From assembly GCF_014332515.1 (NCBI RefSeq), contig NZ_VFSD01000012.1, forward strand, positions 1 through 64,000: 64,000 bases of DNA, written 5' to 3'. The position numbers were made by a program, and so were the translations under genes. The notes beneath the pieces were generated by a model. The model saw only the letters and a list, made by a program, of their open reading frames with translations. It made no database searches and was not told the DNA's origin. Of the stretch, positions 1 to 64,000 are shown piece after piece (position 1 is the first letter of the stretch; every line of letters begins with the position of its first letter). Origin of the DNA: Pontibacter beigongshangensis. Its GTDB lineage: Bacteria > Bacteroidota > Bacteroidia > Cytophagales > Hymenobacteraceae.

Positions 1-1617
1 TTAAGGTTTCTGCTTTTTCTGCCGGTCCATCTCCTGCACCTCCGCAAAGGGCACCACGTTGGCGTGTTTGGCCCAGGCATCGTAAAGCTTGGCCAATTCT
101 TTTACCTTTTCGGGGTGCTTGCTGCTCAGGTCGTTTAGCTCAGAGCGGTCGGTGGCGAGGTTGTACAGCGCCCATTTGTTTTCAGGAAAAACCGACACGA
201 TTTTCCAGTCGCCCTGCCGCACGGCACGGTTGCCCTCATGCTCAAAAAACAGCTCTTTGTGGCCGGCCCATTTCTGCCCTTTGAGCAGCGGCACCAGGCT
301 TTTGCCTTCCATGGGTTTAATGCTGTTGCCGTTGTAGTTTGTTGGGTATTTGGCGCCTGCTAGTTCGAGGCTGGTCGTCATCAGGTCAATCACGTGCGCT
401 GGCTGGTGGTTCACGTTCCCGCCTTTCATCATGCCCGGGTAGTAGGCAATAAACGGCGTGGCAATGCCGCCTTCGTGCTCCCAGCGCTTAAACTTTCGGA
501 AAGGCGTGTTACTTACATTTGCTCCCTCAAACTCGTAAGCTGTAAAAGAAGTAGGGTCGCTGGCCGGCTTTTTATTTGCTTCCTGAATTTCTTGTGTAAA
601 ACTAGGGCCACCAATATTTTCATAACTGCCCCCGTTATCAGAAAGGAACATGATGATCGTATTTTTGTCTGCTCCCATTTCTTTCAGCTTGGCTCGCAGC
701 TTGCCTATGTTCTGGTCCATGCGGTCTACCATGGCGGCGTACACGGCCATCTTTTCATCCCATTTCAACTTTTCCTCTTCGGTGAGCGAGTCCCAGGCGG
801 GCACTTCCTCGTCGCGGGGCGAGAGCTGCTCTTTTTTGCTGATAACGCCGAGGGCCTGCATGCGCTTAAAGCGCTCTTCGCGCAGCTTGTCCCAGCCCTT
901 CAGGTACTTGCCTTTGTATTTGGCAATATCCTCCTGCATGGCGTGTAGCGGCCAGTGCGGCGCTGTGTAGGCCAGGTACAGGAAAAATGGTTTGTCTTTG
1001 GCTTTGTTCTCCTCTATAAACTGAATCGCGAAATCGGTGTAGGCATCAGTGGCGTAAAAACCTTCTCCCGGTGTGTATTCCTTGTTGTCCAGGGCGTACG
1101 TCAGCTTCTGGTTCGGGCGGTAGGGGCGGTTGCCAAAATAGCTGTTCGCGCCATCGAGCAGGCCAAAATAGCGGTCGAAGCCGCGTTTTACCGGCCATTG
1201 CTCCGGCCGGGCGTTCAGGTGCCACTTGCCCGTCATCAAGGTGGTGTAGCCATTGTCCTGCAACACCTCAGCTATGGTTACGCACTGATCACTCAGCATG
1301 CCACGGTACGAGGGGTGCTCGCGCTCATTCACCATATGCCCCACGCCCGCCTGGTGCGGGTAAAGACCGGTAAGCAGCGAGGCCCGGGTAGGGCAGCAAC
1401 GGGAGGTATTGTAGAAATTCGTCATCTTGAGCCCGCCTTCGGCCATGGCATCGAGGTTGGGCGTGCTGATCTCAGAGCCAAAACTGCCAAGGTCCGAAAA
1501 CCCCATGTCGTCGGCCAGGATAATGATAATGTTCGGCTTCTTGCTGACAGGCGTCTGGCTGAGCAGCAGTCCGGTAGCGAAGATCAGCGACAGGTTGAAG
1601 AGACGTTTTCTGAGCAT
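1..1617 (-). CDS. secreted type I sulfatase (arylsulfatase family)
   Basis: This 538-residue protein is a formylglycine-dependent sulfatase that removes sulfate esters, probably from a glycan in the periplasm. A hydrophobic N-terminus (about residues 7-20) looks like a signal peptide. PNIIIILADDMG gives the first metal-binding aspartates. The C-C-P-T-R motif at 74-78 contains the cysteine (C74) that would be converted to formylglycine. TGKWH at 129-133 and LSDNGGS supply other active-site residues. The length is normal for family S1 and the gene is complete, its stop codon falling exactly on the window edge. It is divergent from the 1953-4958 gene and has the shared CAGG direct repeat about 55 bp upstream, which ties it to the pectin genes. 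The substrate cannot be read from sequence. Sulfate is not a usual feature of plant pectin, so a sulfated rhamnose polymer is an alternative. Confidence 0.92.
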   Translation of the reverse strand: MLRKRLFNLSLIFATGLLLSQTPVSKKPNIIIILADDMGFSDLGSFGSEISTPNLDAMAEGGLKMTNFYNTSRCCPTRASLLTGLYPHQAGVGHMVNEREHPSYRGMLSDQCVTIAEVLQDNGYTTLMTGKWHLNARPEQWPVKRGFDRYFGLLDGANSYFGNRPYRPNQKLTYALDNKEYTPGEGFYATDAYTDFAIQFIEENKAKDKPFFLYLAYTAPHWPLHAMQEDIAKYKGKYLKGWDKLREERFKRMQALGVISKKEQLSPRDEEVPAWDSLTEEEKLKWDEKMAVYAAMVDRMDQNIGKLRAKLKEMGADKNTIIMFLSDNGGSYENIGGPSFTQEIQEANKKPASDPTSFTAYEFEGANVSNTPFRKFKRWEHEGGIATPFIAYYPGMMKGGNVNHQPAHVIDLMTTSLELAGAKYPTNYNGNSIKPMEGKSLVPLLKGQKWAGHKELFFEHEGNRAVRQGDWKIVSVFPENKWALYNLATDRSELNDLSSKHPEKVKELAKLYDAWAKHANVVPFAEVQEMDRQKKQKP

Positions 1618-1669
1618 AATTCGGCATTTTGGTTCAAGCCGGTAAGATAGGTTTCTTTCCAGTAAATTT

Positions 1670-1688
1670 CATCCTGTCCTGTCCTGTT
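1670..1688 (-). promoter_or_regulatory. putative operator upstream of the sulfatase
   Basis: Read toward the sulfatase, the sequence is CAGGACAGGACAGGATG, with CAGG at offsets 0, 5 and 10. It ends about 53 bp before the start codon. It matches the ten-member motif found upstream of the pectin genes. The assignment was made by eye. Confidence 0.5.
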
Positions 1689-1761
1689 CATTGTAGATGC
1701 CGAAATGTAGCTAGGAGATTAAAGCAGGTGTAGCAAACCCTCAGAGCAGCAGCACAGACCA

Positions 1762-1824
1762 GATTATTCCAATGAAAAAGGCCCTCCGGAGGCTCTGCCA
1801 CTCCTGCTGCTGCAGAGCATCAGG
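1762..1824 (+). repeat. intergenic box repeat, copy 1 (forward)
   Basis: Forward copies have an AT arm (AATTATTYNAATGAAAA), then GGCCCTCCGGAGGCT, then a GCT-rich tail. This copy has a complete CCTCCGGAGG palindrome, and its tail carries an inverted pair CTCTGC/GCAGAG, so the GC half can fold. It lies between the divergent sulfatase and the 1953 gene. The rest of this 335-bp gap holds two putative operators and a -7 promoter box. Confidence 0.75.
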
Positions 1825-1855
1825 TAATGGCTTAATTACCCTGCACATCCTTTAC

Positions 1856-1872
1856 CCGACACTACAGGATAA
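1856..1872 (+). promoter_or_regulatory. putative operator upstream of the 1953 gene
   Basis: CCGACACTACAGGATAA is a half-degenerate copy of the CAGG-N6-CAGG motif, with the second half (ACAGGATA) perfect. It lies about 35 bp upstream of a TAnnTTTG box, a position suitable for an activator. Confidence 0.4.
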
Positions 1873-1906
1873 TTCAGCCATGGCAGCTCATTAACTTAGG
1901 TGAATT

Positions 1907-1914
1907 TAACTTTG
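1907..1914 (+). promoter_or_regulatory. Bacteroidota-type -7 promoter box
   Basis: TAACTTTG matches the TAnnTTTG -7 consensus and would start transcription about 30 bp before the 1953 start codon. No TTTG -33 box is visible at the expected distance. Confidence 0.3.
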
Positions 1915-1952
1915 AAAGTTCCGCTCAAATAGCTTTACCATAAACCCTTCGA

Positions 1953-4900
1953 GTGACAATGCTTCAGCAACTCCACCTAGACCCAAAACCCAGCGCAGCC
2001 TCTTCTTGCCTGCGCATCATCTGGTTTTACCTGATGGTTATTACGACGGCGGCGCAGGCACAAACAGCTGCCCTACCCCCTGCTCCTGCCATCGATTTTT
2101 CGCATGCGGGCTATGGAGGTGGAGGGATGGCCATATCCACTGTGCCTACCGTGCTCACCGTGCGGCCCTCCGGTGCCGACGATACCCGCCTGCTGCAAGC
2201 CGCCCTGGATCATGTAGCCAGTCTGCCGGCAGGAGCAAACGGGTTTCGCGGGGCTGTGGAGCTGGCACCCGGCCGGTTTCAGGTGCAGGGGCAACTGCGC
2301 CTGCCGATGAGTGGCCTTGTGCTCAGAGGCAGCGGCAGCAAAGCGACCACCCTGGTGGCCACCGGCCAGAGCCGACGCACCCTGATAGAAGCAGGAAACC
2401 CCCATGTATCCGCAACAGGCAACCCGGTTCAGGTAACGGATAAGCTGGTGCCGGCGGGCAGTAGTCAACTTGCCGTGGCAAGTACCACAAGCTTTAAAGT
2501 TGGCGACAAGGTCACCGTTACCCGCCCCAGCACCAAAGAGTGGATCTCAGCGCTTGGCATGGACACGCTAAAAGGTACTTTTGCCGACCTGCGTTACCAC
2601 TGGGCTCCGGGCTCCCGAAACCTGGTGTGGGAACGCACCATCACCGCCATTCACCAGAATCAGCTCACCTTTGATGCGCCTATTACCACGGCGCTGGAGC
2701 AGCGCTATGGCGGCGGCACTGTTGCCGTTGTAACAGCGCACCTGCCCCTGCAGCAGATCGGCATCGAGAACCTGCTCATCGAAAGTGAATTTGACAAAGC
2801 CAACCCAAAAGACGAAGAGCACGCCTGGTATGGCATTGCCCTGGAAAACGTGGAAGATGCCTGGGTGCGAAATGTAACGGGGCGCCATCTGGTAAGTGCT
2901 GTCGTGCGGGTGGGGCCACGGGCCAGACGGGTAACGGTGGAGAACTGCCGAAGCGAGCAGCCGGTGTCGGAGGTGGGTGGTTACCGCAGGCAGAGCTTCC
3001 TGGTGGAGGGGCAGCAGGTGCTGGTCCAAAACTGTGCCGCCGACGCCGGCCTGAACGACTTTGCCATCGGGTTTACCGCCGCCGGCCCGAACGTGTTCCG
3101 TAACTGCACCGCCACCAACACCCTCGGCGCCAGCGGCTCCTACGAAAGCTGGGCCTCGGGTGTGCTCTACGAAAACATAAAAATAGAGGGTGCAGCCCTG
3201 CGCCTCACCTACGACACCGAACGCGCCCAGGCAGGCGGCTGGACAGCAGCCAATAGCGTTATCTGGAACTGCTCCGCCACGCACATAGAAGCCAAAGGAC
3301 CAGCCGGCGCGCCCAACCTGATCGTGCATGCGCCAGGTTCACTTTACCAGCAACAGCTCTTACGCAGAACAGGTCGGCAAACAGCCCCAAACCATAAACC
3401 TGCCGCCTCGGAAGCAGCGCCAGAAAGCAGTTCTGTACAAGAATTCACGGTACAGGATATTCCGGCCATACCACCTGTTCCTGCTGCAGAAAAAGCACCG
3501 CTTCGCCTTGTTAACGGCCGCTTTGTGATCCGAGACAAAACCTTGTGGGGCGGTGCCGTGAACGATGCCTGGTGGCTGGGGCAAACCCCGCCGGCCAACG
3601 CCCTCGATGCCGGCATCAGCATTTCGCGCTTTGTGCCCGGCAGAACTGGCCCCGGCCTCACGGAAGATCTGCCAGCACTGGCCGCCAGGGTGGTGGCCCA
3701 GGGCACGCCCTTCTATCAGAGTGGCCCCGCCATCTGGTACGACCGCCGGCGCGACGACCACTCCATAACCGAACGCCCAGACGCGAATGTGTGGGCGGCT
3801 TTTTACGAGCTGCCCTGGGCCCGCAGCGGCACTGGCCGCGCCTGGGACGGGCTCAGCCGCTACGATCTTACCACCTACAACCCCTGGTACTTCGACCGCG
3901 CCCGTACGTTTGCAGCCCTGGCCGACCAGCATGGATTTGTGCTCTACCACCACCTCTACAACACCCACAACCTGCTCGAAACAGCCTCCCACTGGATCGA
4001 CTACCCCTGGCGGCCGGAGAACAACATAAACGAAACCGGCCTGCAGGTGCCTCCGCTGGAGCCCAAAAACCGCATCCATGTGGCCAACCAGTTTTATGAT
4101 GCCGACAATCCGCAGCTGCGCGAGCTGCACCGCCAGTACATACTGCATGTGCTGGATCAGCTGGGCGAATTCGATAACGTTATTTTTGGTTTGAGTTTCC
4201 AGTACTCCGGGCCGGCTTCGTTTCAGAAGTTCTTTCAGCAGACGGTGGCGGAGTGGGAAAAGGAAAACAACCGGCAGGTGCGCCTGGTGCTGGACACGAG
4301 CAAAGACGTAACCGATACCATTCTCACCGATCCGGAGCTGGCCAGGCAGGTGGCCGTAATCGACATGCGCTACTGGCACTACCTGCCCGACGGCAGCCTC
4401 TGGGCACCCGAAGGCGGCCGTAACCTGGCCTTCCGCGAGATGCACCCCAAGGAGTTCGGCGATCCTACCTCACCCGAAATGGCCTATAAGCAGGTGCGGG
4501 AGTACCGGGCGCAGTACCCTGACAAAGCCATCGTGGCCTGGCATGCAGGTGCAGGCGCCGCACCGACGCTCATGGCCGGAGGTGCCCAGGTGCTCATGCG
4601 CAACCCTACCGCCGGCCACGGCCAGGGCCGCTCTGTAGACCGGACGCCGTTAAACGCATTTGTGCAGGAGCACCTGGCGAAAAAGCTGATGCACATGCAC
4701 CCACAGGATGGCTTCCTCCTGAACCAGTCGCAGAACTGGGTGCTGGCTGATAACAAACAACAGACGGTGCTCCTTTACTCGCTCACCGGCACAGAAATTA
4801 AATTAGTGCAGAAACTCAAAGGAAAGAACTACACTGGCACCTGGTTTAACCCCGAAACGGGTAAGACTGTAGTAGCGCAGTTGCCAAAGTCACTGAAAAA

Positions 4901-4958
4901 GGGAACCGCTCTGTCAAAACCGGACGAGAAGAACTGGCTCCTGCTGCTACAGAGGTAA
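1953..4958 (+). CDS. secreted two-domain protein: beta-helix plus glycosidase-like barrel
   Basis: This 1001-residue protein has a signal-peptide-like segment (about 18-37, ending AQA). Residues about 65-460 have the Asn/Val-rich rungs of a right-handed parallel beta-helix, as in pectin-active enzymes (for example VENCRSEQP, VQNCAADAG, FRNCTATNT). A Pro/Ala-rich linker (about 475-512) leads to a second domain with TIM-barrel-like motifs (WAAFYELPW, FVLYHHLYN, IFGLSFQYSG, VIDMRYWHY). The protein ends in a small beta domain (GTWFNPETGK) like that seen after DUF4038/GH140-type barrels. From memory the family resembles DUF6298 proteins, but this is not certain. Its operator and neighbours suggest action on a pectin side chain. 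Catalytic residues cannot be assigned. A second in-frame ATG at codon 3 is possible as the start. Confidence 0.7.
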   Translation: MTMLQQLHLDPKPSAASSCLRIIWFYLMVITTAAQAQTAALPPAPAIDFSHAGYGGGGMAISTVPTVLTVRPSGADDTRLLQAALDHVASLPAGANGFRGAVELAPGRFQVQGQLRLPMSGLVLRGSGSKATTLVATGQSRRTLIEAGNPHVSATGNPVQVTDKLVPAGSSQLAVASTTSFKVGDKVTVTRPSTKEWISALGMDTLKGTFADLRYHWAPGSRNLVWERTITAIHQNQLTFDAPITTALEQRYGGGTVAVVTAHLPLQQIGIENLLIESEFDKANPKDEEHAWYGIALENVEDAWVRNVTGRHLVSAVVRVGPRARRVTVENCRSEQPVSEVGGYRRQSFLVEGQQVLVQNCAADAGLNDFAIGFTAAGPNVFRNCTATNTLGASGSYESWASGVLYENIKIEGAALRLTYDTERAQAGGWTAANSVIWNCSATHIEAKGPAGAPNLIVHAPGSLYQQQLLRRTGRQTAPNHKPAASEAAPESSSVQEFTVQDIPAIPPVPAAEKAPLRLVNGRFVIRDKTLWGGAVNDAWWLGQTPPANALDAGISISRFVPGRTGPGLTEDLPALAARVVAQGTPFYQSGPAIWYDRRRDDHSITERPDANVWAAFYELPWARSGTGRAWDGLSRYDLTTYNPWYFDRARTFAALADQHGFVLYHHLYNTHNLLETASHWIDYPWRPENNINETGLQVPPLEPKNRIHVANQFYDADNPQLRELHRQYILHVLDQLGEFDNVIFGLSFQYSGPASFQKFFQQTVAEWEKENNRQVRLVLDTSKDVTDTILTDPELARQVAVIDMRYWHYLPDGSLWAPEGGRNLAFREMHPKEFGDPTSPEMAYKQVREYRAQYPDKAIVAWHAGAGAAPTLMAGGAQVLMRNPTAGHGQGRSVDRTPLNAFVQEHLAKKLMHMHPQDGFLLNQSQNWVLADNKQQTVLLYSLTGTEIKLVQKLKGKNYTGTWFNPETGKTVVAQLPKSLKKGTALSKPDEKNWLLLLQR

Positions 4959-4961
4959 CCT

Positions 4962-5006
4962 AATTATTTGAATGATTTTGGCCCTCGCGGCTTTACGCTA
5001 CTGCTT
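4962..5006 (+). repeat. intergenic box repeat, copy 2 (forward)
   Basis: The copy begins 3 bp after the stop codon of the 1953-4958 gene. The AT arm is intact. The palindrome is mutated to CCTCGCGG and the tail is short (CTACTGCTT), so this looks like an older copy. Confidence 0.6.
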
Positions 5007-5056
5007 AAAACTCCCTAAAATTCACAAAAAAACAGCCTACAGGTTTAAAGGAATTT

Positions 5057-5064
5057 TATATTTG
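5057..5064 (+). promoter_or_regulatory. -7 promoter box for the small membrane protein
   Basis: TATATTTG matches TAnnTTTG exactly and lies about 65 bp before the 5129 start. No -33 TTTG is seen 19 bp upstream. Confidence 0.3.
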
Positions 5065-5128
5065 TTAAACCAACCCTCTGGAGGCCTAACTTAATGAGTG
5101 TTAATAAGTAGTTGAGCATACCCTCGTC

Positions 5129-5602
5129 ATGACAACATCTATACCTGCATTGTTAATAGCGGCTACTGGCTTTGTGCTGACTTTTATATTTCTGGTTGTC
5201 TTTCTGAGAAAGAAAAAGCTGGCAAGGCTGCTACATGCCACCCTAACAATTCTGGCAACCACTTTTTTGTTTTACATACTGAATTGGGAAGAACTGACGC
5301 AAAGAGACTTTAACAGAGCAAAAAAGAAAGTGGTGCTCACTGCTTCGAGAGAGAAGCTGATTGGAGGCGTTTTTCTGGCGCTTTACGAGGATGGCACTTA
5401 TGAATTGGGGAATTTACGAAGAGTAGTAACAGCGGGAGTCTTTTGCGTAAAAGCAGATTCACTGTTCCTCATTACCACAGACACTACTCACCTGCCAGGA
5501 GCCAGTAGTAAAACATCTTTTATCATAAATAAAGAAGAGCTTGTAGAAATTCAGAACACTGGCATTGAACGGTTGGAGGTTCATGAAAACCGGCTAAAGT
5601 AA
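5129..5602 (+). CDS. small membrane protein of unknown function
   Basis: This 157-residue protein was not recognised. Two hydrophobic segments (about residues 5-26 and 36-51) flank a short basic stretch (RKKKLAR), suggesting two membrane passes. They are followed by a soluble region of about 100 residues rich in alternating beta-type residues. There is no cysteine lipobox and no catalytic motif. The gene stands alone between the beta-helix gene and the LVIVD lipoprotein, and its base composition is more AT-rich than the surrounding glycan enzymes. It has no pectin-type operator, so it may not belong to the polysaccharide locus. Confidence 0.6.
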   Translation: MTTSIPALLIAATGFVLTFIFLVVFLRKKKLARLLHATLTILATTFLFYILNWEELTQRDFNRAKKKVVLTASREKLIGGVFLALYEDGTYELGNLRRVVTAGVFCVKADSLFLITTDTTHLPGASSKTSFIINKEELVEIQNTGIERLEVHENRLK

Positions 5603-5750
5603 GAAGATGTGCCACCTGAAAACACCCTGCGCACAGGCAGCATGCCTGTAAAATAAATGCTCTTTTTTTGTCGGGCCTTACAACCATTAGCCGTTAGTAA
5701 GGGTCATGTGGGTAGACCAAGAAAAAGTGTACATCCTATATCCAGCGCAT

Positions 5751-7043
5751 ATGAAAAATAAAGCTTTACTCCTACCGCAACAGCTCCTTGCCTTGTTGCT
5801 GTTTTTGCCGGCCCTGTTGCTGAGCTCCTGCACCGACGAGGTGGAAACCACCATCACTTACACGGTTCAGGAGCCGGTATACATGTTGCGGGCGGACTTG
5901 CAGCAGGCCGTAAAAGTAAACACGCCCCGCGGCCTTGAGACACCCGGCAAAATTTATGCAAAGGGGAATTACCTGTTCATCAATGAGGTGGATAAAGGCA
6001 TTCACATCATTAACAATGCCAACCCTGCTTCGCCCCAGTTCGTCAGTTTTATCGACATTCCCGGTAACATCGACATGGCGGTGAAAGGTAATATCCTCTA
6101 CGCCGACAGCTACATAGATCTGGTGGCGCTGGACATCAGCAACCCGCTCGACGTAAAGCTGGTGAAACGGGTAGAGAATATTTTCCCCAGCTACGGTATG
6201 CTGGTAAACGACACGGCCAGAATTTTTATAGCCCGGTTTGAGGAAAAAACCATTACCGAGACGGTACAGAGCTACAACAGCCGGGTAATTAGAAACCCGT
6301 GGATGTTTATGGCGATGGATGGAAGTACCCGCTCCCCGCAGAGCTTTGCCGCTGCGCCAGGTGGTTCAGGTGCAGGCAAAGGAGGCTCCATGGCCCGGTT
6401 TACGATAGCCGGCAACCACCTCTACACCGTCAGCCTCTCCGATTTGCAGGTGTTTGATGTGAGCAATGCCGCTGAACCGCAGTCCGGTCAGAAGATCAGG
6501 CTTGGCTGGGGCATCGAAACCATTTTCCCGTACAACGACAAGCTTTTTATCGGCTCTACCACGGGCATGCACATTTACGACAACAGCAACCCTACTTCGC
6601 CGCAGCACCTCTCTACCTACGCCCACGTAAGAAGCTGCGACCCGGTGGTGGTGGAAGGCGATTTGGCCTGGGTTACCCTGCGCTCGGGTAATGCCTGTGC
6701 CGGCTTTACGAACCAGCTCGATGTGATTGATGTGAGCAACGCCCGGAGTCCGAAGCTTCTCAAAACATACCCCATGCAGAACCCGCACGGCCTGGGTATA
6801 GACCGATCTACCCTCTTCCTCTGCGAAGGGCAGTTTGGCCTGAAGGTATTTGACGTGAAGAACCACCTGAAGGTAAATGAAAACCTGCTGGCCCATTTCA
6901 AAGAGCACGACGCCTACGATGTTATTCCCTTAGGCACCAGTCTGCTGATGATTGGCAAAGACGGCCTCTACCAGTACGACTACAGCAACCCGAGCCAGAT
7001 AAAGCTGCTCAGCAAAATCCCTATCGCCAGCAAAACCATTTAA
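5751..7043 (+). CDS. LVIVD-repeat beta-propeller lipoprotein
   Basis: The start is placed at 5751 because MKNK is followed by a hydrophobic stretch and a lipobox LLSSC (Cys27). An upstream in-frame ATG at 5706 would put 15 hydrophilic residues before the signal. The mature protein (430 residues in all) repeats blocks of the type 'VDVSNPxxPxLVxxY' (for example VALDISNPLDVKLVKRV, VFDVSNAAEPQ, IYDNSNPTSPQ, VIDVSNARSPKLLKTY). These are typical of LVIVD repeats (a family of bladed propellers), and binding rather than catalysis is likely. The stop codon is followed directly by the ATG of the next gene (TAAATG), so the two are translationally linked. Confidence 0.8.
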   Translation: MKNKALLLPQQLLALLLFLPALLLSSCTDEVETTITYTVQEPVYMLRADLQQAVKVNTPRGLETPGKIYAKGNYLFINEVDKGIHIINNANPASPQFVSFIDIPGNIDMAVKGNILYADSYIDLVALDISNPLDVKLVKRVENIFPSYGMLVNDTARIFIARFEEKTITETVQSYNSRVIRNPWMFMAMDGSTRSPQSFAAAPGGSGAGKGGSMARFTIAGNHLYTVSLSDLQVFDVSNAAEPQSGQKIRLGWGIETIFPYNDKLFIGSTTGMHIYDNSNPTSPQHLSTYAHVRSCDPVVVEGDLAWVTLRSGNACAGFTNQLDVIDVSNARSPKLLKTYPMQNPHGLGIDRSTLFLCEGQFGLKVFDVKNHLKVNENLLAHFKEHDAYDVIPLGTSLLMIGKDGLYQYDYSNPSQIKLLSKIPIASKTI

Positions 7044-7646
7044 ATGAAACATATTGCAGCCTTTTTTCTCCTGCTCTTACTCATCACCCGTATTGCTTCT
7101 TCAGCACAGGCCCAGTCGGGCGCTGCCGCTGAAGCATTCGCCCCCTCTCCTGCCGCCACAGGCTATGTGGGTTCCGTAGAGCTAGGCTTCCTGTATGGCA
7201 AATTCAAAAATCCATTTAACAACCCGCCTACCTACATGGCATCGCCCACGGTGCAGTTGTTTAACGGCTACCGCGCGCACCGGCTGTTTGCCATAGGTGC
7301 CACCACAGGGCTCGATTTTTATGAGAACCTACTGGTAACACCACTCACGCTGGGCATCAGGGGCGACATTTTGAATACGCGGGTGAGTCCGTTTTACAGC
7401 CTGGATGCGGGCTATGGCGCCACTTTTTTAAGCAGCAAACGTGCCGGTGAGCGACCCGATGGAGGCTGGCTGCTGAACCCCGCCCTGGGGCTCCGGGTGC
7501 GCACTGGCAACCAGACCGCTTACCTCTTTAGCCTGGGTTATAAACAGCAGCGCGTCGACACAGAATCTATGACGGGCTGGGGAGTGCAGGTAAACGAACG
7601 CATTACCTACAAGCGCCTTTCGCTGCGGATGGGCTTTATGTTTTAG
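7044..7646 (+). CDS. outer-membrane beta-barrel-like protein
   Basis: This 200-residue protein has a signal peptide ending near AQAQ (residues about 20-24). It is followed by alternating amphipathic strands (VGSVELGFLYGKF, FAIGATTGLDFYENL, AYLFSLGYKQQRV) and a C-terminal phenylalanine (MGFMF), the usual end of an outer-membrane barrel strand. About eight strands would fit. It starts on the base after the stop of the LVIVD lipoprotein, so the two probably act together at the outer membrane. The exact family is not recognised. Confidence 0.65.
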   Translation: MKHIAAFFLLLLLITRIASSAQAQSGAAAEAFAPSPAATGYVGSVELGFLYGKFKNPFNNPPTYMASPTVQLFNGYRAHRLFAIGATTGLDFYENLLVTPLTLGIRGDILNTRVSPFYSLDAGYGATFLSSKRAGERPDGGWLLNPALGLRVRTGNQTAYLFSLGYKQQRVDTESMTGWGVQVNERITYKRLSLRMGFMF

Positions 7647-7662
7647 CAACAGTCTGATCTTA

Positions 7663-7714
7663 AATTATTCTAATGAATCTGGCCTTCCGGAGCATGCTGC
7701 TGCTTTGTATCAGG
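7663..7714 (+). repeat. intergenic box repeat, copy 3 (forward)
   Basis: The copy lies 16 bp after the barrel gene. It has the AT arm, a CCTTCCGGAG core and a GCTGCTGCT tail ending in ATCAGG. The remainder of the 387-bp gap (7647-8033) shows only a TACATTTG -7-like box at 7942-7949 and no gene. Confidence 0.7.
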
Positions 7715-8033
7715 AGAAATGCCTGAATAACATAAGCTCTTTTAACTTGGGGGGAAGCATCTTGCTTACATAGTAACCATGAAGAAAGGAAGCTTGCTGT
7801 TTTACAGTTGTGGTATCGGGCTATGGTAAAAGTCGGTCCCAGCTCCGGAAGAGTAAAGAAATAGCCATTTGCCTTAGCCGAAGTATCTGTTACAGTGTTG
7901 CTGGATTGCGAGAAAAGCAACAAATATTGAAATATATAGGATACATTTGTGAATCCTATTCTATTTATATATCTGTATCAAAAGCCAAAGCAACCAAGAT
8001 CTGCCTGAGCCCAAGCTTAGACAACCAGCAAAC

Positions 8034-8834
8034 ATGAAAATACTTTTTATTATAGCCGCACTCACCTTCTACTTCAACACCACTGCATCTGCCAAAAAAG
8101 CAATCGTAAAAGCTAATATTGTAATGGGAGAGCGGTTTGTGACTGCGAACTCTTCTTCTGCCGAGATAGAACAAGTCTTGAAAAAAGTACTTACTGAGAA
8201 GAACTATGAGGTGGTGGAAAAGATACACGCTGCGGAAGAGCTTTTTTATTTCGACTTGTTTGTGTTCCAGTACCCAGCTGAATATCCGACGGTAACGCTT
8301 ACCGTCAGAACAAAAGATGGGATTCATTACATCGACAAAGAATTCATGAAGTTATTCGGGAGTAGAGCAGCTGCAAATATAAAACTGGCAGAGAATGTGG
8401 CGCGACGTGTTCCGGACGAAATAGATACTTATCTTTTTTATGAGCCCTCCATTTTTGATATCCTCAGCAATAGCAGGGTGAGTTCAACCGGAGCCCTTGC
8501 AGGTGCAGTAATGAATAGTTACCAGGCAAATTACGCTTCAGTGATCACATGGCCCAATAGCGAACCACCTGTTTTTCTGATACCGAATGGTTTTGAGGCA
8601 TATTTATCTCTTTGCTCTAACTTTCAGGGTATAAGGAGTGTAATCAGAGGCCAACAAATCGGAGTACTTCTAAAGATCAATCAAAAGGCCAGGTTTGATA
8701 TACTGAGGATTGACTCTCCTGTTAAACTTAATGAAAAACAAGAGGCACGAATTAAGCAGATTATCGATGCATTTCCCCTTTGGGTTGTGGATGCGGAAGT
8801 CAGCCAAGTTGAGCTAAAGCTCGCAGTAATGTAG
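8034..8834 (+). CDS. secreted hypothetical protein
   Basis: This 266-residue protein has a short signal peptide (about 1-20, ending ASA). It has mixed alpha/beta composition and no recognised family, and there is no lipobox. The opening segment (residues 22-90, with KNYEVVEKI and TVTLTVRTKDG) resembles small periplasmic proteins that handle poorly conserved ligands, but this is only an impression. The gene is AT-richer than the pectin enzymes and has no CAGG operator. It ends 60 bp before a box repeat and is convergent with the GH2 gene. Confidence 0.6.
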   Translation: MKILFIIAALTFYFNTTASAKKAIVKANIVMGERFVTANSSSAEIEQVLKKVLTEKNYEVVEKIHAAEELFYFDLFVFQYPAEYPTVTLTVRTKDGIHYIDKEFMKLFGSRAAANIKLAENVARRVPDEIDTYLFYEPSIFDILSNSRVSSTGALAGAVMNSYQANYASVITWPNSEPPVFLIPNGFEAYLSLCSNFQGIRSVIRGQQIGVLLKINQKARFDILRIDSPVKLNEKQEARIKQIIDAFPLWVVDAEVSQVELKLAVM

Positions 8835-8893
8835 GCGGGCCAGTAAAAGTACTATAATTAGTTTTTAAATCAACCCTAAGTTTTCCGACCTTC

Positions 8894-8926
8894 AAATAAT
8901 TCCAATGAAAACGCCCTTCCAGAGGT
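8894..8926 (+). repeat. intergenic box repeat, copy 4 (forward, short)
   Basis: This copy has AAATAATTCCAATG as its arm and CCTTCCAGAGG as a decayed core, with no GCT tail. It sits between two convergent genes. Confidence 0.6.
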
Positions 8927-8971
8927 ATTTTTCTATTTTCAGTCCTGGGCCCGTTACCTTTTAACTCAAAT

Positions 8972-11914
8972 CTACCGTTGCCCCTGGTTGGGTTTCAGCT
9001 CGTCGGGGCTGTCCTTGGTGTAGGCGCTCCACTGCTCACGGGATGGGGTCTGGAAAAGATCGCGTACCAGGGCTATGTCAAGTGCATCTTTAGGTTGGAA
9101 CTGCTCCGAGGCCATGTACTGCAGCAGGCTGTGGTAGAGTTGCCGCGCTACAGGCCGGTCCTTCATATCACCACCCAGATCGGTGCTCGATACCATCAGT
9201 TTCCCCTGGCCCACCTGCGCCTCGAAAATCAAGCCAAGCTTGCGGTTCATAAACCAGGTGTCGATGGGCTGCACCAGCGGCCGGAAATCTTTCGGGAAGT
9301 CCTCCAGGTGCATTACCTGCGCCCTGTTCACGATTTCCCACCACTGCAGATCCGTAAAATCATCGGTGGGGAAGTGCGCGAAGGCCGGATGTGTCGGGTT
9401 GATGAGAGAGCCTGTGGTGTGCGGAGGCCGCATTTTAAACCAGGACGTGTTCCAGAAAACCGGCGTATGGTACATTTCCACTTCTTTGCCTTTCACCACC
9501 TTTCCGGCCGCATTCAGAAACACCTTGCCGCCCTTCTGCAGCACCTGTTCCGCCTGCTTGTCCAACACAGTGGTGTAATACACATCCGCTTTCACTTCAG
9601 GTAAGGTAGCCGGATATACCCAGAAATTCCAGTCGTTGACGAAATCGGTGTTCAGCACCCGCACCTCCAGGTTCAGCTGACTGGCTTCATTTATGCTGGC
9701 CAGGGCGAAGGTAATTTTCCCGGCATGGGTGTTAGTGCCTCTGGCATAAGTTTGAGCAGGCAAACTGCCGCTGCCGACCGTTTTGCCTTTTTCGTCTTTC
9801 ACTGTCCATTGCAGCACCGCGTCCTGCAGGTCGGCTTCTCCGAAGTGGTAGAGCTCTATGGCTGCTTCCATGGTTTCGTTGCTGGAGTAAACGAACTTCG
9901 GCATGCGGCTGAGTGGCACAGTGGCGTTGCAGAAGCGGCTAAATGCCTCAGGAGAGATATAGCCTTTGCTGTCCCAGAAGGCATCCACGACCCCTACCAG
10001 GGCGGTTCCCTGGCCCGGAAAATCCTGCAGGCCGAGCAGCTGAAACCCTCCCAGCCCTGGTGTGCGCAGCGACTTCTCGATCTCGTGCTTGTAACAGAGC
10101 GCCTGCAGCTTCCCCGACGACATCAGAAAAGCCTCCGCCTGGTCGCCCATGCCGCGGTCCTCCAGGTCTTCCTGGAAAGCCTCAAAATTCCGGGCCTTGT
10201 ATACACCGGTATATTTTTGTATTTCCTTGAAGTTCGGAAAAGCGCACCACTGGCCCATCTCGTGCGTTACGTAAGGCACCTTGAAATCCTGTATTTTGGG
10301 CAGGTAATCTGTCAGGGTTTCCGGCCTGCTGTTGGGCCAGTCCAGCCCCCGCGGACCAGACTTCACCATAAATTCATTTTCGGGCACCAGTGGCCAGCTC
10401 ATGGCTACAGAGGCACCCGTGTAGATGCGGCGATTGTCTTTCTCCTGCCAGTACTTTATAAACTGCGCCAGGTACTGCGCCTGCTTTCCGCCACGTGGCT
10501 CGTTGCCTGCCGCCAGCATGGTAAAGGAAGCATAGTTGCCAAAGTGGCGGGCAATGCGGTTGGTCTCCTCGTAAACGTACTGGTCTATGGGTTTGCCATC
10601 TCCGAGAGAAGTGCTGTGATTGGGCCATGTGGGGCCTTCGGGCTGCAGGTAAAAACCCGTTTTATCGGCTGCAATAAAAGCGGCCTCCGGAGGCGACCAC
10701 GAATGGAACCGTATGTGATTCAGGCCGTGCGCTTTGGCAACCTTGAAAATACGTTCCCAGGCCGCTACATCCATGGCCGGATAGCCCGTGAGCGGGAATT
10801 CGCAGTTATGGAGCGTGCCTCTCAGGAAAACCGGCTTGCCATTCACCAAAATGCGCGTACCCTGTGTGCTGATTTCGCGCATGCCGAACTGCACCTGCCG
10901 TTCATCATCCAGGTCACCCTTGCCATCGAAGGAAACGGTGAGGCGGTAGAGGGCCGGATTAAATTCATCCCAGGTCTGCATGTTGTCGCCCATGGGCAGC
11001 TCCAGATCCAGTGTGGTGTCGCCGTTTGGCAGCTGCACCTTTGTCGGCTTTGGATTTACCTCGTGGCTCCTGTCGGAATTAAAGCTCCTGGCCACCAGCG
11101 CCAACTTACCAGCCACCTGCTTACCGGTGCTGTTCCGGAGCGTGAGCTTTACGTGGGCTGTTTTGCTTTTCAGATCAGGATACACCTGCACCTCCTCCAC
11201 GTAAACCTTTGCGCCAGCAGACAATTGCATGTTGCCCACCACGCCGTTCCAGTTGCCTTGGGTATGGTCTGCCACGCTATGGGAGTTAGTGCCCACATTA
11301 ACCGCTGGCGTAAGCGTGTTGTCGATGCGGAGGGTGAGGGTGTGTTTGCCGGGAGTGAGGTGGCTGGTAAGATCGTAGGTATGCGGGGCAACCAGGGAAT
11401 TCTGCTGGCCCACCTCCACCTCGTTTACCCAAAGCCGGGATGCAATGTGCACCCGCTCCAGTTCCAGCACCACCCGCCTGCCCTTCCAGTTTGCTGGTAT
11501 GGTTACATCTTTGCGGTACCAGGCGGGGCCAACGTAATGCTTGGCGGGTGTAAGCCAGAAGGGCACTTTAATATTACCGGGCTGCCGGAATTTGGCCATG
11601 CGCGGGTTATAGAACCAGGAGCTGTCGTAGATGCTGGCCGTCCACCTGGTGCTGAGGCTAATGTCGTCGCCTTTCAGGTTTTCGGCCATGCTGCCGGGCA
11701 GCTTTATCTTATCATGGAGGGTGCGTGCAAACCACTTCTCTTTCATACCCTGGTCTGCAGGATCTGCCTCGAACTGCCACTCGCCTGCCAGGGAGATCGT
11801 ACCACCTTCTTTCTGTGTAAAACTGCTGAAAAGAAGCAGGCTGGAAACCAAGAACAGGAGGAGATGCTTTTGGCAACAAAAAAATCGAAAGAGAAAGATA
11901 TGCATAGCTGACAT
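8972..11914 (-). CDS. GH2-family exo-beta-glycosidase
   Basis: This is a secreted glycoside hydrolase family 2 enzyme. Numbering from the longer possible start at 11959 gives 995 residues. The start at codon 16 (MSAMHIF) is preferred because it places the hydrophobic signal near the N-terminus. The order is a jelly-roll sugar-binding domain (about 55-250, with GPAWYRKDV and RLWVNEVEVG), an Ig-like domain (about 255-360) and a TIM barrel (about 365-680). The acid/base is probably E487 (AAGNEP) and the nucleophile probably E567 (VTHEMGQ). A C-terminal extension of about 300 residues includes a Rossmann-like accessory region. It could be a beta-galactosidase or beta-glucuronidase acting on pectin side chains. 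The substrate is an inference. A CAGG operator lies about 100 bp upstream. Confidence 0.85.
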   Translation of the reverse strand: MSAMHIFLFRFFCCQKHLLLFLVSSLLLFSSFTQKEGGTISLAGEWQFEADPADQGMKEKWFARTLHDKIKLPGSMAENLKGDDISLSTRWTASIYDSSWFYNPRMAKFRQPGNIKVPFWLTPAKHYVGPAWYRKDVTIPANWKGRRVVLELERVHIASRLWVNEVEVGQQNSLVAPHTYDLTSHLTPGKHTLTLRIDNTLTPAVNVGTNSHSVADHTQGNWNGVVGNMQLSAGAKVYVEEVQVYPDLKSKTAHVKLTLRNSTGKQVAGKLALVARSFNSDRSHEVNPKPTKVQLPNGDTTLDLELPMGDNMQTWDEFNPALYRLTVSFDGKGDLDDERQVQFGMREISTQGTRILVNGKPVFLRGTLHNCEFPLTGYPAMDVAAWERIFKVAKAHGLNHIRFHSWSPPEAAFIAADKTGFYLQPEGPTWPNHSTSLGDGKPIDQYVYEETNRIARHFGNYASFTMLAAGNEPRGGKQAQYLAQFIKYWQEKDNRRIYTGASVAMSWPLVPENEFMVKSGPRGLDWPNSRPETLTDYLPKIQDFKVPYVTHEMGQWCAFPNFKEIQKYTGVYKARNFEAFQEDLEDRGMGDQAEAFLMSSGKLQALCYKHEIEKSLRTPGLGGFQLLGLQDFPGQGTALVGVVDAFWDSKGYISPEAFSRFCNATVPLSRMPKFVYSSNETMEAAIELYHFGEADLQDAVLQWTVKDEKGKTVGSGSLPAQTYARGTNTHAGKITFALASINEASQLNLEVRVLNTDFVNDWNFWVYPATLPEVKADVYYTTVLDKQAEQVLQKGGKVFLNAAGKVVKGKEVEMYHTPVFWNTSWFKMRPPHTTGSLINPTHPAFAHFPTDDFTDLQWWEIVNRAQVMHLEDFPKDFRPLVQPIDTWFMNRKLGLIFEAQVGQGKLMVSSTDLGGDMKDRPVARQLYHSLLQYMASEQFQPKDALDIALVRDLFQTPSREQWSAYTKDSPDELKPNQGQR

Positions 11915-12015
11915 AGTGAAGGAGCCGGAAAGCGTTAAGCGTTGGATATACTGTAGCAATACACTTAACTTAAAACCCTTGACCAGGGAAATATATACCT
12001 TACAATGTCAACTTT

Positions 12016-12034
12016 TATCCTGCCCTACCCTGCT
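12016..12034 (-). promoter_or_regulatory. putative operator upstream of GH2 (8972-11914)
   Basis: In gene sense it reads AGCAGGGTAGGGCAGGATA, with two CAGG elements exactly 10 bp apart and the typical GATA end. Confidence 0.5.
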
Positions 12035-12123
12035 TTGTTCAAAAATCTCTCTAAGCCATCATTTATTAGCCGAACAATCGTATAACAGATGTGCCGACAT
12101 GGCTAATGGAACCGGCAGCAACA

Positions 12124-12164
12124 GCCTCTGAAAGCTCCGGAGGCCTGAATTGATTAGAATAATT
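12124..12164 (-). repeat. intergenic box repeat, copy 5 (reverse)
   Basis: It reads GCTCCGGAGGCC, then TTGATTAGAATAATT, which is the box in reverse orientation. It is preceded by a decayed tail (CAGCAACAGCCTCTG). Confidence 0.65.
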
Positions 12165-12486
12165 CAGGGCGCATGGTGACTAAGCAGCTCCTGAATCTCC
12201 TGACTAGAAGGTTGTTGAAGTGTATCCGTCTTCGCTGCTGCTTTTTTACATGGCAAATTTTTTCGTGTAGCCTCGTTACCAGGCTTCCAAGGGTATAGCC
12301 CCCTCATGACAAAGACTTTCCACCGCAGGAATAATACAATTTATAGCCTGTATTCTTAAAATGAAAACCTTTACGAGTTTTTAAATTTTTGGTTTCAATA
12401 ATCGCTATTTTTTATTAAATCCATACATACCACCGGCATCTGCACCAGATTATTCAGACAAACATAGTAAAACTCTGAACATGTGG

Positions 12487-12503
12487 CAGGTCACAGCAGG
12501 ATG
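12487..12503 (+). promoter_or_regulatory. putative operator upstream of SusC1
   Basis: CAGGTCACAGCAGGATG has its two CAGG elements 10 bp apart. An inverted CATCCTGCC lies 30 bp downstream. Confidence 0.45.
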
Positions 12504-12718
12504 GCATTATAATTAAAATCTATTTTGTTTGCTCATCCTGCCAATTTGCAAAAGCCATTATTCTGGCAGATAAAGTTCTAAAAAGAAGTTTAAGCAATCA
12601 GGCAGCAGGCCGCTGTTCCTTAAGGTACAAGCAAGGCATTGGCTGAGAAAACAGAGAACATACAGCATTTAACCGGCTTTCGGATACAATTAATTTATGT
12701 TTAACTAAATCTATAACC

Positions 12719-15700
12719 ATGAGGAACAGGGTCTACTATACCCGGCACTTATTCTGGGCTATACCACTTATCGGACTAAGCTCTCACTTAGTTCAGGCTG
12801 AAAGCGTTGCGCTTAGCAGCAAGGCTTCTCCTACAACCGAGACAGCCCATTTTATGGCCGGACTCTCCGGAACAAACACTAGTTCGGGGAGCATCGACAT
12901 ACTCCACAATGCCTCCTCTTTACAAACCAGCACTGTAAGCGGGAGAGTTACAGGCGACAATAATGAAGGCCTGCCTGGTGTGAGCATTCAGATAAAAGGC
13001 ACTACCCAGGGGACAGTTACAGACATGGATGGCAATTTCTCGCTGGAAGTTCCCGGTGGCAATGCCAGACTGATTGTTTCTTATGTGGGGTATCTTCCGC
13101 AGGAGATAGCGGTAAACAACCGCAGCACCGTGAACATAACACTTCGGACCGATACAAAATCGTTGGATGAAGTAGTGGTGGTAGGATATGGCACCCAGAA
13201 AAGAGGCGACGTAACCGCTGCCGTTGCCACTCTGGATGCCAAAGCCATAGAGGAAAGACCCCTTGCCAGGGTTGACCAGGCACTGGTAGGGCAGATGGCC
13301 GGGGTACGGGTGCAGCAGACAAGCGGCGTGCCGGGCAGGGGCTTCAGCATTCAGGTAAGAGGGTCCGGCTCTATCTCAGCCGGCGACCAACCTTTGTACG
13401 TGATCGATGGCTTCCCACTTGATGTGGCCTCTCAAAGCGCGTCCGGAGGCTTTGGGCAGGGTAACCCGCTGGACAATATCAACCCGAACGATATCGAATC
13501 TATACAGGTGCTGAAAGACGCCTCCGCTGCTGCCATCTACGGATCCAGGGGTGCGAACGGCGTGGTGATCATCACTACCAAATCGGGCCGGTCCGGCAAG
13601 CCCAGGATTACGTTCAACACGTATGCCGGCTGGAACGAAGCAGTCAAAAAACTCGACGTGCTGAGTGGTGAGGAATGGATAGACCGGGCCATTGAGATGG
13701 TGAACTACAACTGGGTAAACTCCGGGCCGGGTCGAACAGCCGACCAAACTACGGCGGAAAGAACAGCCATCCTCGGCCGTTTCAGCAATACCTTAATGCC
13801 CGATGAGCGTTGGCTGCAGCCTGGCTACCCGGGCTTAAGAATTGTAGACTGGCAGGACGAGATTTTCAGGAAAGGACTGGTGCAGAACTACCAGGTAACT
13901 GCCTCCGGGGGTACTGACGCCGTGCAGTATTTTGTTTCGGGCGATTACCTGAACCAGGAAGGTATTGCCATTGGGGTAGGCTACGAGCGCTATTCTGCAA
14001 GAGCCAACGTGGAAGTGAATGCCAACAACAGACTGAAGTTCGGCCTGAACCTGAACCCATCCTACTCTATTGCTAACGACCCGGGTGTGGAAGGAAAAGA
14101 CCAACAAATGCACATTGCCGTAGGTTTTAACCCTGTGGTAGAAGACACAGTGGGCCTGGATGTAAACACAGGGAACTACCTGCCTTACCAGTGGGGCGTT
14201 TCCAGAAGCAGCCCGGTACGCGTAATCGAGAACTCTATCGGCGAGACCAAGATCTTCAGAACCCTGATTACCCTGTATGGCGAGTACAGCATCCTGGATG
14301 ACCTCCGGTTCAGAAGCACCGTGAACCTGGACCACTCCGACGTAACCCGCAAAACCTTTACACCCTCCTTTGTGAGCGGTCAGCGTGGCAACAGACTTGC
14401 ATCCGGTGGCTTCGACGGCTATCGCAGGCAAACATTTGTAAACGAAAACACCTTGTCTTACGACAGGGAGATCAACGACAAGCATCAGGTGTCTGCTGTA
14501 CTGGGTGCATCCTACAACTTAGGCAGCTTTAACAACTTCCAGATCAGAAGCGCCGGCGGGTTCCGCTCCGACGACATTACAACGGTGAACGGGGCCAACA
14601 ACATAAATGTGAATAACACCTTTGCCTCGGAGAGCCAGCACACCCTGTTGTCTTACTTTGGCAGGGTGCAATACAACTTTTCTGACCGGTACCTGTTCAG
14701 CGCCACCATTCGCCGCGATGGCTCCTCCCGGTTTGGGTCTGCCACCAAATGGGGCACCTTCCCTTCTGCCTCTATAGGCTGGAGAATCTCAGAAGAGAAT
14801 TTCATGGAAAACGTAGGCATGGTAAACGATCTGAAACTGAGAGCGAGCTGGGGTGTATCGGGCAACAACGCCATCGGAAACTACGACCACATTTCCTTGC
14901 TTACTCCTGCCAGCTATAGTTTTGGCGGAACAGCTCCAGGTCTGGCAGTTGGGCAGGCGCCTGCAAACTTCCCTAACCCGAACATAGGCTGGGAAGAATC
15001 CAGAACGGTTAACATTGGCCTGGATGTGGGCCTGCTGGAAAACCGCATTTTCACTTCCTTCGATTACTACACCCGCACCAACTCCAACCTGCTGCTAAGG
15101 ATTCCGGTGCCTACCGCCACTGGGTTCAGCACCGCACTTACCAACATCGGTGAGGTGTACAATACAGGCTGGGAACTGGAGCTTACCACACGCAACTTAA
15201 CCGGCCCGTTCGGATGGACCACCAATGCCAACCTGAGCTTCAACAAGAACGAGGTGAGGCAACTGGGGCCGAACAATACACCTATCCAATCAGGAGGATG
15301 GGGAACACCTCACCGCTTACTGGAAATAGGGCAGCCGCTCTGGAGCATTTATGTGGTGCAGCAGGATGGCATCCTGACGCAGGCTGACCTCGACAACGGA
15401 GTAGCTCGCTATGGAAACCAGACAGTTGGCGACCCCAGGTATGTGGACGCCAATAAGGATGGCGTGATAAACGACGACGACCGGGTAATTGTGGGCAAAC
15501 CAAACCCCGATTATGTGTGGGGGCTTACCAACACCTTTACCTACAAGGGCTTTGATTTGAGAGTACTGGTACAGGGTCAGACTGGCGGGCAGCTTTACTC
15601 CCTTTTTGGCCGTGCCATGGACAGACCCGGTCAGGGATTAGTGGAAAATACTTTGGGTCTGCACCGCGATCGCTGGCGATCTCCTGAAAACCCTGGTGCC

Positions 15701-16009
15701 GGAGAGCGCGGCAAAGCCAACTCAAGCTTCGGTTTCCTGAAAAGCGATGCCTGGCTGTACTCTTCCGACTACTGGAGGGTACGAAACATTACCCTGGGGT
15801 ATGACTTAGGCAAGTTGATAACGAACAACCTGATTCAGGGAGCACGCATTTATGTAAGCGCAGAGAACTGGTTTGGTGGCGACAAGTACGAAGGCGGCTT
15901 TAACCCGGAAGCAGTGAATAATGCAGACAGCGGCTCTATTGTAGGCGACGACTACGGTGCCTTCCCGCTGTCTAAGGCAATGACCATGGGCCTAAATATT
16001 ACATTCTAA
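12719..16009 (+). CDS. SusC-like TonB-dependent receptor (pair 1)
   Basis: This 1096-residue outer-membrane transporter imports glycan fragments with its SusD partner. A signal region (1-27) is followed by a CarboxypepD_reg-like domain (about 72-143, GRVTGDNNEGLPGV), a Ton box (DEVVVVGYG, 150-158), a plug domain with PLYVIDGFP and SIQVLKDASAAAIYGSRGANGVV (about 165-290), and the beta-barrel to the C-terminal ...GLNITF. The length is usual for SusC. The SusD gene follows after 11 bp. Its N-terminal 160 residues closely resemble those of the second SusC in this window, while the barrels differ, which suggests different ligands. A likely substrate is rhamnogalacturonan fragments, inferred from context. 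Confidence 0.95.
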   Translation: MRNRVYYTRHLFWAIPLIGLSSHLVQAESVALSSKASPTTETAHFMAGLSGTNTSSGSIDILHNASSLQTSTVSGRVTGDNNEGLPGVSIQIKGTTQGTVTDMDGNFSLEVPGGNARLIVSYVGYLPQEIAVNNRSTVNITLRTDTKSLDEVVVVGYGTQKRGDVTAAVATLDAKAIEERPLARVDQALVGQMAGVRVQQTSGVPGRGFSIQVRGSGSISAGDQPLYVIDGFPLDVASQSASGGFGQGNPLDNINPNDIESIQVLKDASAAAIYGSRGANGVVIITTKSGRSGKPRITFNTYAGWNEAVKKLDVLSGEEWIDRAIEMVNYNWVNSGPGRTADQTTAERTAILGRFSNTLMPDERWLQPGYPGLRIVDWQDEIFRKGLVQNYQVTASGGTDAVQYFVSGDYLNQEGIAIGVGYERYSARANVEVNANNRLKFGLNLNPSYSIANDPGVEGKDQQMHIAVGFNPVVEDTVGLDVNTGNYLPYQWGVSRSSPVRVIENSIGETKIFRTLITLYGEYSILDDLRFRSTVNLDHSDVTRKTFTPSFVSGQRGNRLASGGFDGYRRQTFVNENTLSYDREINDKHQVSAVLGASYNLGSFNNFQIRSAGGFRSDDITTVNGANNINVNNTFASESQHTLLSYFGRVQYNFSDRYLFSATIRRDGSSRFGSATKWGTFPSASIGWRISEENFMENVGMVNDLKLRASWGVSGNNAIGNYDHISLLTPASYSFGGTAPGLAVGQAPANFPNPNIGWEESRTVNIGLDVGLLENRIFTSFDYYTRTNSNLLLRIPVPTATGFSTALTNIGEVYNTGWELELTTRNLTGPFGWTTNANLSFNKNEVRQLGPNNTPIQSGGWGTPHRLLEIGQPLWSIYVVQQDGILTQADLDNGVARYGNQTVGDPRYVDANKDGVINDDDRVIVGKPNPDYVWGLTNTFTYKGFDLRVLVQGQTGGQLYSLFGRAMDRPGQGLVENTLGLHRDRWRSPENPGAGERGKANSSFGFLKSDAWLYSSDYWRVRNITLGYDLGKLITNNLIQGARIYVSAENWFGGDKYEGGFNPEAVNNADSGSIVGDDYGAFPLSKAMTMGLNITF

Positions 16010-16020
16010 TTGAACGCAAC

Positions 16021-17535
16021 ATGAACATCATGAACAAGTATTCTTTAATTATATACTCTTTCCTGGCGCTTGGCTTACTCTCGTGCGAGGACAAGCTGGA
16101 GCAGGCGCCGATTTCGGATGCCAGCGCGGCAAATTTCTTCAGGAACGCGACAGATTTTGAGCAGGCCGTAAACGGTGTATACGGGCAGCTGCGTCCGGTG
16201 CCAGAGCGGTACTACGACCTATCTGAAACCAGATCGGACAATGTTTATGGCTCCTCCTCCACAGGTGTAAGGCCCTGGGACCCTATAAACGATTTCGTGA
16301 ACACCATAGAGAACAACGAGCTGGTAGCAGAAGCCTGGAACAACAACTTTAACGGCATCATGCGCGCCAACACCGTGCTAGACAGGCTCAACGCAACTGC
16401 AGTACCAGAAGAAGCCCTCAGAAGCCGATTCGAGGGTGAGGCAAGGTTTCTGCGGGCATTCTATTATTTCGACCTGGTAAGGTGGTTCGGGAAGGTTCCG
16501 TTGTACGACAGGGTCGTGACACCAACAGAAGCCCTGGAAATACCGCGCAGTTCTGTGCAGGAAGTATACAACCTGATTCTGGCAGACCTGAACAGAGCTA
16601 TAGAGCTTCTACCTCCCACTTATAACGCCGAGAACAAAGGTCGGGCTACTTCCTGGGCTGCCAAGGCGCTGCTGGCCCGGGTGCACCTTACCCGTTCCGG
16701 ACCTTCTTACGGCATAGAAGGACCGGGCTTAGGGGCCAACGAATATTCGGAGGCGCTTACTTTGCTCAACGATGTGATAAACAATGGCCCATTTACCTGG
16801 GTGAACAACTATGCCAGCATCTTCTCCTACAACAACGAGAACAACCCCGATATTGTGTTTGATGTGCAGTTCCAGAGCGGGCAGATTGGGGTTGGCACCA
16901 CACTGCCAGGCTACATGGGTACACCCCCGTACTTCAATTCCTTATCAGGTAACATTGCATTACCGCAGTCTTCTGTCGAAATGCGTGAAATTGCTGACGA
17001 CCTGCTTAACGATTACGCGGAGAACGATGTCCGCAAAGCGGCAACCATTCAACAGGGATTCACTGACCCCAACGGGTTTGTCGAGACCAGGGCGTTTTAC
17101 AGGAAGTTTCTAGATGAAACCGCCACCATCCTCGACCGGTTCGACTGGCCGATCAACTTCCCCCTTATCCGCTACACCGATGTGCTGATGATGAAGGCTG
17201 AGGCCATCCTGCAGGGCGCTTCGGGCGGAACACAGCAGGAGGTAGATGAGATCGTGAACATGGTGCGGGCCAGAGCAGGCTTAGGTCCTGTTGCCAATGT
17301 TACCCTGGACATGCTCCTGAAAGAAAGGCGGCTTGAATTTGCCGGAGAAGGACTCCGCTGGCACGACCTGGTGCGAACAGGCACGGTAATAGACAAAATG
17401 AATGCCTGGTTACCCACAGAGGACGAACTAAACCGGATGCCTGAATCTATTGGCGTTAATTCGATCATTTACCCTATTCCGTTTACACAGCTCACCGTAA
17501 AAGAGGGGCTTTACCAGCAAAACCCCGGCTATTGA
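16021..17535 (+). CDS. SusD-like surface glycan-binding lipoprotein (pair 1)
   Basis: This 504-residue protein is lipidated at Cys22 (LLSC). It has the RagB/SusD arrangement: SusD-like N-terminal ANFFRNATDFEQAVNGVYGQL, tetratricopeptide-like helices with GEARFLRAFYYFDLVRWFGKVPLYD (about 140-165), and a C-terminal RRLEFAGEGLRWHDLVRTG with YPIPFTQL near the end. It would cap the SusC1 barrel and capture oligosaccharides at the cell surface. It directly follows susC1 and is followed by a strong terminator. An alternative start at codon 4 is possible. Confidence 0.95.
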   Translation: MNIMNKYSLIIYSFLALGLLSCEDKLEQAPISDASAANFFRNATDFEQAVNGVYGQLRPVPERYYDLSETRSDNVYGSSSTGVRPWDPINDFVNTIENNELVAEAWNNNFNGIMRANTVLDRLNATAVPEEALRSRFEGEARFLRAFYYFDLVRWFGKVPLYDRVVTPTEALEIPRSSVQEVYNLILADLNRAIELLPPTYNAENKGRATSWAAKALLARVHLTRSGPSYGIEGPGLGANEYSEALTLLNDVINNGPFTWVNNYASIFSYNNENNPDIVFDVQFQSGQIGVGTTLPGYMGTPPYFNSLSGNIALPQSSVEMREIADDLLNDYAENDVRKAATIQQGFTDPNGFVETRAFYRKFLDETATILDRFDWPINFPLIRYTDVLMMKAEAILQGASGGTQQEVDEIVNMVRARAGLGPVANVTLDMLLKERRLEFAGEGLRWHDLVRTGTVIDKMNAWLPTEDELNRMPESIGVNSIIYPIPFTQLTVKEGLYQQNPGY

Positions 17536-17552
17536 TAGCCCGATTTAAAGCG

Positions 17553-17592
17553 AGAGAGGCTGTTCTGAGAATTCGGGCAGCCTCTCTTTCAT
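17553..17592 (+). terminator. terminator after SusC1/SusD1
   Basis: A 10-bp stem AGAGAGGCTG/CAGCCTCTCT with a 15-nt loop is followed by TTTC, 18 bp after the SusD1 stop. Confidence 0.7.
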
Positions 17593-17684
17593 TTCCTCCT
17601 TCACGAAACCCCGGTCCTGCCACTCCTTTTTCTTTAAATGTATAACTGATGTTACGCACCTTAACCAAGAGATTCCTTTCAGTC

Positions 17685-17736
17685 AATTATTTGAATAAAA
17701 AAGGCCCTCGGGAGGCTCCTGGTGCCGCTACAGCAG
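17685..17736 (+). repeat. intergenic box repeat, copy 6 (forward)
   Basis: AATTATTTGAATAAAAAAGG is followed by CCCTCGGGAGGCTCCTGG and a tail ending in CAGCAGG. A long in-frame extension of the next gene would run through it, which argues against that extension. Confidence 0.7.
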
Positions 17737-17780
17737 GGCTTTTTGCAAACTGGTGCGTAGCAGCCGTGTATAAGCTAAAC

Positions 17781-17800
17781 CACAGGACAGAACAGGATAG
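17781..17800 (+). promoter_or_regulatory. putative operator upstream of the deacetylase/PL22 pair
   Basis: CACAGGACAGAACAGGATAG is one of the best matches to the shared motif. An AATGTTTG sequence (17820-17827), one base off the -7 consensus, lies between it and the start codon at 17883. Confidence 0.55.
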
Positions 17801-17882
17801 ATTATCTTATAAAATTACGAATGTTTGTTCAGGAGTTAAAAGGCATTTTGCTCGGTCAGGAGCAGCAACATCGCTTTCAGAA

Positions 17883-18707
17883 ATGAACAAATTAAACAGG
17901 TACTTTTACTTGCTATTGATTACTGCAACTATGGCGTCCCTCTGGTCCTGCAGCGCTTCTAACCAGGTGCTACGCAAGCCGGTGCCGGATAAGCTGGTCG
18001 TACTGACGTTCGACGATGCCTCTGCCTCGCACGCCAGTTACGTGGCCCCGCTCCTGAAAAAACACGGCTTTGGCGGCACCTTTTTCGTGTGCGAGTTCCC
18101 GCCCGATTTTGAGGACAAGACTAAGTACATGAGCTGGGAGCAGATACAGCAGCTGCACCAGATGGGCTTCGAGATTGCCAACCACACCCGCAGCCATACC
18201 CATGTAACTAAAATGAACAAAGAACGGCAGGCGGAAGAACTACAATACATCGAAGCCAAGTGCGCGGAACTGGGCATTCCAAAACCTGCCACGTTTGCCT
18301 ACCCCGGCTACAGCACCCACCCGAGCGCCCTGGAAACGCTGCAGGAAAGAGGCTACCTGTTTGCCCGCGCCGGCGGCAGCCGCCCCTACAACCCCGAAAC
18401 CGACCACCCGTACCTCATCCCCAGCTACAGCACCACCGGCAGCACCCCCACCGACAGGCAGCGTGTGCTGAGCGCGCTGCAAGAAGCAAAAGGCGGCAAG
18501 GTTGTGGTCCTGACCATACATGGGGTGCCGGATGTAGCTCACGATTGGGTAACCACGCCTCCGGAGCTATTTGAGGAATACCTGCAGTACCTGAAAGACA
18601 ATAACTACAAAGTAGTGGCGCTCCGCGACCTGAAGCGCTACATAAATGTGGAACCGGCGCGTGGGCAGGTAGTGCCGGACTATAAGCACCTGAAGAACAC
18701 CCCCTGA
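17883..18707 (+). CDS. polysaccharide deacetylase-family (CE4/NodB) lipoprotein
   Basis: The start at 17883 (MNKLNRYF) is chosen because it leads straight into a signal and a lipobox SLWSC (Cys23). The open frame extends 78 codons further upstream, but through a box repeat and an operator. The 274-residue protein has the NodB motifs: TFDD (42-45), HTRSH (101-105, the metal-binding histidines) and FAYPGY (138-143), then TIHGVPD. It would remove O- or N-acetyl groups from a sugar polymer. In this setting de-acetylation of pectin oligosaccharides is plausible but not shown. The PL22 gene begins 39 bp downstream, so the two are probably co-transcribed. Confidence 0.85.
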   Translation: MNKLNRYFYLLLITATMASLWSCSASNQVLRKPVPDKLVVLTFDDASASHASYVAPLLKKHGFGGTFFVCEFPPDFEDKTKYMSWEQIQQLHQMGFEIANHTRSHTHVTKMNKERQAEELQYIEAKCAELGIPKPATFAYPGYSTHPSALETLQERGYLFARAGGSRPYNPETDHPYLIPSYSTTGSTPTDRQRVLSALQEAKGGKVVVLTIHGVPDVAHDWVTTPPELFEEYLQYLKDNNYKVVALRDLKRYINVEPARGQVVPDYKHLKNTP

Positions 18708-18746
18708 CCTGCATGTATAAAAACAGCTTTTAACAGCCTCCCCACC

Positions 18747-19970
18747 ATGAAAAACAGTTTAGCAACTATCGCAGCCACCATGCTCTTTTGCATCAGCCTG
18801 CCAGCCACCGCCCAGCAAAAGCTGGAGACAGGCGCACAAAAACCCATGCCCCAGCAATGGATCGACAAAGACACCGGCCATAAGGTAGCCCGACTCTCCA
18901 GCGCCTCCGGCAGCAACTCCAGTTTCTATTTCCATAACAACCCTTTTGTGAAGCAGCTCAAAAACGAAGGCGACAAAATGGTGTTTTACAACACCGATGC
19001 CTCCGGCACCAGGCAACTCTACACGGTTAACCTGAAAACGCTGAAAAATGAACAGCTCACTACCAGCAAGTCTAAAAAAGTAGGCGAGATTCTGGCGCCA
19101 AAACGCAGAGAGGTTATCTACCAGACCAACGACAGCGTATTCGCGACCCACATCGACACCAGGAAAACCCGCCTGGTATATGTGTTCCCAAAAGGCATGA
19201 GAACCGGCGTCACCACGCTTAATGCAGATGAAACACTGCTGGCCGGAAGCTTTGCCGGCCCCGAGAAAGATGAGATCTACCGGCAATACCCTGAAAAAAG
19301 CGATTACTTTAACCGGATCTTCGAAGCCAAAATTCCGCACACATTGTTTACCGTAAATGTGGAGACTGGCGAGATGAAGGAAATTCATTCTGAAAATACC
19401 TGGCTCGGCCACATCCAGTTCTCCCCCACCGACCCTAACCTGCTCATGTTCTGCCACGAAGGCCCCTGGCACAAAGTAGACCGCATCTGGACCTACAACA
19501 TGAAGACCGGCGAAGTAAAAAACATGCACAAGCGCTCCGTAGAAGGCGAAATAGCCGGCCATGAGTTCTTCAGCCGCGACGGCAAAACCATCTGGTTCGA
19601 TCAGCAGGTACCGCGTGGCGTAAAGTTCTACCTGACCGGGGCCGACGTAGCCACCGGCAAAGAGAAGCAATACGAGATGGATCGGAATGAATGGTCTATC
19701 CACTTTAACATCTCCCCGGATCAGCAACTGTTTGCCGGTGATGGCGGAGACCCCGGCCAGGTGGCCAAGGCACCAGACGGCATGTGGATCTACCTGTTCC
19801 GCCCGGAAGGCGAAAGGCTGAAATCTGAAAAACTGGTGAACATGAAACACCACTACTACAAACACGAGCCTAACGTACACTTCTCCCCTGATGGCAAATG
19901 GGTTATCTTCCGGGCTAATTTCGAGGGCTACAGCCAGGTGTATGCCGTGGAGATAGCGAAAAGCAAATAA
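18747..19970 (+). CDS. oligogalacturonate lyase (PL22)
   Basis: This 407-residue protein has a signal peptide (about 1-22, ATAQ) and a seven-bladed propeller. The family hallmark LGHIQFSPTDPNLLMFCHEGPWHKVDRIW is present; H237 and H242 lie in its HEGPWH part. NMKHHYYKHEPNVHFSPDGKWV near residue 370 supplies further metal-ligand histidines. Oligogalacturonate lyases split short (often unsaturated) galacturonate oligomers into 4-deoxy-L-threo-5-hexosulose uronate by beta-elimination. The signal peptide places it in the periplasm. The length is normal for the family. It is the second gene of an operator-bearing pair with the deacetylase. Confidence 0.88.
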   Translation: MKNSLATIAATMLFCISLPATAQQKLETGAQKPMPQQWIDKDTGHKVARLSSASGSNSSFYFHNNPFVKQLKNEGDKMVFYNTDASGTRQLYTVNLKTLKNEQLTTSKSKKVGEILAPKRREVIYQTNDSVFATHIDTRKTRLVYVFPKGMRTGVTTLNADETLLAGSFAGPEKDEIYRQYPEKSDYFNRIFEAKIPHTLFTVNVETGEMKEIHSENTWLGHIQFSPTDPNLLMFCHEGPWHKVDRIWTYNMKTGEVKNMHKRSVEGEIAGHEFFSRDGKTIWFDQQVPRGVKFYLTGADVATGKEKQYEMDRNEWSIHFNISPDQQLFAGDGGDPGQVAKAPDGMWIYLFRPEGERLKSEKLVNMKHHYYKHEPNVHFSPDGKWVIFRANFEGYSQVYAVEIAKSK

Positions 19971-20162
19971 TATATTTTTATAGCCGACCTCTCAGCTTCC
20001 TGGAATTCTCCATGGCAGAGAAAGCGAACCAAACTCCCCGTCTTAGTCAGGGAGGCGTTAGGGGCGGTTGTTTTTTTAGTCCGATTTCCGATAAGTTATG
20101 ACGCTGCCTATAACCTAAGTACATTCAGGTAAAATATGTCGTATGTGAGCGGGGGCAGAAGT

Positions 20163-20194
20163 GCCTCCGAAGGGCTGTTTTGATTAGAATAATT
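20163..20194 (-). repeat. intergenic box repeat, copy 7 (reverse)
   Basis: GCCTCCGAAGGGCTG is followed by TTTTGATTAGAATAATTT. The palindrome has one mismatch and no GCA tail is seen. Confidence 0.65.
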
Positions 20195-20692
20195 TCTACC
20201 TGCGGACTTCATTCTCCTCTAAAAATGACTCGGCAGAATTTACCTGCGTGTACCTGGCAAACCTTACTCCGTGTGTAAAAAGCACTCTCTCCCAGGTATT
20301 TATGTCGACGGCTGGAGCAAAGCGGTAACGGGTGGTGTACCGTGACAGAATTTATCGAAATTCAACATTTGGTTTATTCTATCTATGAAAAAATCAAATG
20401 TCCTGAATCCTGTGGCAGATGGCCATAAAAGTTCGATTTCCTGGGAATTAAGTTGCCGTCTATCTACCATGACAGCAAGTTTTAATCTTGCGACCCTCGT
20501 TGAAAGACAACTTATGCAAGACGCAAACCTGCCTTAAGCAACGCCACAGGTTACGCTGACGCCAAACGTGCGGCATACTCTTTATAAACCTTTTCCGCTT
20601 ACTAAAGTAGCCTCAAAACAGGGGTTACTTCCCTCATTATTCTTCCCCGAAAACACCATTCTCAACCCACTCCTAAAAATTCAGCTAAAAAT

Positions 20693-20723
20693 TTTGCCGG
20701 ATACCGCAGGACAGTTAAGTTTG
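20693..20723 (+). promoter_or_regulatory. promoter with embedded operator for GH2 (20818)
   Basis: TTTG (20693-20696) and TAAGTTTG (20716-20723) are separated by 19 bp, the expected -33/-7 layout for Bacteroidota. The spacer contains CCGGATACCGCAGGACA, a CAGG-type direct repeat with 10-bp period (CCGG at 20697, CAGG at 20707). A protein bound here would touch the polymerase site directly. The predicted leader is about 85 nt. Confidence 0.5.
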
Positions 20724-20817
20724 GCAGGCATGCTAGCTTTAAGCAACTATTCCTGCTTCTTTCCGGAGGCGGGCGAGCCTGTTAAAACAATAAAACAAGC
20801 CTAATTCCTATCAACTC

Positions 20818-23682
20818 ATGTCGGTAAAAAAACTGCTTTTCCTTTGTTTACTTCTCCTTTGCGCCACTACGGCATTCTCCAAAGATTCGCCGCAACGGCA
20901 GGTCCAGTACCTCTCCGGAACCGATAACAAGAACACCGTTACCTGGGACTTTTTCTGCACCGGGGGCCGTAACAGCGGCGTCTGGAGCACGATCCAGGTG
21001 CCGTCGCATTGGGAGCAGCAAGGCTTTGGCTCCTACAACTACGGCCGCGACTACGTGACGTATGGCAAAAACTTCCGCTTCGCCGACGAAAAAGGCATGT
21101 ACAAACACACCTTCCAGGTTCCCAAAAACTGGAAGAACAAGGAGATTTATATTGTGTTTGAAGGCTCCATGACCGATACCGAAGTGAAGATAAACGGCAA
21201 GCTGGCCGGCCCGATTCACCAGGGCTCCTTCTACCGCTTCAAGTACAACATCAGCGACAAACTGGAGATCGGCAAAGACAACCTGCTGGAAGTGACGGTG
21301 AGCAAAATGTCGGCCGACCACTCGGTGAACAATGCCGAACGCCTGGCCGATTACTGGATCTTCGGCGGTATTTTCAGGCCGGTATACCTGGAGGCGCAGC
21401 CAAAGCAACACATCGACTGGACCGCCATCGATGCCAAAGCCGACGGCTCCTTCTCGATGAATGTGTACCTCAAAAACCCGCAGGCAAAGCACGAGGTACT
21501 GGCCGAGATCCTGGACGCTAACGGCAAGGTAATAGCCACCACCCGCCAAGGGTTCGCACCAACCGACACGCTCGTGAACCTGAAAACGCAGGTGGCCAAC
21601 CCGCTGCTGTGGACCTCCGAAACACCGAACCTCTACCGCGTGCGCACTTCCATTGTGTCAGGCAGAAAAACGATTTCGCAGACAACAGACAAGTTCGGTT
21701 TCCGCACCATCGAGATCAGGCAGGCAGACGGCATTTATGTGAACGGCACCAAGATTAAGATGAAAGGCATTAACCGGCACGTGTGGTGGCCGGAAACAGG
21801 CCGCTCGGTGAGCCGCGAAATAGACCTGATGGACGTGAAGCTGATGAAGGAAATGAACATGAACGCCGTGCGCTGCGCCCACTACCCGCCCGACAAAGCG
21901 TTCCTGGAAATATGCGACTCGCTGGGCCTGTATGTGCTCGACGAACTGGCCGGCTGGCAGAACGCCTACAACACCAAAGTAGGCACCCAACTAGTGAAAG
22001 AGATGGTGATGCGCGACGCCAACCATCCGTCCATCATCCTATGGAGCAACGGCAATGAAGGCGGCCATAACAAAGAACTGGTAGACGACTATGCCATCTA
22101 CGACCACTCCAACCGCCCTGTTATTCATGCGCACCACCGCCCGGGCAATGAGCTCAACGGCATCGACTGCAACCACTACGAAGACTACTACAGCACCAAA
22201 AACCTGCTCGAAGGCCCGAACATTTACATGCCGACTGAGTTTCTGCACTCGCAGGACGATGGCGGCGGCGGCACCTCGCTCCACGATTTCTGGGAACTGC
22301 ACTGGAACAGCAAGCTCGGAGCCGGCGGCTTTTTGTGGGCGCTGGTAGACGAGGGCATTGTACGCACCGACCTGAATGGCTACATAGACGTGAACAAAGT
22401 AAATGCGCCGGATGGTGTGGTTGGCCCCTACCGCCAGAAAGAAGGCAGCTTCTGGGCCATCAGAGAAGTGTTTTCGCCGGTGAAAATAAACCTGAAAGAG
22501 CTACCAGTAAATTTTAACGGAGAGATTGCCGTAGAGAACCGCTTTCATTTCACCAACCTGAACCAGTGCACCTTTCAGTGGGAGCTGGCCGAGTATCGCA
22601 AGCCCGGCGACAGGTTTACCGGCTACATCACCAAAAAGAAAGGCACCGGGGCCGGGCCAGCCATTGCACCCGTAGCTAAAGGCAACCTGAAACTCAACCT
22701 CCCCGCCGACTGGAAAAACTATGACCTTCTCCTGCTCTCAGCTTACGACCCGGCAAAACAACTGATCTACACCTGGAGCTGGAACGTGAGGTCGAACGAG
22801 GCCATGCTGGCGGACATTGTGGACCTGAGCGATAAGAACGCTGTAACAGCAACCGAAACCGACTCGACCATTATCCTGACCGGCGGCGAGATCGGGATAT
22901 CCTTCAACAAGAAAACGGGCCAGATCGCTCAGCTGACCAACACCAAGAGCATGGGCCTGCTATTCGGGAACGGGCCTGTGATGGTGGCGGGCAAGGCGGC
23001 CATGGCTAACATGAAGCACTACAAAGACGGCGACGGCCATGTGGTGGAAGTAAACTACGCCGGAGACCTGAAGTACACCCGCTGGAAAATGCACGGCAGT
23101 GGCTGGCTGAGCCTCGACTACGAGTACAGTCTGAACGGCGAGTACCCGTTTACCGGCATCAGCTTTACGTACCCCGACAATTTTGTGATCAGCGCCAAGT
23201 GGCTGGGCAAAGGCCCTTACCGTGTCTGGAAAAACAGGCTGCAGGGCGTAACGCATAGCGTATGGGAGAACTACTACAACGACACCCACACCGGCAGCGC
23301 TCCCTGGAACTACCCCGAGTTTAAAGGCTACTTTGCCGAAGTTACCTGGATGGAGTTTAACACCGTGCAGGGCAAGTTCCTGGTGGCTTCCAAAGAAAAA
23401 GACTTGTTTGTGCGCCGCCTCGATTTCCACGGTCTTTCCGGTGTGAAACCACATCCTGAGCTACCGGTTGGCAACATTTCCTTCCTCGACAATATCCCGG
23501 CGCTGGGAACTAAGCTGGCTCTCAACATCAGCCCCAATACCCGCAATCTGGGCCCCACAGGCGAGCCCAACAAAGTAAGCGGCCCCATTAAAAGGACACT
23601 GTACTTCTACTTCGGCCTGCCAAAAACCGACGATGCTGCTCCGGAGCAGTTCAGCCGGCCTGTTAAAGACGAACTGTTTTAA
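20818..23682 (+). CDS. GH2-family beta-galactosidase-like enzyme
   Basis: This is a 954-residue secreted GH2 enzyme (signal about 1-21). The jelly-roll domain (about 30-200), Ig-like domain (about 200-300) and TIM barrel (about 305-600) follow in order. The probable acid/base is E414 (WSNGNEGGH) and the nucleophile E474 (YMPTEFLHS). The C-terminal 300 residues form a beta-sandwich region with a MaLectin/galactose-mutarotase-like look (GEIGISFNKKTGQIAQLTN), as in LacZ-type enzymes. It probably removes beta-galactose or a related sugar from rhamnogalacturonan side chains. The aglycone is not readable. It has its own promoter, operator and terminator, so it forms a single-gene unit. Confidence 0.9.
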   Translation: MSVKKLLFLCLLLLCATTAFSKDSPQRQVQYLSGTDNKNTVTWDFFCTGGRNSGVWSTIQVPSHWEQQGFGSYNYGRDYVTYGKNFRFADEKGMYKHTFQVPKNWKNKEIYIVFEGSMTDTEVKINGKLAGPIHQGSFYRFKYNISDKLEIGKDNLLEVTVSKMSADHSVNNAERLADYWIFGGIFRPVYLEAQPKQHIDWTAIDAKADGSFSMNVYLKNPQAKHEVLAEILDANGKVIATTRQGFAPTDTLVNLKTQVANPLLWTSETPNLYRVRTSIVSGRKTISQTTDKFGFRTIEIRQADGIYVNGTKIKMKGINRHVWWPETGRSVSREIDLMDVKLMKEMNMNAVRCAHYPPDKAFLEICDSLGLYVLDELAGWQNAYNTKVGTQLVKEMVMRDANHPSIILWSNGNEGGHNKELVDDYAIYDHSNRPVIHAHHRPGNELNGIDCNHYEDYYSTKNLLEGPNIYMPTEFLHSQDDGGGGTSLHDFWELHWNSKLGAGGFLWALVDEGIVRTDLNGYIDVNKVNAPDGVVGPYRQKEGSFWAIREVFSPVKINLKELPVNFNGEIAVENRFHFTNLNQCTFQWELAEYRKPGDRFTGYITKKKGTGAGPAIAPVAKGNLKLNLPADWKNYDLLLLSAYDPAKQLIYTWSWNVRSNEAMLADIVDLSDKNAVTATETDSTIILTGGEIGISFNKKTGQIAQLTNTKSMGLLFGNGPVMVAGKAAMANMKHYKDGDGHVVEVNYAGDLKYTRWKMHGSGWLSLDYEYSLNGEYPFTGISFTYPDNFVISAKWLGKGPYRVWKNRLQGVTHSVWENYYNDTHTGSAPWNYPEFKGYFAEVTWMEFNTVQGKFLVASKEKDLFVRRLDFHGLSGVKPHPELPVGNISFLDNIPALGTKLALNISPNTRNLGPTGEPNKVSGPIKRTLYFYFGLPKTDDAAPEQFSRPVKDELF

Positions 23683-23704
23683 ATATCGAACTTCCTTACC
23701 CTTT

Positions 23705-23743
23705 AGCAGCGGCTGCCCCACACAGGCAGCCGCTGCTGTTTTT
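23705..23743 (+). terminator. terminator after GH2 (20818-23682)
   Basis: A perfect 12-bp stem AGCAGCGGCTGC/GCAGCCGCTGCT with a 9-nt loop is followed by GTTTTTG. Confidence 0.85.
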
Positions 23744-23790
23744 GTGTCCTTCTGAGAATTCGGGTGTAGGCCAGTTTCAATCCAAAACTC

Positions 23791-23820
23791 ATCAGGAAGG
23801 CCATTTTCATTCAAATAATT
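23791..23820 (-). repeat. intergenic box repeat, copy 8 (reverse; left end of composite A)
   Basis: ATCAGGAAGGCCATTTTCAT is followed by TCAAATAATT. It is the first of two same-orientation boxes enclosing a heptad-rich spacer (23791-23999). Confidence 0.7.
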
Positions 23821-23821
23821 T

Positions 23822-23966
23822 GATTGTCTGTTGTTGATTGCTGATTGTTAAATGGTTTAATGGCTACATAGTTAATCAGGAGATTTGAAGATGAACCGGA
23901 GAACACAAATCAGCTACTAGCTCTTTATAAGTCTATAATCTATTATCTAGCGCCTAACATCTAAAA
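23822..23966. repeat. heptad-periodic spacer of composite A
   Basis: The left half steps in 7-bp units related to TTGATTG (TTGATTG, TCTGTTG, TTGATTG, CTGATTG, TTAAATG). The right half has five consecutive heptads at 23932-23966: TCTATAA, TCTATTA, TCTAGCG, CCTAACA and TCTAAAA. They run in phase into the next box. Confidence 0.6.
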
Positions 23967-23999
23967 CCTCTCCGGAAGGCTCTTTTCATTCAAATAATT
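23967..23999 (-). repeat. intergenic box repeat, copy 9 (reverse; right end of composite A)
   Basis: CCTCTCCGGAAGGCTC is followed by TTTTCATTCAAATAATT. It lies 35 bp before the GH105 operator. Confidence 0.7.
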
Positions 24000-24032
24000 C
24001 GGCTGCTCCCCCATACAACCTTTGCCAGTGCA

Positions 24033-24052
24033 CACCGGACAGTGCAGGATAG
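24033..24052 (+). promoter_or_regulatory. putative operator upstream of GH105
   Basis: CACCGGACAGTGCAGGATAG has CCGG and CAGG 10 bp apart and lies about 100 bp before the start at 24153. Confidence 0.5.
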
Positions 24053-24152
24053 ACAACAGCATAACAATCGTTAGTATTAAACTTCCAAAAGATCTAACAG
24101 AAACAAGCTGTTCCAATTATTCCCGAACCCATCATTGCCGAAAAAAAGAAGA

Positions 24153-25553
24153 ATGAAACCGAGCATAAACAAACCATCCGGCTACAAAACGGTAGCCAAG
24201 CACCTAAAAACCACGCTGCTTACAATGGCTTTGGCTGCAGGCGCCTTTCAGGTGGCCTCCGCGCAAACCAAAACCACCGACACCAACACGCCGCTGCACG
24301 CCATGCAGCCAGACTATGTAACGCCCTATGGCCAGACCACGGTAGAAGACATTGCCAAAGTGCTGCAGCGGGTACATGGCTATCTGGACGCCACCACCCC
24401 TGCCCGCATGCTCGACAAGAACGGCAAAGCCATTACCGACCTCAAAAAACTGAACAAGGAATCGACGCTGGAGCAGGGCGATTTCCGGCTTACCAGCTAC
24501 GAATGGGGCGTAACCTACGCTGGCATGCTCCTGGCCGGCGAAGCCACCGGCGACAAACGCTACACCAACTACACCACCGAGCGTCTCAATTTCCTGGCCG
24601 ATGCCGCCCCGTTTTACCGCAACGAGCTCAAGAAAAATCCTGACGCAAAAGTACCGCTCCGCCAGATGCTGGCCCCGCACGCCCTCGACGATGCCGGAGC
24701 CATGGCGGCTGCCATGATAAAAGCCACCCGAAGCGGTGCCACCAAAACCAACCTGCGCCCGATTATCGACAACTACCTCGATTACATCAGCAACAAAGAG
24801 TTCAGGCTACCCGACGGAAGCCTGGCCCGAAACCGGCCACTACCCAACACCATCTGGCTCGACGACCTGTTTATGAGCGTGCCGGCCCTGGCGCAAATGG
24901 GCAAGCTGACCAACGACAACCGCTACTATGACGACGCTGTGAAGCAGGTGCTGCTATACTCTGAGCGCATGTTCAACAAAGAAAAAGAACTTTATATGCA
25001 CGGCTGGGTGCAGGGCATGGAGCCGCACCCGCAGTTCCATTGGGCGCGTGCCAATGGCTGGGCCGTGATGACCATGGTGGAGCTGCTCGAAGTGCTGCCA
25101 AAAGAGCATGCCGGTTACCAGAAGGTGCTGAACCAACTGAAAGCGCACATCAAAGGAATTGCCGCCTACCAATCGGGCGAAGGATTCTGGCACCAGCTCC
25201 TCGACCGCAACGACTCCTACCTCGAAACATCGGCCACCGCCATTTTTGCCTACTCCATAGCCCGCGCCATTAACCGCGGCTGGGTAGATAAGCAAGCTTA
25301 TGGCCCCATGGTATTACTGGCCTGGAACGCTGTTGCCACCAAGGTGAACGACAAAGGGCAGGTAGAAGGCACTTGTGTAGGCACAGGCATGGCCTTCGAT
25401 CCGGCTTTTTACTACTATCGCCCCATCAATGTGTATGCTGCGCACGGCTACGGCCCCGTGCTGCTTGCCGGAGCCGAAATGTTAAATTTTCTGAAAGGCA
25501 ATAAGTTCGAGATAAACGACAGCTCTGTGCAGTTTTCGTCGGCAGCCAGGTAA
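24153..25553 (+). CDS. GH105 unsaturated rhamnogalacturonyl hydrolase
   Basis: The start at 24153 is chosen over 24135; both lead to a signal ending near VASAQ (residues about 30-38). The 466-residue (alpha/alpha)6-barrel protein resembles YteR-type enzymes. The catalytic acid is probably within TIWLDDLF (D237/D238). HWARANGW (297-304) is the family signature lining the active site, and ETSATAIFAYSIARAI is typical of the last helices. These enzymes hydrate and release the unsaturated galacturonate left at the non-reducing end by rhamnogalacturonan lyases, so its position just upstream of two PL11 genes fits. Export by the signal suggests periplasmic action. Confidence 0.92.
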   Translation: MKPSINKPSGYKTVAKHLKTTLLTMALAAGAFQVASAQTKTTDTNTPLHAMQPDYVTPYGQTTVEDIAKVLQRVHGYLDATTPARMLDKNGKAITDLKKLNKESTLEQGDFRLTSYEWGVTYAGMLLAGEATGDKRYTNYTTERLNFLADAAPFYRNELKKNPDAKVPLRQMLAPHALDDAGAMAAAMIKATRSGATKTNLRPIIDNYLDYISNKEFRLPDGSLARNRPLPNTIWLDDLFMSVPALAQMGKLTNDNRYYDDAVKQVLLYSERMFNKEKELYMHGWVQGMEPHPQFHWARANGWAVMTMVELLEVLPKEHAGYQKVLNQLKAHIKGIAAYQSGEGFWHQLLDRNDSYLETSATAIFAYSIARAINRGWVDKQAYGPMVLLAWNAVATKVNDKGQVEGTCVGTGMAFDPAFYYYRPINVYAAHGYGPVLLAGAEMLNFLKGNKFEINDSSVQFSSAAR

Positions 25554-25601
25554 GGTATTTTGAAGAATGTTGACTGCCCTCACGGATCAACCATCAATAA
25601 A

Positions 25602-25633
25602 AGCTCCGGAGGGGCAATTTGATTAGCATAATT
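25602..25633 (-). repeat. intergenic box repeat, copy 10 (reverse)
   Basis: GCTCCGGAGGGGC is followed by AATTTGATTAGCATAATT, between GH105 and the first PL11 gene. Confidence 0.65.
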
Positions 25634-25759
25634 CGGTCCGCGGGCCTTGCAGGGTGCCCGGCTCCTGCCAGGCCTGAGGTGCTCTTCCTTCGCGATAAGG
25701 AAGTATTTCGGCCTTGTAACTGATAACTATCAATGCCAATTTTAACAAGCTACTATTGA

Positions 25760-27733
25760 ATGCTGAAAACCAGGCTCCTGCCCCACTTACTATTGCTGCT
25801 TTGTCTGCTCCTTGGCAGCTTGGGCAGCAGTGCGCAACGGGTTATGGAAAACCTGGGCAGAGGGGTGGTAGCGGTGCCGCAGCAGGGCTCCGTGTATGTG
25901 AGTTGGCGACTACTGGGTACAGATCGGGATGAAATCGCCTTTAACCTCTACCGCAGCACCGGCGCTGGCAAACCCGTAAAGCTGAACAAAAAGCCCATTG
26001 CCACCACCACCGATTTTACCGACACCTCCGCCGACCTCACCCAGCCAAATGCCTATGTGGTGCGCCCCGTGCTGAAGGGCAAAGAGCAACCGGCAAGCAA
26101 GGCATTTATCGTTCAGGCTAACCCAGCGCTGCAGCCTTACCTCGCCATCCCGCTGCAAGTCCCTGCTGGCGGTGAGATTGGCGGCCGGAAATTCAGCTAC
26201 TACGCCAACGATGCCAGCGCAGCCGACTTGGACGGAGACGGCGAATACGAGATCATCCTGAAGTGGGAACCCTCCAACGCCAGAAACCCGCCGCAGACGG
26301 GGCTTACCGGCAACCAACTGCTCGATGCTTATAAACTCGATGGCACGCTGCTCTGGCGCATCGACCTGGGCAAAAACATTCGCTCCGGGGCCGCCTACAC
26401 ACAATTTCTGGTGTATGATTTTGATGGCGACGGAAAGGCAGAACTCATCTGTAAAACCGCCGACGGCACCATAGACGGAACAGGCCACAGTATCGGCAAC
26501 AAAGAAAAAGACTGGCGCACCCATACCCCCGACAGCCGCCTGTATGGCAAAGTAGCCGGCGGCCCCGAGTACCTGACCGTGTTCGATGGCAAAACAGGTG
26601 CCGCCCTGGCCACAGCAAGCTATGTGCCCGACCGTTACCCGCTCGATGGCTGGGGCGGCATTGGCGGCAATGGCGGAAACGATAGCACCGCCAGCCGCGC
26701 CGACCGCTTTAGTGCCTGCGTGGCTTACCTGGACGGTTCCTTGCCCAGCGCCGTGATGATCCGCGGCTGGTATGGTCGCACCGTAGCCGCCGCCTGGGAC
26801 TGGCGCGATGGGAAGCTGACACAGCGCTGGGTCTTCGACACGGCGCTTCCGGAGTGGCAAGCCTATTCCGGCATGGCAAACCATTCGGTAACCGTAGCCG
26901 ATTTTGATGATGACGGAAAAGACGAAATTTGCGTAGGGGCGATGACAATCGATCACGATGGCAAAGGCCTCTTTAGCACCGGCCTGCGCCACGGCGATGC
27001 GCTGCACGCCGGCGACCTGCTCCCCTCGCGGCCCGGCCTGGAGGTGTTTGGCATCCACGAGAGCGAAGGCAAAACCATTCCACTGCAAACGCCCGGCTCC
27101 GCCATGTTCGATGGTCGTACCGGAGAGCTTATCTGGGCCAACAACCCTGGCGTAGACGTTGGTCGTGGCATGGCTGCAGACATAGACCCCAACTACCCTG
27201 GTGCCGAGAGCTGGGGAGCGCCTGGCGGAACCCGGCGGGCCGATACCGGCGAAATCATCTACCCCGAAACACCCAATTCCACCAACTTTGCCGCCTGGTG
27301 GGACGCCGACCCGCTACGCGAGCTGGTAGACCAAACCCAGATCACGAAATGGGACTGGCAAACACGCAGCACCCAAACCTTGCTGGAAGCCACAGGCGCA
27401 GCAGCTAACAACGGCAGCAAAGCCACCCCCTGCCTCACCGCCGACCTGCTGGGCGACTGGCGCGAAGAAATAATCTGGCGGTCAGCCGATAACTCAGAGC
27501 TGCGCATTTATAGCAGCACCATTCCGGCCACTAACCGCCTGTACACGCTCATGCACGACCCGCAGTACCGGCTGGCCATTGCCTGGCAGAACGTAGCCTA
27601 CAACCAGCCGCCGCACCCCGGTTTTTTCATAGGGGCAGGCATGCAGAAGCCGCCCCGGCCAAACATCGTTTTCCCGAAACGGAAGGCATCAGGAGCAGCG
27701 GCAGCAGAAGGTCGGGAAGGTCGATTTCATTAG
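25760..27733 (+). CDS. rhamnogalacturonan lyase (PL11), first copy
   Basis: This 657-residue secreted protein (signal about 1-25, SSAQ) has a PL11 eight-bladed propeller. It cleaves the rhamnose-galacturonate backbone of rhamnogalacturonan-I by beta-elimination and needs calcium. Calcium-binding loops DLDGDGEYE (about 156), DFDGDGKAE (about 219) and DFDDDGKDE (about 381) are visible, as are LLGDWREEI and LYTLMHDPQYRLAIAWQNVAYNQPPH near the C-terminus. The last 25 or so residues, rich in Ala/Glu/Gly/Arg (SGAAAAEGREGRFH), depart from the second copy. They are encoded by a reverse box repeat whose CATTAG provides the stop codon, so the C-terminus is repeat-derived. The gene lies 206 bp after GH105 without an obvious operator of its own. 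Confidence 0.93.
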   Translation: MLKTRLLPHLLLLLCLLLGSLGSSAQRVMENLGRGVVAVPQQGSVYVSWRLLGTDRDEIAFNLYRSTGAGKPVKLNKKPIATTTDFTDTSADLTQPNAYVVRPVLKGKEQPASKAFIVQANPALQPYLAIPLQVPAGGEIGGRKFSYYANDASAADLDGDGEYEIILKWEPSNARNPPQTGLTGNQLLDAYKLDGTLLWRIDLGKNIRSGAAYTQFLVYDFDGDGKAELICKTADGTIDGTGHSIGNKEKDWRTHTPDSRLYGKVAGGPEYLTVFDGKTGAALATASYVPDRYPLDGWGGIGGNGGNDSTASRADRFSACVAYLDGSLPSAVMIRGWYGRTVAAAWDWRDGKLTQRWVFDTALPEWQAYSGMANHSVTVADFDDDGKDEICVGAMTIDHDGKGLFSTGLRHGDALHAGDLLPSRPGLEVFGIHESEGKTIPLQTPGSAMFDGRTGELIWANNPGVDVGRGMAADIDPNYPGAESWGAPGGTRRADTGEIIYPETPNSTNFAAWWDADPLRELVDQTQITKWDWQTRSTQTLLEATGAAANNGSKATPCLTADLLGDWREEIIWRSADNSELRIYSSTIPATNRLYTLMHDPQYRLAIAWQNVAYNQPPHPGFFIGAGMQKPPRPNIVFPKRKASGAAAAEGREGRFH

Positions 27734-27740
27734 AAAAATC
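27680..27740 (-). repeat. intergenic box repeat, copy 11 (reverse, degenerate, overlaps gene end)
   Basis: AGCAGCGGCAGCAG is the reverse-orientation tail. It is followed by GGGAAGGTCGATTTCATTAG and then AAAAATC, matching GGAAGGCCATTTTCATTAG of intact copies. It overlaps the last codons and stop of the PL11 gene. Confidence 0.55.
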
Positions 27741-27898
27741 TGCTTGTTGATTGTTTATTCCTGATTGTTAAATGGTTAATCAGGAGATTTTAAAATTTGA
27801 AGATGACCCGAAAAGCACCAGTTAACTTATAAATTTTAACTCTTTGCTTTTAAAGAGTCCTGCGTCTTGTGTCCTATCTCTTGTATCTTAAATAAAAA
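27741..27898. repeat. heptad-periodic spacer of composite B
   Basis: The spacer shares with composite A the sequence TGATTGTTAAATGG followed by TTAATCAGGAGATTT. At 27858-27892 it has five heptads: TCCTGCG, TCTTGTG, TCCTATC, TCTTGTA and TCTTAAA. Confidence 0.55.
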
Positions 27899-27930
27899 GC
27901 CTCCGGAAGGCCCTTTTCATTCTAATAATT
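27899..27930 (-). repeat. intergenic box repeat, copy 12 (reverse; right end of composite B)
   Basis: GCCTCCGGAAGGCCC is followed by TTTTCATTCTAATAATT. Confidence 0.7.
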
Positions 27931-28036
27931 TAAGTGAAAGATATTTGGATTGAGGTATGACTCTAGCTATTATAAATTAAACAAAGCATTTGCCTCGCAT
28001 TAGAATTGGCTATCGAACAGAACCCAGTCCCTGGCT

Positions 28037-28146
28037 TGAGGCGCCTCACAGGTTTCCGGTGTCGCGGGAGCGGCAGGCCGCTTGCGGGCAGGAAAGATGT
28101 GCAGCGCCGATGGCTAGGGACGAGGCCCCGCGGCCGTGAGCGCTCA
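28037..28146. repeat. GC-rich block bounded by two palindromes
   Basis: The block begins with the perfect palindrome TGAGGCGCCTCA (28037-28048) and ends with TGAGCGCTCA (28137-28146). Inside are AGCGG/CCGCT and GGCC/GGCC stems. It is much richer in G+C than the AT-rich flanks and carries no reading frame of note. It may be a REP-like or small inserted element. The rest of the 27734-28302 gap holds composite B and an AT-rich leader. Confidence 0.4.
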
Positions 28147-28302
28147 GACTTCTGCTAATAGAACAAAACAGCTCGAGGGCTCCGGATAGAACAGCAGCCA
28201 TAACAGCTGGAACCTGCTTTATAGCAATATGATAAGAGGAATACCCCTACTTATATTCTACACTCAACAAATTTAATCCGCTCAACCAATATACGCTCCA
28301 TC

Positions 28303-30186
28303 ATGAAAGACCTCAGAACATTGACACTTACCCTGCTCCTGTGCTATTTTTTTGCCGGAAACGCCTGGAGCCAACGGCAGATGGAGTACCTGAACCGAGG
28401 CATGGTGGCCGTACGAAATGCCGACAACTCCGTGTATGTTGGTTGGCGGCTGCTCGGTACCGAACCAGAAGAAACAGCCTTTAACCTGTACCGGAAAACA
28501 GGAACCAAAAAACCAGTAAAACTCAACAAGGCGCCCCTCACCGGCAGCACCAATTTTGTTGACACGAAAGCCGACCTGACGCAGCAGCACAGCTACTTTG
28601 TGAAGCCTGTGCTGAAAAAGAAGGAATTGGAAGCCTCAGAAGCAGCTGTAGTGTGGGAGCAGCCATACCTAAGCATCCCCTTGCAAACGCCGCAGGGCTA
28701 CTCCGCTAACGATGCCTCGGTAGGCGACCTGGACGGCGACGGAACCTACGAAGTAATCATCCACATGACTGGCCGCAGCCGCGACACGCCTTCCAAAGGA
28801 TTTACCGATGAGCCCATTTTCCATGCCTATAAACTGGATGGAACACTTTTGTGGGAAATTAACCTTGGCAAGAACATACGCGAAGGCGCGCATTACACCC
28901 AGTTCATTGTCATTGACATGGACGGGGACGGCAAAGCGGAGTTCGCCTGCAAAACCGCCGACGGCACCAAAGATGGCAAAGGCAAAATTATAGGCGACGC
29001 CACCAAAGACTGGCGCGATGCGGACGGCAAAATACTGCAGGGCCCTGAATTCTTCACTGTATTTAGTGGCGAAACCGGCGAAGCACTGGCCACCGCCGAT
29101 TACCTGGTTGGCCGTGGCGACCTGTGCGGCTGGGGTGGCGTGGGCGGCAACGGCGGCAACGACTGCAACGGCAACCGGGTAGACCGCTTTCTGGCCGGGG
29201 CCGCCTACCTGGACGGCAAGCTGCCCAGCGTGCTCATGTGCCGTGGCTACTACGGCCGCAGCGTAATTGCCGCCTGGGACTGGCGCAATGGCAAACTGAC
29301 TTCCCGCTGGGTGTTCGACTCCGAAAACAGTAAAAACCCATTTTCAGGACAAGGCAACCACAGCTTAAGCGTAAATGACATAGACGGAGATGGCAAAGAC
29401 GAAATTGTGTACGGCGCCATGGCCGTAGACGACGATGGCAAAGGCATCTACTCCACCGGCCTGCGCCACGGCGATGCCCTGCACGTGAGCCGCTTCGACC
29501 CCGCCAACCCCGACCAGCTGGTATGGGGTGTGCACGAGATAGAAACTGATGAAGGAATTGCGGCACAAGGCTACGGGGTGGCCCTGTTCAATGCCCGCAC
29601 GGGCGACCTGATCTGGGGAGGCGAAGAAAAGAGAGATGTAGGCCGTGGCATGGCCGCCGACCTCGACCCGCGCAACCCCGGCGCAGAACTATGGTGGAAC
29701 GGCAGCGGCGGTCTGTACAACGTAAAAGGCGAACGTGTCAGCAATGCCCCCAGGTCAGTCAATTTCGGTATCTGGTGGGATGGCGACCTGCTCCGCGAGA
29801 TCCTGGACCGCAACTTTATCGACAAGTGGGACTGCGAAAACGAGACGGCTGTGCGCCTGTTCACGGCCGAGGGCTGCACCTCTAACAACGGCACCAAAGC
29901 CACCCCCGCCCTCAGCGCCGACATCCTGGGCGACTGGCGCGAAGAAGTGATGTTCCGGACAGAAGACAGCCGGGAGCTGCGCATTTTCACCACCACCATT
30001 CCCACCGAGCACCGGCTCTACACGCTCATGCACGACCCGCAATACCGCCTGAGCATTGCCTGGCAAAATGTGGGCTACAACCAGCCCCCGCACACCAGCT
30101 ACTTCCTGGGCCATGGCATGGCCAAACCACCCAAACCAGATATCATGGTAAAAATGCCTGAAGCGCAGCAGAAAGGCAGGCGATAA
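28303..30186 (+). CDS. rhamnogalacturonan lyase (PL11), second copy
   Basis: This 627-residue secreted PL11 enzyme (signal about 1-23, AWSQ) is a clear paralogue of the upstream gene, sharing VAV...SVYVGWRLLGT, FNLYRKTG and the C-terminal HDPQYRLSIAWQNVGYNQPPH. Calcium loops DLDGDGTYE (about 143), DMDGDGKAE (about 205) and DIDGDGKDE (about 360) are complete. Family members include endo- and exo-acting lyases, so the pair may divide these roles; the sequence alone does not say which is which. No CAGG operator was found in the 569-bp gap before it. A strong terminator follows 54 bp after the stop. Confidence 0.93.
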   Translation: MKDLRTLTLTLLLCYFFAGNAWSQRQMEYLNRGMVAVRNADNSVYVGWRLLGTEPEETAFNLYRKTGTKKPVKLNKAPLTGSTNFVDTKADLTQQHSYFVKPVLKKKELEASEAAVVWEQPYLSIPLQTPQGYSANDASVGDLDGDGTYEVIIHMTGRSRDTPSKGFTDEPIFHAYKLDGTLLWEINLGKNIREGAHYTQFIVIDMDGDGKAEFACKTADGTKDGKGKIIGDATKDWRDADGKILQGPEFFTVFSGETGEALATADYLVGRGDLCGWGGVGGNGGNDCNGNRVDRFLAGAAYLDGKLPSVLMCRGYYGRSVIAAWDWRNGKLTSRWVFDSENSKNPFSGQGNHSLSVNDIDGDGKDEIVYGAMAVDDDGKGIYSTGLRHGDALHVSRFDPANPDQLVWGVHEIETDEGIAAQGYGVALFNARTGDLIWGGEEKRDVGRGMAADLDPRNPGAELWWNGSGGLYNVKGERVSNAPRSVNFGIWWDGDLLREILDRNFIDKWDCENETAVRLFTAEGCTSNNGTKATPALSADILGDWREEVMFRTEDSRELRIFTTTIPTEHRLYTLMHDPQYRLSIAWQNVGYNQPPHTSYFLGHGMAKPPKPDIMVKMPEAQQKGRR

Positions 30187-30240
30187 TCTTTTTCAGTGAA
30201 GGCTTTGGCACCTGATCTAAGACTGTTCTCTATAATCGGG

Positions 30241-30282
30241 CCGGAGCGCAAAAGAATCTCTACTTTTGCGCTCCGGTTTTTC
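30241..30282 (+). terminator. terminator after second PL11 gene
   Basis: A perfect 14-bp stem CCGGAGCGCAAAAG/CTTTTGCGCTCCGG with an 8-nt loop is followed by TTTTT. It closes the plus-strand pectin arm. Confidence 0.9.
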
Positions 30283-30484
30283 TTAATCCCGGGTATTGAC
30301 GTTGGCTTCTTCGCTTTAAGTTTCTGTGCGCTGCCCCCTGACAGCGCACCTTGAGTAGGTCAGCATATTCCGGCCACAAATACGCGCATATTTTATTTTT
30401 CAGGAAAATGCAGCATCACGGTGCCTGTAAGCTGATGTTTGTGTTCTTCTACCTGTCGGATGGTACGCATGCGGAGGAACAGCT

Positions 30485-30534
30485 TCGGCGGCGGCAGCAG
30501 AACTTCCGGAGGGCTATTTTTATTTAAATAATTT
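30485..30534 (-). repeat. intergenic box repeat, copy 13 (reverse)
   Basis: The tail GGCGGCGGCAGCAG leads to CTTCCGGAGGGC and then the AT arm. It lies between the convergent PL11 and histidine kinase genes. Confidence 0.65.
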
Positions 30535-30568
30535 GAGTTTATAAATGAAGAGATGACTACATAAGTAG

Positions 30569-33121
30569 TTAATTCAGATTAATGACAAAATGGGTGCCTA
30601 CCTCTACCTCGCTGCCAACTTCTATGGTTCCGCCCATGGCCTCTATATGCGATTTCACTAGAAACAGGCCTATGCCCCTGCCTGCGATGCCTGGGTGAAA
30701 CCTGCTGTAAAGATTAAATATATCATTGTTTACCCGCTTCATGTCCATGCCGCTTCCATTATCAGAGATGGAAATAACAGTACCCTTATCCTTGCTGAGG
30801 TAGCAGCTAATCTTTATCTGAAGCGGGCGCACCTCTGACCTGTACTTGATCGCATTAGACAGAAGGTTATAGAAAATGCTGAACAAGTACGCTCTGTTGG
30901 CAACCAGGCTGAAGCCTTCCTCTATGGCTATGCATATTTTGCCGCCACATTTCTCAAGCTGCTCCCCCAGGTTATCGAGCGCCTGCTGATAAATGGTCAG
31001 AAGCTCTACCGGTTCTTTTTCTACCTCCTCCTTGCTATCGCGAATAGACAGGATCATGTTCACGTCTTTCAGCACCGTGTCGAGCTGCGAAACACTTGTT
31101 TTCAAGTTTTCGAGCCCTTTATCGAAGGTCGGGTCGTTTTTGCCCACTCTGCTCAGGAGCCTGGCAAGCCCCATGGCATTGGCGACAGGCGCCCGGAGGT
31201 TGTGCGACACCATATAGGTAAACTGTTGCAGGTCGCGGTTCTGCTTGTAGAGGTCCCGGGTCATTTTCAGCTGCCTTTCCTCCACCTCCTTGCGTTCCGT
31301 TATATCTGTCTGGATCACGATGAAGTGCAGCACCTTTCCATGATTGTCCTTTACCGGCGTTATCTCCACCAGCACCCATCTTTTTTCTCCTGATTTGAGA
31401 TAGTTGATCAGTTCCATGGTTACCGGCTCAGCCCTGGTTAACTTATATTTCAGTTCCTCAATCGCGCCCATGTCTGACTCCGGTCCTGAAAGCAGTTCGC
31501 CAGGTATCTGCCCCTGCACTTCCTCCTGCGTATACCCCGAAAACTTTTTGAAGGCTTCATTTATCCATTCAATTCGCCCCCGGGCATCCATAATAATAAC
31601 GCCGTTGGTTGTTTTGCTGGCCACCAGCGACAGCCTTTTCAGCTCCTGCTCTGCCTGCACCCTGTGGGTAATTTCAGAAAAGTAAACGGCAAGCCCCTCC
31701 TCCGAAGGATAAGCCGTCGCCTCCAGCCATTTCCCTTTCTTTTCCAGGAAGGCCTCAAAGTGCGCTGTTTCTGCGGTTTCAACGGCCTTATGATACTGCC
31801 TGTAGAACTCGCCTCCTACTTCTTCCGGAAACAGGTCCCATATGTTTTGCCCCAGGCACTCTTGCCGGCTAATACCTAATATCTGCTCAAACTCAGTATT
31901 AACGTGCGTGAACTCCCAGTTTTTGTTGAGGGTAAAAAAGGCATTGGTAATACTCTCGAAAATGATCTTCAGCTTCCGGGCCTGCTGCGCTATAATTTCC
32001 TGCGAATGAACAATCTCGGTAACATCTTTAACAATGCTGTACACGCCTGCCACTTCAGCACCTACTTTTACAGGAATTTTTGTGATGTCGAGCACTCTCG
32101 CGTCTGAAGGTCCGGAGCCGGAAATTGCTGTTTCGATTTCAAAGCGAGTTAATTTGCCCTCGCAGGCATCCTGCAGCTTTTGCTGGCAAACCTCCTTTAC
32201 CTCTGGCGAGAGCAGGTCAAAGATACAGCGGCCCACCAGGTCTGTTTTCTCTATCCCGAAGGTGAGCAGCACGGCAGGGTTCACATCGAGAATCTCTCCG
32301 TGCGCGTTTTCAAAAAAGACCAGGTCCGGGTTGTTCTCGAACATAGACCTGAACCGCTGCTCGCTTTCCAGCAGCTTTATGCTGTTGACCTTTTTTTCCG
32401 TTATGTCGCGCGAGCTCACCGTAAAAGCTCTTATGGCAGGATTCTGTAACTGGTCGCTCACTACCGTCTCTACCCAGCGCCACTGCCCGTCTGCAGCCTT
32501 AAACCTGAAATCGGAGACCTTTACACACCCCTTCAGGGGCACTTCGGCCAAAGATGCCTGGGCAAAAGCCAGATCATCGGGGTGAATGTAGCTGAGTGCA
32601 TTTTGGCCAACCATCTGTTCGGGCGCGTAGCCCAGCGCTTTTTCAGTAGAATCGCTTACGTACAGATAATTGCCATGCTCGTCGAGCAGGGCCAGCATAT
32701 CAGCGCCATGCTCAATCAGGGATCTATGCAGTTCGTCTTTTTCGCGGAGCCTTTGCTGCTCACGTTTCTCCTTTGTTATATCCCGGCCTATACAGAAATA
32801 CAGCTCATCTTCTTCAGACCAAACCGTAGACCACTGCAGGAGCACCTCCTGCCCGTATTTACTGAGGTAGCAGTTCTCGAAATAGCCTTTCTTCCTGGTA
32901 TTATGAAGATCTTTGGCAAAAGCCCGGGAGGCCTCGTAATCTCTGGGATGGATAAAACTGAGAAAACTTCTGTTCTCCATTTCCTCCCTTTCATACCCCA
33001 GCACGTATTTGCAGGACTCGTTAACCTGGTAGATCCGCCCCTCCTTATCGAGCGCGCAGACCAGATCAAGCGAATATTCTACTGCCCGCTCCAGTACTCC
33101 CTTCCGCCGATCAATCTTCAT
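30569..33121 (-). CDS. soluble multi-PAS sensor histidine kinase (orphan)
   Basis: This 850-residue protein has no signal or membrane segment. Five PAS domains follow each other, each closing with a DITxxK-like PAC end (about 10-117, 130-240, 248-370, 378-490 and 497-617). A coiled linker leads to the H box MVSHNLRAP (His near 638), then an HATPase domain with N box NLLSNAIKYRS (near 753), DNGSGM (near 785) and GRGIGLFLVKSH (near 813). The order SHNLRAP and the multi-PAS head resemble bacteriophytochrome-like cytosolic kinases of Bacteroidota. No response regulator or receiver domain is encoded nearby, so partner and signal are unknown. The kinase lies between the two arms of the pectin region but has no shared operator. 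Confidence 0.92.
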   Translation of the reverse strand: MKIDRRKGVLERAVEYSLDLVCALDKEGRIYQVNESCKYVLGYEREEMENRSFLSFIHPRDYEASRAFAKDLHNTRKKGYFENCYLSKYGQEVLLQWSTVWSEEDELYFCIGRDITKEKREQQRLREKDELHRSLIEHGADMLALLDEHGNYLYVSDSTEKALGYAPEQMVGQNALSYIHPDDLAFAQASLAEVPLKGCVKVSDFRFKAADGQWRWVETVVSDQLQNPAIRAFTVSSRDITEKKVNSIKLLESEQRFRSMFENNPDLVFFENAHGEILDVNPAVLLTFGIEKTDLVGRCIFDLLSPEVKEVCQQKLQDACEGKLTRFEIETAISGSGPSDARVLDITKIPVKVGAEVAGVYSIVKDVTEIVHSQEIIAQQARKLKIIFESITNAFFTLNKNWEFTHVNTEFEQILGISRQECLGQNIWDLFPEEVGGEFYRQYHKAVETAETAHFEAFLEKKGKWLEATAYPSEEGLAVYFSEITHRVQAEQELKRLSLVASKTTNGVIIMDARGRIEWINEAFKKFSGYTQEEVQGQIPGELLSGPESDMGAIEELKYKLTRAEPVTMELINYLKSGEKRWVLVEITPVKDNHGKVLHFIVIQTDITERKEVEERQLKMTRDLYKQNRDLQQFTYMVSHNLRAPVANAMGLARLLSRVGKNDPTFDKGLENLKTSVSQLDTVLKDVNMILSIRDSKEEVEKEPVELLTIYQQALDNLGEQLEKCGGKICIAIEEGFSLVANRAYLFSIFYNLLSNAIKYRSEVRPLQIKISCYLSKDKGTVISISDNGSGMDMKRVNNDIFNLYSRFHPGIAGRGIGLFLVKSHIEAMGGTIEVGSEVEVGTHFVINLN

Positions 33122-33683
33122 TAAGTAATGTTTTACTCATAAAAAATCAAAATAAATCTGATCCAGATTAAATAAATAAATTTATATCTGTCTTTTTCAG
33201 TCCTTTAAAATTAGAGGATATTAACAGTAAATACAACAGGACATTACAATAAATTCAATTTTGCACAACTTACTATTTTACAATTACCCACAACAGAAAC
33301 CTGGTTAGTGGCAATCGTAAAACAGCAAGCGGGCAGCAGGTACCACCCACATTAATTAGCTAAAACGAAGGCACTCCGACACCACTATTAACAGGCAGCA
33401 GAGGCGCAGAGCGGACCATGCTGACAGTCGGCGGTCCGCTTTTGGATCAGGGGCGCTCGTTCTGGCTTTGCCCGGAGGTGCCGCCATGGTTCATCTCAAC
33501 TTACAAAGGGCGCTTAGGTGCTGTGCCCCTTCCTATAGGGCTTGCCGGCTTCCGGGCAATTATTCTAATCAAAAAGCCCCTCCTGAGGCTCTGCTGCTGC
33601 TCTGGAGGGGCTTCTGTATGTAAATACCGGGTGCCGGCCTGTACCAACGCCAAAGGAAAATGAAACCCTTACCAGTTCCTTCT
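33122..33683. other. gap between kinase and vWA genes
   Basis: An AT-rich leader (33122-33260) probably holds the kinase promoter. The rest shows one box repeat near the vWA 3' end and no supported gene. Confidence 0.5.
33558..33610 (+). repeat. intergenic box repeat, copy 14 (forward), hairpin-forming
   Basis: The AT arm ATTATTCTAATCAAAAAG is followed by CCCCTCCTGAGGCTC and a GCTGCTGCT tail. AGCCCCTCC and GGAGGGGCT pair perfectly (9 bp). On the minus strand the hairpin is followed by TTTTT, giving an intrinsic-terminator shape 74 bp after the vWA stop. Confidence 0.75.
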
Positions 33684-35591
33684 TTACTGGCCGCTACTGA
33701 GCAAGCCCATCGACTTTACCATGTTGATGAACTCCACCCGATACCCTTCCCGGTCTTTGCCTCTGGCTCCTTCGGCCAGTTGCAGCACCGAGGCATAAGA
33801 AGCACTGCCCTTGAACTCCGATTCGCGGAGCAGCATGCCAAAAGAAGCCACCGCAGCCGAAAACCTGAAATTATCGGAGGTGCGGCCGGCCGGCTCCAGC
33901 CCTTGCGGCACAGTGCGCTGCAGCAGGCTGCTCTTATCGCCATCTGGTTCTTTGTAGCGCAGCTTCAGGGTTAGCACTTCGTTGGAGTTGGCGGCCGTGG
34001 TGGTGGCAGGTGCCTGCTGGTACTTGAGCGCATCTACGACAGCGGGTATAGCGGCAGCAGAACGGGCTCCTACGGGCACGATCTCGTACAGAGCCGTTAC
34101 GGTGTGGCCGGAGCCCAGCTCGCCGGCGTCTTTTTTGTCGTTGTTGAAATCTTCGTTGCGCAACGCACGGTTTTCGTAACCGATCAGGCGGTAGGCATGC
34201 ACCTTGGCCGGGTTAAACTCCAGCTGCAGCTTCACGTCTTTGGCAATGGTGAACAGGGTGCCGCCAAACTCATTCACGAACACCTTCTTCGCCTCCAGCA
34301 GGTTGTCTATGTAGGCGTAGTTGCCGTTGCCTTTATCCGCGAGGGTTTCCATTTTGGAGTCTTTGTAGTTGCCCATGCCAAAGCCCAGTACCGTCAGGAA
34401 CACGCCCGACTCCCGCTTCTCCTCTATCAGGCGCTCCATCTCGGCATTGCTCGACACACCCACATTAAAATCGCCGTCGGTGGCCAGGATCACGCGGTTG
34501 TTGCCGCCTTTTATGAACTGCTGCTGCGCTATTTTATAGGCCAGCTTTATGCCTTCTCCTCCTGCCGTGGACCCTCCTGCATGCAGGTTATCGATAGCCT
34601 GCATAATCTTTGCTTTATTGTTTCCGGGAGTTGGGGCGAGTACCAGGCCGGCAGCTCCGGCATATACCACCATGGCTACCTTATCCTGGGGCCGCAGCTG
34701 CTCCACCAGCAATTTAAAGCCGGCTTTTACGAGTGGCAACTTGGCAGGCTCGTCCATAGAGCCCGACACATCTATCAGGAACACCAGGTTGGAGGCGGGC
34801 AGGTTCTCCAGCGGAATGTGGCGCCCCTGCAGGCCAATGTGCAGTAGCTGGTTTTCCTCGTTCCAGGGGCAGGCAGCAAGCTCCGTGGTAATCGAAAAGG
34901 GCTCCTTCCCTTCGGGTTGCGGGTAATCGTAAGAAAAATAATTGACCATCTCCTCTATTCTAACGGCGTCTTTAGGCGGCTTCTGCCCCATGCTCAGGAA
35001 GCGCCGCACATTGCTATAAGAGGCATTGTCTACATCGATAGAAAACGTGGAGAGTGGATTGCGGACAGCCACCAGAAAAGGATTCTCGTGCACGGCATCA
35101 TATTCTTCGGTGTTGAAGCTGGTATCCCCAACCGTTTCCCTATCATGTTTTATAACCGGGCTGGTATATTTTACGGCAGCCGGTGCACTCATCTGCATTT
35201 CGGTAACCGTGGCCAGTCGCGAAGCTTTTCCTTTCCGGGTCCCATACCCTGTTACCACTACTTCCTCCAGCGCCCTGTTATCCGGCTGCATTGCCACGTT
35301 TATGTTGGTGCGCGTCCCAATCTTTACTTCCTGGGTCTTAAAACCTATAAAGGAGAACACCAGCACGTTGCGGGAGGCTGGCACTACCAGTTTATACTGC
35401 CCGCTCTGATCGGTGGCCGTTCCTACCCGGGTGCCTTTCACGGTGATGGCAACACCAGGTAAAGGCTGCCCATCATCGGCTGCTGTTACTTTGCCTGTTA
35501 TAATTCTGTCCTGTGTCTGGAGGGCAAACACATAGGTACCAAGCATGAGGAGGCTTAGCACAAGGGCGAGCATATTAGCGTGTCTGATCAT
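33684..35591 (-). CDS. vWA-domain protein with SusC-like N-terminal domain (YfbK type)
   Basis: This 635-residue secreted protein (signal about 1-24) has a CarboxypepD_reg-like domain (about 29-101, ITGKVTAADDGQPLPGV) and a Ton-box-like EEVVVTGYGT (109-118). The YfbK-type region (about 165-265, NPLSTFSIDVDNASY, IEEMVNYFSYDYPQP) precedes a vWA domain with MIDAS motif DVSGSM (274-279) and an additional C-terminal DUF3520-like section. The function of this family is not established; binding through the MIDAS metal is expected. The gene is divergent from an ECF sigma factor by 200 bp, a common neighbourhood for regulated envelope proteins. The start is chosen for its immediate signal peptide. Confidence 0.85.
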   Translation of the reverse strand: MIRHANMLALVLSLLMLGTYVFALQTQDRIITGKVTAADDGQPLPGVAITVKGTRVGTATDQSGQYKLVVPASRNVLVFSFIGFKTQEVKIGTRTNINVAMQPDNRALEEVVVTGYGTRKGKASRLATVTEMQMSAPAAVKYTSPVIKHDRETVGDTSFNTEEYDAVHENPFLVAVRNPLSTFSIDVDNASYSNVRRFLSMGQKPPKDAVRIEEMVNYFSYDYPQPEGKEPFSITTELAACPWNEENQLLHIGLQGRHIPLENLPASNLVFLIDVSGSMDEPAKLPLVKAGFKLLVEQLRPQDKVAMVVYAGAAGLVLAPTPGNNKAKIMQAIDNLHAGGSTAGGEGIKLAYKIAQQQFIKGGNNRVILATDGDFNVGVSSNAEMERLIEEKRESGVFLTVLGFGMGNYKDSKMETLADKGNGNYAYIDNLLEAKKVFVNEFGGTLFTIAKDVKLQLEFNPAKVHAYRLIGYENRALRNEDFNNDKKDAGELGSGHTVTALYEIVPVGARSAAAIPAVVDALKYQQAPATTTAANSNEVLTLKLRYKEPDGDKSSLLQRTVPQGLEPAGRTSDNFRFSAAVASFGMLLRESEFKGSASYASVLQLAEGARGKDREGYRVEFINMVKSMGLLSSGQ

Positions 35592-35794
35592 AGTTTTATT
35601 TGTTAAGGTTTGTATAAGGATGCTGCATCAGGTGAATTTGCACATCCGCTTATGATTTTTCTTTTGAATAATTTTCGTTAGGTTAGGGCAGGGTTTAAGG
35701 CAGCTCTTGCCAAACAGCCCAAAAAATCCGTATTAGTGTAAAATTGCCTTCGCCTGGTAATATGCCGGCCCGAAGCGCTGCATTTTATAGCCCG

Positions 35795-36379
35795 ATGTTT
35801 CTAAAGCTTTTCTCCAAACCGACGCCCCCGAGCGACCTGGAGCTGGTGCACAAGTACCAGCAAACGGGCGACATGCGGGCCATGGGAGAACTGTTTGAGC
35901 GCTACACCGAAATGGTTTATCTCATCTGCCTGAAGTATCTGAAAGACGAGGATGACAGCAAAGACGCCACTATGCAGGTGTTTGAGAAACTGATAGAGCT
36001 GCTCAGGAAGCACCAGATAACTAATTTTAAGAGCTGGCTGCACGTAACCACCCGCAACCATTGCCTGCTGCAGCTCCGCGGCCGCAATGGCAAACAGGTT
36101 AGAGTGGATGACAAGACCGCTCTGCTTATGGAATCGACCTCCTTCCTGCATCTATTGGAGGAAGATCAGCAGGAGGCGGCCCTGCAGATTCTGGAAAAAG
36201 GATTGACAGAGCTTCCGCCTGAACAAAAAACCTGCCTCGAACTGTTTTACCTGCAGCAAAAGAGCTATAAAGAGATTGCCGCCATTACCGGAACCGACCT
36301 CCCCAAAGTGAAAAGCTATATACAGAACGGCCGAAGAAACCTGAAAATTTACCTGGAAAATCATCATGAGCAGCCATAA
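35795..36379 (+). CDS. ECF-type RNA polymerase sigma factor
   Basis: The start at 35795 (MFLKLFSKP) is preferred; an in-frame ATG at 35744 would add a 17-residue tail unusual for the family. The 194-residue protein has sigma region 2 (ELFERYTEMVYLICLKYLKDEDDSKDATMQVFEKL) and region 4 with a helix-turn-helix (LPPEQKTCLELFYLQQKSYKEIAAITG), with little between. It directs polymerase to a small regulon. The stop overlaps the start of the next gene by 14 bp, as is usual for a sigma/anti-sigma pair. Confidence 0.9.
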   Translation: MFLKLFSKPTPPSDLELVHKYQQTGDMRAMGELFERYTEMVYLICLKYLKDEDDSKDATMQVFEKLIELLRKHQITNFKSWLHVTTRNHCLLQLRGRNGKQVRVDDKTALLMESTSFLHLLEEDQQEAALQILEKGLTELPPEQKTCLELFYLQQKSYKEIAAITGTDLPKVKSYIQNGRRNLKIYLENHHEQP

Positions 36380-37655
36380 CAACCAACTAACCTGGGGAAC
36401 CGAAGAACACCCTACCCTGGAGGAGCTGCGCCAGTACCAGGAAGATGCCCTGCCTTCTGCCCTGAGCCAGGAGCTGGAGCAGCACCTGCTATCCTGTGAT
36501 GTCTGCACCGATGTGGTGGAGGGCATGATGCTGGCCGATCGTGCCAGCACCCGAAAGGCGGTGCACGCCATTAACTTCAGACTCCAGAACCTGAAACAGC
36601 CCAAAAAGAAGCGCCGGCTGCCGGCCATGCCTCTGCTCGATTGGCGTGCAGCTGCGGCCATAGTGGCATTACTCTGCTCGCTGGCGCTGGTTGTTTATTA
36701 CCAGTACACCCAGCTGGCCAAAGACCGGCCTGCTGCGGTAACTGTTGCAGAACAACCAGTTGAAATTTCTCCGGCTACGCCTGCTCCGGCATCAGAGGAG
36801 CTTACGCAGGAGGCTGTAGCTCCGCTGCCCGCCGCAGTTGAACCGGCACCTCCCCTTGCCACAGCCCGGCCACAGGCACGCACCAAGCCTACGCAGAGCA
36901 CAGCCCCACAGCCGCTGCACACCCTTATTTTTGAAGATGCTCCTGCCCTGGCAGAGGCAAATACAGACACTCAAACAGATAGCGCCGCCAGCCAACCCCC
37001 TGCCGCCAGCGGGAGCACACTCGCCGCAACTTCAGCAAGAGCAGCAGCCAGCAGACTGGCAAAAGCTCCTGAGAGCAGAAAAATAACCGGCAAAGTACTG
37101 TCGGAAAGTGGAGAAGGTCTGCCTGGAGTAACCGTGGTGATTAAAGGTGCCAATACCGGCGCTTCTACCGATGTAAATGGTCATTTTACCTTGCCTGCAC
37201 CCGCCGAGAGCGGCACCCTTGTGTTCAACTACATTGGCTACGAGCCTGCCGAGACTACCGTTGGGCCCGGCACCAGCATGGTGCAGGTTAATCTGTTCCC
37301 CAGCGCCAGCGCCCTGAACGAGGTGGTTGTAGTTGGCTACGGAACTGCCCGCGCCGCCGAAGCAGCAGCCCCCAGCCCTGTTGGAGGCACCAGAGCTTTC
37401 AACAAATACATCAAAGAAAATTTACGATACCCTGATGCAGCCAGAGAAGGCAGCGTAAAGGGCAAGGTAGAAGTGGCATTTACCGTTACGCCTGCCGGAC
37501 TACCAGGCAATCTCCGGATATTGAAGAGCCTGCACCCTGCCTGCGATGCCGAGGCAATACGCCTGGTAAAAGAAGGCCCCTCCTGGAAGCCAGCCACCAT
37601 CAACGGCAGTCCTGTTTCACAGGAGGTAAAAGTCTCGATTCGGTTTAAGCCGTAG
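36366..37655 (+). CDS. anti-sigma-like membrane protein fused to SusC-like and TonB C-terminal domains
   Basis: This 429-residue protein begins with a zinc-binding anti-sigma-like segment HxxxCxxC (His40, Cys44, Cys47). It crosses the membrane once (about 92-113). A Pro/Ala-rich periplasmic linker (about 120-235) is followed by a CarboxypepD_reg-like domain (about 239-311, GEGLPGVTVVIKG), a Ton-box-like NEVVVVGYG (318-326) and a TonB C-terminal domain (about 343-429, KYIKENLRYPDAAREGSVKGKVEVAFTV). Sequestering the overlapping sigma factor in the cytosol is the expected role of the head. The tail could read or energise an outer-membrane receptor. This fusion is unusual, and the mechanism is an inference. 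Confidence 0.85.
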   Translation: MSSHNNQLTWGTEEHPTLEELRQYQEDALPSALSQELEQHLLSCDVCTDVVEGMMLADRASTRKAVHAINFRLQNLKQPKKKRRLPAMPLLDWRAAAAIVALLCSLALVVYYQYTQLAKDRPAAVTVAEQPVEISPATPAPASEELTQEAVAPLPAAVEPAPPLATARPQARTKPTQSTAPQPLHTLIFEDAPALAEANTDTQTDSAASQPPAASGSTLAATSARAAASRLAKAPESRKITGKVLSESGEGLPGVTVVIKGANTGASTDVNGHFTLPAPAESGTLVFNYIGYEPAETTVGPGTSMVQVNLFPSASALNEVVVVGYGTARAAEAAAPSPVGGTRAFNKYIKENLRYPDAAREGSVKGKVEVAFTVTPAGLPGNLRILKSLHPACDAEAIRLVKEGPSWKPATINGSPVSQEVKVSIRFKP

Positions 37656-37673
37656 CAGGAGGAGTGCCGCCTC

Positions 37674-37720
37674 AATTATTCCAATGAAAACAGCCCTCCG
37701 GAGCTGTCTGCTGCTGCTGG
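37674..37720 (+). repeat. intergenic box repeat, copy 15 (forward)
   Basis: AATTATTCCAATGAAAACAG leads to CCCTCCGGAGCTG and a GCTGCTGCTGG tail. TTGATTGTTGATTG, the heptad seen in composites A and B, follows. With the next copy it forms an inverted pair. Confidence 0.75.
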
Positions 37721-37807
37721 TTGATTGTTGATTGATTTGGGATCATGATCAGCCGTGTGGGCTTGGGCTGAGGGGGGTTAGTTTAAAAGATGCGTGGTTA
37801 TTTGTGT

Positions 37808-37853
37808 AGCAGCAGTCTGAGCCTCTGGAGGGCTATTTTCATTCACATAATTT
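37808..37853 (-). repeat. intergenic box repeat, copy 16 (reverse)
   Basis: AGCAGCAGTC leads to GCCTCTGGAGGGC and then the AT arm. Together with copy 15 it encloses about 85 bp with AT arms facing outward. Confidence 0.7.
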
Positions 37854-37870
37854 GGTTTTGCTCTACCTCA

Positions 37871-37923
37871 AAAGCCCGACAGCCGGCCCACCCTAGATAA
37901 GGCGAGCCGGCTGTCGGGCTTTA
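37871..37923. terminator. bidirectional terminator between convergent genes
   Basis: A perfect 17-bp stem AAAGCCCGACAGCCGGC/GCCGGCTGTCGGGCTTT, flanked by A and T runs, serves the anti-sigma gene and SusD2. Confidence 0.85.
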
Positions 37924-37946
37924 ATAAAACCGGTATTGTTATGTAC

Positions 37947-39608
37947 TTAGTACCCAGGATTCTGTGGAACATCTGCATTGTTTAGGAGCAGCACAGTTGC
38001 TGGAATAGGGCGAAGTATTTTAAAAGCACCATCCTGCCCCTGAAACGGATCGAACCCGCGGTTGTACCAGTTTCTGATGTCTCGGTTATAGAGACGCGTG
38101 CGCTCCATCAAGGTGCCGGTACGCTTCAGGTCGAACCACCGGTGATACTCGCCAGCCAGTTCACGCGCTCTTTCATCAAGAATAAAGTCAATAGTTACAT
38201 CGGCAGGTTCAATTCGCATGGCCTCTTCGGCACCCGGTTTGGCAGCTCTTCTTCTTACCTCGTTAATGCGGGCGGCTGCTGTTCCGTTATCGCCTAACTT
38301 AAAATAAGCCTCTGCTGCAATCAGGTATGTTTCGCCCAGGCGTGCCAGGAAAATGTCGCGGGTACTGGTGGCACCTCCAAACACAGACTTAGGATCATCG
38401 AACTTCTTAATGGCAGGCGTGGCATTATCGAGGGCAGTGCTGTTATTGGCTTCCCAGGCCGGAGAATAAGGTATAACCTGTGCTCCGTTGCGTCGGTCAG
38501 GGTTTGCTGCCTTCCAGGCTGCAATGGCCTCAGGAGAGTTAGCCCATTTTGGTGCGTAGTAGAAGCGTACGTTCAATGTGTTGCGCTCCGTGCTCTTATC
38601 ATAATAGTCGTAATAGCGTTGGTAGAACTCTATCATGAACGTGGCATCGAATCGGGCATCATTTTCTGTAAACACATCGAAGGTATACATGGTTGGCACC
38701 AGGCGGTAGGCACGCTGCGGATAGCCTTGCGCTGCTCCCTGGCCACCCATATAGGGTCCGTACCAGTAGTTTTGGCTGTTACCTGTGCTCTGGGGGTTAG
38801 CCACTGATCCGGCATCGTACTGTATGGAAAACAGGATCTCAGGGTTGCGCTCGTTGCCAGGGAAAAACAGTTGCTCGAAAGACTGGCTCAGCGCCTGGCC
38901 AGCAATGGCAGCATCGGCAAACTGGGCAGCCTTGGCAAAATCGTCGGGGGCGGCAAAGCTTTCGTAGCCACGGGTTAGATGTGCTTTGGCCAGGTAGTGG
39001 CGCACGGCGCGCTTGGTAACACGGCCAAACTCAGTTGTAGTTTCCGGCACTAGTTCCAGCGCCTCGTTCATCTGGTTTATGATAAACGTATACACTTCCT
39101 GGGCCGAATTTCGTGGGAAAGCATCTACCGGGGCAGAAAAGCGATCGGTCACCAATGGCACGCCACCAAACTGTTGTACCAGCAGGAAATAATGGTATGC
39201 CCGCAAAAACTGTACTTCTCCCTTTCTGGTGGCAATAGTTGCCGAAGGTGCTGTTAGTTCGTTAAAATAGAGCGCGTTGTTGCAAACCTGAATACCGGCA
39301 TATACCCTACGATAGAAGTTTAAGATATCGGCATCTTCGGGGTTTAACTCACGATACTCGCTTATGCCCTTTGGCTGGGCATCCCGGCCCTCCACATACA
39401 TGTCTGTGCCTGCGGCAAATACCCAGGGGTCTGTGTACACAGGCCGTAGCGAAGCATACGAAGCATTCACAATTCTTTCATACCCTTCTGCCGTTGTGAA
39501 ATAGGCATCGGCCTCTATGTTGGATCTATTCTCCTCTTCCAGAAAATCATTGCAGCCTGCCAGAACAACTACTGCCACTAGCAGACTTAGTATATTAAAC
39601 TTCTTCAT
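37947..39608 (-). CDS. SusD-like surface glycan-binding lipoprotein (pair 2)
   Basis: This 553-residue RagB/SusD protein has a lipobox LAGC (Cys19). Family features include YFTTAEGYERIVNASYASLRP near the start, VQFLRAYHYFLLVQQFGGVPLVTD (about 130-155), the helical LGETYLIAAEAYFKLGD (about 415) and a C-terminal RARELAGEYHRWFDLKRTG. It lies 9 bp downstream of susC2 on the minus strand and would be its binding cap. It differs from SusD1 in most of the sequence, which suggests a distinct ligand, perhaps a shorter or differently decorated rhamnogalacturonan fragment. Confidence 0.95.
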   Translation of the reverse strand: MKKFNILSLLVAVVVLAGCNDFLEEENRSNIEADAYFTTAEGYERIVNASYASLRPVYTDPWVFAAGTDMYVEGRDAQPKGISEYRELNPEDADILNFYRRVYAGIQVCNNALYFNELTAPSATIATRKGEVQFLRAYHYFLLVQQFGGVPLVTDRFSAPVDAFPRNSAQEVYTFIINQMNEALELVPETTTEFGRVTKRAVRHYLAKAHLTRGYESFAAPDDFAKAAQFADAAIAGQALSQSFEQLFFPGNERNPEILFSIQYDAGSVANPQSTGNSQNYWYGPYMGGQGAAQGYPQRAYRLVPTMYTFDVFTENDARFDATFMIEFYQRYYDYYDKSTERNTLNVRFYYAPKWANSPEAIAAWKAANPDRRNGAQVIPYSPAWEANNSTALDNATPAIKKFDDPKSVFGGATSTRDIFLARLGETYLIAAEAYFKLGDNGTAAARINEVRRRAAKPGAEEAMRIEPADVTIDFILDERARELAGEYHRWFDLKRTGTLMERTRLYNRDIRNWYNRGFDPFQGQDGAFKILRPIPATVLLLNNADVPQNPGY

Positions 39609-39617
39609 TTCTTTAGA

Positions 39618-42600
39618 TTAAAATTTAACGTTAACACCAAACTGATAAACAATAGAGCTAGGGCCTGTGTTGTTCAGATTACCGTTTGTATTGTTCCTTA
39701 TAGTGGTAGTAGTCGGGTCTAAGCCAGCGGCATATTCCGGATCAAAGCCATCATAATCAGTGAAGACAAAGGGGTTCAAGATATTGGTGTAGATACGGAG
39801 GCCCTTAAGGCGCACACGCTCCAGCAAGGCTGCCGGCAGGCTGTAGCCTAACGATATGTTCTGCACTTTAAAGAACGAAGCATCTTTATAATACCCTACC
39901 AGACTCCAATAATCACCTGGCCGGCCGGGCAGCGGATACGAGTTAGAGGCTCTTGTTGGAGTTACATTGTTTGGCGACATATAGTAGTCTACATCCAGTT
40001 TATTACGGCCCCGGTCTGCCATGTTCGTAAATTCGGCATGGAACGGGCTATACACCTGGTGCCCCTGCCGGCCGAACAGAGAAGCAGACAGATCAAAGTT
40101 CAGGAAAGTTACCTGAGTAGAGAAACCTCCTACCCATTTCGGATCTTTCTGGCCAATTACTGCTCGGTCTTCGTTGTTGATAACCTGGTTGTTATCGATG
40201 TCCACTACCTTGGCCTGGCCTGGGATCTGGCGATACACTTCTGCCTGATCCCGCTCATTCTCCTGCCAGATACCATCGAAGATATAAGTATAGTTTACAT
40301 TTATGGGTTGTCCTATAAACCAGGCATCACCCCGCATATCTTCCTTGCCTGACAAGAGCTCTACAATTTCGTTTTTGTTTCTGGAGAAATTAAAGGTTGT
40401 TGTCCAGGTAAGCCTTCCGGTAGATACGTTAACTGTTCGCAAGGATAATTCCACACCCTTGTTCTTCACAGAGGCGACGTTGTCTATAACATCAGGATAT
40501 CCATTCTCTAGTGCAATCTGTCTTCTAAGTATCAACCCTTCCGAAAGCTTATTATAAACATCGACACTTCCCGTAATTCTGTTGTTCAGAAAGCCATAAT
40601 CCAGCCCAAGATTTAACTCTCGGGTTCGCTCCCATGTTAGCGAAGGGTTTGGCAGTTGATTTGGCGTGTAGCCCAAAGCCAACGCACCACCAAAGTCGTA
40701 GAAGGTAGGACTACTGAGGTTCATTTGAGTACCATATGGGTTTACGTTGTTGTTGTTACCGGAATAGCCTAAGCTAACTCTGGCCTTCAGATCAGACACA
40801 AAGCCCATATCCTGCATAAAATTCTCCTGCGATATTCTCCAGCCCAATGCCACTGATGGGAAAGATGCCCATTTATTTCCGGGAGACAGTTTAGAAGAAC
40901 CATCCCAGCGACTGGCCAATGTAACCAGATACCTATCTTTAAAGGCATAGTTTATCCTGGCCATGAAAGACAAAATAGTGAACTCACTGTACCCACTGGT
41001 GGAGCGCTCCCGTAAGGAGGCAGTTTCGAGGTTGTTGAAGGAAGAGTTAAAAGGTAAACCGCTTACCCTGTTAAAACTTGTCTCAGACTGATCCCGCTGC
41101 ATGCTGTGCAAGCCTGTAAAGGTAAAACTGTGCTCGTTTATCTCTTTGCGGGCAGTAATGATGTTGTCCATAATGTAGGAGAAGTTTTCTGACCGCGTGA
41201 GCTCAGCAGCCCCGGCCTGTAAACCGCGCGATTCCGTCATGGGTCCCCAGTAGCGCCCTTGCCTGGAAAACGATACACTTGGCGAAAAGGTAGAGCGCAG
41301 ATCGAGCCAGGATACCGGAGAGTATTGTAGATACAGGTTACCAACCCCGAAGTATCTCCTCGAATTGTTAACCGAGTTGGCATTATCTACCAACGGGTTC
41401 ACGGAACTGGTCATACTGGTAACGTTGGTCGTTCCCGGAATCGGAATCTGCCCTGGCCGGAATACCAGGTTGCCCTCGGCATCGTAAGGCGAGAAGATAG
41501 GGGCCATCCGGAAGGCATTGGTTACGGCCAGGTCGCTGCCGCGTTCAATCTCGGAAAGGGAGAAGTTAAAGTTTACGCCGGCAGCCCATTTTTCACTTAT
41601 TTTATGGTCTACGCTGGCCTTAAAGTTGTAGCGCTCAAAGTTATCGTTTATGAAGTTGCCTTTCTCGTTCTGGTAGCCTGCGCCGATTACATACTGCATG
41701 TTATTTTCGCTCATGCCGGCCACGGTCAGCCAGTGGTTGTTTTGCTTGCCAGTCTGCAACACCTGGTCGCGCCAGTTGGTGTACTTTTTCTCGGCAAGGA
41801 TCTGCGCCACGGCAGGGTTTTCGGCACCACCAATGGTGCTCGGGTAGTTGTTGTTGCCGGCAATTAGCTCCGGCACGATATAGGCATTCTGACGAAATTC
41901 CCACCATTGGTCGCCCTCCATAAAATCGGGCATGCGGGCCACCTGCCGGATACCGGTATAGCCGTCATACGAAATACTAGTGCCGCCTTTTACGCCGGTG
42001 CCTTGTTTGGTCGTAACGATCACCACCCCATTAGAACCACGCGAGCCATAAACTGCAGTAGAGGCCGCATCTTTCAGCACGTCCATTTTGGCAATGTCCT
42101 GTGGGTTCAGAAAGTTGATGTCCGGTACAATCACCCCATCTACCACATAGAGCGGCTGTGCATTGGTTAACGAGTTCTGCCCGCGTATCTGCACACTAAA
42201 ATTAGAGCCAGCCCTGCCGGAGCCGGAAGAAATATCGACACCGGCTACCTGCCCCTGCACCCCCTGCAGCGGGTTTACCGTGCCGCGCTCTGCAATGGCC
42301 TCACCGGCCACACTACCTACCGCCACCGAAACATCTGCTTTGTTCTGGGTACCATAGCCCACTACCACCACTTCTTTCAGCGCTTTTACATCGGGGGCCA
42401 TGGTTATATTAATAGTGGAGCGGTTGCGAACCGGAACCTCCTGCGGGGTGTATCCTACATAGGAAATCACCAGCACGGCATTCTGATTCGGCACTGCCAG
42501 TTGGAAATTACCGTCTAAATCGGTCGTGGTTCCCTGGGTGGTTCCTTTAATCTGAATAGCCACACCCGGCAACCCTTCGTTATTATCGCCAACAACCCTG

Positions 42601-42767
42601 CCCGAAACCGTTACACCAGATTGCTTAATGGAGTTGTCGAGGCGCAGGTTAAGGCTGGCATCGCTTGTTTCCCAGGCATATGCTGCAGCCTGGGTGCTTT
42701 GGGGGGCAAGCCCGAGCAGGGGCAGCGCCAAAAGCATGTATTGCGCATAGTGTACTCTTTTTTTCAT
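39618..42767 (-). CDS. SusC-like TonB-dependent receptor (pair 2)
   Basis: This 1049-residue protein has a signal (about 1-29), a CarboxypepD_reg-like domain (about 54-124, GRVVGDNNEGLPGV), a Ton box EVVVVGYGT (132-140), a plug domain with PLYVVDGVIVPD and KMDVLKDAASTAVYGSRGSNGVV, and a barrel ending in FGVNVKF. The N-terminal 130 residues are nearly the same design as SusC1. Three to four tandem CAGG-type operator units sit about 250 bp upstream, the strongest array in the window. Confidence 0.95.
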   Translation of the reverse strand: MKKRVHYAQYMLLALPLLGLAPQSTQAAAYAWETSDASLNLRLDNSIKQSGVTVSGRVVGDNNEGLPGVAIQIKGTTQGTTTDLDGNFQLAVPNQNAVLVISYVGYTPQEVPVRNRSTINITMAPDVKALKEVVVVGYGTQNKADVSVAVGSVAGEAIAERGTVNPLQGVQGQVAGVDISSGSGRAGSNFSVQIRGQNSLTNAQPLYVVDGVIVPDINFLNPQDIAKMDVLKDAASTAVYGSRGSNGVVIVTTKQGTGVKGGTSISYDGYTGIRQVARMPDFMEGDQWWEFRQNAYIVPELIAGNNNYPSTIGGAENPAVAQILAEKKYTNWRDQVLQTGKQNNHWLTVAGMSENNMQYVIGAGYQNEKGNFINDNFERYNFKASVDHKISEKWAAGVNFNFSLSEIERGSDLAVTNAFRMAPIFSPYDAEGNLVFRPGQIPIPGTTNVTSMTSSVNPLVDNANSVNNSRRYFGVGNLYLQYSPVSWLDLRSTFSPSVSFSRQGRYWGPMTESRGLQAGAAELTRSENFSYIMDNIITARKEINEHSFTFTGLHSMQRDQSETSFNRVSGLPFNSSFNNLETASLRERSTSGYSEFTILSFMARINYAFKDRYLVTLASRWDGSSKLSPGNKWASFPSVALGWRISQENFMQDMGFVSDLKARVSLGYSGNNNNVNPYGTQMNLSSPTFYDFGGALALGYTPNQLPNPSLTWERTRELNLGLDYGFLNNRITGSVDVYNKLSEGLILRRQIALENGYPDVIDNVASVKNKGVELSLRTVNVSTGRLTWTTTFNFSRNKNEIVELLSGKEDMRGDAWFIGQPINVNYTYIFDGIWQENERDQAEVYRQIPGQAKVVDIDNNQVINNEDRAVIGQKDPKWVGGFSTQVTFLNFDLSASLFGRQGHQVYSPFHAEFTNMADRGRNKLDVDYYMSPNNVTPTRASNSYPLPGRPGDYWSLVGYYKDASFFKVQNISLGYSLPAALLERVRLKGLRIYTNILNPFVFTDYDGFDPEYAAGLDPTTTTIRNNTNGNLNNTGPSSIVYQFGVNVKF

Positions 42768-43009
42768 GTTTCTATGTTTAAGTTTGCTCTTATTCTGAAA
42801 TATAATTCCGAAAATTCTTTCTGCTCACCACAATACACGCTAACACTATCAGGTTCAGCAAGTTACAGCGTCATGATCGTTTAGCTCATGTTATGACAAA
42901 GTTTAGATTAAAATTGATTATCAGATGACGAAAACATGCGTCTAAACCTGTTTCATCTCTTTAAACATCTGAAAATTCTTATAAATCTACCTGAACGCAG
43001 CTATATTCA

Positions 43010-43048
43010 TATCCTGCACCATCCTGCAGTATCCTGCATGTAACCTGC
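43010..43048 (-). promoter_or_regulatory. tandem operator array upstream of SusC2
   Basis: In gene sense, CAGGTTACATG is followed by CAGGATACTG, CAGGATGGTG and CAGGATATG. The CAGG elements are 11, 10 and 10 bp apart. It is the longest run of the shared motif and could be bound cooperatively. Confidence 0.55.
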
Positions 43049-43440
43049 TCAGGAGCCTGCATTCGAACAAACTCAACTTCAGACAGGCAAAAATTATTTA
43101 TAAAATCATATTTCATGGCCGCATTCTGAGGTACCGGCATATGGATATGCCTTTGGAAGTGACGCAGTATCTGTATTAAAGGAAAGGTAATTGAGTAGGT
43201 GTACGGAAAACAGCTTCAGCAGGGGACAAATCTGCTCTACTATTTCTAACAAGAGTTGCAGGCGCAGTCGCCTGATAAGAAGCTCGCTCACAGGAAGCAG
43301 TTTCCCTTTTGTGCGGGGCCGCCTTCAGCAAACATAGTCAGGATATGAGTGAGCCAGCATCAGGCGCTTTTTCACAGCACCGGCAAACCAGGTGCAGCAG
43401 CAGAAAGCAGAACAGGTCCTGCCGATGCTGCCACTCCAAA

Positions 43441-43488
43441 AAAATAATTTGAATCAATTTAGCCCTCCGAAGCCTCAGCAGCCACTGC
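43441..43488 (+). repeat. intergenic box repeat, copy 17 (forward)
   Basis: AATAATTTGAATCAATTTAG leads to CCCTCCGAAGCC and a CAGCAGCCACTGCT tail, which ends at the stop codon of the minus-strand propeller gene. Confidence 0.7.
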
Positions 43489-45270
43489 TCAGTAATGGGT
43501 GTGGTTCACGACGCTGCTTTTCAGGTAATCGAGGTTTTTCTTGCTGTCGCGGTTGCTGTAGGTGGCTTTGCCGGAGCCGTACACGCGCAGCATGCCACGG
43601 CTTAGGGTGATCACCTCTTCGGCTCCTTTGCCCATAAAATCGAACATGTGGAACACCGGGTCTGGAAAATAAAGCTCGCCTGCTCCCTGCTTGTTGAGCC
43701 TGAACTTAAACCAGAAAAGCTCATCATTGCCATCGCCGTGCCAGTTGCCTTTCACAAAGTCAGGGTTGCCGTTAATGGGGTTACCGGGCCACTTTTGCAG
43801 TAGCTTGCCTTGGTTGTCGAACCAGTAGAGCTGGCTCGAGAGGTAGGGTTCGTTTACTTGTCTGTTGCCGTAGGTTCTGCCGCCCACCACCACCTGCGGC
43901 CCCGGCCCCTGCTCCAGAAAATTGCCAACCTGTATCTGCTGCGCATGTTCCGCCACCTGCTGCCAGAGTATTTCACCGGTCATGCCATTGTACACAAACA
44001 CGCCGGTTTCGCTGTTGGCCGTTACAATATCCAGGTTGCCGTCTCCGTCTACGTCGCCGAACCTGTAGCTGTCGGCGTGGTCGTGGTTATCGTCGAGCAG
44101 CGCGAAGCGGTCCCATATCTTATTGCCTTTCGCATCGAGCAGCAGCGAACCTACCAGCACTTCGTCTATGCCGTCTTTGTTCAGATCAACCGGGTAGACG
44201 TAGTGGCCGAGGTTATCTTTTTTACGGTTCTCGGTGTGCTCCCAAAGCTTCTTCAGTTTGTCGGAAAAGGCGGTTATTTTAATGGTGCCGCCCATATCGG
44301 TAAACACCACGATGTGGTTTGGCTGGCCTTTGCTGAGCTTGCCGATGGCCAGCCGGAAGTTGTTGTAGACATGTGGCAGTGGCTGTGTGGGCCACTCAGT
44401 TTTGCGCTTAATCTTGCCGGTTTGCCCGTCGGCGATCACGAGCCACTCTTTGCCTTCCAGTTGTCGCCAGTGCACCACCTCGGCTTTGCCGTCCCGGTCG
44501 AAATCCCAGAGCACGCCCGGTGCCTCGAATTCAGACCGCTCTTTGGTGTATTCCTCCGGCGCTTTCCAGGACCAGAGCTCCTTGCCGCTGTGGTCAATCA
44601 TATGGGCTGAATAATCACGCGTCAGCACCAGAAGGTCTGTCTGGCCATCCCCGTTTACATCGCCAAACTTCACTGCGTTCGATTCCGGTATCTTATACTC
44701 CTTCAGCAGCTTTACTTCTTCGTGCAGCTGGTACGGCCTGATATCTTCCTCCGTCAGGTTGGGGTCTTTGCTCAGCACCAGCACATCTACGGCAGCACCT
44801 CGCTGGATGCGGGTAACTTTCACAACTGCTTTCCCGGCTTCTAGATTAAAGGAGCCGCCCTTTTTCCACGTTAGCTCTCCCCTGCCAAAAGTTTCAGAGG
44901 TAACCTGATCGTTCACCGCCACCTTAAAAGATCCCTTGTCCTCGCCCTGGCTCCGGACATAGAGATAATACGTTCCCGCCTCCGGCACCTGCACCTGCGT
45001 GAGCAGGTTGGTAGTCGATTTAAGCATCACAGCGGTATTATTGAATAGCCAGGGAGCCTTCAGCATACCGGCATCTGCGATGATATCTCCTTTGGGCAGG
45101 TCATACAGAAAATCTGAGGCCGGGATGATGACGGTGGCTGGCAATTCCCGAATTATTTCAATGGAATCGGCCTTCTGTGGCTGATTTACCGGCTGCTGCT
45201 TCAGGGTGGCCTGCACGGCTAACAGGGAGCTGCAGGCAATGGCGGCAAGAAGTATCTGCTTTCTTTTCAT
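43489..45270 (-). CDS. secreted beta-propeller protein with calcium loops (PL11-like, uncertain)
   Basis: The start is placed at codon 4 (45270, MKRKQILL) because it leads directly to a signal ending near AVQA (about 20). Residues about 55-190 form a beta-sandwich resembling a carbohydrate-binding module (AGTYYLYVRSQG). Later blades carry DxDxDG loops: DVNGDGQTD (about 210), DFDRDGKAE (about 263), DLNKDGIDE (about 365) and DVDGDGNLD (about 410). This is the architecture of lyase-like propellers, but the PL11 signatures of the other two copies (HDPQYR, YNQPPH) are not seen. It could be a distant rhamnogalacturonan lyase or a binding protein. It is transcribed with the GH106/rhaM arm. Confidence 0.65.
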   Translation of the reverse strand: MKRKQILLAAIACSSLLAVQATLKQQPVNQPQKADSIEIIRELPATVIIPASDFLYDLPKGDIIADAGMLKAPWLFNNTAVMLKSTTNLLTQVQVPEAGTYYLYVRSQGEDKGSFKVAVNDQVTSETFGRGELTWKKGGSFNLEAGKAVVKVTRIQRGAAVDVLVLSKDPNLTEEDIRPYQLHEEVKLLKEYKIPESNAVKFGDVNGDGQTDLLVLTRDYSAHMIDHSGKELWSWKAPEEYTKERSEFEAPGVLWDFDRDGKAEVVHWRQLEGKEWLVIADGQTGKIKRKTEWPTQPLPHVYNNFRLAIGKLSKGQPNHIVVFTDMGGTIKITAFSDKLKKLWEHTENRKKDNLGHYVYPVDLNKDGIDEVLVGSLLLDAKGNKIWDRFALLDDNHDHADSYRFGDVDGDGNLDIVTANSETGVFVYNGMTGEILWQQVAEHAQQIQVGNFLEQGPGPQVVVGGRTYGNRQVNEPYLSSQLYWFDNQGKLLQKWPGNPINGNPDFVKGNWHGDGNDELFWFKFRLNKQGAGELYFPDPVFHMFDFMGKGAEEVITLSRGMLRVYGSGKATYSNRDSKKNLDYLKSSVVNHTHY

Positions 45271-45279
45271 ATGGTACAA

Positions 45280-45708
45280 CGGTAAAGGCCACGCAGCTTG
45301 CGCAGCACGTATTGATGGCTACAGAGCAGGTTATCTGAGTCAGAATGACAGACTGTTGAAGTTGTTTATGGTCGTTCCGGACACTCGAATAGACCCTAAT
45401 CAATGATTTAAAGACCACACCTCAGGCGTGCCATTCAACCTAAATCCAATCGTTGCATGATGCCCCCGAAACAGAAGGGGAGTTGCTATGCCAGCTGGAT
45501 CAGGTTAATACTGATTATCAACCTCTGCAAAGATTCTTAAGTTATCTTACAAGGGCCAAGCACTTCCTGCAAGCCCCACTGTTGCCGACCTTCGGATAGG
45601 GAGAACCAGCAGCACCAAAACTTGCGAGAGCTATAAACAGCTTTGCGGAGAGTGCTCCCTTTTGCCGGATCCTATTGTGTTTTCGTAGTTGTCTTGTATC
45701 TTAAGAAC
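45280..45708. other. 429-bp gap between propeller and GH106 genes
   Basis: No gene was found. At about 45461-45560 two nested stems can be drawn (GCAT/ATGC with CCCC/GGGG, and AGGTT/AACCT), which may be a small structured RNA or chance. No box repeat or CAGG operator is present. Confidence 0.35.
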
Positions 45709-48700
45709 CTACTTGGAACGTACGCTACGGTGCAGCTTCACTTCTTTTAAGCCCGACGGCACCAGCGCATCCTCTGAGGAGGCAATCGCCGGAAAGGCAT
45801 AGGTAATGCGGTCAGACTCCGGCACCTGAGCATCATAGATCATGCGGTTCATGAGTGAATTGGCCACGTGAATCTCAATTTCATTTGTTCCTTTCTTCAG
45901 GTACTTTGTAACTCGCAGTTGCCAGGGAGAGCACCATACAATGCCAGCCTCCCTCCCGTTTATGAACACCTGTGCCACAGATCCGGGGTTGCCAAGGTCC
46001 AGGTAGATGTCATCGTCTGCAGGATCAATGAATATGTTTTTTTTATATATAGCCGTGCCGGAGTAGTATTTCATCTGTGGATTGTCGGAGGCTGTCCAAT
46101 CTTGCAGCCTTTCCAATGTTCGTTCTCCAGGTCCACCCAATTTTTCATCAAAATGGACATTCCAACCGCCATTGATAACTTCGGTTTTACCTGCAGGCTT
46201 TGGCGGGGAGAATGGCAGAAGTTTATCGTTCTGAGCTGTGACAACAATAAAACAAGATTCGCGGGCAGCCAGATTCAGTTGCACAGAAACGGACTTTTTA
46301 TCCCTTTTCAGAATCGGCAGGGAAAGGCGTTCCCCCGTCACGGTGTTCCATAGCTGCACCTGCTTTCCGGCAGCGGCAAACGTAAACAGGTTTTCCTCTG
46401 CCGCATCTTTATGGTTGTCCAGAAAGTAAATATCCGCATCTGCCAGTTTTCGGTGGGCAAAGTAAATTTTGTTTGCCTTGGTATCTCCGGATGCCAGGGC
46501 CACATCGGGCCTCATACCTGCTTTCTCAATAGCTTCAGCCAGCGGCATACCCCAATACACCATTCCTTTGCCATAGGTGCGGGCACCTGATTCAGAAGAA
46601 CTCTTTCCCCACAACCTGGCTACGATTTCTCTGTATTCCTGTTCTTTTCCTACATCTCCTGCAGATCCGGATGTCAGCGGTCTGGGCCCATAAACTTTTC
46701 CTCCTTTTTCCACAATAGAGGCAATCTTTCGCAGGGCCTCCAAGGTAATGTCGCCGTTTCGGGGAAGTACCATCATGTTGTAGCTTACGCCATCCGGCAA
46801 CATGATTTTCCCTGCTTTTCCTTCCATGCGGGTAAGCAGGGCATCGGTTGTAAAAGCATCGAAATCATACCCGCCGGGAATGTCAGGCAGCCGGTAGGTA
46901 AGAATTTTTACAGGCGCATTTTCACCCAAGTAGACACAAAGGTCGATGGAGGATTTGCCTGTGCGCAGAATGGCGGCATTTCTGGCCTGGTAATCCCAAA
47001 ACGGGCGGCTATAGTTCCACCAGGTGTTGTTTCGGTTTATGGCGTAGTGCCGGCCGCCTCCGGTACTGCCCGGCAACTTGTCAAGCCAGGGCTGATAGGC
47101 GGAAGCACAGATAACAAATTCATTGATGCCAAAGGCGTAGGCATAGTCGGCCAGCGATTTTAAGTCGGCCAGAGAAGCGCTGTATTTTGCATCCGTATAC
47201 GCCTCGCCGGAGGCTATTCGCTTGCCGTAAAGATGCGCGGCAGAAGAGCTCTCCTTTATGTCGTAATTGCCCTCGGGGTGGATGGCCCAGAATTCTCCCT
47301 GAGGTTTACTTACCTTGCTCTTCGCCTGGATCGGGTCTCCTACAAAGCACAAGGCATTGCCGATGGCCTGGGCAGTAAAGGTCAACCCTCTGCTTTTGCT
47401 CAACCGCTCAAAGGTGCCATAGTAATTATCGGCAATCATATCGGCAATATTGCGCCGCACGTCAAACAAAAAGCCATCAGACTCTTTTACGCTGTTGACG
47501 ACGTAGCCCATCATGGCAGGCAGAAATGGAGTGGGATCATAGCCCCTCCTCTTTGTAAATTCATCGATAAAATTGTCGGTCCAGTTTTGTGCGCCGGCCT
47601 CGTGGCTATCCATGGCAACGCCTGAAAGGCTACCACTTTGGGTAAAAGCGAGCGAGTCTGCTATTTTCTCAACATAATTTTCCCACTGGAGTTCGGCTGC
47701 CCGCACCGAGAGTTTGTCACATTCCCTTCCGATCAGATTTGTCCGGCCGTGCTTGGTCTTCGCTCCGGTAGGCACATAGGCAAACCGCATCACGACCCAA
47801 CTTCCCGGAGGAACATCCCAGCGTAGAACCCCCTCAGCATCCATTTTGCCGGTAAGGTTAATAATGCTTCTTGCGTCGATACTCTCGGCAGGAGCATAGG
47901 CCGGGGTTTTGTCTGCTTCGATGTATTCAGAGAAGAGCCCGGCCTTTTCCTCCCATTGGTCCAATTTGGCGGCAGCGTTCAGTGTCACGGACCCTAACAG
48001 CATATCTTTATTTTTCTCGCTCTGTTCCCACCAGTTGTGTAACCTAAGCCGGTAGTGCTTTGCTTTGATGGCAGGAAAGGAGATGGTTTTCTGTTTCCAG
48101 CTTTCATGTGCCCTGTAAATTGGCTTGAGGTCGCATACTTTCCTGTAATGAACGCCATCATCAGAAGCTTCCAGTTGCCCCAGATCAGGAAGAGCCCGGT
48201 AACCGGTGCCGACAAATGTGTTTGACGGTGGCCCGGGCACGTTGGTGGCGCTGGTGGTAGCTTTTCCTTTTGGCTGCACCTGGTAGGAAATACTTCTGGC
48301 CTCGAACGGATTGGAAAAGCTCAAATCAACCAAAACCCCGCCCTCTTTGGGAGATATTCTGGTTAGTGAAGCAGATTGAGGATTGAACATAGGGGCGAAA
48401 TCCATGCCGGCTACATTGGAATGCAAACTGAATGGTACTGTGGATGAACTTACGCCTGCACCACTCTTAGCAGGAAAAGCAAGCACGGCCACATCACGGT
48501 AAAATCCGTGCGCGTTAACAGGCTCTTCCAGTTTTCCTGCAAAAGCTTTCCCACCGCTAATTACTGTTTCGGTGGCTGTGAGTCGCTTCATGCCGTACTC
48601 ATCCGTAACCCAGGGGCCACCGGCAACATAGCCATTGGAGAGGTGGATTTCAAATGACAGTCCAAGGCGTTTTGCTTCTTCGGCCGAAAACCGGAGCATT

Positions 48701-48990
48701 TTCCACCACTCAGGCGAAAATCCGGGCAATGCATTTTCTGCCTTCCCATGCGATTGATCGTAATACACCACACCACCAACACCTGCGCGCTTAAAGGCTT
48801 CCAGGTCGGCCGTTATACCTTCTTTGGTAGTTTCTGTCTCTCCATGAAACCACCACACTTTAGTGCGGGCGCTGTCCTGCACATTGTTGAAGCCTTGCAG
48901 GGCAACAGCAAGATTTTCGCCTCCCGGTTTTTGAGCAACAACAAAGTGGGTTAGGGCAACCAGGGCTGACAGAAGAATGTACCGTTGCAT
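45709..48990 (-). CDS. GH106-type alpha-L-rhamnosidase, first
   Basis: This 1093-residue secreted protein has a signal (about 1-19, VVAQ). The family head motif KVWWFHGETETTKEGITADLEAFKRAGVGGV (about 44-75) is the GH106 pattern, with WWFHGE in place of the usual WHWMG. ...SNGYVAGGPWVT follows (about 117). A C-terminal galactose-binding-like module (about 985-1060, FINGREAGIVWCSPWQLRV) is typical. It would remove terminal alpha-L-rhamnose from rhamnogalacturonan oligosaccharides. It follows the other GH106 on the same strand with about 240 bp between them, consistent with an operon-like arm. Whether the altered motif changes specificity cannot be told. Confidence 0.85.
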   Translation of the reverse strand: MQRYILLSALVALTHFVVAQKPGGENLAVALQGFNNVQDSARTKVWWFHGETETTKEGITADLEAFKRAGVGGVVYYDQSHGKAENALPGFSPEWWKMLRFSAEEAKRLGLSFEIHLSNGYVAGGPWVTDEYGMKRLTATETVISGGKAFAGKLEEPVNAHGFYRDVAVLAFPAKSGAGVSSSTVPFSLHSNVAGMDFAPMFNPQSASLTRISPKEGGVLVDLSFSNPFEARSISYQVQPKGKATTSATNVPGPPSNTFVGTGYRALPDLGQLEASDDGVHYRKVCDLKPIYRAHESWKQKTISFPAIKAKHYRLRLHNWWEQSEKNKDMLLGSVTLNAAAKLDQWEEKAGLFSEYIEADKTPAYAPAESIDARSIINLTGKMDAEGVLRWDVPPGSWVVMRFAYVPTGAKTKHGRTNLIGRECDKLSVRAAELQWENYVEKIADSLAFTQSGSLSGVAMDSHEAGAQNWTDNFIDEFTKRRGYDPTPFLPAMMGYVVNSVKESDGFLFDVRRNIADMIADNYYGTFERLSKSRGLTFTAQAIGNALCFVGDPIQAKSKVSKPQGEFWAIHPEGNYDIKESSSAAHLYGKRIASGEAYTDAKYSASLADLKSLADYAYAFGINEFVICASAYQPWLDKLPGSTGGGRHYAINRNNTWWNYSRPFWDYQARNAAILRTGKSSIDLCVYLGENAPVKILTYRLPDIPGGYDFDAFTTDALLTRMEGKAGKIMLPDGVSYNMMVLPRNGDITLEALRKIASIVEKGGKVYGPRPLTSGSAGDVGKEQEYREIVARLWGKSSSESGARTYGKGMVYWGMPLAEAIEKAGMRPDVALASGDTKANKIYFAHRKLADADIYFLDNHKDAAEENLFTFAAAGKQVQLWNTVTGERLSLPILKRDKKSVSVQLNLAARESCFIVVTAQNDKLLPFSPPKPAGKTEVINGGWNVHFDEKLGGPGERTLERLQDWTASDNPQMKYYSGTAIYKKNIFIDPADDDIYLDLGNPGSVAQVFINGREAGIVWCSPWQLRVTKYLKKGTNEIEIHVANSLMNRMIYDAQVPESDRITYAFPAIASSEDALVPSGLKEVKLHRSVRSK

Positions 48991-49113
48991 ATTGGGCTTT
49001 TTTATCTCCTCTTGGTTTACTACGTGGAAGGCACTACTACTTTTCGTTTGACCCAGCCTGTTTTATAGCCTGGGGACCTGTGCCTTTTATCCCTACTAAT
49101 TATCCCTACTAAA

Positions 49114-49144
49114 GCTCCGGAAGGCCATTTTCATTAGAATAATT
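49114..49144 (-). repeat. intergenic box repeat, copy 18 (reverse)
   Basis: GCTCCGGAAGGCC is followed by ATTTTCATTAGAATAATTT. It sits between the two GH106 genes. Confidence 0.7.
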
Positions 49145-49233
49145 TAAAGGTGCGCTCACTTATTCGAAATTGCCTCGTGCCCAGCAAGACGCTCGCAGGT
49201 CTGAAAGACGCTGCGAGGTCTGTGCGGGAATGG

Positions 49234-52089
49234 CTACTTCAGTGCCTGCCCCTGCGAAGTAGTGGCATAAGGTGTAATGGTTACCGGGCCGATCAGGCCG
49301 GAGGCCATTGGTTTCCAGACGGCGGCATCGAAGGCTTTGTAATCGATGTTCACGAAGTTGATTTCGTGGTACCTGCGCCACTCTATCTTTTTCTGGTCCA
49401 TGTCGCGGATGCGGTTGGCCATCAGGTTGGCAACTTCTACTTTCAGGGTATTTTTGCCTGGCTTCAGGTACTGCCCTACCCTTGCCTGGAACGGGATGCT
49501 CCACAGGTGGCCCACTTCCTGCCCGTTTAACCAGACACGCGCGCTTTCGCTTACCTTGCCCAGGTCCAGCACGTATTCTCCGGCATTTTTGGCTGGCATG
49601 TCGAACGTGACGGTATACTCCCCGCTACCTGAGAACGCTTCGGCTTTCTTGTCGCCCAGCTCGGTCCACGACACCAGCTTCGTCAGCTTCTTATCGGCTG
49701 GCACTTCGGGGCCACCTTTTGTGAAATGCAGGTTCCAGTCGCCGGAAACGGCAATAGGTGAACCCGGCTGTTCCAGGTACTGCCAGGCTACCAGGCCTGG
49801 GGTAGCAGCATTGGTAGCACGCAGAATCAGGGCTTCGCCAGACTTGAGCTGCACCCGCACATTGGTTTTGTTGTTGGCTGTTGTAGCCCTGGCCAGACCA
49901 GCACTGCCGCTCTGTGGGTCCAGGATCACGACCGACTGCGCTTCTATATTAAGCGGGATGGTAGTGTCGATAGCTTTGGGGGTGTGGTTGACGAGGTAGT
50001 AATACTTACCGCCTTCAATCTCTCTCCTGATAAACTTAAGGCCTGTATCAGTCAGTGCCTCGCGTTGAATGTCCTTCAGCTCCAGCGCCTGCTGCACATT
50101 TTTAGAGAGTAGAATCTCCCCTCTTCCGGCTTTATGCTGGCGTACGCCTTGTCCGGCATCCGTAAAAGTCAGGCTCTGCACCAGCTGCTCCAGCTTTTTG
50201 CGGCGGTTTTCCAGGTCCTGCAGTCCCGGCACATCGGTTGGCAGCTCTTCCAGCACTACCGTGGCACCTTCTTTTGCCAGGGCAATTACCCGCTCAAACG
50301 TGGTTTCTGACATGTACTTGCTCTGCGGCACAATCAGCACTTTACGTGTGGGGGCGCCTGCAGCCGTTACAATTTGCCCGTTGTTCACCTTCGCCTCCTG
50401 CAGCATCTTATCCGAAACAAAATCCAGGGAGTAGCCTGCATCCATGAGCTGCTGCGACTGCTTGTAGAACTGTGTCGGGTGCAGCCACTCGTCTATGTCG
50501 TGCACTTTTATGAGCATTTCCATGCCTTTAGGGTTGCTCCATACATCATGGATAGGCCAGTACATGAGCAGTTCGTTATCGGGTCTGCCCGACTGCAGCA
50601 CCGACTGCACCCGTGCAATATAATTGTTAAAAGCTCCGAAATGCGACCAGAGGCTGTTGGCTGGCGTCAGGTTAAGGGAGGCATAGAACAGCCAGCCCGG
50701 CCAGGCGACATCTTCCGGCGAGTAAGTCACTCCATGGTAGAAAACATGGTTCACACCAGATAGGAACACCTGCTCCACCTCCGGCTTCATCTGCGAATAA
50801 GCGGTCTTGAAATGTTCGCCCAACCAGGTAAAGGTTTCGCTGGAAGTCAGGTTCTTGCCGGCCACATGGGCAGCCGAAGAAGCAAATTTGAGCATGATCG
50901 GGTCCGGGTCCACGTTGCGCACATCAGCACTGTCTCGGCGCAGGCCGGGAATCGGAAAGTAGCTGGAGCCGAAGGTCTCGCACTCCGGAATATCTACGGC
51001 TGCGTACAGGTCGAGCAGGTTGCCCGGTGAGCCGTGCGACTGGTTTTTGGTGAAGCTTTTGTGCTGGTGCGCCCAGTTGTTCCAGGTCTTGTAGAAATTG
51101 TCGTAGAGCATTTCGCTCATGGTTTCGCGGTAGTCAGCTTTGAGCCGTGCTATCTTCTCAGTCTGCTCTTTGCTCACCAAATCCTTCAGGTACAGGCGCA
51201 GGTCGTAGCCACGGCGCTTCTGAAACTCTTCAAAAAAAGTAGGCGACCAGTTGGCGCCGTACACTTCGTAGCTGTCGTTGTAGAAGGCTCTCACGCCGTG
51301 GTTGCTCCCGCCGAAGGCTTTGGTAAAAGGCTCCAGGTAGGCGTTCACGGCTTTTTCAGAAAGGTGGTCGAGGGTGAAGCCCACACCGCCTGGCGCGGCA
51401 CGTTTCACCATTTGCCTTGTTTTGCCATTAAAGGCCGCGTACACCGTCCAGGTGCCGGATTTCGGGGTCCAGTTCAGCTTGCCATCGGCCGTGGCTTTGT
51501 CGGTAATGTTCAGCGCTTCTCCTTTTCCGCTATAAGCCATTACTGCCTGCAGCTGCGGGTTCAGCTCGCGTTGCTTCGGGTCCTGCACCGTCAGGCTCTC
51601 CTTCAGGATCTGACCAGCCTTTAAGGTATAGGTCTGCACAATCAGTTTAGCCGCGGCAAACTCCGGCTTCACTTGCGGCCCGCCAAAAGGCCAGCCGGTT
51701 CCCTGTGTCAGGTCCACGCCCATGTTCAGGTTGTTGGCCTTCTGCACGGTGTAGTCGAGCATGCCCATCCACTTCGGCGACAGAAAATCGATGTAGCGGC
51801 TCTCGTGCCCCATGGCTCCGTAAATAGGCGCAATTTCCACACCGCCCAGACCAACTTCCGCGTATTGGGTCATCTGCTTGTCGATGTTCTGCTCGTCTAC
51901 GGCGCTGCCCATCCACCACCAGCGGGTCCAGGGCTTGTTTTCGCGCTGCACCTCGGGCCAGGCGTTCACTGTTTGCTGGCTACCGGCTGTGGCTGTGTCG
52001 GTAGAGGCGGCAGGCTGCGACTGTCGGCAGTTGGTAAGCACCGCCCCGCAAAGTGCGAGGGTGAGGAGTAGTTTATTTTTATGTACCAT
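49234..52089 (-). CDS. GH106-type alpha-L-rhamnosidase, second (lipoprotein)
   Basis: This 951-residue protein is lipidated at Cys21 (LTNC). The GH106 head motif WTRWWWMGSAVDEQNI (about 54-70) precedes VGLGGVEIAPIYG and TGWPFGGPQV (about 131-142). The C-terminal beta-module (about 840-900, VWLNGQEVGHLWSIPFQARV) matches that of the other copy. Surface or periplasmic release of L-rhamnose is the expected role. Its lipid anchor makes it the better candidate for action at the outer membrane. It is only about 60% as similar in design to the first copy by eye, so a different linkage is possible. Confidence 0.85.
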   Translation of the reverse strand: MVHKNKLLLTLALCGAVLTNCRQSQPAASTDTATAGSQQTVNAWPEVQRENKPWTRWWWMGSAVDEQNIDKQMTQYAEVGLGGVEIAPIYGAMGHESRYIDFLSPKWMGMLDYTVQKANNLNMGVDLTQGTGWPFGGPQVKPEFAAAKLIVQTYTLKAGQILKESLTVQDPKQRELNPQLQAVMAYSGKGEALNITDKATADGKLNWTPKSGTWTVYAAFNGKTRQMVKRAAPGGVGFTLDHLSEKAVNAYLEPFTKAFGGSNHGVRAFYNDSYEVYGANWSPTFFEEFQKRRGYDLRLYLKDLVSKEQTEKIARLKADYRETMSEMLYDNFYKTWNNWAHQHKSFTKNQSHGSPGNLLDLYAAVDIPECETFGSSYFPIPGLRRDSADVRNVDPDPIMLKFASSAAHVAGKNLTSSETFTWLGEHFKTAYSQMKPEVEQVFLSGVNHVFYHGVTYSPEDVAWPGWLFYASLNLTPANSLWSHFGAFNNYIARVQSVLQSGRPDNELLMYWPIHDVWSNPKGMEMLIKVHDIDEWLHPTQFYKQSQQLMDAGYSLDFVSDKMLQEAKVNNGQIVTAAGAPTRKVLIVPQSKYMSETTFERVIALAKEGATVVLEELPTDVPGLQDLENRRKKLEQLVQSLTFTDAGQGVRQHKAGRGEILLSKNVQQALELKDIQREALTDTGLKFIRREIEGGKYYYLVNHTPKAIDTTIPLNIEAQSVVILDPQSGSAGLARATTANNKTNVRVQLKSGEALILRATNAATPGLVAWQYLEQPGSPIAVSGDWNLHFTKGGPEVPADKKLTKLVSWTELGDKKAEAFSGSGEYTVTFDMPAKNAGEYVLDLGKVSESARVWLNGQEVGHLWSIPFQARVGQYLKPGKNTLKVEVANLMANRIRDMDQKKIEWRRYHEINFVNIDYKAFDAAVWKPMASGLIGPVTITPYATTSQGQALK

Positions 52090-52133
52090 TCTTAAACCTT
52101 GATTAAAGGATTTTCTTGATTCCCCTGATTTCT

Positions 52134-52167
52134 AATTATTCCAATGAAAATGACCTTCCGGAGGCTT
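52134..52167 (+). repeat. intergenic box repeat, copy 19 (forward; left end of composite C)
   Basis: AATTATTCCAATGAAAATG leads to ACCTTCCGGAGGC. It lies 44 bp upstream of the GH106 start at 52089. Confidence 0.7.
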
Positions 52168-52171
52168 TAAA

Positions 52172-52357
52172 TAGATTTTAGATGCTAGATGTTAGATGAT
52201 AGATGATAGATTTTAGTATCATGACATAAGTATCACGTACCACGACATAGGGCCCAAGGTTAGTGAAGCATTGCCTCGTGTTTCATCATTTAGCCTCAAA
52301 CCTCCTAAATCAACTATTTAGCAATTAAACCATTTAGCCTTTCAACAACCGAAAACT
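52172..52357. repeat. heptad-periodic spacer of composite C
   Basis: At 52172-52213 six consecutive 7-mers read TAGATTT, TAGATGC, TAGATGT, TAGATGA, TAGATGA and TAGATTT. Further right, TTTAGCC-like units and ATTAAACCATTTAG match the reverse complement of the composite A spacer. Confidence 0.6.
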
Positions 52358-52407
52358 AAATTATTTGAATGAAAACGGCCTTCCAGAGTCGCTGCTGCTA
52401 TTGCTCT
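52358..52407 (+). repeat. intergenic box repeat, copy 20 (forward; right end of composite C)
   Basis: AAATTATTTGAATGAAAACG leads to GCCTTCCAGAG and a GCTGCTGCTA tail, 44 bp before the rhaM 3' end. Confidence 0.7.
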
Positions 52408-52450
52408 ACAAAGACACACAGGTCAGGAAAACGCTGTGAAGTATTACAGG

Positions 52451-52762
52451 CTAAGCCAGATAAAACACTTCTTTTAGCGGTATACTAACCGGTGAGTTAT
52501 CCGGGTTCGTCTCCATGATGTCGGCCATAAAGGCCCACCACTTCTGCACAATGGCCGTAGTGCCCAGATCCTGCGACGATTGCCCCGCCTGCTTTTGCAC
52601 TGCGAAGAGCGTGCTGGTTTCTTCATCCAGAAAAATGGAGTAATCGCTCACGCCAGCCTCTTTCAGCAGTTGCGCCAACTCGGGCCAGATTTCGTCGTGG
52701 CGCTTCTTGTACTCAGCCTCAAAACCAGGCTTCAGTTTCATCTTAAAAGCAAATCGCTGCAT
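52451..52762 (-). CDS. rhaM: L-rhamnose mutarotase
   Basis: This 103-residue cytosolic protein interconverts alpha- and beta-L-rhamnose so that the isomerase receives its preferred anomer. The RhaM signature is clear: EAEYKKRHDEIWPEL (about 15-29, with probable catalytic His22), AVQKQ, and WWAFMADIMETNPDNSPVS (about 75-93) followed by LKEVFYLA at the end. Length and ends match the family. The gene sits between the two large enzymes of the minus arm. No isomerase, kinase or aldolase for rhamnose is present in the window, so the remaining pathway must be elsewhere. Confidence 0.93.
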   Translation of the reverse strand: MQRFAFKMKLKPGFEAEYKKRHDEIWPELAQLLKEAGVSDYSIFLDEETSTLFAVQKQAGQSSQDLGTTAIVQKWWAFMADIMETNPDNSPVSIPLKEVFYLA

Positions 52763-52767
52763 GTTGT

Positions 52768-52801
52768 TAGAGGCTAGATTTAGATATGAGATACTAGATT
52801 T
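52768..52801. repeat. heptad remnant upstream of rhaM
   Basis: TAGAGGC, TAGATTT and AGATATG, then TAGATTT after a 6-bp step, directly precede the rhaM start. Confidence 0.4.
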
Positions 52802-52947
52802 TTTACCCTGTGTATTAAACTGATTATTGGTTTTTAGTTAACCTGATTATGAATTCGCCCTCAACTCTTCAATATCTATGGGAGTCTTCCTGCTTTTTCA
52901 TTCTGTAAACTGCTTTTCCTCCTTATATTACCTTGTCCTATTAAATG

Positions 52948-52982
52948 TCTAAAATCTAGCATCTATTATCTAGCATCTCCAA
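52948..52982. repeat. heptad array at 3' end of the 52984 gene
   Basis: Five units, TCTAAAA, TCTAGCA, TCTATTA, TCTAGCA and TCTCCAA, end 1 bp before the stop codon of the next minus-strand gene. Confidence 0.5.
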
Positions 52983-52983
52983 C

Positions 52984-55900
52984 CTAATTCCTTACCAAGG
53001 TCACGCCCATCAGCCCGATGACCACATCGTTTGCCAGCGCATTTACCTCCAGCGACTTCAGCTTTTTAGCCGGGTTCAGGGGCAGGTCCAGCACAGTGGC
53101 GGCACCACCGGGAATGTAGCTGTCGTAGGCGAAGCCTTGAATAGTACTGTATTTAAAGTTGGTCGGCACGTCACCTGTTTTCAGGTGCACCCGGATCGGT
53201 TTCGGCTTGGAGCTGGTGAACGAATACTTGTTGAGGTAGAAATCCTGCTCAATCGGCCACCAGGTGTCGGGGTTGCGCAGCACTAATTTGTCCTGTGTCC
53301 CGTCGGTATACGTTATCACCACTTCGCCATTGTCGAAGCGCGACTGCATCGGGTTGGTAGAGCCGGCCATGAGCAGGTAGGCATGTGAGGCAGCGCCTTG
53401 CAGCGGCACAGCTGCTTTGGTAGGGTAGTTATCCCATTGGCTCGTGAAGAGGATGTTTCTGCCAGCGCCCGGACCGGTTGTTTTAAAGGGCAAGCCGTTG
53501 GGCAAGGTAATTTCACCTGTCTCCCCTGCTTTCGCCCGAAGTCCGGAATCGTCGATCTCAGCTGTTACCAAGGGGTAGCACCAGTTGCCGATGCCCTGCT
53601 TGGGCAGCTGCAGCGTAGCCGATGCAGGCCGTGGAGTCAGGTATTCGTTTTTAAAGATCTGAGTTACGTTGTCGTTAAAGTGAGCTGTCAGGTCCAGCGT
53701 CTCCCACTTAGGAGCTGCCTTTGCCGCAGCTACCGGCACATGCCAGTTGGTAATGCCGGCTGTGGCCAGTGTCTGGTTTCCCGCGCTTACATAGACCTGG
53801 TTTGTACCGGGTTTAAGGTGTTCCGCAGGAATGACGATGGCGGCAGATGATGCAAACGCCGGCACTTCCAGTTTCATTTTCTGCGAGTACTTTCCTACAG
53901 AAACCGTTACTTCCTGATTTAGTGCATGGGCTGTATTATTCTGCAGTTCAACCCGCAGCTGCGCCTCAGCAGGAGCTGTGGCAGAAACAAGTCGGTAAGG
54001 CTCGCGAAGTTCCACATTTACGGGCTGCCACCAGCTGAGGTCGCCCTGTGCCGTGCGCACAAAAAATGTGCGGTGCCCGTCCTTCCCTGCCAGCTTCACC
54101 TGCACTTTGTTCTTTTTCTGGTCCGAGCCTGCTACAATTCCCTGTGTATCCTTCAGCTCCAGCACTTCCGCTTTCCCGAAATCAACTTCCAGATTCGCTC
54201 CTTGTGCTGCAATGGCATGGTGCGCCGGTGCAGCGGGTTTATCGCCCGCCCAGGTTATGACCACTTCGTATTTCTCCGCAACAGCCGGCTCTATGTCTAT
54301 CTGCGGTGTGCCTACAGCCTCTGCAAATGCTGTCCATTTTACAGGACGCCCGTTCACGGTTACTGAGGCCACTTTATCACCTAAGGCGGCAGCTCTGAAT
54401 TTAAGTTTCAGCGGTTTGCCAAAGTGTGGTTCCAGCAGGTAGGTTTCCTTGTTTCCGTCTCTCCTGAAGCTGTATTTAATATCAGGCGTTTCGAGCAGCG
54501 CATGGTTCCAGGAAGCTGGCAGCCCGGGCCGTATCGTCAGCTCCTCTGCCAGCATATCCGGCTGAATACCGAACATACCCTCTACAAGGGCGCGCGATGT
54601 AACTCCAATGCCATCGGCAAAATCGCGGTACAGTTCGTTGCGGTAATGGTCGTAGTAAGAGAGTTGCTGCAGGTTGCCGGGGCTGGAACCCATGTACATA
54701 CTCTCTACCAATATGCTTTTCATGAGCCGGTTCGCCTCCTCTATGTGGCCCGCCTGCCAGTACGCCAAAGCCGTATGCGCTACCTCGGCCAGTGCCACGT
54801 TGTTTACCGACCAGGTATAAGGCATCCAGTTGGTAGTAGTGAGGGTGTAGAGATTCTCACCTGGCAGATCGGCACACTTTATCGGGATGTGCGGAATCTG
54901 CGTGTCTACGTAGCGCAGCGCCTGATAAGCCTGAAACGGATCCGGCACCTGCGAATCGAGGGCATGGTAAACGGTCCAGAGAGCGGCCGCAGGATGCAGT
55001 TTCTGCAGTCCGAGCAGGTCCTTGAACTCCGCGTACACACCGGCTTCCGGCATCCATAGCGTGGACCCAATGGCTTTCTTTATCTTCTCTGCCTCCCTGG
55101 CGTAAGGCGTAGGATCTTTCCCGATAAGCGGGGCCAGCCGGGCCGCCATCTTGTTGGAAAAGTGATGGTAAGAGGAGGATAGCGTTACACCGCCGCCGCT
55201 GTACTGCACGGCATCACTGGCCCAGAAGCTGGCGTAGGCATCGTATAAGCCATCGTTATCGGAGTCGAAATTTCGTTTCTCCCAGGCCAGGTGGCGCTCC
55301 AGCATCGGCCATGCCTCCTGCAGGTAGGCTTTGTCGCCCGTCCAGAGGAAGTGGCGCAGCAACTGGTCTATAAACACCATGTTCATGTCGTAGTGGTGGG
55401 CCACATGTTTTTTGCCTGGGTTCCGGGATATATAACCGCTGGTGTAGAGCGAGAGCCCCAGCGTTTCCTCCATCCGGGCTAGGTTCCGCTCCTGGTCCGG
55501 CACCACCGGACCACTGGCCGGCGAGGTCACCTGCGCTTCGGCATACCCCCGGAAATGAGAGCGGGCGCGGTCGTGGTGACCCAGGGCATCGGCCACATAA
55601 GCGCCACGCCAGCCGTTGAGCGGCATGCGCCAGGCAATTGCCCCGTGCATGTAGCTTTTTCCGTCCCAAATGGCGTCGGCTGCGATGCTCAGTGCGCCTC
55701 CGAAGGTGTTGAAAAACGGATCAGGTGTTTCAAGTCTGATGTGGCTGGCCGCTTTTTTGCGGCTCGCTTCCGCTTTCTGGAAAACATTGGCTAAATCTGA
55801 ATATCGGATGGGGCTGCTTTTGCTATTCTGGAGGCCAAAGAATACTTTTTGGGCTGGTTTAAGTGCCTGCCGCCCCACCACTACCGGCAACTCCGACTCC

Positions 55901-56736
55901 CCAGACTGCCAAAGTGTTTTGGGGGAATCCTGCTTTCGGGCATCTGCCAGCTTTAAGGTAGAACCAGATGGCATAATCCCTTGTATCTGGTGCGTGTTGT
56001 TCTTTATTTTAAAATCGAGGAGAAAAGTATTGTTGCTGATGGCAAACTTATTGTCCTTGCAATGCTCCGGGTGCAGGTAAAAGCCTTCCTCCGGGTCTGC
56101 TCCAATGTCGCCATCGCGCGACGGGCGGTGCCCGCTGGCACCGCCGTAGGTCCAGATCAGTTCGAAGGGTGCCGTATTAGGGGCAGTTTCCATCGACAGC
56201 ACCATGCCTTCAGCATCGGCCATGGCCAGCACCTGCAGGTTCAGCTGCCCCTGGCCCAGCAGCGGGTCCTTGATTTCGTAGAGCATGGTGCCGGGCCTGT
56301 AGATAGCTTTGATCTCCGCTGCCTCTATCAGCCACTTCTCTCCCCGGTCGGTGGCAATGCCGAGCTTCAGGTTGCCGCCTTTGTTGGGCATGTAGAGCAG
56401 GAACTCCGGCAAATCGCCCGCCTCTACCCTGAAAGCTGTGGGTGTGCCGTAAAGGGCTCTGTTAAACCGCTTGTTCCCGTTAACGATCACAAAATCAGCA
56501 CCGTCGGGTTTATAGCGCAGTGGGCGCACCTGGTCCAGTTTATCAGTGGAGGCAGCGGGTTTATCAACAAATGTCGGCTCAGTTCTTCCTTGCAAAGGTT
56601 TTAATGAACCACCTCCCCCCACAATAACCTCCTCACTTTGGTTAATGCCAGTAACATTTTGAGAAACGTTCTGCGACTGGCATGCCATCACCAACAATAA
56701 GGCTACTACTCCGGCTTTTCTTACTCTTTTTAACAC
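52984..56736 (-). CDS. large lipoprotein with (alpha/alpha)6-type glycosidase-like core
   Basis: This 1250-residue protein starts with GTG (no suitable ATG is nearby) and is lipidated at Cys19 (LVMAC). Residues about 60-320 form a beta-rich domain. A helical-barrel-like core (about 330-790) has FNTFGGALSIAADAIWDGKSYMHGAIAWRMPLNGWRGAYVADALG, HHYDMNMVFIDQLLRHFLWTGD and MPYTWSVNNVALAEVAHTALAYWQ, like debranching-type or GH78/GH95 barrels. Beta-sandwich modules fill the rest. From memory it resembles DUF4450-containing proteins, but this is not certain. Acid residues cannot be assigned. It is probably an exo-acting hydrolase of a rhamnogalacturonan decoration. Confidence 0.7.
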   Translation of the reverse strand: MLKRVRKAGVVALLLVMACQSQNVSQNVTGINQSEEVIVGGGGSLKPLQGRTEPTFVDKPAASTDKLDQVRPLRYKPDGADFVIVNGNKRFNRALYGTPTAFRVEAGDLPEFLLYMPNKGGNLKLGIATDRGEKWLIEAAEIKAIYRPGTMLYEIKDPLLGQGQLNLQVLAMADAEGMVLSMETAPNTAPFELIWTYGGASGHRPSRDGDIGADPEEGFYLHPEHCKDNKFAISNNTFLLDFKIKNNTHQIQGIMPSGSTLKLADARKQDSPKTLWQSGESELPVVVGRQALKPAQKVFFGLQNSKSSPIRYSDLANVFQKAEASRKKAASHIRLETPDPFFNTFGGALSIAADAIWDGKSYMHGAIAWRMPLNGWRGAYVADALGHHDRARSHFRGYAEAQVTSPASGPVVPDQERNLARMEETLGLSLYTSGYISRNPGKKHVAHHYDMNMVFIDQLLRHFLWTGDKAYLQEAWPMLERHLAWEKRNFDSDNDGLYDAYASFWASDAVQYSGGGVTLSSSYHHFSNKMAARLAPLIGKDPTPYAREAEKIKKAIGSTLWMPEAGVYAEFKDLLGLQKLHPAAALWTVYHALDSQVPDPFQAYQALRYVDTQIPHIPIKCADLPGENLYTLTTTNWMPYTWSVNNVALAEVAHTALAYWQAGHIEEANRLMKSILVESMYMGSSPGNLQQLSYYDHYRNELYRDFADGIGVTSRALVEGMFGIQPDMLAEELTIRPGLPASWNHALLETPDIKYSFRRDGNKETYLLEPHFGKPLKLKFRAAALGDKVASVTVNGRPVKWTAFAEAVGTPQIDIEPAVAEKYEVVITWAGDKPAAPAHHAIAAQGANLEVDFGKAEVLELKDTQGIVAGSDQKKNKVQVKLAGKDGHRTFFVRTAQGDLSWWQPVNVELREPYRLVSATAPAEAQLRVELQNNTAHALNQEVTVSVGKYSQKMKLEVPAFASSAAIVIPAEHLKPGTNQVYVSAGNQTLATAGITNWHVPVAAAKAAPKWETLDLTAHFNDNVTQIFKNEYLTPRPASATLQLPKQGIGNWCYPLVTAEIDDSGLRAKAGETGEITLPNGLPFKTTGPGAGRNILFTSQWDNYPTKAAVPLQGAASHAYLLMAGSTNPMQSRFDNGEVVITYTDGTQDKLVLRNPDTWWPIEQDFYLNKYSFTSSKPKPIRVHLKTGDVPTNFKYSTIQGFAYDSYIPGGAATVLDLPLNPAKKLKSLEVNALANDVVIGLMGVTLVRN

Positions 56737-56852
56737 ATCTATTATATTTATGTTTCTTATTTCTGGCTAATGTTGCTACTTCAGGTTTGTATAACATCCA
56801 CCATTCCATTTAAAATTTGCGCGAGCATCCGCACCTGTGTCATCATGCGGTT

Positions 56853-57214
56853 TTACTGCACCACACTGGTTATACCCTCTTTGTCAGAACGCTTTGTTTT
56901 CAGCCATAGCATGTTGCTTTCTGCATCATAGAACCCACCACCGCCTTTTTCTGGAGCGGCTGCTGTTTCAGGCTCGAGGCCTTCTCGCCGTTTCTGGTGA
57001 TGCCGGTGAGGTCCTGATCAATAATTGCGTATATATGGGAATCGGTTTGAGGCGCCGGCACATGAGTCCGCCTCAGCGGCACACCGCTGGTGTGGCTTAC
57101 ACAGGCCTGGCTGCAGATACCTCCGGCAGAAGCCTCTTTGGTCCGGACAGCAGCCGGAAATGAAAGAACACAAATTATGGGAGTAACTGCTTTAAAATTA
57201 AGCTTTTGGCACAT
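56853..57214 (-). pseudogene. internally deleted remnant of a secreted pectin-locus protein
   Basis: An ATG at 57214 begins a typical signal peptide (MCQKLNFKAVTPIICVLSFP). The frame then runs through weakly protein-like sequence to ITRNGEKAS and stops at 56900. In another frame the 3' part reads GFYDAESNMLWLKTKRSD and ends VVQ-stop at 56853, a convincing beta-rich C-terminus. The two ends of a larger protein therefore seem joined by deletion and frameshift. A near-perfect CAGG operator lies about 107 bp upstream, the same spacing as intact genes, supporting an ancestral pectin enzyme. The family is not identifiable. A chance origin remains possible. Confidence 0.4.
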
Positions 57215-57320
57215 TTCCGTTTCTGGACGATTAATAATTTATCAGTTTTTGCCCGGGCGTCTCCACCCTTGCACATGGCACGAACGTTTGTTCAATAATA
57301 GACAGAATGGCCGTAAATGG

Positions 57321-57339
57321 TATCCTGTACTGTCCTGTG
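57321..57339 (-). promoter_or_regulatory. putative operator upstream of the remnant and minus arm
   Basis: In gene sense it reads CACAGGACAGTACAGGATA, equal to the deacetylase site at all but one position. It may still serve the 52984 gene and those beyond, since none of them shows its own site. Confidence 0.5.
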
Positions 57340-57524
57340 AAGTTTACCCGGTTGATGCGGCCCTCCAAACGCAAATCCAGTTTGCCTGAACTTTCCTCTG
57401 GAGTTTCGCTACATTGATTTGGCAGCCAGGCTTACTGGCTGCTGCTGGCGCATTAAATCTTCTTAATAATCAAATGGAAGTGGTGCCAGTGTCTTGCACA
57501 TGATTGCTTGCAAGGCATCAGGGC

Positions 57525-57571
57525 AATTATTTCAATGGAAATGCCCCTCCAGAGGCTATTCTGGCTGCTGG
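57525..57571 (+). repeat. intergenic box repeat, copy 21 (forward)
   Basis: AATTATTTCAATGGAAATG leads to CCCCTCCAGAGGC and a GGCTGCTGG tail. The rest of the gap to 57790 shows no gene. Confidence 0.7.
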
Positions 57572-57790
57572 TGTCGTGAGCAGATGCAACTGCTGTAAGT
57601 TGTTCCTTGCGTGCCTGTTGCTTATGCGAAGCAAAGGCAGTTGGAGACTACCTGGTTTAAAAAGGGCATAATCGAAAACTACGCCCAACGTCTTTTATAA
57701 AACGCTGCACTTCTCTTTCACCTCTACAGCCTTAAACCTGTAAATCATTCATCCTCAAATCTCCAAATATGAAAATAAAGAACCCGTGCC

Positions 57791-58753
57791 TTACCCCCGC
57801 CCCATGACCTGGTCCATGACCCAGGCTGTTCTGGCGGCAGATTCGCCGGTGCTGGGGCACTTGCCCGCGCCTCGCAGTTCATCTACAATGGTTTGGATAA
57901 GTGGCTGCTGCACGTGGGCCGGGTTCGGGAGCTTAAACTGCTGCACGCCTGCTTTGGCAGACAGCACCACCGGGTCGTTGCTGAAGCTCGGGAAACTGAT
58001 GGCACCCAGGCTGCCCACTACTTCAATGGTATCTTTCTGCTGCCCTTCAGCCACACTAAAACACCAGACCCCGCTGCCCAGTGCGCCACCCCGGAAACGA
58101 AACTGCGCCGTTACAATGTCCTCGGCAGCATAGAGCCCGGCCTGGTTGGCCGACTGGCCGGAAGCAGCCTCGATGGGGCCCAGCAGGTAGTCCAGAAAAT
58201 CGAGCTGGTGAGCGGCCAGGTCGTAGAATAAGCCGCCGCCGGCTATTTCCGGGCGCACACGCCAGTCGAGGTTAGGTTTAGGCGACTGAGAGAGCTGGAT
58301 GTTTACAAAACGGATGTCGCCAATAGCCCCGGCCTCTACCAGCTCCTTCACCTTCAGGAACGAGGGCAGGCAGCGGCGGTAGTAGGCCACAAACAGCGGC
58401 ACCTGCGCCTGCTGGCTGGCCGCCAGCATTTCGCGGCACTCTTTATAGTTCAGCGCCATGGGCTTCTCTACATACACGGGTTTGCCGGCAGCGGCCACCT
58501 GCAAGGCGTAGGCGGCGTGCGATCCGGGCGGGGTGGCAATGTACACAGCATCTACCTCCGGGTCATTTATCAGATCTTCGGCCTTGGTGTACCAGCGGGC
58601 TACCCGGTGCCGGCTGGCATAGTCCTGCGCTTTGGAGCCGTCGCGCCGCATAACGGCTACCAGCCCGGAGTTTTCTATTTTCTGAAAAGCCGGCCCGCTC
58701 TTTACCTCCGTCACATCGCCACAGCCAATTATTCCCCAGCGTATTGTTTGCAT
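57791..58753 (-). CDS. Gfo/Idh/MocA-family oxidoreductase
   Basis: This 320-residue cytosolic NAD(P)-dependent sugar dehydrogenase has a Rossmann GIIGCGDV (7-14), AVYIATPPGSH (about 70-80) and the family EKP motif (96-98). GGGLFYDLAAHQLDFLDYLLG (about 190-210) contains the H-x3-D pair near the active site. The substrate cannot be read. Uronic acid or deoxy-sugar interconversion would fit the locus. It has no signal, so it would act on imported sugars. It is divergent from the GH28 gene and separated from the remnant by about 575 bp. Confidence 0.88.
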   Translation of the reverse strand: MQTIRWGIIGCGDVTEVKSGPAFQKIENSGLVAVMRRDGSKAQDYASRHRVARWYTKAEDLINDPEVDAVYIATPPGSHAAYALQVAAAGKPVYVEKPMALNYKECREMLAASQQAQVPLFVAYYRRCLPSFLKVKELVEAGAIGDIRFVNIQLSQSPKPNLDWRVRPEIAGGGLFYDLAAHQLDFLDYLLGPIEAASGQSANQAGLYAAEDIVTAQFRFRGGALGSGVWCFSVAEGQQKDTIEVVGSLGAISFPSFSNDPVVLSAKAGVQQFKLPNPAHVQQPLIQTIVDELRGAGKCPSTGESAARTAWVMDQVMGRG

Positions 58754-58849
58754 AGTGTTGTAGTTGATCGCCCTAAGTTAAAATTCCTTTCCTCATAATC
58801 AAAAGGTAGGCTCCGCAGAAAACGAGAAGGCAGGAGAAAAGGCTTCAGC

Positions 58850-58896
58850 AATTATTTCAATGGTTTTCGACCTCCGGAGGCTTTGCTGCTCCTGCC
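58850..58896 (+). repeat. intergenic box repeat, copy 22 (forward)
   Basis: AATTATTTCAATGGTTTTCG leads to ACCTCCGGAGGC and a TTGCTGCTCCTGCC tail. This copy has an intact palindrome in the divergent 404-bp gap. Confidence 0.7.
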
Positions 58897-59011
58897 ATCG
58901 TAGCTTATAAACAGTGACGTTCCACCACATAGCGGGAAACCACGCAAGCGACGCAATATTTTCCGGATCTCCCTGACTGCCACAGCAGCAAAAGCCGCAT
59001 TTAAATGCCTG

Positions 59012-59034
59012 ACACAGGTTACAGCAGGTTGCAC
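59012..59034 (+). promoter_or_regulatory. putative operator upstream of GH28
   Basis: ACACAGGTTACAGCAGGTTG has CAGG elements 10 bp apart. The last GATA is not conserved, making it one of the weaker sites. Confidence 0.4.
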
Positions 59035-59129
59035 GATAAACCAAACAAGTGTTACATTAGCTGCTCAACCAGGCAGCAATGCCCGGAGACTTTAGGCTTC
59101 TGCCCAACCTGCTTCCTGCTGAGGCCACT

Positions 59130-59137
59130 TATTTTTG
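59130..59137 (+). promoter_or_regulatory. -7 promoter box for GH28
   Basis: TATTTTTG matches TAnnTTTG. It lies only 21 bp before the chosen start codon, so the leader would be short. Confidence 0.3.
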
Positions 59138-59157
59138 AAAGCTTTATAATTAACATA

Positions 59158-60603
59158 ATGATAAAGAATAGTTTCGTTTTTCTGTTTATGCTTGCCCTGC
59201 TCATGGCTGCCTGTGCTCGTCAAAAAACGAGTGCACCGGTAGTGGAGGGCCTTCCGCAACTGGATTGGCTCAGAGAGGTAGGGGCCAAAAACATACCTTC
59301 CGGTAAAACAGTATTCGAGGCTACGCAATACGGCGCCGTAAACGACGGCAGCACCCTCAACACCAAAGCCATACAGGCAGCCATAGACGCTTGCGCTGCC
59401 AAGGGTGGCGGCCTGGTAACCTTTAAGCCGGGCCGGTACCTGACCGGTTCTATTTACCTCAAAAAGGGTGTGCACCTGCGCATAGATAAAGGCGTGGAGA
59501 TTTTAGGGAGCCAGAACCTGGCCGACTACCCCGACATGGACACGCGTGTGGCCGGAATCGAAATGCCATGGCCGTCGGCGCTGATCAATGTGCTGGACCA
59601 GGAGAATGTGGCCATTTCCGGCGAAGGCGTGGTGCATGCCCAGGGAAAGCCGTTCTGGGACATGTACTGGAAAATGCGCAAGGAGTACCAACCCAAAGGC
59701 CTTCGCTGGATCGTGGACTATGATGCCAAGCGCCCGCGCACGCTGCTCGTTTCCCGCTCATCAGACGTGACCATAAAAGACATTACCATGAAGCAGGCCG
59801 GTTTCTGGACCATCCACATCCTCTACTCCGACCATGTTACCGTAGATGGCGTGGTGATACAGAACAACATAGACGGCCACGGCCCCAGCACCGACGGCAT
59901 CGACATTGACTCCTCTTCTTATGTGCTGGTGCAGAACAGCGACATAGACTGCAACGACGACAACTTCTGCCTGAAGTCCGGCCGCGACTGGGACGGACTG
60001 CGCGTGAACCGCCCCACCGAGTATGTGCTCATCCGCGACTGCGTCTCCAGGGCTGGCGGCGGGCTCATAACCTTTGGCAGCGAAACCTCCGGAGGCATCC
60101 GACACGTGGTGGCTTATAACTTGAAAGCAAAAGGCACCGGTGTGGGCATCCGGTTTAAGTCGGCTACTACCCGGGGCGGCACCGTGGAGGAGATTTACAT
60201 GCACAACATCGAGATGGACAGTGTGGGCACCCCGATAGAAGTATCGATGAACTGGAACCCCAGCTACAGCTACTCCACCCTGCCCGAAGGCTACAGCCTG
60301 GAAACGGTGCCCCAGCACTGGAAAACCATGCTGACACCCGTGGTGCCGGCTGAAAGAGGTATTCCGAAGTTCCGCAACATCTATATATCAGATATCAGGG
60401 TAAAAGATGCCCGCAAGGCGCTGGCGGCTTCTGGCATCAAGGAGTCGCTGGTCGAGAATTTCCATTTCAAGGATATAACCATACAAGCCAACACGGCCGG
60501 GCAGATAAGCCACGCCAAAGACTGGACATTTGAGAATTTCCGGATCACGACCAAGGACAACAGTGAGATAACGGTAAAAGAAAGTGAAGGAGTTGCCTTA
60601 TAA
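59158..60603 (+). CDS. GH28 polygalacturonase/rhamnogalacturonan hydrolase-like lipoprotein
   Basis: The start at 59158 (MIKNSF) leads to a lipobox AAC (Cys19). An upstream in-frame ATG at 59005 would add 51 residues without signal character and overlap the operator. The 481-residue parallel beta-helix has GH28 motifs: STDG (244-247, catalytic Asp246), DCNDDNFCLKSG (about 264-274, Asp267/Asp268), GSETSGG and GIRFKSATTRGG (corresponding to the RIK motif). It hydrolyses galacturonate linkages, and in this setting it may be an exo-type rhamnogalacturonan galacturonohydrolase. The length is normal. Confidence 0.92.
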   Translation: MIKNSFVFLFMLALLMAACARQKTSAPVVEGLPQLDWLREVGAKNIPSGKTVFEATQYGAVNDGSTLNTKAIQAAIDACAAKGGGLVTFKPGRYLTGSIYLKKGVHLRIDKGVEILGSQNLADYPDMDTRVAGIEMPWPSALINVLDQENVAISGEGVVHAQGKPFWDMYWKMRKEYQPKGLRWIVDYDAKRPRTLLVSRSSDVTIKDITMKQAGFWTIHILYSDHVTVDGVVIQNNIDGHGPSTDGIDIDSSSYVLVQNSDIDCNDDNFCLKSGRDWDGLRVNRPTEYVLIRDCVSRAGGGLITFGSETSGGIRHVVAYNLKAKGTGVGIRFKSATTRGGTVEEIYMHNIEMDSVGTPIEVSMNWNPSYSYSTLPEGYSLETVPQHWKTMLTPVVPAERGIPKFRNIYISDIRVKDARKALAASGIKESLVENFHFKDITIQANTAGQISHAKDWTFENFRITTKDNSEITVKESEGVAL

Positions 60604-61225
60604 ACCCAGGAAACAGGATAGCATAAGCAGCTCTAAACTATAGTTGCAGACGAGTGTAGCAGCCTGCAAGGAGCCTGCTTCCAGTAAACTTACGCACTAC
60701 AAAAATGTAGGCATGGTGAACTAAGCCCAAAATGCGATTTACCGAATCGCCTCACTATCTTATGGTTACAAGTGCAATTTCATCGAAAGCCATTTTTGTC
60801 TTTTACCAATCCGCCTTATCTTTAAGGTGTTACTGTCACGGCGAGAACAACCTGCCACAGCATAACAGTTCTTCTCTCTAATATCCTACGCACAGGATGC
60901 AGTAAAAATGAGGATGGTGGAATTCCTGAGGGCCAGGCAGGGAATTATGAGATAAAAAAGACATTTAATAAAAAAACAATCTGTTATTAGATATTGATAT
61001 TCAGCTTGCTAAGCGCCTTAATTTAAATCCATGATCTAATTTAAAGCGTATAAACAACACGGTATTCAATATCCGCATCGCAAAATATTATATATATATT
61101 TTTCAAAATAATACTAACTAACGCTTGCAAGTAATACTTTAATTAACCATATTTATGCCAACGATTGCACAATTTGTCATTTTGTTTTATTTCAATTAAC
61201 ACTTTTAATATTAACACAATACCTT
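60604..61225. other. AT-rich 622-bp leader region
   Basis: No gene, box repeat or CAGG operator was seen. The last 260 bp are strongly AT-rich, as expected of a promoter region, but no exact TAnnTTTG was found. Confidence 0.5.
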
Positions 61226-63037
61226 ATGAAAAAAATTTACAGTTTACTCGGAGCAGTATTCATGCTATGCTGCCTATTTAACGTTGCTATTGCGCAGGAT
61301 TCAGCGCCTGCTGCTTCGGCGAAATGGACCTTTGTAAAGCCTACTGAAGGTACCAATACAGGGGCAGAAGTAACGAACACCGGTGCAGTTACCGGCGTGA
61401 TGTCGCTCCAAAACATGAAAGCGAATGGGTATATCACTACTGATAATCCCTTGCTTAACACTCTCCGTTACCAGCGTAGCGAAGGTGAAGCAGGAACACA
61501 ATTCCCTGCAAACCAGACCGACATCATTGCAGACACCTACATTCAGTTTGCTGTGACGCCGGCAGAAGGTCAGACATTTAACCTGAACTCCCTGGCTTAT
61601 GAAATCGGCTCTACAGGTTCTTCCAGTGCCTTTAGAACAAAAGTATTCTACTCAACCAACGCTGAATTTGCTACTCCTATACAGGTAGCAGGCGCAACAG
61701 GAAACGTAGATAATGAAGGAAACCCAAGTGATATTGTTACCAGAGACGATTTTAAGTCAATCTCAAAAGAACTGGATGTAGTAGTAAACAACGGTGAGAC
61801 CTTCTACCTTCGGTTTTATCCATGGATGCACGCCTCAGATAAGGTTGAAACAGGAAAATACCTGGTACTGCGCAATGTTACCATCGCTGGCACAACCGCT
61901 GCAGCCAACGGTGAAGATCCAGGCGACGAGGAGCCGGGAGCAACTAAAAAGGTACTGTATGTGACGGAAGCCAAAACTATGGCAGAAACTGCCTCCCCTG
62001 TCACTGAAGACCCGATCATTAAAATGCTGCAGGCAGACGAGAACATCGAACTGACAGTTAGAGCTTTAACTGCCGATGAAGCTAATTCGGCCGCAACAGA
62101 AATCGACATGGCTGCCTTTGACGCGGTAGTGGTGCAGGAGTCTATTGGCGGTGGCAGAGCAATTTTGAGACCTGGAAGCGCTCTTGGCCTGGCCAATTTC
62201 ACAAAGCCTGTGCTTTATAACAAGACTTATGCCCTTAACGGTGGCAGAGCCTTTGCAGCCGGCACGGCAGGTGGTGGCGTAGAGGCTTCCACAGCCGAGA
62301 GCATTGTGCTCTCTTTCACGGTGCCTGCTGCTAGCCGCGAGAATGAGCTTTTCAACGGCTTTGAGTTTGCTGAGTCTGGCGAGGTAGCGATGTTCAAGTT
62401 AGGTGCCCTGGACAATGGTGGCGTTCCGGAAGGAACAGCCCTGTGGAAAGGCCTCAACTTCAGCAACAACACAGTGATTTCTGCTGAAAACACGCTGCTG
62501 GCAAACGTACAAGGACTGGCAACTACAGGAACTCCGGTATTCATCAACGATATTCCTGCCGGAACTACTATTGGCTCTGAGGTAACAAAAGCAAGAGTCA
62601 TCATGGTAGGCATGAACTTTGGCGCCATCAGCAGAGACAACGGCACCAACATGACGGCCGAAAACCTGACCCTGTGGAGAAACGCCGTGTACAGCCTTGC
62701 CGGCCTTGCGGTACCTACAACACTGGTGGAGCCAGGTGTAGTAACCAGCATCGAAGACAAAGTGGCTGGTTCAACCTTCAGCCTGAGCCAGAACTATCCG
62801 AACCCTTTCAGCAACTCTACTAACACTACCATCCAGTACGAAATCAAGAAGTCTGGTTACGTGGCGCTGGAAGTGTACGATGCCCTTGGCAGAAAAGTAG
62901 CCACCCTGGCTGACGAAAACCAGGCAGCCGGCACTTACGAAGTGAAACTGAACAAGAGCCTGAGCAACGGCCTCTACTTCTACAAACTGAGCGCCGACGG
63001 CTCCAGCCTTACCCGCAGAATGCTGGTGACGCAATAA
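61226..63037 (+). CDS. type IX-sorted secreted protein without recognised catalytic domain
   Basis: This 603-residue protein has a signal peptide (about 1-24, AIAQ). The N-terminal beta domain (about 30-230, AKWTFVKP, TFNLNSLAYEIGSTG) resembles the region preceding pectate lyases in this phylum. The middle (about 240-500, KKVLYVTEAKTM, FDAVVVQESIGG) has a Rossmann/ThuA-like look. The C-terminal 85 residues (FSLSQNYPNPFSNST, LEVYDALGRKVATL, GLYFYKLSADG) form a type A sorting domain for the type IX system, so it is exported and probably attached to the cell surface. No enzyme motif was found; it may be a binding protein. A strong terminator follows. Confidence 0.85.
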   Translation: MKKIYSLLGAVFMLCCLFNVAIAQDSAPAASAKWTFVKPTEGTNTGAEVTNTGAVTGVMSLQNMKANGYITTDNPLLNTLRYQRSEGEAGTQFPANQTDIIADTYIQFAVTPAEGQTFNLNSLAYEIGSTGSSSAFRTKVFYSTNAEFATPIQVAGATGNVDNEGNPSDIVTRDDFKSISKELDVVVNNGETFYLRFYPWMHASDKVETGKYLVLRNVTIAGTTAAANGEDPGDEEPGATKKVLYVTEAKTMAETASPVTEDPIIKMLQADENIELTVRALTADEANSAATEIDMAAFDAVVVQESIGGGRAILRPGSALGLANFTKPVLYNKTYALNGGRAFAAGTAGGGVEASTAESIVLSFTVPAASRENELFNGFEFAESGEVAMFKLGALDNGGVPEGTALWKGLNFSNNTVISAENTLLANVQGLATTGTPVFINDIPAGTTIGSEVTKARVIMVGMNFGAISRDNGTNMTAENLTLWRNAVYSLAGLAVPTTLVEPGVVTSIEDKVAGSTFSLSQNYPNPFSNSTNTTIQYEIKKSGYVALEVYDALGRKVATLADENQAAGTYEVKLNKSLSNGLYFYKLSADGSSLTRRMLVTQ

Positions 63038-63064
63038 CAGCTGTAGCTTAGCTACCCTAACAAA

Positions 63065-63109
63065 AAGAGCGGGTGCAGGAAGTTATCTTCCTGCACCCGC
63101 TCTTTTTTT
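63065..63109 (+). terminator. terminator after the type IX-sorted gene
   Basis: A near-perfect stem of 16-17 bp (AGAGCGGGTGCAGGAAG pairing with CTTCCTGCACCCGCTCT), a 4-nt loop and a run of seven T residues. It is the clearest terminator in the window. Confidence 0.95.
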
Positions 63110-63342
63110 GCCAAGATGCCTACTGGTACTGCGCCAAATTAGAAAATGATGTTACGCGCCAGCTTGCAAGAAGTCCTGCTGCAGCGGCGTTACAGTGGCT
63201 GGTGCTCGTACTTTCCTATCAAGCCTTTCCAGAAGGGGCCAAAGCAGCTTTTTATAAATCCATTCTTTTTAGCTGTAGCCGTAAGGAAGATTTGGCACGA
63301 GCGGCAAGCTCGCACCGGCGACCTGCTTTTCCATACGAGATG

Positions 63343-63374
63343 AGCTCCGGAGGGCCTTTTTCATTCGAATAATT
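63343..63374 (-). repeat. intergenic box repeat, copy 23 (reverse)
   Basis: GCTCCGGAGGGCC is followed by TTTTTCATTCGAATAATT. It faces copy 24 with AT arms inward. Confidence 0.7.
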
Positions 63375-63424
63375 GTGGCACCAAAACTAATTTGAATGCG
63401 CGTAGCATCAAGTGAAACACAGGC

Positions 63425-63460
63425 AAATTATTCCAATGAAAATGGCCCTCCGGAGCCTTC
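63425..63460 (+). repeat. intergenic box repeat, copy 24 (forward)
   Basis: AAATTATTCCAATGAAAATG leads to GCCCTCCGGAGCC. The GCT tail is absent. With copy 23 it forms an inverted pair about 120 bp long. Confidence 0.75.
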
Positions 63461-63552
63461 TCTCACTCTTCTATATACCAGGGTGAGCACCTCGAATGGC
63501 CGGGCAGGTTTTCTGGAGTAATCCTGATGCCTTGCTCACTTAGCTGATTTCT

Positions 63553-64000
63553 TTATTCTGCCTGCACTGCTATAGGAGCAGCCTTTTTAACCGGTGATTG
63601 TGTCCCCGATTTGTTCTGTTTCTTTCTTCTTCCCCACCAGATCATAGCTCCGGTTACCGGAAGGCTGGCTGCGATCAGGCTGGCGAAAAAGGCAATGACC
63701 TTACCGACAATCCCACCTATCGCCCCCACATGTATGTCGTAGTTCATGCGCATGATTTTGTCGGCTACACTGGCTTCAGCAAAGCGGCCATACGGGTGCG
63801 TTACCGGAATTTCCTCCAGGGTATACTGGTCGTAGTAAATAAAATCTGCTTTCCAGTAGGTGGAGGGGTCCGGGTTGATAGCCACTTCTATCGACGATGC
63901 TTTTTCTTCCGGCACATGCACCTCCATTCTGGCTTTTGTGCCAACTATCTCCGGGTATTTCTTCATCCAGATCCTGTCCATGGCCGGTATGGTGATGTCC
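63553..64000 (-). CDS. PepSY-associated membrane protein (partial, C-terminal part)
   Basis: Only the last 149 residues are in the window; the frame is open to the edge. PepSY-like sequence (ARMEVHVPEEKASSIEVAINPDPSTYWKADFIYYDQYTLEEI) is followed by a membrane helix (about the last 50 residues, IGGIVGKVIAFFASLIAASLPVTGAMIWWGRRKK) and a short basic tail. Such proteins often accompany ferric-siderophore uptake systems as reductase-like partners. The gene is convergent with the type IX-sorted gene and is probably unrelated to pectin use. Confidence 0.75.
   Translation of the reverse strand, partial: DITIPAMDRIWMKKYPEIVGTKARMEVHVPEEKASSIEVAINPDPSTYWKADFIYYDQYTLEEIPVTHPYGRFAEASVADKIMRMNYDIHVGAIGGIVGKVIAFFASLIAASLPVTGAMIWWGRRKKQNKSGTQSPVKKAAPIAVQAE

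Follow-up and report, generated by a model that had tools for sequence, protein, structure and literature searches.

An ECF sigma/anti-sigma module of Bacteroidota whose anti-sigma factor contains a SusC-type NTE, a Ton box and a TonB C-terminal domain

The 64,000-nucleotide stretch of the Pontibacter beigongshangensis genome analysed here (contig NZ_VFSD01000012.1, positions 1 to 64,000; hereafter, the window) encodes an anti-sigma factor that combines, in a single chain, a cytosolic head, one membrane helix, a SusC-type NTE with a Ton box, and a TonB C-terminal domain (TonB_C). Its gene is accompanied by an ECF sigma gene and by a divergent gene of a vWA protein, which has an NTE-like domain and a Ton box of its own. 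We propose, with a probability of about 0.55, that these genes constitute a three-gene envelope-signalling ECF system that reuses TonB/Ton-box recognition and couples the release of the sigma factor to the condition of the Ton machinery. There is good support for the existence of the module and for its self-regulation, whereas we infer the binding step and the direction of the signal. In related bacteria, a switch of this kind appears to govern tonB and exbD, which suggests surveillance by the cell of its own apparatus for nutrient uptake.

The sigma/anti-sigma pair and the parts of the anti-sigma protein are as follows:

35795..36379, forward strand: ECF sigma gene, 194 aa from ATG 35795, with Sigma70_r2 and r4_2
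36366..37655, forward strand: anti-sigma gene with periplasmic SusC-type NTE, Ton box and TonB_C (429-aa ORF; Pfam, NCBIfam, AlphaFold2)
36483..36506, forward strand: H40-x3-C44-x2-C47 of the anti-sigma head (invariant in 45 homologues; zf-HC2 sub-threshold)
36636..36722, forward strand: the one transmembrane helix, residues 91-119 (AlphaFold2 secondary structure)
37083..37331, forward strand: CarbopepD_reg_2 / SusC NTE-like domain, residues 240-322 (Pfam 6e-19; Foldseek 9hfj)
37317..37343, forward strand: Ton-box-like NEVVVVGYG, residues 318-326 (sequence; SusC model span 238-331; 321-328 predicted disordered)
37419..37649, forward strand: TonB_C domain, residues 352-428 (Pfam 4e-17; Foldseek 6i97_D)

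The sigma factor, which comprises regions 2 and 4 only, likely starts at ATG 35795, because its close relatives open with MFLKLFSK. The first-pass annotation, made from the letters of the window alone, had read the downstream protein as an HxxxCxxC head, one helix, a CarboxypepD_reg domain with NEVVVVGYG and a TonB C-domain in one chain, and this reading was borne out by Pfam, NCBIfam and AlphaFold2. The 14-bp overlap that it reported between the two genes is also correct, since the sigma ORF ends at 36379 and the anti-sigma ORF starts at 36366. In profile searches for the single domains, both CarbopepD_reg_2 and TonB_C exceeded their Pfam cut-offs, but the zf-HC2 match at residues 23-47, with 14.8 bits vs. 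a curated cut-off of 22.2, stayed below the threshold and is suggestive. In NCBIfam, residues 238-331, which cover the NTE and the Ton box, correspond to positions 1-92 of the 981 positions of the SusC/RagA model (1e-28), and the TonB C-terminus model also matches the protein (3e-10). The H40-x3-C44-x2-C47 motif is unchanged across the 45 family homologues, and is absent from some anti-sigma factors outside this family. In the same 45 proteins, residues E319-V320-V321 are at least 90% conserved; the strict Ton-box pattern is present in 22 of them, GYG being missing in several homologues. Because the fusion architecture is conserved among relatives, it is no product of chance. In two genomes (L102 and L114), the anti-sigma gene is represented by two ORFs, one for the head and one for the NTE-TonB_C part, which may reflect a split, a frameshift or a sequencing error.

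The AlphaFold2 model presents a single-pass protein, encoded together with its ECF sigma factor, in which a cytosolic helical head and the helix 91-119 are followed by a long disordered linker and by two separate beta domains with pLDDT above 90, in line with the independent folding expected of them from the first inspection. The matches of these domains in Foldseek are the SusC NTE (9hfj) and Ton-box-bound TonB (6i97). Residues 321-328 of the box are disordered in the model and lie between the two beta domains. That the Ton box docks on TonB_C within the same molecule is not supported by the model, in which the box is disordered, although with an alignment of 45 rows such docking may still occur. 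For a SusC NTE, NMR showed the Ton box to be flexible, and its DEVVV box is essential for transport (PMC7782687).

The third gene of the module is transcribed divergently from the sigma gene:

33684..35591, reverse strand: exported vWA/YfbK-type protein with an NTE-like domain and a Ton box (Pfam, alignment, model)
35241..35267, reverse strand: Ton-box-like EEVVVTGYG of this protein, residues 109-117 (sequence; 108-168 predicted disordered)

The CarboxypepD_reg domain and EEVVVTGYGT ascribed to this protein earlier were confirmed (Pfam CarbopepD_reg_2, 1e-21), and VWA and YfbK_C domains were found in addition. The strict Ton-box pattern occurs in 19 of 33 vWA proteins. In the models, the Ton boxes of both the anti-sigma and the vWA protein are predicted to be disordered and free, and TonB_C is well folded. 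The tendency of GYG to be missing from both boxes together (15/4/5/9, Fisher p 0.029) was set aside as too weak given the relatedness of the proteins, the table having been made by eye with one variant counted by hand. The anti-sigma gene is directly followed, on the opposite strand, by a SusD/SusC pair (37947-42767).

We read the sigma/anti-sigma pair in 48 loci within its own bacterial family, the closest named relative being Pontibacter qinzhouensis, and the gene order (sigma, anti-sigma overlapping it by 14 bp, divergent vWA) is kept in these family loci; in 41 of the 48, the vWA gene was present as well, its product having an NTE and an EVVV box. A phylum-wide survey of YfbK-type vWA genes found this gene trio in further families within the order and the class, and the fused anti-sigma also occurs in additional families of the order. 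The survey for the same fusion that had been suggested at the outset yielded 48 family loci, more families of the order and cases beyond it, which supports the view that the anti-sigma/TonB_C fusion is real and old. In certain other Bacteroidota, a single chain encoded behind the sigma gene contains both partners: a zf-HC2 head (2e-7, 31.4 bits), an NTE, a plug-like segment and a vWA domain in L157, and an anti-sigma region, an NTE and a vWA domain in L172 and L187, the latter also with a Plug domain. In L170 and L196, the vWA protein is separate and bears an NTE, a Ton box and a Plug. As those bacteria make the anti-sigma region and the vWA domain as a single protein, there is strong evidence that the two would act together, and the suggestion of the first-pass annotation that they may interact gains from both these fusions and the 41 family loci. 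Between the sigma and vWA genes of L170 (6845-7807), L196 (6438-7358) and L194 (3683-4588), ORFs of about 300 aa were noticed, which end plug-like (LYIIDG...YGEKGKKGVVVI), have no Pfam call and are probably anti-sigma factors.

An alignment of the regions upstream of the vWA genes revealed a promoter-like motif, TGGAA-N14-GCATC in the vWA sense, which is perfect in 25 of 32 loci vs. 0.03% of shuffled sequences. A genome search with the pattern TRTGGAAW-N13-GCATC surfaced a second copy at the same loci:

35619..35644, reverse strand: ECF-type promoter-like site, TGTGCAAATTCACCTGATGCAGCATC, with 1 mismatch to the consensus, 27 bp upstream of the vWA gene (motif in 25/32 loci)
36127..36152, forward strand: second motif copy, TATGGAATCGACCTCCTTCCTGCATC, within the sigma gene, 213 bp upstream of the anti-sigma gene (perfect match; codon constraint)

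In the copy within the sigma gene, the residues between the boxes are variable, but all 44 of 44 Glu codons are GAA, and all 48 of 48 His codons are CAT and are followed by C, CAT being kept even in GC-rich genomes where this codon is rare. The fixed codons and base indicate selection at the DNA level. Most simply, the site would be a promoter within the sigma gene that serves the anti-sigma gene. Other families of the order and class likewise have the two copies (L158, L159, L166, L171, L177), and the motif is absent from the loci with the vWA-fused type of anti-sigma. Judged from co-occurrence only, the sigma factor of the module may be the one that reads TRTGGAAW-N13-GCATC.

Further sites were found elsewhere in the genomes of relatives. 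The 50 genomes of the genus contain 117 perfect sites vs. 15 for the reversed control, with a mean of 3.0 sites per genome with the module and of 0.33 per genome without it, the latter equal to the control rate of 0.30, and the 27 other genomes of the family contain 137 sites vs. 6. The targets recur with differing spacers and include exbD (L204, L210, L227, L229, L230) and tonB (L253-256, L263, L264, L274, L300), as well as genes of MazG, DUF4349 and MG2 proteins. Barrel-less proteins with an NTE, a Ton box or a Plug are also among them (L207, L311, L318, that of L318 being a membrane NTE protein). The window's own genome has, with the refined pattern, the two in-locus sites only, and a Ton regulon there would therefore be assumed by analogy with relatives; its one-mismatch list (22 sites vs. 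7 for the control) includes neither tonB nor exbD, and exbD has a two-mismatch site at best. Certain tonB and exbD sites come from genomes that also bear a paralogous sigma factor with a short anti-sigma, so that this paralogue may be the reader of the motif there; in the source genomes of L210, L229 and L230, the short-type paralogue was not found.

Paralogous modules lie beside the genes of the Ton machinery itself. In G003 and G014, two genomes of one sister genus, a second sigma/anti-sigma pair has the layout of the module with tonB replacing the vWA gene, and its anti-sigma consists of the head, the helix and TonB_C, without an NTE:

L274:161-2463 and L300:561-2853: second sigma/anti-sigma (TonB_C, without NTE) pair divergent from tonB, which the motif precedes

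A third pair, whose short anti-sigma has a partial NTE, adjoins exbD in part of the genus. The promoter-like motif, the link to tonB and exbD, and the paralogous modules are new here and had been missed by the first-pass annotation.

ECF sigma factors are held by membrane anti-sigma factors, and TonB_C binds Ton boxes through strand addition. In the mechanism that we propose, the sigma factor would transcribe the vWA gene and the gene of its own anti-sigma, thereby creating negative feedback, and, in relatives, also parts of the Ton machinery. The TonB_C of the anti-sigma would bind exposed Ton boxes (those of the vWA protein, other Ton-box proteins or receptors) in competition with real TonB, its occupancy would set whether the head holds or frees the sigma factor, and the system would tune the Ton machinery and the Ton-box clients to demand. 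A wider idea, which we hold tentatively and at somewhat less than even odds, is that of an ECF family whose anti-sigma factors carry a domain copy of the machine that they regulate: TonB_C with NTE and Ton box beside the vWA gene, TonB_C alone beside tonB, and a partial NTE beside exbD. Such a family would be dedicated to the homeostasis of the Ton machinery and barrel-less Ton-box proteins, its sigma activity reading the occupancy of TonB and Ton boxes.

The first-pass annotation proposed that an outer-membrane receptor may act through this one protein on the sigma factor. Classical cell-surface signalling of this kind, in which a SusC-type receptor (e.g., 39618-42767) would pull or displace the anti-sigma as FecA does on FecR, is in our opinion unlikely. 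The neighbouring SusC does have an NTE and KEVVVVGYG, and the TonB_C fold does resemble Ton-box-bound TonB; however, in the relatives read, the module was not seen together with the SusC/SusD pair, and its constant neighbour is the gene of the barrel-less Ton-box vWA protein. Of the earlier claim, the fusion stands, and the contact with a receptor would be conjectural. The Fec and Has systems (FecI/FecR/FecA, HasI/HasS/HasR; PMC9249621) share with the window module an ECF sigma, a single-pass anti-sigma with a periplasmic part and a link to TonB-dependent transport, and the has operon includes the TonB paralogue hasB (PMC9249621). In those systems, a FecR-type periplasmic domain is met by an additional signalling domain that belongs to the receptor, whereas the window anti-sigma itself bears the NTE, the Ton box and TonB_C, its conserved partner is a vWA protein, and neither Pfam nor NCBIfam gave it a match to the FecR periplasmic domain at E-values up to 0.1.

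It is also rather improbable that the NTE and TonB_C are inert spacers, the Ton boxes relics, and the sigma factor freed by proteolysis in general envelope stress. Such an explanation would accord with the presence of NTE domains in many non-receptor proteins of the phylum, with the part of the family that has no GYG, and with the MG2-, DUF4139- and DUF4349-type envelope proteins among the motif targets, but TonB_C stays where the NTE has been lost (L106, L174, L274, L300), E-V-V is kept, and tonB and exbD are among the targets. That the fusion, besides being an anti-sigma, works as a TonB coupled to ExbB/ExbD is very improbable, since, despite a TonB_C above the Pfam cut-off and the motif upstream of exbD in relatives, the RNKxYGAYxLR N-terminus is absent, the locus is without ExbB/ExbD, and the anti-sigma TonB_C domains split from those of energiser TonBs with support 100/98 in a tree on only 92 columns.

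Bacteroidota TonB energy transducers (L123 and others) have the same TonB_C fold as the window protein but differ from it in the N-terminus, the ExbB/ExbD coupling motif and the tree branch. The genome's own TonB starts with a segment containing NLDDIVFAGRNKVYGAYLLRKLY and its gene adjoins that of ExbD, while the phylum-type TonB N-terminus/membrane segment was not found in the window protein. Because this segment and ExbB/ExbD are missing and its branch is separate, TonB_C in the anti-sigma can be read as a putative binding module and no part of a motor. The Dma anti-sigma factors, described in Bacteroidota only, are likewise single chains with a cytosolic sigma-binding head, a helix, a long disordered tether and an envelope domain, but their C-terminus is an outer-membrane beta-barrel (PMC13088901), and that of the window protein is TonB_C, with an NTE. 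SusC has the same NTE followed by the same flexible box (PMC7782687); in the window module, the NTE is instead joined to an anti-sigma or a vWA domain, and neither plug nor barrel was found in the anti-sigma, its match to the SusC model being limited to the first 92 positions. The window protein fails the defining features of the FecR, Dma, TonB and SusC families. Its vWA partner shares the vWF_A, VWA and YfbK_C domains with YfbK/vWA proteins but adds an NTE and a Ton box, and shares its locus with a sigma/anti-sigma pair. Our literature search, of incomplete coverage, found no description of an anti-sigma/NTE/TonB_C fusion.

A sigma/anti-sigma pair assembled from pieces of TonB and its receptors, together with a promoter motif that can be read and in relatives points to tonB and exbD, makes it possible to test directly how bacteria adjust the supply of TonB to numerous TonB-dependent receptors; in the window's genome, dozens of SusC-like N-termini were matched. 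Barrel-less Ton-box proteins, such as the vWA and DUF4139 proteins and the stand-alone Plug, represent possible TonB clients of a class that is seldom considered.

Several minor observations concern proteins of this class and the motif. The L207 product (3-1481) is a barrel-less protein of the DUF4139/DUF4140 type that has a CarboxypepD_reg insertion and SEVVVTGYG; the motif lies just upstream of its gene, and the protein is possibly a TonB client. The gene L311:1982-2323, also preceded by the motif, encodes a small exported protein that consists in essence of a stand-alone receptor Plug segment (Pfam 3e-7). Linker phrases similar to the SusC plug (LxGKVAGVxIRGxSS) occur in L088, L091, L095 and other relatives of the vWA and anti-sigma proteins, upstream of the NTE in the anti-sigma and downstream of the box in the vWA protein. 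In several genomes of the genus, a MazG pyrophosphohydrolase gene with the motif (L253:8398-9204; L254) shares its strand with tonB, the motif being some 4.5 kb ahead of tonB.
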